From a virus, in the IMG/VR virus record IMGVR_UViG_3300030333_008349, positions 1 through 23,269 of that record: a stretch of 23,269 nucleotides of DNA; one strand, 5' to 3'. Shown in pieces: positions 1-23,269 of this stretch. The notes below the pieces were generated by a model. The model saw nothing but the letters and a program-made list of their open reading frames with translations. It made no database searches and had not been told where the DNA came from. Position numbers and translations under genes: made by a program. The stretch's first letter is position 1. Each line of letters opens with the position of its first letter.

Positions 1-310
1 TAAATTTAAACAGTTGGATGACTTCTTTTGCAGGAACTTTTTCTCCAGACTTAGCCGCATCTTTTAATTTTTTCCAATCTATCTTTATGATTGAATCAGT
101 TACTTCTTGTGAGCCCTGCATATAATGTCGCACGTAATTTCTTTTAAACCAAGTTTTAGGTTTTTTTAATTTCCATTCAGGCTCTTCAGGATTTACCCAG
201 CTACCATTTTCATGGATAATTGTTTTACCTAAAAATTTTAATTCTTGAGAATCTTCTGCGATTACGTTAAACGCGCAGAAAAACGATAGTGTTAATATTA
301 GTTTTTTCAT
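1..310 (-). CDS. Small secreted protein with signal peptide (partial, runs off left edge)
   Basis: On the minus strand an ATG at 310-308 opens a frame that stays open for 103 codons to the window edge, so the C-terminus is missing. The first 18 residues are a classical Sec signal peptide: two lysines, a hydrophobic core (LILTLSFFCAF), and a V-I-A cleavage site before Glu19-Asp20. The cysteine at residue 12 is not in a lipobox, so signal peptidase I is more likely than lipoprotein processing. The visible mature part is polar and rich in Lys and Trp, and I recognise no domain in it. The start lies one base after the stop codon of the upstream ankyrin-cyclase gene (TAA-A-ATG), so the two are almost certainly co-transcribed and translationally coupled. 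An exported product, probably periplasmic, is inferred; its function is unknown. Confidence 0.75.
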   Translation of the reverse strand, partial: MKKLILTLSFFCAFNVIAEDSQELKFLGKTIIHENGSWVNPEEPEWKLKKPKTWFKRNYVRHYMQGSQEVTDSIIKIDWKKLKDAAKSGEKVPAKEVIQLFKF

Positions 311-311
311 T

Positions 312-1865
312 TTAATTAAATTCTGCTTTTTTTGTTCCCCGCCAATCGGGAAATTCTGTTCTTCCAAAGTTTGGTCCGTAAGCTGTCCACATATGTACAG
401 TCGAACCGTGCTTGACTATGACAGGACCCCAGTCGTCAAATTTTAATCCTGGAATATCCATTTGATTTACATATTGATGGACACCGTTAGATATTAGTAT
501 ATGATCATTGTCACCTGCATCCATGCATCTTTGCGCCATGTTTATTCCTGCGCCACTAACATTTGGATTGTCATTTATATCTTTTACAGGGACAACTGGG
601 CCAGAATATACTCCGTTACGTAATCCTATTTGGGGGTGCTTATAAGTCTTTTTCCCTACGTCCACCGCACACTTAAACGCAGCATGCACAGAATTAAAGA
701 ATACGAGCGCCATACCGTCCCCTGTAGGCAATATTATTAGCTTACCCTGTCTATTTGCCTGCTGGAACCCTTCAGTGCCTTTAACGTAAGATATGAGCTC
801 ATCTGTGACTCTTTTCTGTTCGGCCGTGCTTTTGTTTGAGTATCCGACAATATCCATAAAATATGTGTGAGCTTCGCAAGGGCTATCATAAACTAAAGAC
901 TCGCCTTTTAATTTAAATGGATCTTCTCCCCACTTCCATTTAATAACTCGCTGTCTTTTCTTCTTTTCTTCTTCCTGTTGAATTTTCTTTCTAACTTCAG
1001 CAGCTTTATCTTCTTTTTGTTTCATTTGGGCCGCAGCCGCTTCTAGTCTTTTTATTTTATCAGATTTAGATTCGAATAGTTTACCTAATAGTCCATCAGG
1101 TTCTTTAGGGGTATCTTCATATTCATAGCCTTTAAATTCTGGCTCGCTGTTACCACCAACTTGAACTTGATCTATAGATTGTTTGTATTTGACTTGGCCT
1201 CTCTCAGAATGTTTCATCGCGCCTTTAGAAACCAAATATTTTAACATCTCCTCGTTCTCGTTATCGTTAGCTATTTCCCAAGGATTAAGTTGATCGAGTT
1301 CTGGTTCAAATGTAGATCCATTAACATTAGCTTTGTTTTCGAGTAATAATTTTACTATTTCAAGATTATTCATTTCAACTGCGTAATGTATTGCCATCCA
1401 TCCTCTAACGTCTCTTGCGTTTACTTTTATAGAATCGTCTTCTAATAAACACTCTATTTCATCAATGTCTTGCATTTGCACAGCTTGATGTAAGTTTAAA
1501 TCTTCGCCGTAAAACTTGCCGCCCTTTTTAATTAAGTTGTTTATTATTTTTGTACGATTAGGCCCCTCCGCAACATCCATTGGATAAACTATTGGGGTTT
1601 TATCTGAGTCATCTTCTTCAAGAGCGAGGTTCCAATCGTTTTGTTTTTTCTTTTCTGGAGGCGCGCTTTTGATGTTTGGCCTAATTCCAGCATCTAACAT
1701 TAATTGCACGATTTTAGCCTTACTGTGGTGAGAAGCATAGTGCATTGGACTCCATCCCAGCTCTTTATCTAAAGATAAAAAAACTTTTTTATTAGTCATT
1801 TGGGACAACGCTTTTTTTATGCCCTTAATGTTGCCGTTGATAGCTAAATTGTGTATTTCTCCCAT
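312..1865 (-). CDS. Ankyrin-repeat protein with class III nucleotide cyclase domain
   Basis: The 517-residue product has three parts. Residues about 36-66, 122-152, 154-183 and 194-216 are ankyrin-like repeats, usually protein-binding. Residues about 266-307 are a Lys/Glu-rich probable coiled coil. Residues about 331-498 match the class III adenylate/guanylate cyclase fold: metal-binding Asp338 in FMDIVGYS, Asp383 in PTGDGMAL, and the transition-state pair Asn442 and Arg446 in INMAQR. By my alignment the two positions that select the purine base are unusual: Leu379 where adenylate cyclases have Lys, and Asn435 where they have Asp. Catalysis on a nucleoside triphosphate therefore looks possible, but the product (cAMP, cGMP or a cyclic pyrimidine) cannot be called. 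There is no signal peptide or membrane segment, so it is cytosolic. It is the first gene of a minus-strand operon, with a GTGTAA motif 9 nt before its start. Confidence 0.85.
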   Translation of the reverse strand: MGEIHNLAINGNIKGIKKALSQMTNKKVFLSLDKELGWSPMHYASHHSKAKIVQLMLDAGIRPNIKSAPPEKKKQNDWNLALEEDDSDKTPIVYPMDVAEGPNRTKIINNLIKKGGKFYGEDLNLHQAVQMQDIDEIECLLEDDSIKVNARDVRGWMAIHYAVEMNNLEIVKLLLENKANVNGSTFEPELDQLNPWEIANDNENEEMLKYLVSKGAMKHSERGQVKYKQSIDQVQVGGNSEPEFKGYEYEDTPKEPDGLLGKLFESKSDKIKRLEAAAAQMKQKEDKAAEVRKKIQQEEEKKKRQRVIKWKWGEDPFKLKGESLVYDSPCEAHTYFMDIVGYSNKSTAEQKRVTDELISYVKGTEGFQQANRQGKLIILPTGDGMALVFFNSVHAAFKCAVDVGKKTYKHPQIGLRNGVYSGPVVPVKDINDNPNVSGAGINMAQRCMDAGDNDHILISNGVHQYVNQMDIPGLKFDDWGPVIVKHGSTVHMWTAYGPNFGRTEFPDWRGTKKAEFN

Positions 1866-1874
1866 ATATTTATT

Positions 1875-1880
1875 TTACAC
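1875..1880 (-). promoter_or_regulatory. GTGTAA motif, putative promoter of the ankyrin-cyclase operon
   Basis: On the minus strand GTGTAA lies 9 nt before the ATG at 1865. It forms a divergent pair with the plus-strand copy at 1898-1903. Assignment as a promoter is inferred from its recurrence before every transcription unit in the window. Confidence 0.5.
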
Positions 1881-1897
1881 GATTTTTCAAGAAAAAA

Positions 1898-1903
1898 GTG
1901 TAA
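1898..1903 (+). promoter_or_regulatory. GTGTAA motif, putative promoter of the FG-GAP tail protein
   Basis: GTGTAA ends 25 nt before the ATG at 1929, with a GGAG Shine-Dalgarno candidate between them (1912-1915). It is the plus-strand half of a divergent pair separated by 17 nt. Confidence 0.5.
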
Positions 1904-1928
1904 TGTTATTTGGAGAATATATACTATT

Positions 1929-4400
1929 ATGGCTAGAAACAGGATAATTTACCAAAATGAGCTGTTATTTGTGTCACCAAGCGCAACAGGCAATCAGAAT
2001 TTAAACGGTGATGACCGCCCAGGAGAAAGTCTTTTGCGACCAATCAAAAGAGTGCAGGGAATAAATTACGGATTTGCAATCAATAGAACAGATACCTATC
2101 AATATGGACAACTAGCTAGAATTGATTCTAAGGTTCTTTCATCTCCAACTGTTTCTTTAGATTTTTCTTATTATTTAACTGATGGCCAAAACGAACACCT
2201 TTTAGGTTTCGATACTAGTAACGACTCTAACTTTCTCCATAAAGACTTTATTAATGATGGAGAAGGAAGAAATTATTATGTATACACAGCCCCAGAAGGC
2301 AGAGATGCAATAGGAACTATAGCTCAATTAGACGCTCAAGAAGATACGGATAAAAGTGTAGTGGCGATTGGTAACGGTTTTGTTTCAAGCTATTCTTTAA
2401 ATGCGGCTGTCGGAGGTATGCCAGTAGTATCCATTTCTGTTCAAGGTTCAAATATACAAGCGGACGCTGGAAAAGCAGGGCAAAATCCTGCAATAAATCC
2501 TTCAGAAGGTATTCAATATACTAACGAATACACTATACCAAATGAATACATAGTGACTGGAGAAGGTCCTGGCTGTTTATTACCTGGGGACATCGAAGTT
2601 GATTTAGGCGACTCTTCATTATTGAGTACTGTAACCGATGACAACAACTCTTCAGCTTCACATATTCAAAGTGTTTCTATGGATTTGCCCTTAGGTAGAT
2701 CAAATCTGGAAAGACTAGGAAATGCTTTTGGTTACGCAAAAGTGCTTGATGTGCCAATTACTGCAAGCATTTCAGTTTCTGCAGTTTTAGCTGATAAAAA
2801 ATCATCTTCACAATCATTATTTACAGAGCTATACGCTCAGAACAAAAGTGATCTTAAAATTGCATTTAGAAAGCCTAGCCCAGATGGCTCAAAAAAAGGA
2901 GATAAAAAAGTTGAGTTCACTTTCCATAATGCGGTCTTAGAGTCTGAAAGCTATGGCATGTCAATTGGTGATAACCGCACCGTAGACTATGTTTTTAGTA
3001 CAACTATCGGAGACCCGAAAGCCAGCACGGCAAGATCTGATACACGAGCAGGATCTATCCAAGTAGTTTCATCTGGCGTATATGAGCAGTTTCAAGTTTT
3101 GGAAACTGGAATGTCTAGCGATACACCTAATAGGAAACTAGACAATATTGCATATGGCCATGCCGTTGCTGCTAATAAAGACGTTTTAGTGATTGGTGCT
3201 AGTGGATTTGCAAATAGTGATTTCGAACTAGGTGCAGCGTATATTTATAAAAATAAAGGTGGATTTTATACTCAAGTTCAACAAACTTCTGGACAAGAGC
3301 AAGCAGCAGGACTTAGTAATACAAGTTATATTCCTGGAGTTAACAAAAGTCAAGATACAAATTTTGGGATGGATGTTGCAGTCAGCCCTGGCAACTTAGT
3401 AGCCGTAGCTAATACTAAAGGCGGAGAAAACACGCTTAAGCTTGCAGGTGCTGTATCTATTTTTCATCCAGATGATGATAATTTAGAAAGCTTTACCGTT
3501 CGTGATATATTGACTGGACAAGCTGATGATGGAGATAGAACGTCTTTTGGAAGCGTTTTAGCTTTTGACAAGGAAGTTAGTGGAAAAACTCAATGGATGG
3601 CTATAGGTGCGCCACTATCTACTAGTGGTGATGGCACTGAATTAGGAACTGTTCATATTAGATATGGAGTAAAAGGCGAAACTAATAGTTTTGCGGGTTA
3701 CGAACTATCTAAGACGTCAACAGAAATACACTCAAACTTAGGCGCTAATGTTCACGATTCAAACGAGAGATTTGGAACGTCAGTTGCAATGCACAAAGGT
3801 GTTGTGGTTGCAGGTGCTCCAGGATTCAGTGCGCAATCTGGAGTTGCATATGTTTACGCAGCAGACGGAACTGGGCCGCACACTGCAGCAACTTCTTTTG
3901 TTGAAGTTCAAATGTTAACAGGAGTTACAAGTTCTGACAGTAATCCTGCATTTGGCCATTCCGTAGATATATTTAATAATACAATTGCAGTTGGAGCGCC
4001 TAGTGGCGCAGCAGGTGGCTCAAATCGTGGAGAAGTTTACATATATACTACTGCTGAGTCTCCATACAGAAAATGGACTTATCAAGCAAAAGTGCAAGCA
4101 GATGATGCAGCTGGAAGCGACAAATTTTTTGGAGACTCTGTTTCAATGCCAAATGAGACCACTCTTGTTGTTGGAGCGCCAGGCGAAGATGATGTTAACG
4201 CTAATGCTGGTTCAGTTTATGTGTTTACTGGGGCTGGAAGCTCTTGGACTCAGACACAGAAAATAACATATACTGGTTCTGCAGAACAAGATAAAGCTGG
4301 AGATAACTTACCGTCGTTAGCTACAACTCAAAAAGATATATTTGTAGGCGGTATTCCTGGCGTAACAGATAAAGAAAAAGTAATTCGTTATCGAATTTAA
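1929..4400 (+). CDS. Tail-tube-like structural protein with C-terminal seven-repeat FG-GAP beta-propeller
   Basis: An 823-residue protein. Residues 1 to about 365 are paralogous to the two minus-strand proteins ending near 16896 and 18169: shared NR-I-x-YQ start, DGQNE-LLGF, GNGF-x3-YSLNAAVG, LLPGDIEV, HIQSVSMDLPLGRS and SIGDN blocks. Residues about 400-823 contain seven FG-GAP-type repeats beginning near 408, 478, 539, 614, 674, 733 and 790, several with the xxVGAP signature and Asp-rich loops that resemble calcium-binding loops. Seven repeats are what one integrin-alpha-like propeller requires. The best reading is a virion tail component carrying a surface-exposed adhesion domain, possibly for host or particle binding. 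I start at 1929 rather than the upstream in-frame ATG at 1851 because the paralogues begin with the same M-A-x-R-N-R sequence and a GGAG lies upstream. The tail-tube assignment comes from gene order and the paralogues, not from a recognised tube motif. Confidence 0.8.
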   Translation: MARNRIIYQNELLFVSPSATGNQNLNGDDRPGESLLRPIKRVQGINYGFAINRTDTYQYGQLARIDSKVLSSPTVSLDFSYYLTDGQNEHLLGFDTSNDSNFLHKDFINDGEGRNYYVYTAPEGRDAIGTIAQLDAQEDTDKSVVAIGNGFVSSYSLNAAVGGMPVVSISVQGSNIQADAGKAGQNPAINPSEGIQYTNEYTIPNEYIVTGEGPGCLLPGDIEVDLGDSSLLSTVTDDNNSSASHIQSVSMDLPLGRSNLERLGNAFGYAKVLDVPITASISVSAVLADKKSSSQSLFTELYAQNKSDLKIAFRKPSPDGSKKGDKKVEFTFHNAVLESESYGMSIGDNRTVDYVFSTTIGDPKASTARSDTRAGSIQVVSSGVYEQFQVLETGMSSDTPNRKLDNIAYGHAVAANKDVLVIGASGFANSDFELGAAYIYKNKGGFYTQVQQTSGQEQAAGLSNTSYIPGVNKSQDTNFGMDVAVSPGNLVAVANTKGGENTLKLAGAVSIFHPDDDNLESFTVRDILTGQADDGDRTSFGSVLAFDKEVSGKTQWMAIGAPLSTSGDGTELGTVHIRYGVKGETNSFAGYELSKTSTEIHSNLGANVHDSNERFGTSVAMHKGVVVAGAPGFSAQSGVAYVYAADGTGPHTAATSFVEVQMLTGVTSSDSNPAFGHSVDIFNNTIAVGAPSGAAGGSNRGEVYIYTTAESPYRKWTYQAKVQADDAAGSDKFFGDSVSMPNETTLVVGAPGEDDVNANAGSVYVFTGAGSSWTQTQKITYTGSAEQDKAGDNLPSLATTQKDIFVGGIPGVTDKEKVIRYRI

Positions 4401-4409
4401 GTTGTTTTG

Positions 4410-4415
4410 GTGTAA
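4410..4415 (+). promoter_or_regulatory. GTGTAA motif, putative phoH promoter
   Basis: The motif lies 50 nt before the phoH ATG, just after the stop codon of the preceding gene. It is followed by a small hairpin, ATGATG (4422-4427) and CATCAT (4435-4440), whose loop reads ATAAATA, similar to the T4 late-promoter box. A reverse copy (TTACAC, 4453-4458) also lies in this leader. Confidence 0.45.
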
Positions 4416-4465
4416 TATATTATGATGATAAATACATCATCAAGAACAATATTTACACTACAAAC

Positions 4466-5260
4466 ATGGCTAGAAAAGCAGTTTCAAAGTCGGTGTCTGA
4501 TGTTGATGTTAGTTGCGAAATTGACGAAACAACAATTTTAGATTTTATTTCACCATTGAAGAAAAAAAAGATAAAACTTAATCCAGTAAAATTTACAGAA
4601 AAACAAAAACAGTTTCTAAAACTTTCTATAGCTAAAGATACAAAAGCCATGTTCGTTCGTGGCCCAGCAGGAACAACTAAAACTTATCTAGCGGTATACA
4701 CAGCTCTTCAACTTTTTAACATAAATAACGATTATGATATTACTTATATCCGTACTATTGCAGAAAGTGGCGAAAAAGGTTTGGGCTCTTTGCCAGGTGA
4801 CGTTGGAGAAAAGTTCAATCCATTCATGTTGCCTTTGAACGACAAGCTTGAAGAGATGATTACTCCCCAAGAAAGGAGTTTTTTAGAGCAGAAAAAGATT
4901 ATTAATGCTTTGCCGATAAACTATCTTCGTGGCTCTAACTGGATTAATAAAATCATCATTGCAGACGAGTCACAAAATTTTACATTTAAAGAGTTAACAA
5001 CTTTAATAACTAGACTCGGAGAAAACAGCAAATTATTTATTTGCGGAGATCCTATGCAAAGCGACATTAATGGTAAGAGCGGATTTGACAAAATGGCTAA
5101 TATCTTTAATGATAAAGCTTCTGCAGAAAAAGGAATACATTGTTTTGACTTTACAAAAGACGATATATTAAGAAGCGAAATCCTCAAATTTATTGTTGAT
5201 AAGATTGAAAAAGCAAACTCTCCAACAACAAAAACTAGAATTAAAAGAAAAACTTCTTAA
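4466..5260 (+). CDS. phoH: PhoH-like P-loop ATPase
   Basis: A 264-residue protein of the PhoH family, which comprises helicase-like P-loop ATPases found in bacteria and very often in marine phages. Visible motifs are Walker A GPAGTTKT (residues 66-73), a Walker B-like IIIADESQN (163-171), and the downstream ICGDPMQSD (192-200) typical of PhoH. Walker A has Thr where GTGKT is usual, and DESQN replaces the common DEAQN; both are conservative. The first 40 residues are a polar, Lys-rich extension. The role in phage is not settled: RNA metabolism and phosphate stress have both been proposed for the family. It has its own GTGTAA motif and an A-rich start context (aaacATGG) without a Shine-Dalgarno sequence. 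Confidence 0.9.
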   Translation: MARKAVSKSVSDVDVSCEIDETTILDFISPLKKKKIKLNPVKFTEKQKQFLKLSIAKDTKAMFVRGPAGTTKTYLAVYTALQLFNINNDYDITYIRTIAESGEKGLGSLPGDVGEKFNPFMLPLNDKLEEMITPQERSFLEQKKIINALPINYLRGSNWINKIIIADESQNFTFKELTTLITRLGENSKLFICGDPMQSDINGKSGFDKMANIFNDKASAEKGIHCFDFTKDDILRSEILKFIVDKIEKANSPTTKTRIKRKTS

Positions 5261-5266
5261 AACATT

Positions 5267-5272
5267 GTGTAA
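5267..5272 (+). promoter_or_regulatory. GTGTAA motif, putative promoter of the sigma factor-terminase operon
   Basis: GTGTAA lies 42 nt before the ATG at 5315 and two bases before a perfect T4-style late box TATAAATA (5275-5282). It would drive the overlapping gene run that ends at 10239. Confidence 0.5.
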
Positions 5273-5314
5273 TGTATAAATAGAAAAATTTATAAAAACA
5301 TATTAATATAAAAC

Positions 5315-5695
5315 ATGCCGTTTATATACTGTACACAATGTGGCTATAAAAACACCTTCACAACACAAAAGGCGAAATTTTGTGCTGGCTGTGGGCAATC
5401 CCTGCTAACAGAAGTAACGAGCGCACGAGTGAACCCCACCTCAAGTCCGCAGCCAGCACCATCTAATTTATCAAATGAGCCTCAAGGAATTCCAGACATA
5501 CAAAAACTAGAGTATACTGTTGAAGTCGCTAGCAAAAGCCCAACGATAGGAGATTTGATAAACACCAGACAACAAGGAAAAAACAGACAAAAGAAAGCTA
5601 CAATCCCAGGACAAAAGCAATTAACGCGCGAAGAACTCGAGGCAGAATCAATGCGCGACTGCGCCAGCTCAATAAATCAGCCTGCAGAAGATTAA
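5315..5695 (+). CDS. Zinc-ribbon protein upstream of the sigma factor
   Basis: A 126-residue protein whose N-terminus is a clear zinc ribbon: Cys6-x2-Cys9-x13-Cys23-x2-Cys26, with the CxxCG knuckle form seen in small nucleic-acid-associated proteins. Residues 35-126 are rich in Pro, Ser, Gln and Lys and look disordered, with an acidic end. The stop overlaps the next start (TAATG), so it is translationally coupled to the sigma-factor-like gene. A role with the phage transcription apparatus is therefore possible, but it is inferred from position only. The start has no Shine-Dalgarno; the context is A-rich (aaaacATG). Confidence 0.75.
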   Translation: MPFIYCTQCGYKNTFTTQKAKFCAGCGQSLLTEVTSARVNPTSSPQPAPSNLSNEPQGIPDIQKLEYTVEVASKSPTIGDLINTRQQGKNRQKKATIPGQKQLTREELEAESMRDCASSINQPAED

Positions 5696-6423
5696 TGCCA
5701 CGGCGCAAAAAAATAAAATATGAAGACAAGGTTGACGTTATTGACCAAGAGCTTCAAAAAAGAAAACATAAGTGGCATTTAAATGCTGTTTCTTGGTTTG
5801 ACTTTGAAGATGTTGAACAAATAATTCGCTTTCATATTTTTAAAAAATGGGATCAGTGGGATCAGAAAAGGCCGCTTGAGCCATGGGTAAATAGAATTAT
5901 ATCCAATCAGCTAAAAAACATTTTAAGAAACAATTATAGTAATTTTGCTCGTCCATGCTTAGGGTGTCCCTTTAGCCAGCTTAGTGAAGAAGGCGTAGGC
6001 CGAGATAACTTATGCTCATTTACTCCAAGCGGCTTACAGTCGAACGAATGCAAACTATACGCTAAATGGGAAAAAGGTAAAAAACATGCTTACGACATAA
6101 AGCTTCCATTAGCGCTAGAAAACCATCACAAAGAAGTTTTTTCAATAGCGTCCCAAGAGTTTGATATGCTAAACTCTATAAGTAAATTACATATTGAGAT
6201 GAAGTTAGTTTTGACACAAAAGCATTATGAGGTTTATGAAGATTTATTCGTTAAAAATTTGTCAGAAGATGAGGTTGCAAAAAAGCTTGGATATACTACG
6301 AACGAAAAAAACAGAAAAGCTGGATACAAACAAATTAAAAATTTAAAAAAAATGTTTAAAGAAAAGGCGGTTACAGTTATTCGCCAAAAAGACATTATCA
6401 TAATTAACCAAAATGTTAAATGA
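5695..6423 (+). CDS. Phage sigma factor-like protein with a four-cysteine insert
   Basis: A 242-residue protein. Residues about 35-79 match sigma-70 region 2: an FDFEDVEQ-I helix, then PLEPWVNRIISNQLKNILR, equivalent to the W-x2-RI-x2-N segment of small sigma factors. Residues about 172-225 contain a region-4-like helix-turn-helix (NLSEDEVAKKLGYT). Between them lie Cys88, Cys91, Cys107 and Cys119 (C-x2-C-x15-C-x11-C), probably a zinc or other metal site, which is not usual between regions 2 and 4. By analogy with T4 gp55 it may direct host RNA polymerase to late promoters, and the GTGTAA motifs in this window are the obvious candidate targets. Its start overlaps the zinc-ribbon stop by one base, and its end overlaps the next gene by 11 nt. 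Confidence 0.75.
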   Translation: MPRRKKIKYEDKVDVIDQELQKRKHKWHLNAVSWFDFEDVEQIIRFHIFKKWDQWDQKRPLEPWVNRIISNQLKNILRNNYSNFARPCLGCPFSQLSEEGVGRDNLCSFTPSGLQSNECKLYAKWEKGKKHAYDIKLPLALENHHKEVFSIASQEFDMLNSISKLHIEMKLVLTQKHYEVYEDLFVKNLSEDEVAKKLGYTTNEKNRKAGYKQIKNLKKMFKEKAVTVIRQKDIIIINQNVK

Positions 6424-7459
6424 CGAACAAAAACAGCTTATCAAAAATAATTACAAGGCCATATCAGATTTGACTAGGTTGACTCAGATGGTTTCTGGCG
6501 ATGAAAAGCTAGATGGCAGAAGTAAAATTGGTCGCGCGATAAGAAAGTTTATGGTGGAAGAAGGCTTGAACTATGAAACGAGCGGCCATCAAAAAGTTGA
6601 AGAAATAATATTAACTGACGAAGAAAAAGAGTTTTTAGATTCTCACGCAGGTCAAAATATGAGCAGTATTCAACTCGCAGAGCTTTTATGGCCAAACAAA
6701 GAAATTAAAAAACTTTCAAAAGAACAGCGCGTCGTTGCCGATTACGTAAAGAACAATCATCCTGACTTTGTAAGGTCTGATGAAAGTGCATTGGGAACAA
6801 AGTACAGTCCGCCAAAAGCTTTATCTAGGTCAATAAAAAAAATTAACGACTTTGCTGGTAAAGATTTAGACGAAAGTAAGTTACAAATGCAAGATAAAAA
6901 GTGTGCAGAAAACTTAATGAGTTTTTTGTCCAGCCCAAGGTTTTTGCAGGTGATAAATAATTATGGCTCACAAGAAGACAGAGAACTTTTTGAAGCTGAG
7001 TTTGTAAGATGCGTTTGGGATAAGCCAGACTTAACTTCTGATGAAATTAATTTGTATATTAACGTTTGCATGGACTACATAAATTTAAAGCATATCGAAC
7101 AACAAAAAGCTAAATTAAATTTAATGTTTGACGATGCTCAAGATCAACAAGAGTTTACCATACGTTTAACAGAAATATTAAAAACAAAAAGCGAAGAGTA
7201 TAATCAATGCGCTTCACGTATGGACAAACTGATTACAAAGTTGAACGGAGATCGAGCTAAACGAGTTGCCTCTAAAAATGAACAAAATGCAAGTATATTA
7301 AACATTGTACAATTATTTCAAGAAGAAGAGGAAAGAGCTATCATGGTCAAGATGGCAGAGATGCAAAAACAAATTATTAAAAAAGAAGCTGATGATTTAG
7401 AATCTATGTCTGATTGGAAATCTAGAGTTTTAGGAGTAGGAAAACAAGATGTCATTTAA
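6413..7459 (+). CDS. Helix-turn-helix/helical protein, candidate small terminase subunit
   Basis: A 348-residue, strongly helical protein. Residues about 67-119 look like a helix-turn-helix segment (LTDEEKEFL, then SSIQLAELLW). The C-terminal third is charged and probably coiled-coil (about 225-335). I do not recognise the family with certainty. Small terminase subunits typically combine an N-terminal DNA-binding helix-turn-helix with helical oligomerisation segments and lie just upstream of the large subunit. This gene is two upstream of it in a tightly overlapping operon, with 11-nt overlaps at both ends. The small-terminase call is an inference; another DNA-binding or transcriptional role is possible, given the adjacent sigma factor. 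Confidence 0.45.
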   Translation: MLNDEQKQLIKNNYKAISDLTRLTQMVSGDEKLDGRSKIGRAIRKFMVEEGLNYETSGHQKVEEIILTDEEKEFLDSHAGQNMSSIQLAELLWPNKEIKKLSKEQRVVADYVKNNHPDFVRSDESALGTKYSPPKALSRSIKKINDFAGKDLDESKLQMQDKKCAENLMSFLSSPRFLQVINNYGSQEDRELFEAEFVRCVWDKPDLTSDEINLYINVCMDYINLKHIEQQKAKLNLMFDDAQDQQEFTIRLTEILKTKSEEYNQCASRMDKLITKLNGDRAKRVASKNEQNASILNIVQLFQEEEERAIMVKMAEMQKQIIKKEADDLESMSDWKSRVLGVGKQDVI

Positions 7460-8435
7460 GTGTAAAGAATGTAGTAGAGAATTCGGAAGCGAAGCGTCGC
7501 TGCATAGACATATCAAAATTCACGATATGAATCTTGCAGATTATTATACAAAAAACTTTCCAAGAAAAAATTTATTAACTGGAGAGCTTCTACCGTTCAA
7601 AAATAAAAAAGATTATTTTGAAAAAGATTTTTCTACTTATAGTCAGTTGCTAAAGTGGTGTCATTCAAGTCCTACAGAAAAAGTTAAAGAGTATGCGCTT
7701 AACAAATTAAAAAATCGCATAAAAGACAAAGATTTAAACTTTGGGCCAACTCATTTAGAACTTTTATTAACTGAGCTGCCTACTGTAGACATTTATAAAA
7801 AACTTTTTTCAAGCTACTCTCACGCTTGTAGTCAAGCTGGAGTCACCCCAATGCTTTATAGAAAATTGCCTGATGATTTTTTTGAAGTTGATGGACTTGA
7901 TAATTTAGAAGTTGTAATTGACACCAGAGAAAACAAGCCGCTTCCTTTTAAACACACAAAAAAATTTGCATTAGATTTTGCCGACTATACTGCAAGCGGT
8001 AGCAGGTATGACTACACATTTATAGAAAGAAAAAGCGAAAGTGATTTCAAATCAACAATGTCTCAAAATTTCTCTAGGTTTAGACGTGAAATGTCAAGAG
8101 CAAAAGCTATGGACAGTTATGTATTTATTGTGGTTGATAGTGACATAAAAAAAATCAAAAAACAAAATCATTTTTCTCCACATCCATCAAATTTAAAATT
8201 TATTTTTCATAACATGAAAGCTTTGTGTCACGAGTTTCCACAAACATGTCAATTTATATTTTCTGGTAATAGAACTACATCAATGGATTTAATTCAAAGA
8301 ATTTTATATTTTGGCAGAAAAATTTGGTACTGTGACTTACAATATTATATAGACGCAAGAAACTATGGCCTGGCAAAAAGGAAATCAAAAAGACAGACCC
8401 AACAAACATCGCGATATCAACAAGCTGCTTCTTGA
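7449..8435 (+). CDS. C2H2 zinc finger / ERCC4-family nuclease
   Basis: A 328-residue fusion. Residues 5-25 are a textbook C2H2 finger (Cys5-x2-Cys8-x12-His21-x3-His25). Residues about 153-290 carry the ERCC4 (XPF/MUS81) nuclease core: VVIDTRE at 155-161, an ADY at 178-180 where GDY is usual, and the diagnostic ERKxxxD at 193-199, followed by a conserved-looking Arg/Glu helix. The family cuts branched or structured DNA using metal ions. Here it lies between a possible small terminase and the large terminase, whose start it overlaps by 71 nt, so a role in DNA packaging or in resolving concatemer branches before packaging (as T4 gp49 does) is plausible. The finger could bind DNA or the terminase. 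Domain calls are firm; the biological role is inferred. Confidence 0.8.
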   Translation: MSFKCKECSREFGSEASLHRHIKIHDMNLADYYTKNFPRKNLLTGELLPFKNKKDYFEKDFSTYSQLLKWCHSSPTEKVKEYALNKLKNRIKDKDLNFGPTHLELLLTELPTVDIYKKLFSSYSHACSQAGVTPMLYRKLPDDFFEVDGLDNLEVVIDTRENKPLPFKHTKKFALDFADYTASGSRYDYTFIERKSESDFKSTMSQNFSRFRREMSRAKAMDSYVFIVVDSDIKKIKKQNHFSPHPSNLKFIFHNMKALCHEFPQTCQFIFSGNRTTSMDLIQRILYFGRKIWYCDLQYYIDARNYGLAKRKSKRQTQQTSRYQQAAS

Positions 8436-10239
8436 TGAGAATCTTGGTTTTCTTGAAGAAAGAGAAGCAAAGTTATACTTATATCAATTTTTAAGAGAGA
8501 ACACTACGTTTGCTGCAGATTTGCTTATGGGAATTAAACTGTTTCCGTTTCAGCATATGTCGATTAAGGCAATGTTTGAGACTGACTATTTTATGGGTGT
8601 ATGGTCTCGTGGTATGTCCAAGTCTTTTACTACTGCAATTTTCGCAGCATTAGACGCTATGCTCAATCAAGGCGTAGAAATAGGTATACTTTCTAAATCT
8701 TTCAGGCAGGCTAAAATGATATTTAAGAAAATTGAAGACATAGCCGCTAAACCTGAAGCAGCCTTGTTTGCCCAATGCATTACAAAGAAAAGCAAAAGTA
8801 ACGATGAGTGGCTACTGGAAATCGGAAGGTCAAGGATAAGAGCCTTGCCTCTTGGTGATGGTGAGAAGCTGCGTGGTTTTCGTTTTCACAGAATTATTAT
8901 TGATGAATTTTTATTGATGCCAGAGCGAATATATAATGAAGTCATTGTACCGTTTTTGTCTGTTGTAGAAAATCCAACTCAACGTGAAGATTTATACAAT
9001 CTAGAAACAAAGTTAATAAAAGAAGGCAAGATGGTTGAAGAAGAAAGATACGTATGGCCTAACAATAAATTAATTGCATTGTCTTCTGCGTCTTACAAAT
9101 TTGAGTATATGTATAAACTTTATACTCAATTTGAAAATCTTATATTTAATCAAAACTCTACTGATACTGCGCACAGAACAATTATGCAATTTTCTTACGA
9201 TTGTGCGCCAAAGCAACTGTACGACCAAAATCTTTTAAATCAGGCGAAGTCAACAATGAGTCAAAGCCAGTTTGATAGAGAGTTTGGAGCTGTGTTTACT
9301 GATGACAGCAGTGGATACTTTAAGATATCTAAAATGGCCGAGTGCACAATACCAGATGGTGAAGATCCATCCGTTGAAGTTGCTGGTGAACCAGGCGCAG
9401 AATATTTACTAGCTTTTGACCCAAGCTGGGCAGAAAGCGAAAGCTCAGATGATTTTGCAATTCAAATTTTCAAACTTAATGCGGAAAGACAAATGGGTAC
9501 AGTTGTTCATAGTTATGCGTTATCTGGCGCAAATATGAAAGATCACATTAGGTACTTTTCTTATATTTTACAAAATTTTAATATCGTGATGGTAGTTGGT
9601 GATTATGCAGGAGGCGTACAATTTATTAGTGCTTGTAACGAAAGTGAAATATTTAAACAAGATAAGCTGCAATTGAAAATTATAGAGGCGGATTTTGAGC
9701 GGCCTGAGAATTATAACGATGATTTACAAAAAGCCAGAAATCAGTATAATAAAAACGAAGGTAAGATTTGTTATTTAAGAAAGCCAACAAGCAATTGGAT
9801 TCGTCAAGCTAACGAGTTACTTCAATCCAACTTAGATCATTCAAGAATATTTTTCGCGTCAAAAGCGATTGATGAATCTTATCAAGTTCAAAGAAGAAAA
9901 AGAATTCCTATCGATAAATTAAAATATTTGAAATCAAACGATTCTGTTGAAAAAATGTCTAAAGAGGCTAAAATGATAGACTTTATTGAACATCAATCAG
10001 ACATGATAGAATTAACGAAAGTTGAATGTGCACTTATTCAAATCACTACGACAAGTCAAGGCACTCAAACTTTTGACTTACCCGCTAATTTAAAAAGGCA
10101 ATCTGGCAGAGACAAAGCTAGAAAAGATAGTTATTCTGCGCTAGTATTAGGCAATTGGATGATAAAGACTTATTTTGACATGTTGAATTTTAAACAAAAA
10201 GAAGTCGTGTCAACTTTTACTCCAATGTTTATAAATTAA
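8365..10239 (+). CDS. terL: Terminase large subunit (packaging ATPase and nuclease)
   Basis: A 624-residue two-domain packaging motor that binds the portal, pumps DNA into the prohead and cuts the concatemer. ATPase motifs are Walker A SRGMSKS (81-87), Walker B RIIIDEF (176-182), and a coupling motif LSSAS (239-243). The RNase H-like nuclease domain begins near 345 and shows three acidic sites: Asp352 in AFDPSW, Asp413 in VVGDYAGG, and Asp588 in RKDSYSAL. Length and order match a complete enzyme. The chosen ATG overlaps the upstream nuclease gene by 71 nt, which is long, but the next in-frame Met (near residue 55) would remove N-terminal sequence before the ATPase core. An alternative non-ATG start in the overlap cannot be excluded. 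Confidence 0.95.
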   Translation: MAWQKGNQKDRPNKHRDINKLLLDENLGFLEEREAKLYLYQFLRENTTFAADLLMGIKLFPFQHMSIKAMFETDYFMGVWSRGMSKSFTTAIFAALDAMLNQGVEIGILSKSFRQAKMIFKKIEDIAAKPEAALFAQCITKKSKSNDEWLLEIGRSRIRALPLGDGEKLRGFRFHRIIIDEFLLMPERIYNEVIVPFLSVVENPTQREDLYNLETKLIKEGKMVEEERYVWPNNKLIALSSASYKFEYMYKLYTQFENLIFNQNSTDTAHRTIMQFSYDCAPKQLYDQNLLNQAKSTMSQSQFDREFGAVFTDDSSGYFKISKMAECTIPDGEDPSVEVAGEPGAEYLLAFDPSWAESESSDDFAIQIFKLNAERQMGTVVHSYALSGANMKDHIRYFSYILQNFNIVMVVGDYAGGVQFISACNESEIFKQDKLQLKIIEADFERPENYNDDLQKARNQYNKNEGKICYLRKPTSNWIRQANELLQSNLDHSRIFFASKAIDESYQVQRRKRIPIDKLKYLKSNDSVEKMSKEAKMIDFIEHQSDMIELTKVECALIQITTTSQGTQTFDLPANLKRQSGRDKARKDSYSALVLGNWMIKTYFDMLNFKQKEVVSTFTPMFIN

Positions 10240-10279
10240 AGTAGTTTTTAAACTTTTAAAAGTAACTTTGCTAACTTTA

Positions 10280-10285
10280 GTGTAA
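10280..10285 (+). promoter_or_regulatory. GTGTAA motif, putative portal gene promoter
   Basis: The motif lies 9 nt before the portal ATG with no Shine-Dalgarno between them. If it is a -10-like core, the transcript would be nearly leaderless. Just upstream is a 12-bp palindrome, acttttaaaagt (10252-10263), of uncertain meaning. Confidence 0.5.
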
Positions 10286-10294
10286 CATAAACAA

Positions 10295-12289
10295 ATGGCC
10301 GAGAAAAGAAAATATACCAAGAAGTCTGAATACTGGAATAAGTTTCAACAAAAGCAGTCTATCGAAGAGGCTTTAGCGACAAATCCGTTGTTACAGAACA
10401 GTACTTATAGTCCGAGTTTAGAAGGTTCGGCTTATTTTGATAATACGTCTAAGGCTTCTTACAACCGAGCGGGTAGCAGTGCGCCTTCAAGATCAAGAGT
10501 CAATCGTATACACAGAGTTGTACAGAGAGATAAATTTTCAAACATTCGAGAAGGCCTGTTGCCATTTGATTATGCCGTTAATGGAATCAATGTAAGAGAC
10601 ACTATTGAGCTTTGTCAAAAAGCTTATGCTAATGTCGCGATATTTAGAAATGCGATAGATATTATGGCAGAATTTTCTAACTCAGAAATATTTCTTGATG
10701 GTGGAAGCAGAAAGTCTAGAGACTTTATAACCGCATGGTTTAAGAAAATAAAGTTATGGAAACTGACAGACCAATATTTTAGAGAATATTACAGGTCTGG
10801 AAATATATTCTTTTATAAGATAGATGGCAAATTTAATACAGAAGATTTTATTAAAATGACAAAAACTTATGGTTCTGTGTCTGTCAATAAAATACCTATT
10901 AAATACATTTTACTAAATCCGTTTGACATTGTCGCAAGAAGAACTACTGGCTATGAAACCACTGGAGTGTATGCGAAAGTATTGAGCGAATATGAAATTG
11001 AAAGATTAAAAAATCCTAAAAACGATTACGATCGAGAAGTTTATGAGGGGCTACCGAAAAATATAAAAGATAACTTTAAAATGAATGGATATCAGCCAGA
11101 CGGCGCAAAGATTGAGCTTGAGCCAGAGAGGTTAAGATATTCTTTTTATAAAAAGCAAGATTATGAGCCATTTGCAGTTCCATTCGGATATTCTGTTTTA
11201 GAAGATATTAACATGAAGCTTGAGTTTAAGAAAATTGACCAAGCGATTGTAAGAACGATTGAAAACGTTATATTGTTAATAACCATGGGCAACGAGCCAA
11301 GTAAAGGCGGTATCAATCATAACAATCTTGCAGCCATGCAAGAGCTTTTCAGAAATGAAAGTGTTGGCAGGGTTTTAGTTTCTGATTATACAACTAAAGC
11401 AGAATTTGTTATACCCGACATGAATAAAATTTTAGGGTATGAGAAGTATCGCATAGTTAACGAAGATATAAAAGAAGGTTTGCAGAATATTATCGTTGGC
11501 AGCGAAAAATACAGTAACACAGCAGTTAAAGCAGAAATATTTTTAGAAAGACTCAAAGAGTCTAGAGAAGCTTTTCTCAATGATTTTCTTCAGCCAGAAA
11601 TTAAGCAAGTATGCAAAAATATGGGCTTTAGGAATTACCCCACTGCAAGATTTAAAGAAGTTGACACTAAAGACTCAACACAGACTCAAAGAGTTGCGAC
11701 TAGACTTATGGAGCTTGGACTTATTACACCAGAGCAGGGAATGGACGTAATCAACAAAGGTGTCTTTCCTGAATCTGAAGAAGTTGGGAAGTCACAAGAG
11801 CAATTTATTGAGCAAAGAAAAATGGGATATTATAATCCTATTGTCGGTGGCGTACCCATGATTGAGCCAGACGAGGAAGAAGAGAAAAAAGAAACTCAAA
11901 ATGTGCCAGGCGTACCAGGCAGGCCAGCAGGCACAAACGGAATACCACAAGAAGTTTCGCGGGCAAACATATCTGCAGAAAATGTTACTAAAACAATTGA
12001 AGCATCCGAAAAATTAGAAAGCTTTTGCAAGAAGACTGCAAGAAAGCATTTTAAGATTAAAAGGCTTAACAAAAATCAAAATAATATGTTAGAAGATCTT
12101 TGTAAAAAAATAGTTATAGCTAAAAGTCAAGATGAGTGGGAGCAGGTAGCAGAGTCTTGTATAAAAGACAATAATAAGATATTAAAGTTAGATATATTAG
12201 ATGAAATCGCTCAAACCGCTGCTGATCACAGACTTACGGACTACAGCGCTGCAATAGTTTATCATTCTAAAAAATTCTCAAATGAGTAA
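10295..12289 (+). CDS. Portal protein
   Basis: A 664-residue protein directly after the large terminase and before the prohead protease, which is the standard portal position. The portal-like core spans about 95-510: an early helix (FRNAIDIMAEF, 117-127), YREYY-x-SGNIFFYKIDG (about 163-178), YILLNPFDI (204-212), then long helices around 300-335 and 395-440 that fit stem, clip and crown helices. The dodecameric portal is the DNA channel, the docking site for terminase and the base for the connectors. After an acidic, Pro/Gly-rich linker (about 522-555) there is an extra, Lys-rich helical C-terminal domain (560-664) whose role I cannot assign; it may face the DNA or the scaffold. Confidence 0.85.
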   Translation: MAEKRKYTKKSEYWNKFQQKQSIEEALATNPLLQNSTYSPSLEGSAYFDNTSKASYNRAGSSAPSRSRVNRIHRVVQRDKFSNIREGLLPFDYAVNGINVRDTIELCQKAYANVAIFRNAIDIMAEFSNSEIFLDGGSRKSRDFITAWFKKIKLWKLTDQYFREYYRSGNIFFYKIDGKFNTEDFIKMTKTYGSVSVNKIPIKYILLNPFDIVARRTTGYETTGVYAKVLSEYEIERLKNPKNDYDREVYEGLPKNIKDNFKMNGYQPDGAKIELEPERLRYSFYKKQDYEPFAVPFGYSVLEDINMKLEFKKIDQAIVRTIENVILLITMGNEPSKGGINHNNLAAMQELFRNESVGRVLVSDYTTKAEFVIPDMNKILGYEKYRIVNEDIKEGLQNIIVGSEKYSNTAVKAEIFLERLKESREAFLNDFLQPEIKQVCKNMGFRNYPTARFKEVDTKDSTQTQRVATRLMELGLITPEQGMDVINKGVFPESEEVGKSQEQFIEQRKMGYYNPIVGGVPMIEPDEEEEKKETQNVPGVPGRPAGTNGIPQEVSRANISAENVTKTIEASEKLESFCKKTARKHFKIKRLNKNQNNMLEDLCKKIVIAKSQDEWEQVAESCIKDNNKILKLDILDEIAQTAADHRLTDYSAAIVYHSKKFSNE

Positions 12290-12294
12290 AAAGC

Positions 12295-12300
12295 GTGTAA
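12295..12300 (+). promoter_or_regulatory. GTGTAA motif, putative capsid operon promoter
   Basis: The motif lies 33 nt before the protease-scaffold ATG. The unit it would drive (protease-scaffold, decoration, major capsid) ends at the terminator at 15900-15926. An AAGAGA Shine-Dalgarno-like sequence lies just before the ATG. Confidence 0.5.
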
Positions 12301-12333
12301 CAAATTTATAGTTTCCACTTTTTATCAAGAGAA

Positions 12334-13968
12334 ATGGCAAATAAATACAAATACACGACAAAGTTCTTGCAACCAATTATTGCTTCCGCAGATATTGATC
12401 AGGAAAATATAAAAATTTCAAAAGCTTCATTAGAGGACTTGAAGAGTTTAATTCCAAGTTCGGTAGAGCTTGATAAAAATATCGATTTAGTTGGTGTTGC
12501 CTTTAATGCTGCTGTTGTTAATAAGTTCAATAGAAATCACGATGGAATTTCAACTGACACCGCTTTAGCTGTTAAAGACTATTTTGTTCATAAGCCTACA
12601 AATATAGAACATAAAAAACAAAGAATTGTAGGACATATTGTTTCGGCAGGTTTTTCAGGATATGGCAATAACGAACTTTTAAGTCCTGAAGAGTTAACGG
12701 GAACCAGTGATCCGTTTAACATTTCTTTAGGCGCAGTAGTTTATCGTATGGTGGACAGAAGATTTGCTGAGCTTTTAAATAAGTCTGTGGATCCAGATAG
12801 CCCAATGCATAATCAAGTTTCTGCGAGTTGGGAGATTGGCTTTAATGATTACCAAATTGCTGTGGGCAGTGAGAATTTATCTGAGGCAGAGATAGTAACT
12901 GATGAAAAACAGATTGAGGAGCTATCTCAATACTTAAAAGCTTCAGACGGCCGAGGAGAAATGGACGATGGGACGATTGTTAGAAGGTTAGTAGTTGGTA
13001 ATGTTTACCCTTTAGGCATAGGGTTTACAGCTAACCCAGCCGCTGATGTTGAAGGGGTTGTTGTTTCAGAACAAAATAATCAATTAAACATGTCTGACCG
13101 TAGAGATTTATCTGCGACATTGAGTGATGAAGCTCAAGAAATTTTAAAAAATATTTTAAACTTTAAAAATAATATTTCACAAACCGAAAAAAACACTGTA
13201 AAATCTGAAAGAGAAAGTAATTCTAGCATTATGAATACTAACCAATTAGTTCAAGAAATTAAATCTGTGCTCGATGAAAAGCTTTCTTCTGAAAAAATGT
13301 CGAAAGACACGTTCGCCGAAGAGTCAGTTGCATCTATTTCTTCAATCATTAACGAAGCAATTCGTGAAAAAAATGAAGAGTACAAGCAACAGCTCGTAAG
13401 CGAAAAAGAAGAAAAAGCTAAAATTGAGGCTCAGCACCAAGAGCTTACTGCTTCCGTGGAAGAAATGAAACAGAAGCTGGAAGCGGCTGAAGAGAAGATT
13501 CGTCAGTTCGAAGACGAGAAGCAACACGAAGAGTCGCTTGCTCGTTTTAACGCTCGCATGGAAGCTGTTGAGCAAGATTATGAACTGAGTGAGGCTGATT
13601 TGAAGATTGTCGCATCTGAAGTTAAAGAATTAACTGAAGCAGATGAGGCGTTCGCTTCTTATCAGGAGAAGTTGGCTGTAGTTTTTGCTCATAAGAGCAA
13701 AGAGCATCTACAGGCCGAAAAAGATAAATTCGATAGCGCTGTCGCTGAAGCAGTTGAAAAACGCGTTTCAGAGCTCAAAGAAGTGAAAGCTTCTGATGAC
13801 ACTGTTGTCGAAGCAACAAAAGAAAATTTGGAAGAGGCTTTGGAGGACACGGAACAGGTTACCCCTGAAATCTCTAATACCAATGAGGCATCTTCTGGCG
13901 AAACGGAAACCCTGAGAACTAAGTTCCAGTCAGCGTTTAGCAAAGAAAACATCAAAGTAACCTACTAA
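12334..13968 (+). CDS. Prohead protease fused to capsid scaffold
   Basis: A 544-residue protein between portal and capsid genes. Residues 1 to about 250 look like a prohead serine protease: His93 in NIEHKKQRIVGH fits the catalytic His motif, and the Ser163/Ser165-ASWEIGF segment fits the serine strand. Which serine is the nucleophile is not certain. Residues about 300-544 are highly charged and mostly helical with a coiled coil near 340-410, as expected of a scaffold that shapes the prohead and is then degraded. An in-frame internal ATG at 13231 (residue 300) could produce free scaffold, as lambda C/Nu3 does. Codon use changes toward G/C-ending codons in the scaffold part. Confidence 0.8.
   Translation: MANKYKYTTKFLQPIIASADIDQENIKISKASLEDLKSLIPSSVELDKNIDLVGVAFNAAVVNKFNRNHDGISTDTALAVKDYFVHKPTNIEHKKQRIVGHIVSAGFSGYGNNELLSPEELTGTSDPFNISLGAVVYRMVDRRFAELLNKSVDPDSPMHNQVSASWEIGFNDYQIAVGSENLSEAEIVTDEKQIEELSQYLKASDGRGEMDDGTIVRRLVVGNVYPLGIGFTANPAADVEGVVVSEQNNQLNMSDRRDLSATLSDEAQEILKNILNFKNNISQTEKNTVKSERESNSSIMNTNQLVQEIKSVLDEKLSSEKMSKDTFAEESVASISSIINEAIREKNEEYKQQLVSEKEEKAKIEAQHQELTASVEEMKQKLEAAEEKIRQFEDEKQHEESLARFNARMEAVEQDYELSEADLKIVASEVKELTEADEAFASYQEKLAVVFAHKSKEHLQAEKDKFDSAVAEAVEKRVSELKEVKASDDTVVEATKENLEEALEDTEQVTPEISNTNEASSGETETLRTKFQSAFSKENIKVTY
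13231..13968 (+). CDS. Possible separate scaffold protein from an in-frame internal start
   Basis: Met300 of the protease-scaffold opens a 245-residue product that covers only the charged, coiled-coil scaffold part. It follows a polar Ser/Glu/Lys-rich linker that would suit a domain boundary. Upstream is a purine-rich stretch (gaaagagaaag) about 13 nt away, a weak ribosome-binding candidate. Internal in-frame scaffold starts are established in lambda (Nu3 within gpC). Here it is only an inference; the same scaffold could instead be released by self-cleavage. Confidence 0.35.
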   Translation: MNTNQLVQEIKSVLDEKLSSEKMSKDTFAEESVASISSIINEAIREKNEEYKQQLVSEKEEKAKIEAQHQELTASVEEMKQKLEAAEEKIRQFEDEKQHEESLARFNARMEAVEQDYELSEADLKIVASEVKELTEADEAFASYQEKLAVVFAHKSKEHLQAEKDKFDSAVAEAVEKRVSELKEVKASDDTVVEATKENLEEALEDTEQVTPEISNTNEASSGETETLRTKFQSAFSKENIKVTY

Positions 13969-13980
13969 AAATCAAGCATT

Positions 13981-14700
13981 ATGGCAAATAGACTATTACC
14001 ATTTAGGCAATACGACGAAAACGATGTTATCAACTTGTTCGCAAATGATACTTCGGATACTAATCCAAGTACCAATGGCAACGGTAGTGCAGGAGTTTTC
14101 GTTAGTGTTAAGAGTGGTGGAGGGAATTTTAGTAATGACCCCATCACCTACGTTGATCGTGCGGAGCTTAGCGCTTCTCAGGATCATACACGGAACCAAT
14201 ATCCCGAAGTTCAGTTAAAAGTTACAGCTGCATCAGTTGGCGCTTTTGCTGGCGAGGTTGTTGGTGTTACATTGAAGCAGACCCTTGAGCAGGATGAAAA
14301 CGGAGAAAAACTCCTTTACAATCCAGTCAAAAAGGACGAGCTTCAAGCAGTACTCTCTGGCCAGGCGGTTCCGCTTGCAACGAGAGGTATCTTCACTTTA
14401 ACTAGTGACGCAATTGATAACGCTGGTGGTAACATTGCCACTCATCCAACTCCTGGTCAAGCGTGTATTATCTCTCCCGAGACTGCGGGTAAAGTTAGCG
14501 GTATCGCCTTTACTACGTTGTACGGTCCCACCCTTACATCTACTACTGGTCACGCTCACGTTGCTGGTGGTGGTACTGTTGTGAAATATACAGCAGACCA
14601 TGTTATCGGTACTTGGATCGGCACTGGAACAAGAAGGACTGTTGGGCCTATCACTGATGTGGCGGCTGGAACTTATGGCGTTCTCAAGTTGAATCTGTAA
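13981..14700 (+). CDS. Head decoration/stabilising protein (probable)
   Basis: A 239-residue, beta-rich protein between the protease-scaffold and the major capsid protein, the usual place of lambda gpD-like decoration proteins. The N-terminal 60 residues are polar with a Gly/Ser/Asn-rich stretch. The C-terminal half has Gly/Thr-rich strands and a GHAHVAGGGT segment. I see no diagnostic motif, so the call rests on position, size and composition. It is 12 nt after the preceding stop, and its start lacks a Shine-Dalgarno. Codon use matches the major capsid gene, suggesting high expression. Confidence 0.6.
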   Translation: MANRLLPFRQYDENDVINLFANDTSDTNPSTNGNGSAGVFVSVKSGGGNFSNDPITYVDRAELSASQDHTRNQYPEVQLKVTAASVGAFAGEVVGVTLKQTLEQDENGEKLLYNPVKKDELQAVLSGQAVPLATRGIFTLTSDAIDNAGGNIATHPTPGQACIISPETAGKVSGIAFTTLYGPTLTSTTGHAHVAGGGTVVKYTADHVIGTWIGTGTRRTVGPITDVAAGTYGVLKLNL

Positions 14701-14713
14701 TCTTAGAAACCAG

Positions 14714-14719
14714 AAAGGA
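14714..14719 (+). promoter_or_regulatory. Strong ribosome-binding site of the major capsid gene
   Basis: AAAGGA lies 9 nt before the capsid ATG at 14729. It is one of the best Shine-Dalgarno matches in the window, where many genes have none, and fits the high demand for capsid protein. Confidence 0.7.
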
Positions 14720-14728
14720 ATCAAGAAA

Positions 14729-15874
14729 ATGAATATTACCTTAAAAAGAACTCCAGAACAGATTGAGTTGATTCAGGCAATGGGCTCTAAGAACAGAGAC
14801 ACTGCTTATGAAGCTCAAGTAGCATTGGCCGAGTTTATCGGTCCAGTTATTAATGAAGTGATTCAGACTGCTCCTACTATGAGCAATTTGTTTACTCCAC
14901 TTCAGTTTAACGCTGACGACAATCCTAGCATTCCGCTAGATGTGTATTACGATGTGTCTGATGAAGATTACATCAACGTTTATAGCACGCATGCTCCAGG
15001 TGGTCTCCCGACTAACCAGGTAACACCGACGCATGCTGAAATGAAGGTTGCAACTTACAAGCTCGACACAGCTGTTTCTTTTGACAAGAGATACGCTTCT
15101 CGTTCGAGATTGGACGTTGTCAGTAAGACCTTCACTCGCGCTGCACAGGAAATCTTGCTCAAGCAAGAGAGAACTTCTGCCAACTTGCTTTTGGGCGCTT
15201 TGGCGAATGGTTCTACCACTGCTGACGGTACAACCTATCAGCATTTGGTAACCTCTGCTCAGGCTGGCCGTTTCCTTTTGGATGACTTGAACACTATGTT
15301 GACAAGAGCCAAGAGAATTCGTCCTTCTTGGGCTGGTGGTACTCCTGTTGGTGGCAATGCTGGAATCACAGACATGATCTGTTCTCCAGAAGTTGTCGCT
15401 GATCTGCGTGAGATCGCTTATAACCCAATTAACACAAGAGAAGCTGATGGTACTGCAGCAGCTGCTGGCCAGTTTGGTCAGGGCGCTCCAGACTCTGTTC
15501 GTGCAGCAATGTACAGCAGCGCTGGTATTCCTGAGTTCTTTGGTGTTAATGTTATGGAAATCCATGAGTTGGGCGCTAGCAAGAAGTTTACTTCAATTCT
15601 TGCAGCTCTTTCACCAACCAGCGATAACAACCCGAACACAGCTAATTCAAACTCGTTTGCTGCTACTGACGATGTCGTTCTCGGCATTGACCGCAGCCGT
15701 GACGCATTTGTCCGCTGTATCGCTGTCGATTCTGAGACTGGCTCCGAGTTTAACCTCGTTGCAGATGATCAGTTTACTATTCGTCAGCAAAAGGTTGGCT
15801 ACTTCGGCTCTATCGAGGAAGGCAGAGTTGTGTTGGATGACCGAGCAATCGTTGGTATCGACCTCGAGGCTTAA
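14729..15874 (+). CDS. Major capsid protein (HK97 fold)
   Basis: A 381-residue protein. Position after portal, protease-scaffold and decoration genes, length, and pattern fit an HK97-fold major capsid protein: an N-terminal helical arm (residues about 5-50), central helix-rich segment with AAQEILLKQERTSANLLLGAL, a Gly/Ala-rich loop, and a C-terminal AFVRCIAV/QQKVGYFGSIEEGRVVLDD beta segment resembling the P/A-domain end of the family. No large N-terminal delta domain is present, consistent with the separate scaffold fused to the protease. It has a strong Shine-Dalgarno, G/C-ending codons, and a strong terminator right after it, all signs of high expression. Confidence 0.88.
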   Translation: MNITLKRTPEQIELIQAMGSKNRDTAYEAQVALAEFIGPVINEVIQTAPTMSNLFTPLQFNADDNPSIPLDVYYDVSDEDYINVYSTHAPGGLPTNQVTPTHAEMKVATYKLDTAVSFDKRYASRSRLDVVSKTFTRAAQEILLKQERTSANLLLGALANGSTTADGTTYQHLVTSAQAGRFLLDDLNTMLTRAKRIRPSWAGGTPVGGNAGITDMICSPEVVADLREIAYNPINTREADGTAAAAGQFGQGAPDSVRAAMYSSAGIPEFFGVNVMEIHELGASKKFTSILAALSPTSDNNPNTANSNSFAATDDVVLGIDRSRDAFVRCIAVDSETGSEFNLVADDQFTIRQQKVGYFGSIEEGRVVLDDRAIVGIDLEA

Positions 15875-15899
15875 TACATTATTAAATGTTATTACAAAA

Positions 15900-15926
15900 C
15901 CCACTCCTTCGGGAGTGGGTTTTTTT
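15900..15926 (+). terminator. Rho-independent terminator after the major capsid gene
   Basis: An 8-bp perfect stem, CCCACTCC (15900-15907) with GGAGTGGG (15912-15919), closed by a stable TTCG tetraloop and followed by seven Ts. A preceding AAAA run can extend the stem. It lies 25 nt after the capsid stop. Confidence 0.95.
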
Positions 15927-15947
15927 GTTCTATTTTGCACGTTAAGA

Positions 15948-15953
15948 GTGTAA
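15948..15953 (+). promoter_or_regulatory. GTGTAA motif, putative promoter after the capsid terminator
   Basis: The motif lies 42 nt before the ATG at 15996 and 22 nt beyond the terminator T-tract, restarting transcription for the SAP-like and adaptor genes. Confidence 0.5.
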
Positions 15954-15995
15954 TTCCAATAGAAAATATAGTGCATAAAGATAATATATAATATC

Positions 15996-16415
15996 ATGAA
16001 AAAAACAACTAAAGCAAAAAAGTCCACTTCCAGAACAGCTAAAAAAGCTACCGCAGCACAAAAACAAAATAAACTTGACAGTCTGAATCTTTCAGATGGC
16101 AAGCTAGAGGTTGAAAAAGTTAGGGAATTAGAGCAGCTTTTAGGCGTAGATCAAGTAAACGCTTTTAAGACAAATAACCTTGATGTTTTTCAAGACAATC
16201 TTTCTGAGATGTCTTTAACTGATCTACAAAGATTAGCGGCAGAAGCTGGAGTATTCCCAGGTGGAAATAAGATGGCTTTAAAAAACAGACTTTTGAAAGA
16301 ATTCGTAAGTCAAACAAAAGGCAGGCGAGCTGCGATGGGATCGCAAAAGCCGATAATTGATCCAAGTGATCCAAAATTTGAGGAAGTTAAAAAGTTAATG
16401 TCTGAGGGTATGTAA
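15996..16415 (+). CDS. Basic protein with SAP-like DNA-binding motif
   Basis: A 139-residue protein. Residues 1-27 are a Lys/Ala/Thr-rich basic tail that resembles histone-like tails. Residues about 70-104 (beginning SEMSLTDLQRLAAEAGV, then GGNKMALKNRLLKEF) fit the SAP motif, a two-helix DNA-binding unit. The remainder is charged and helical. The basic tail and SAP motif suggest it contacts DNA, perhaps inside the head or at the packaging vertex. It lies between the capsid and adaptor genes, and its stop overlaps the next start by one base (TAATG), supporting a structural or assembly role. The function is inferred. Confidence 0.65.
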   Translation: MKKTTKAKKSTSRTAKKATAAQKQNKLDSLNLSDGKLEVEKVRELEQLLGVDQVNAFKTNNLDVFQDNLSEMSLTDLQRLAAEAGVFPGGNKMALKNRLLKEFVSQTKGRRAAMGSQKPIIDPSDPKFEEVKKLMSEGM

Positions 16416-16903
16416 TGCCAAACGAACCAAAAATATTAGCTAATTCTGTATTTGTCAATGAATTTGACAGTGATACAGATATGGCTACGTTAAGCCAAAT
16501 ATCTGGCTGGTTTGAGAATAATATTGGAGAGTTAAATACTTTAATATTTACATCTTTTAGTGGCAGCGGTGAAGCAGGTAAAAGCTCACATGTGTTTCAC
16601 CCAAAAATGGGGCTAGAAGAAAGCGGCATTTACAAAAAGCTTTATCTAAAACACTTTTACCAAAAGAAGGCTAGGAATGTTTTAAAGGGTATCGATAGTA
16701 GCGTAGACTTCATTTCTTTAAGAGAAGGCGATTCTATGATAACTAGAACCAATAAAAACGAAATAGCTAAGACATACAGAGGTATGGCCAAAGACGCTGA
16801 AGAGGATTTAGAAAAAGCGGTATATGCTTATAACTATTATAATGCTGTACCAAGACAGGTTGCTGGAGGAGATGTAAGATTAGAGCCTAGTGGGGTTAAC
16901 TAG
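16415..16903 (+). CDS. Head-tail adaptor (connector) protein, probable
   Basis: A 162-residue, mostly helical protein. The segment ISGWFENNIGELNTLIFTSF followed by a short-helix region (GIYKKLYLKHFYQKKARNVL) resembles adaptor proteins that add to the portal ring after packaging. It lies after the capsid gene, where the first connector is usual, and is translationally coupled to the SAP-like gene. It is the last plus-strand gene of the block, and its 3' end overlaps the convergent minus-strand tail gene by 8 nt. The call rests on pattern and position. Confidence 0.55.
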   Translation: MPNEPKILANSVFVNEFDSDTDMATLSQISGWFENNIGELNTLIFTSFSGSGEAGKSSHVFHPKMGLEESGIYKKLYLKHFYQKKARNVLKGIDSSVDFISLREGDSMITRTNKNEIAKTYRGMAKDAEEDLEKAVYAYNYYNAVPRQVAGGDVRLEPSGVN

Positions 16904-18104
16904 CTGAGCCGCTAAATTTAAATCCAGTAACATGATTGCATTCAAATGTAAAAGTAGCATTAACCTCCATGTTATCTCCTATATTTTGTGAAAAAGATTG
17001 AGATTGACATTTAGCCTTTGTAATTTCTAATTCTACAGCTTTATTAGATGGAAGCCCTTCAGAATTTAATGGGCTTGTAGGATCTAAAAATGTAATTGTA
17101 AAATCATAAGCTCGATCTTCTGAAAATACAGTATCTGTCGTTCCGTCATTAATATTGTTAGCTATAGCCGTAAAAGAAACATTTCCTAGCCCTGGGAAAT
17201 TAGCTCTTCTATCAAAAACATATTTAGAACCAAATCCGTATAAATCGGTTCTGTTAATTGGTACGTCAATAGATATGTCTTGAATGTGCATTCTGTTTGA
17301 GCCAGAAAGTTTTATACCTCCTATGTTGCTTTCAGTAAAGGACATCTCTACATCTCCTGGCCTCAAGTAGTGTATTTCGCCACTATTTGTTGAGCCTAAG
17401 TTTTGCTCGTCTGAAGCGTCAGAGACAACGTCACCGCTTCTTAATATGTATCCATATTCGTGGCTTGAAGCTAATTGGCCATTGGCGGGATTAACTGCTG
17501 GAATCAAACCAGAGCCTATGATTCCAACGTTGCCTTTTGAGTCGGTATATGAGGTTGTTCCGCTAGTAGTATCAAACTTAACATTAGAAGCTAAATATTC
17601 AACTGAAGCGGTAGCAAAGGAACCAACAGATAACTGTAGTGAATAATTTATTGGAAAGCAATTGCCAAAGCTTAATACGTTATGATTGCTAAAATCTTCT
17701 TGTTTATTAAACTCCTCTGAGGCTTCATCTGCGATAACAAGAAATAAGTTTCTATCCCCAGTGGGATTTTGCTGTCCAGAAAGAAATGCAGAGTTTTCTC
17801 CTGAATGGCAAAAGCCTAGCATATCCTCATTCCTGCCATCACTTAATATGTAGCTAAACCCAACTGATACATCTGGACTGACCACAGCTTTTCGTTCAGT
17901 TAGACCATGGCCTCCAATTTGCCGTATTTCTGCCCTGGTGACGTTAAAATTAAAAGAGGCGTTCTGTACTAGGTTTAGCTTTTTAAGTTTACTAGAGGCG
18001 AATTTCTGGCTTGGAGAGCCTGCATATTGACCAGAGTGACTTGAGAATGCTGGAGTTGGGCCAACAAGTAAACCCACGTTCTGATATGATATTCTATTCC
18101 TCAT
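16896..18104 (-). CDS. Tail-tube-like structural protein, divergent paralogue
   Basis: A 402-residue protein, the most divergent of three paralogues in the window. It keeps the MRNRISYQN start, VSVGFSYILSDGRNEDMLGF, YSLQLSVGS, YLRPGDVEMSF, HIQDISIDVPINR and SQNIGDN blocks, in the same order and at similar spacing. It lacks the FG-GAP extension. A beta-rich tail-tube or related tail structural role is likely; a second tube-like protein could be a baseplate or tail-tip ring adapted from the tube, though that is inference. It has its own GTGTAA motif inside the terminator of the preceding gene and ends convergently with the adaptor gene. Confidence 0.7.
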   Translation of the reverse strand: MRNRISYQNVGLLVGPTPAFSSHSGQYAGSPSQKFASSKLKKLNLVQNASFNFNVTRAEIRQIGGHGLTERKAVVSPDVSVGFSYILSDGRNEDMLGFCHSGENSAFLSGQQNPTGDRNLFLVIADEASEEFNKQEDFSNHNVLSFGNCFPINYSLQLSVGSFATASVEYLASNVKFDTTSGTTSYTDSKGNVGIIGSGLIPAVNPANGQLASSHEYGYILRSGDVVSDASDEQNLGSTNSGEIHYLRPGDVEMSFTESNIGGIKLSGSNRMHIQDISIDVPINRTDLYGFGSKYVFDRRANFPGLGNVSFTAIANNINDGTTDTVFSEDRAYDFTITFLDPTSPLNSEGLPSNKAVELEITKAKCQSQSFSQNIGDNMEVNATFTFECNHVTGFKFSGSAS

Positions 18105-18112
18105 GCCTATAT

Positions 18113-18146
18113 AAAATTACACCACAATCAAAAGACTGTGGTGTAA
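18113..18146 (-). terminator. Rho-independent terminator between two tail genes
   Basis: Read on the minus strand, a 13-bp stem TTACACCACAGTC / GATTGTGGTGTAA (one G-U pair, TTTT loop) is followed by TTTTAT. It follows the stop of the tail-tube-like gene at 18169. On the plus strand the same hairpin has an A-C mismatch and no T-tract, so it acts only leftward. Confidence 0.85.
18117..18122 (-). promoter_or_regulatory. GTGTAA motif embedded in a terminator, putative promoter
   Basis: On the minus strand GTGTAA is the last part of the terminator stem and lies 12 nt before the ATG at 18104. The same bases would therefore end one transcript and could start the next. Confidence 0.45.
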
Positions 18147-18168
18147 ATCTTGGATTATGTTATATTTT

Positions 18169-19389
18169 TTATCTAATGAATCTTGAGTCATCATTGTTGC
18201 CAAGTGCTCTTTGGCCAGATATAAATAATCCATTAGTTGTGTCTTCTGGTCCACCAACTGTAGCACTAAACGTAAGATCAACAGATTTGTTGTCTCCGAT
18301 TGAAGAACTGTAAGATTCACTATCAAGCGTTACGTTCTTAAGATTATATCTAATTTGCTCTGCTCCTCCTGAGCCTCCACCTGCAGATGGCTTTCTCATA
18401 ACAATTGCAATATCATGCTTTTGCTGTTGATATAGCTCGTCAAACAAGTTGCCTCTCTTAAGGTCAGCAACGATAGCTGAGATGGAAACTGATACGGTGA
18501 TCGGAAAGTCGATTTCACGTGAAAATCCAAAAGCATTACCTAATCTATTAAGAACGCTTCTTCCAAGTGGCATATCTATACTAAAGCTTTGAATATGTGC
18601 AGCGCTTTTTGCGTTCGTGTCGGTTAATTGTGCCAAAACTCCAGTAGCGCTTCCTGCGCTGGTGGTCGTACCTCCAAACATAACTTCCATGTCGCCTGGG
18701 CGAAGAATGTCTCCAACGCTACCAGAAATAGGATTCGGTAAAGCGTATGTCGCAGTACCTTGTACTGAATTTGCTGGGTCAATTGCTGGAGTGGTTAAAG
18801 ATGCTCCCGCTGAATCAGCAGTAATATTCAAGCCTTCCACACTAACACTTGCAGTAGGAAGAGCTCCAACCGCAGCGTTCATGCTGTAGTTTGTGATATA
18901 TCCATTACCAACTGAAATAACAGTGCTAGTAGCTGATCGAGCTGCATCGTCCCCAACCTTATCAGTGTTAGCGTCTGTTCCTTCGGGCGTTGTTAATATA
19001 TGATAGTTTCTGCCAGAAATATTAGACAGCACACCAGAAATTGCTGACGTTTGCGCTGCAGTATCGCTTACTGTAATTCCCAACTTATCTTCGTTACTGC
19101 CATCAGTAATGAGATATGTAAAATCTAATCCAACCGTAGGAGCTTCGATAACTGCTGTATCAATTCTTGCCAAGTTGCCAAATTGATTAACATCTTGCCT
19201 GGAAATAGCAAAATTATAGTTTGCGCTCTGAACACGATGAATTTGGTGGAACATGCCCGTGCCAAAGTCAGGGCCGACTCCTACAGCTCTATGCGAGCCA
19301 TTGACAATATCCAAGCTTTTGTGTCCTGAACATTGATGAGTCACAAAAAGTGCCTCACTTTGATAAATTACTCTGTTTCTTTTAGCCAT
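18169..19389 (-). CDS. Major tail-tube-like protein (probable)
   Basis: A 406-residue, beta-rich, Gly/Ser/Thr-rich protein. It is closer to the N-terminal part of the FG-GAP protein than to its neighbour: RNRVIYQSEALFV, FAISRQDVNQFGNLARID, LDFTYLITDGSNE, VGNGYITNYSMNAAVGALP, LRPGDMEV, HIQSFSIDMPLGRS and SSSIGDN are all matched. Its place after closure, connector and tail-completion genes (read on the minus strand) is that of the major tail tube protein. It is monocistronic, with a GTGTAA motif 43 nt upstream and its own terminator, as expected of an abundant virion protein. No database match was available to confirm. Confidence 0.7.
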   Translation of the reverse strand: MAKRNRVIYQSEALFVTHQCSGHKSLDIVNGSHRAVGVGPDFGTGMFHQIHRVQSANYNFAISRQDVNQFGNLARIDTAVIEAPTVGLDFTYLITDGSNEDKLGITVSDTAAQTSAISGVLSNISGRNYHILTTPEGTDANTDKVGDDAARSATSTVISVGNGYITNYSMNAAVGALPTASVSVEGLNITADSAGASLTTPAIDPANSVQGTATYALPNPISGSVGDILRPGDMEVMFGGTTTSAGSATGVLAQLTDTNAKSAAHIQSFSIDMPLGRSVLNRLGNAFGFSREIDFPITVSVSISAIVADLKRGNLFDELYQQQKHDIAIVMRKPSAGGGSGGAEQIRYNLKNVTLDSESYSSSIGDNKSVDLTFSATVGGPEDTTNGLFISGQRALGNNDDSRFIR

Positions 19390-19432
19390 GATGATTTAAA
19401 TAAGGTTTAAGGTCATTGTTGTTTACATTATT

Positions 19433-19438
19433 TTACAC
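19433..19438 (-). promoter_or_regulatory. GTGTAA motif, putative major tail gene promoter
   Basis: On the minus strand the motif lies 43 nt before the ATG at 19389, in the 115-bp AT-rich gap between two co-directional genes. No clear Shine-Dalgarno precedes the ATG. Confidence 0.5.
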
Positions 19439-19464
19439 ATAATGTGAAAATTTTTTTTAAATTT

Positions 19465-19487
19465 AAAAAGTCAATTGTTAACTTTTT
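19465..19487 (-). terminator. Weak possible terminator after the tail-completion gene
   Basis: Read on the minus strand, AAAAAGT and ACTTTTT form a 7-bp A/T-rich stem around a 9-nt loop, ending in Ts, 18 nt past the stop at 19505. The stem is weak and may be chance in AT-rich DNA. Confidence 0.3.
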
Positions 19488-19504
19488 ACTTTTAAAAGCA
19501 CTTA

Positions 19505-20428
19505 TTAACCTCTTGGTCGACGATATTTGTGTATCTCAAAATCAATAAAACCTACAAAAATATTAGGGTTTACTTTCTTTTTTACTCTGTCACTTAACTT
19601 TGAAACAAAAACTTCTTCTATATGAAACAATTCTTGAGTATTATCTGTTTCTATTTGATTATAGCTATATCCTGTTGGATAAGTTGCTGTTTTTATATCG
19701 CCAAATTCTGTAACAGGAAAGTCGTTAAAATCAACTTCAACAAATGATTGTTTTTTAGAGTCGGCCGCTAAAGACAAAACGCAGTCTAAGCAATACAAGT
19801 CGCTGGTCATAACTACAGCTTTAACATTTGTTTGTGTTACATCTAGCCCTCCAAAAGCAAATGGTTGATTGTTGATACTTTCAGATGTAATAAATACTGC
19901 AGGGATAACTTGGTCATATGGAAGCACTCCAGATGTTTCAAGATTACCAAAACGATCATTTGTTTTAAATTTATTTTCAACAACTAGATCTTCTTCTGTT
20001 TGGTTTGTTACATATACATTAAAATCTTTTACCCCAAACTGACCGCTAAGAGATAAGTCGTTTCCTGGTAGCTCTCCATTTTCATCGCCAGTAAAGAATA
20101 CGCGGCCATTTTCATAATCTATTTTAAGACCGCTGGTGCCACGAGTTACTTCAAACGCGGAGCCATCGGCTCTTTGGCCACTTATTCTGTCAATAACAAT
20201 TGCACCTTCAGTTCCTTGAGAGTTCACCACGTTGGTGTGTAACCCGCTATCGATTATAAATTGTTTGTATGGAGACGAGTAAACATTGTAGTTACTATCT
20301 AGTCTGTCGTCTGTCATATTATAAAATATGCCAGTTTTGTTTTTGTAAGCTTCTCCGTTGTCCTGTAAGTAATTGTCGAACCAAAGATAAAAGCTGGTTA
20401 CAAGAGTATGTTGAAATTGCGGCTTCAT
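19505..20428 (-). CDS. Tail completion/terminator-like structural protein (positional call)
   Basis: A 307-residue, beta-rich protein with Tyr/Asp-rich segments. The N-terminus (HTLVTSFYLWFDNYLQDNGEA) is helical, then short strands such as GAIVIDRISG and LKIDYENGRVFFTG. Two cysteines lie close together (CLDC). It is the third gene of a tightly coupled minus-strand operon, with a 4-nt ATGA overlap with the gene before it, and lies directly upstream of the tail tube gene. Tail terminator or completion proteins occupy this place, but 307 residues is large for that family, so another neck or tail component is possible. No motif confirms the function. Confidence 0.5.
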   Translation of the reverse strand: MKPQFQHTLVTSFYLWFDNYLQDNGEAYKNKTGIFYNMTDDRLDSNYNVYSSPYKQFIIDSGLHTNVVNSQGTEGAIVIDRISGQRADGSAFEVTRGTSGLKIDYENGRVFFTGDENGELPGNDLSLSGQFGVKDFNVYVTNQTEEDLVVENKFKTNDRFGNLETSGVLPYDQVIPAVFITSESINNQPFAFGGLDVTQTNVKAVVMTSDLYCLDCVLSLAADSKKQSFVEVDFNDFPVTEFGDIKTATYPTGYSYNQIETDNTQELFHIEEVFVSKLSDRVKKKVNPNIFVGFIDFEIHKYRRPRG

Positions 20429-21009
20429 AAAGATAATTTTTCTATTTTTTGGATGAAATCGTTGAGTATTTTAGATATATATTTTGTTGGTTTAAATCTA
20501 GTAGATCTTAATTTATTTTTTGCTTGAATACCTTTGCCAGCTCGACTAGCCTCGTTTTCTATATTTAGATATCTACCAAATCCAGACATGCCAGACTCAA
20601 TGCCCCTTAGCCAACTTCTGCCAGTTGCCCAAGGAAGTGGAGTTGCAGCGAATAATTCTTCTTTACTGGGATGAAAAACTCTAAAATCTAATCTCCCACT
20701 TTTTGATTTAATAAATTTTAACTCTGACTTTTCTAACATTTCTCTAACTATTCTGGTTGGTTCGTCACTTTCGTTAAATCCGATAAAACCAAATAAGCTG
20801 CCATACGAAGTAAATGCGCTTGGGTCTGCTCCTGTTTTTAGCTCTAGTTCGCGAGTAACTGGATGATCATCGAAGTTAGAGAGTAAGCTAGTCTTCATTT
20901 GACTGAACTCGTTAAGTAATCTTGGTTCGACATTTTCTCTTAAATGCCTACCAGCTTGTGTGAGCGCCAACTCCACAGCAGATTTTGGAACTATAACTCT
21001 ACTCATCAA
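20425..21009 (-). CDS. Head-tail connector, HK97 gp10-like by position
   Basis: A 194-residue protein. N-terminal residues form charged helices, with a central SLFGFIGFNESDEPTRIV segment and a basic, Lys/Arg-rich C-terminal third. Second in the head closure-to-tube operon, it matches the position of HK97 gp10-like or neck proteins. The start codon gives an 11-nt overlap with the upstream gene; a second Met directly follows, which would shorten the overlap to 8 nt. Assignment is by order and size, not by a diagnostic motif. Confidence 0.5.
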   Translation of the reverse strand: MMSRVIVPKSAVELALTQAGRHLRENVEPRLLNEFSQMKTSLLSNFDDHPVTRELELKTGADPSAFTSYGSLFGFIGFNESDEPTRIVREMLEKSELKFIKSKSGRLDFRVFHPSKEELFAATPLPWATGRSWLRGIESGMSGFGRYLNIENEASRAGKGIQAKNKLRSTRFKPTKYISKILNDFIQKIEKLSL

Positions 21010-21451
21010 TCGGCCTTAAATAATATGTATAATACCTCGCGTCAAAAAGTCCGTGAGGCCTATAATCACTAAAAATGGTAAATCTTCTGTCGTCAAATTG
21101 AACTCTTTTTGCGTCTTTAAGGTAATCATGAGCGTCCCCAGAAACTTTAATTCTGACACTTCCAGCAGGCATTTTAATTTTTAATTGAGAATCAAGCTGA
21201 GAGTCGCTAAAGTAATCTTCATCTTGCCTTAGATATTGTACTCGAGCTTTGTAACTTCCTGATTGTGGTGTGTAGACTAAGCTTGTTGTGGCTCCAGCAT
21301 TTCCATAAACAGAGTTAAATTGTGAGCTTGAGGTTGATACCGTCTTGACTGCTTCTTTGATAATTTGAATATCGCGCGCAAAAGTATCATGCAAAGCGTC
21401 CATTGCTTCATTTAAAGTTGTTTTTTCCGCAGTTGTAAGTAGACTCGCCAT
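20999..21451 (-). CDS. Head closure/head-tail joining protein (probable)
   Basis: A 150-residue protein. After a helical N-terminus (residues about 5-45) the rest is beta-rich, ending in FDDRRFTIFSDYRPHGLFDARYYTYYLRPID, whose pattern resembles the end of head closure/head-tail joining proteins (SPP1 gp16-like). It is the first gene of the minus-strand operon, with a GTGTAA motif 8 nt before its start. In the standard order it follows the adaptor, which here lies on the other strand at 16415, because the block appears inverted. Confidence 0.55.
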   Translation of the reverse strand: MASLLTTAEKTTLNEAMDALHDTFARDIQIIKEAVKTVSTSSSQFNSVYGNAGATTSLVYTPQSGSYKARVQYLRQDEDYFSDSQLDSQLKIKMPAGSVRIKVSGDAHDYLKDAKRVQFDDRRFTIFSDYRPHGLFDARYYTYYLRPIDE

Positions 21452-21459
21452 GCTTTTCT

Positions 21460-21465
21460 TTACAC
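21460..21465 (-). promoter_or_regulatory. GTGTAA motif, putative promoter of the closure-connector operon
   Basis: On the minus strand the motif lies 8 nt before the ATG at 21451. It is half of an inverted pair with the copy at 21481-21486, separated by 15 nt. Confidence 0.5.
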
Positions 21466-21480
21466 TTTTTATTGTTTTTT

Positions 21481-21486
21481 GTGTAA
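21481..21486 (+). promoter_or_regulatory. GTGTAA motif, putative promoter of the tail-assembly genes
   Basis: The motif lies 24 nt before the ATG at 21511. An AAGGA Shine-Dalgarno lies between them. It is the plus-strand half of the divergent pair. Confidence 0.5.
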
Positions 21487-21510
21487 AGATATTTAGGTTT
21501 AAGGATAATT

Positions 21511-21798
21511 ATGGACGCAAAGGCATTACTGGGCGAGTATTATGGTCGTAATACAAAAAGACTTTTCAAAACTTTTTTAATTCTTCTGGAAGATTTAAAA
21601 ACAGAACACGACATTCATTTCTGTAAACTTCGTAAAAATCTACCAAAACATAAACAACTATTAGAACAGGCAGATTACTTTGATGAAGATAAAATGCAAT
21701 ATCTTCGCAAAAAAGTTTTAGACATGGGTAATGATAATATACGCAACAATGATGATGATTTAGAAAAGTTCACTATAGAATTTGAATTTAATAGTTAG
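21511..21798 (+). CDS. Small helical protein at tail-assembly locus, unknown
   Basis: A 95-residue, charged, helical protein with an acidic Asp/Asn-rich C-terminus (NDDDLEKF). I recognise no family. It has a good AAGGA Shine-Dalgarno and starts a plus-strand operon in the place where tail-assembly chaperone genes are usual, between the tube and the expected tape measure. Small size and helical nature are compatible with a chaperone, but there is no direct evidence. Confidence 0.6.
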   Translation: MDAKALLGEYYGRNTKRLFKTFLILLEDLKTEHDIHFCKLRKNLPKHKQLLEQADYFDEDKMQYLRKKVLDMGNDNIRNNDDDLEKFTIEFEFNS

Positions 21799-21825
21799 AA
21801 AAATATTATATTATAGGCAAAAGGT

Positions 21826-22587
21826 ATGAAAGAAATATATAGTTTCACAGTAGAACTGGAAAAGGAAGTCGAAAAGGCTATAGAAAAAACTATCATCGAC
21901 AAAGAAACTGGAGAAGAAAAAAAGGTTTCTGTTAATGAAAAAGTTAAAGAAAAAGAGCCAGTCCGTATTATACTAAAAGAGCCCAACCGCAGACAGATCG
22001 AAGAAGCGGATATGGAGTACAGCATTGAAATGAGTCAATGCGTCAAAAGAGGCATCTTGACCAAAGCTATGCTTGCAAAAAAATATAGCGACGCTGGTGG
22101 GTTGATGGCCGAAAGAGACGCGCAAAGACTGTCAACAGCTTATGCTGATCTAAGTAAACTACAAACAGATTATACCCGCCTTGTCACCAAGACTGGAGAA
22201 AAAAATTCTCAAGACGAAGAAAAAGCAAATAAAATTATTGGAGAAATGGGAGAGTTGCGCAGGCAAATTGTTGACATGGAAACTGATTATGCGTCTTTGT
22301 TTAATCACACTGCAGATACAAAAGCTCAAAACAGAGTAATTTTGTGGTATGTTTTAAATTTAACATATGTAGCTCATGGAGAAGAAGATCCAGAATTGTT
22401 CTTTGTAGGCAAGACATTTGAAGAAAAAGAACAAAAATATTATGAACTTGATGAATCAAACGACGAATTGTACGGTTTAATTCAAGGCAAGCTTGCGACG
22501 TTTATTAGTTATTGGTACTTTACTGCAGGAGTAACAAGAGAAGATTTAGAGCAATTAGATAAAGATATTGAAGAAGGAAATATCTAA
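21826..22587 (+). CDS. Helical protein, candidate tail-assembly chaperone
   Basis: A 253-residue protein. Residues 1-50 are a beta-like region with Glu/Lys-rich spacer, followed by EPVRIILKEPNRRQIEEADMEY-type sequence. Residues about 85-165 are probably coiled-coil, and the C-terminal part is acidic, ending in DIEEGNI. It lies 27 nt after the 95-residue gene and its stop overlaps the next start (TAATG). The context fits tail-assembly chaperones that bind the tape measure. I see no programmed frameshift site, so the usual two-form chaperone arrangement is not shown. The call is positional. Confidence 0.5.
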   Translation: MKEIYSFTVELEKEVEKAIEKTIIDKETGEEKKVSVNEKVKEKEPVRIILKEPNRRQIEEADMEYSIEMSQCVKRGILTKAMLAKKYSDAGGLMAERDAQRLSTAYADLSKLQTDYTRLVTKTGEKNSQDEEKANKIIGEMGELRRQIVDMETDYASLFNHTADTKAQNRVILWYVLNLTYVAHGEEDPELFFVGKTFEEKEQKYYELDESNDELYGLIQGKLATFISYWYFTAGVTREDLEQLDKDIEEGNI

Positions 22588-23269
22588 TGCCTTCAACAGG
22601 CCTCAAGCAGACTTTATTCAAAAGAATATTTCGCGATGTTGTTCGCGGCCACTCAATATCTTATTATAACGACGAAAGAATATATATTCGTCATCTTGGA
22701 ATCAATGAGCAAGTAGACATTGACGACTTTAGAATCGAACATCTAGAAAAAGCAAAAAATCGCGGCATACCAACAGAAGCAGAAATTCTAGATTTGCTTA
22801 ATGACCAAGGTGATTGGACAGAAAAAGACGAGCGAGCTATTCACGACGAAGAAAAATTCATAGAAGGCCTTATTGAAAATAAGTCTGGATTATATCTTCA
22901 AAGCCAACTTGATAGACAAGATAAATTAATTGAAGAAGCTCGCCAAAAACTAGATAAAAAACTCATTCAAAGAAAAGAGCTGCTTGGTAATACTTGCGAA
23001 GAATACGCTGAAAAAAGATGCATAGATTTGTACATTATAAAAAGCTTTTTTCATGATATTGATTGGCAAAAACCTGTTTTCACTCAAGAAACTTTTGATG
23101 AGCTTTCTGGTCAAGAGCTAGCCGATGTTAGTTATATATATAACAACTTGTTTACTGTATATAAAGACGAAAATTTTCAAAAAATGGTTTTAGAAGATTT
23201 TTACGGTCCATATATGCAATGCTGCGAAAAACCTATTGATTTTTTTGGAAAAGCCACCACAATGCTAAC
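22587..23269 (+). CDS. Unknown acidic protein, partial (runs off right edge)
   Basis: An ATG in TAATG overlap with the previous gene opens a frame with no stop through the window end, giving 227 codons. The N-terminus reads MPSTGLKQTLFKRIF. The middle (about 85-150) is strongly charged with Glu/Lys/Gln helices, and near residue 218 is IDFFGKA. There are five cysteines. I do not recognise the family. As the third gene of the post-tube operon it may be a further assembly protein or a tail structural protein before the tape measure. Its end lies outside the window. Confidence 0.65.
   Translation, partial: MPSTGLKQTLFKRIFRDVVRGHSISYYNDERIYIRHLGINEQVDIDDFRIEHLEKAKNRGIPTEAEILDLLNDQGDWTEKDERAIHDEEKFIEGLIENKSGLYLQSQLDRQDKLIEEARQKLDKKLIQRKELLGNTCEEYAEKRCIDLYIIKSFFHDIDWQKPVFTQETFDELSGQELADVSYIYNNLFTVYKDENFQKMVLEDFYGPYMQCCEKPIDFFGKATTML

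Follow-up and report, generated by a model that had tools for sequence, protein, structure and literature searches.

Phages are known to counter cyclic-nucleotide signals either by cleaving them, as with Acb1 and Apyc1 (PMC9117128), or by sequestering them, as with Tad1 (PMC13282480). The Pycsar cyclases (PycC) have the class III cyclase fold and a base pocket unlike that of adenylyl cyclases, and form part of an anti-phage operon with a paired CNBD effector; their pyrimidine-reading residues are F100, R142 and Q144 in EaPycC and Y50, D94 and R97 in BcPycC (PMC11224242). The text of a comparative survey covering 224 jumbo phages (PMC7824862) mentions neither a nucleotidyl cyclase nor an ankyrin protein, and the literature searched yielded no paper describing an ankyrin-cyclase or a class III cyclase from a phage. 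The parts of the gene described here are known, and their combination in bacteriophages appears to be unreported in that literature.

The gene lies in an IMG/VR record of 23,269 nucleotides, analysed over its whole length and called the window below, which carries terminase, PhoH, sigma-like and other phage genes.

Domain layout and active site

The reading frame at 312..1865 is complete, starts with ATG and encodes 517 aa on the minus strand, where all features of the gene given here also lie. An earlier note on this DNA had marked the same frame, leaving out its strand, and had read it as ankyrin repeats fused to a class III nucleotidyl cyclase; Pfam for the ankyrin part, a profile match for the cyclase and a structure model bear that reading out. 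The ankyrin-repeat domain (residues 1-220; 1206..1865) is well above chance (Pfam Ank_2, 1.3e-22). In a full-length AF2 model the ankyrin helices extend to about residue 220 and are followed by a disordered stretch and then, ahead of the cyclase, by a long charged helix (residues 259-306; 948..1091), a candidate dimerisation or signal helix. This model, built from a phage-only alignment, is poor in the cyclase part, and a separate model of that domain was therefore used; both represent monomers.

The class III cyclase homology domain (residues 321-510; 336..905) falls under the Pfam cut-off (E 0.016; 15.3 of 21.9 bits), and Pfam alone would overlook it. Despite that score, profile and model together indicate a real cyclase domain, because a family profile search of the PDB finds the mycobacterial adenylyl cyclase Ma1120 at 1.3e-12 and the model aligns to class III cyclases. 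The domain model (AF2; pLDDT 86, pTM 0.82) superposes on Ma1120 with Z 19.5 (2.4 A across 159 residues), and class III cyclases head its structural matches, with Foldseek in agreement; every one of the 50 matches listed reaches a Z of about 17 or higher. The earlier note had suggested comparing a predicted structure with adenylyl cyclases and PycC, and mycobacterial adenylyl cyclases are among the matches listed. Ma1120, Rv1264 and Rv1900c are alike in fold (Z about 19) and metal site but have another base pocket (Lys-Asp in Ma1120), lack ankyrin repeats and are not phage-borne.

Besides the fold, the protein has the two metal-binding aspartates of class III, Asp338 (852..854) and Asp383 in the motif TGDG (717..719), and the transition-state residues Asn442 (540..542) and Arg446 (528..530), all placed by sequence position and conservation. 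The purine-selecting positions, assigned from sequence, relatives and conservation, are occupied by Leu379 (729..731), where adenylyl cyclases have Lys, and Asn435 (561..563), where they have Asp. This pair stands in place of both the Lys-Asp pair of canonical adenylyl cyclases and the Glu-Cys (or Glu-based) pair of canonical guanylyl cyclases. The earlier note had named these six residues and numbered them correctly, and all six are invariant across the 39 related loci checked. In one locus (L106:9066-10612), alone among the copies seen, the ankyrin and cyclase parts lie in separate, overlapping frames, which may reflect a frameshift, an assembly error or a true split.

The cyclase domain is under strong purifying selection. 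Between the window copy and those of L101 and L131 it shows no amino-acid change (dN 0 at dS 0.39 and 0.61, respectively), and against L004 dN/dS is 0.009 at dS 0.76, with 99% identity; dN/dS was used only at dS below 1. Because the domain is so strictly conserved, its sequences make it very likely that it does something depending on its active site, and a binding role may be an alternative basis for the constraint.

Catalysis could be weak or lost, because both base-selecting positions are unlike those of adenylyl and guanylyl cyclases. The protein would then be a pseudoenzyme or decoy that no longer makes a product: its fold would bind either nucleotides or, as a sponge or dominant partner, a cyclase of the host, and its ankyrin repeats would bind the target. 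Consistent with this are the replacement of the base-pocket Lys and Asp by Leu and Asn, the sub-threshold Pfam cyclase score, and archaeal members of the subfamily that lack even the transition-state Asn (Ile or Leu instead). It sits poorly with both metal aspartates and both transition-state residues being invariant in all phage copies checked, with dN/dS near 0, and with a bacterial relative that also retains the metal and transition-state residues; we think it rather unlikely.

Relatives, the Leu/Asn pair and Pycsar

Relatives from Verrucomicrobia, Acidobacteria and Thaumarchaeota carry, with few exceptions, the motif ILPTGDGM, whose Leu occupies the Lys position; at the Asp position nearly all of them have Asn. 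Since the pair also occurs in these bacterial and archaeal relatives, L379/N435 reads, at the level of sequence, as the signature of a cellular subfamily and an inherited trait. The earlier note had taken the two residues as leaving the way open to cCMP or cUMP and a link to Pycsar, a suggestion that their presence in cellular relatives undercuts. We know of no assay of the Leu/Asn base pocket of this subfamily.

Soil Verrucomicrobia and Acidobacteria cyclases with the PTGDGM motif (L043-L059) have the purine positions filled by Leu (in L043 by Ile) and Asn and, like the phage protein, keep both metal aspartates and the transition-state Asn and Arg. Unlike it, they carry the cyclase N-terminally and have no ankyrin repeats; of three proteins scanned, two have TPR repeats behind the cyclase. 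The thaumarchaeal ILPTGDGM cyclases (L060-L098) share the motif and, nearly all, the Asn at the Asp position, but show about 30% identity and have lost the transition-state Asn to Ile, Leu or Val.

A cellular protein with the domain order of the phage gene, ankyrin repeats and then an ILPTGDGM cyclase with the Leu/Asn pair, is the 606-aa ankyrin-cyclase of Verrucomicrobiales bacterium F1-60-MAGs043 (L042), so that the window protein belongs with this Verrucomicrobiota type of ankyrin-cyclase. The two have identical residues at all six active-site positions and 46% identity in the cyclase domain, which makes the relationship a distant one; L042 differs in being chromosomal, in its stronger ankyrin array and in its linker. 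It is flanked by kdsB-like and ligA-like genes and is therefore cellular. In a tree whose root is uncertain, all phage copies group as a single clade (100/99), next to which L042 falls, and among 388 Verrucomicrobiota genomes sampled a match joining both parts was seen in the MAG of L042 only.

The comparison with Pycsar can be made residue by residue. When residues are matched by their distance from the metal Asp (which for BcPycC is inferred from EaPycC), the PycC base-reading positions fall on F336, L379 and T381/G382, and agreement is found only at F336, a position where Phe is common in class III. PADLOC Pycsar models gave no match up to E 1. No CNBD effector (PycTIR or PycTM) was found in 16 phage records, many of them fragments, and no small neighbour of the cyclase proved constant. 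In the PDB profile search a uridylate cyclase came in at E 0.15 against 1e-12 for Ma1120; PycC was not among the 50 structural matches listed, which excludes nothing. With the base-reading residues unmatched, no PADLOC Pycsar hit and no CNBD effector in the 16 records, this evidence places the protein outside Pycsar.

A looser kinship is conceivable, in which the ankyrin repeats would sense a rival phage, the enzyme would make cCMP or cUMP and a cell-killing effector would exclude superinfection. The non-canonical base pocket fits such a Pycsar-like module, as does an accessory, allele-swapping locus (see “Phage setting and allele exchange”), which is what one expects of exclusion genes. The unmatched base-reading residues, the missing PADLOC match and effector, the lack of a constant neighbour and the far closer profile match to canonical cyclases all weigh against it, and we hold it to be improbable. 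The phage enzyme might nevertheless make a cyclic pyrimidine.

Phage setting and allele exchange

The same fusion is found in about 40 other IMG/VR viral contigs of up to 200 kb, belonging to a group of large phages known only from uncultured material, often within reach of a PhoH/sigma/terminase block and in several other genomic settings. Because it recurs with phage neighbours in many contigs, the fusion is phage-borne, as the earlier note had held. That note had also called for a search of phage genomes, and GenBank phages, beside these IMG/VR contigs, gave no match to the fusion even at E 1. One fusion-bearing contig binned into a Flavobacteriales MAG (L041) has the same phage neighbours and is therefore most likely phage. 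The position of the gene near a contig end could suggest a phage contig fused with host DNA, or a chance resemblance; against this, many independent contigs hold the gene internally, flanked left and right by phage genes, and an artefact of either kind is very improbable. A host/phage chimera was rejected on the phage surroundings shared across contigs.

The best GenBank phage matches to the terminase are about 23% identical. The terminase lineage itself (window 8365-10239 and L139-L218) is abundant, matching at least 598 viral stretches, and has no close GenBank relative. Elsewhere in the window, three proteins (1851-4400, 16896-18104 and 18169-19389) have a similar start (RNRI.YQN), one of them with FG-GAP repeats, and are probably virion paralogues; that at 18169-19389 has no GenBank phage match.

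Alleles of the fusion differ most in the ankyrin part (56-97% identity to the window copy, against 76-100% for the cyclase domain), and grouping the full-length proteins at 80% identity gives five sets. Their distribution does not follow that of the phages that carry them. L109 and L129 are 100% identical in terminase and 99% in PhoH but 56% in the cyclase protein; L004 and L118 are 93% identical in terminase and 67% in cyclase; and the window and L004, with terminases at 39%, have cyclase proteins at 91%. At the DNA level both flanks are mostly 84-99% identical in the pairs L109/L129 and L111/L030, while the gene is at 57-74%; between the window and L004, DNA similarity ends at the gene ends. 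In this last pair third-position identity peaks in the cyclase core, which suggests recombination inside the gene too.

Two relatives (L271 and L272) are clean empty sites, with 9 bp where L129 has 2.4 kb comprising the cyclase and small ORFs. The gene was not found in 21 of 24 long records that fall in the same terminase clade as the window. Three of the 24 (L141, L142 and L144) have their first base at window position 1929, just outside the gene, in the stretch (1866..1929) that contig comparison marks as the border of the swapped locus, and absence there is therefore uninformative; assembly breaks at a gene edge would be expected of a variable locus. Another 18 records, from the L109 clade, likewise yielded no copy, in a search that had no positive control of its own and whose query gave matches in other searches. 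The cyclase gene is an accessory cassette that phages exchange horizontally.

These patterns also bear on whether the protein serves the phage's own housekeeping, as a developmental regulator or a virion-associated protein in which the cyclase fold is incidental. Its frequent place near the PhoH-sigma-terminase block and the strong purifying selection would suit such a role. Its clean absence from L271 and L272, the lack of any copy found in most records of the same terminase clades and its several genomic positions would not, and we consider such a role unlikely.

The genes beside the cyclase vary. In the window, the downstream gene (1..367, minus strand; ORF call), cut by the contig end, encodes a predicted secreted protein that was found in four related loci and is no constant partner. 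The small ORFs that follow differ between phages (shuffled lipoproteins, a ferredoxin-like ORF, small membrane proteins), and there is therefore no fixed effector; a constant downstream partner or effector was sought and not found.

Several of these neighbours merit description in their own right. The ferredoxin-like ORF follows the cyclase in L129 (10798-11028) and in L106. Small membrane proteins of family F7 (as L105:7034-7480) are common beside the cyclase/PhoH block and by eye resemble the MscS beta domain, with no Pfam match. A short MotA/TolQ/ExbB-like protein of family F45 (L110:8623-8970; Pfam 5.6e-16) lies just upstream of the cyclase. In L127 (10701-12059) and L128 a TnpB/Cas12f-like gene, which could help the cyclase gene move, is directly downstream, and its family also occurs near the cyclase in L113 and L121.

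Pseudopilin-like proteins with the prepilin N-terminal motif adjoin the cyclase in L123 (6079-8048) and also in L112, L113, L119, L126, L014 and L127. The phage pseudopilins have their best full-length matches, nine in all, in the Verrucomicrobiales MAG of L042, which holds nine copies (the strongest at 4e-44, against 1e-23 for the next genome). Two separate accessory genes, cyclase and pseudopilin, therefore point to one bacterial lineage, and these matches are suggestive of a Verrucomicrobiales-like host. The contig binned with Flavobacteriales (L041) speaks against this assignment. Of 414 phage ORFs only 47 have a Shine-Dalgarno-like motif, a rarity that does not settle the host.

Proposed function and known systems

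The reading we prefer, at a probability of roughly 0.55, is that of a host-derived signalling enzyme whose ankyrin repeats pick its partner and whose product is meant for host receptors, put to use in conflict between phage and host or between phages. The cassette would derive from a Verrucomicrobiota-like host gene. Its ankyrin repeats, variable between alleles, would bind a protein partner, and the helix would couple them to the cyclase domain, which would pair as a homodimer and make a cyclic nucleotide acting on host CNBD proteins. Allele swapping among near-identical phages favours some conflict role, which might be control of host signalling, anti-defence or the exclusion of rival phages; of the roles raised in the earlier note, superinfection exclusion and host-signalling control are possible, as is a decoy.

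CNBD genes (PF00027) were absent from the 16 phage contigs, many of them fragments, and a phage receptor gene could therefore be missed. In the Verrucomicrobiales MAG of L042 there are nine matches to CNBD and five to class III cyclases. With none in the phage records and nine in the MAG, the receptor, if a product is made, is most likely the host's. A more specific version, which we offer only tentatively, has the phage attack with a second messenger of its own: swappable ankyrin heads would dock on a host or rival-phage protein, and the cyclase would flood the cell with a cyclic nucleotide, perhaps an unusual one given the Leu/Asn pocket, for host CNBD receptors to read. Overall, a signalling enzyme used in conflict ranks first, followed by a pseudoenzyme or decoy, a developmental or virion role and, behind these, a Pycsar-like module.

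Allele swapping provides a direct handle on function. The Leu/Asn pocket is common to soil bacteria and ammonia-oxidising archaea, and the identity of the product would also indicate what many cellular proteins make.

Among viruses, the named matches at E 0.001 or better in a viral structure library are giant viruses of eukaryotes. Their cyclases (Harvfovirus, Faunusvirus and Pandoravirus; BFVD) are likewise virus-encoded and of class III fold, but they have other annotated partners (response regulator, kinase). A cyclase of its own may let a phage steer the internal signalling of its host; if this is true, a phage making a cyclic nucleotide would be the reverse of the known phage tactics of destroying or sequestering such signals.
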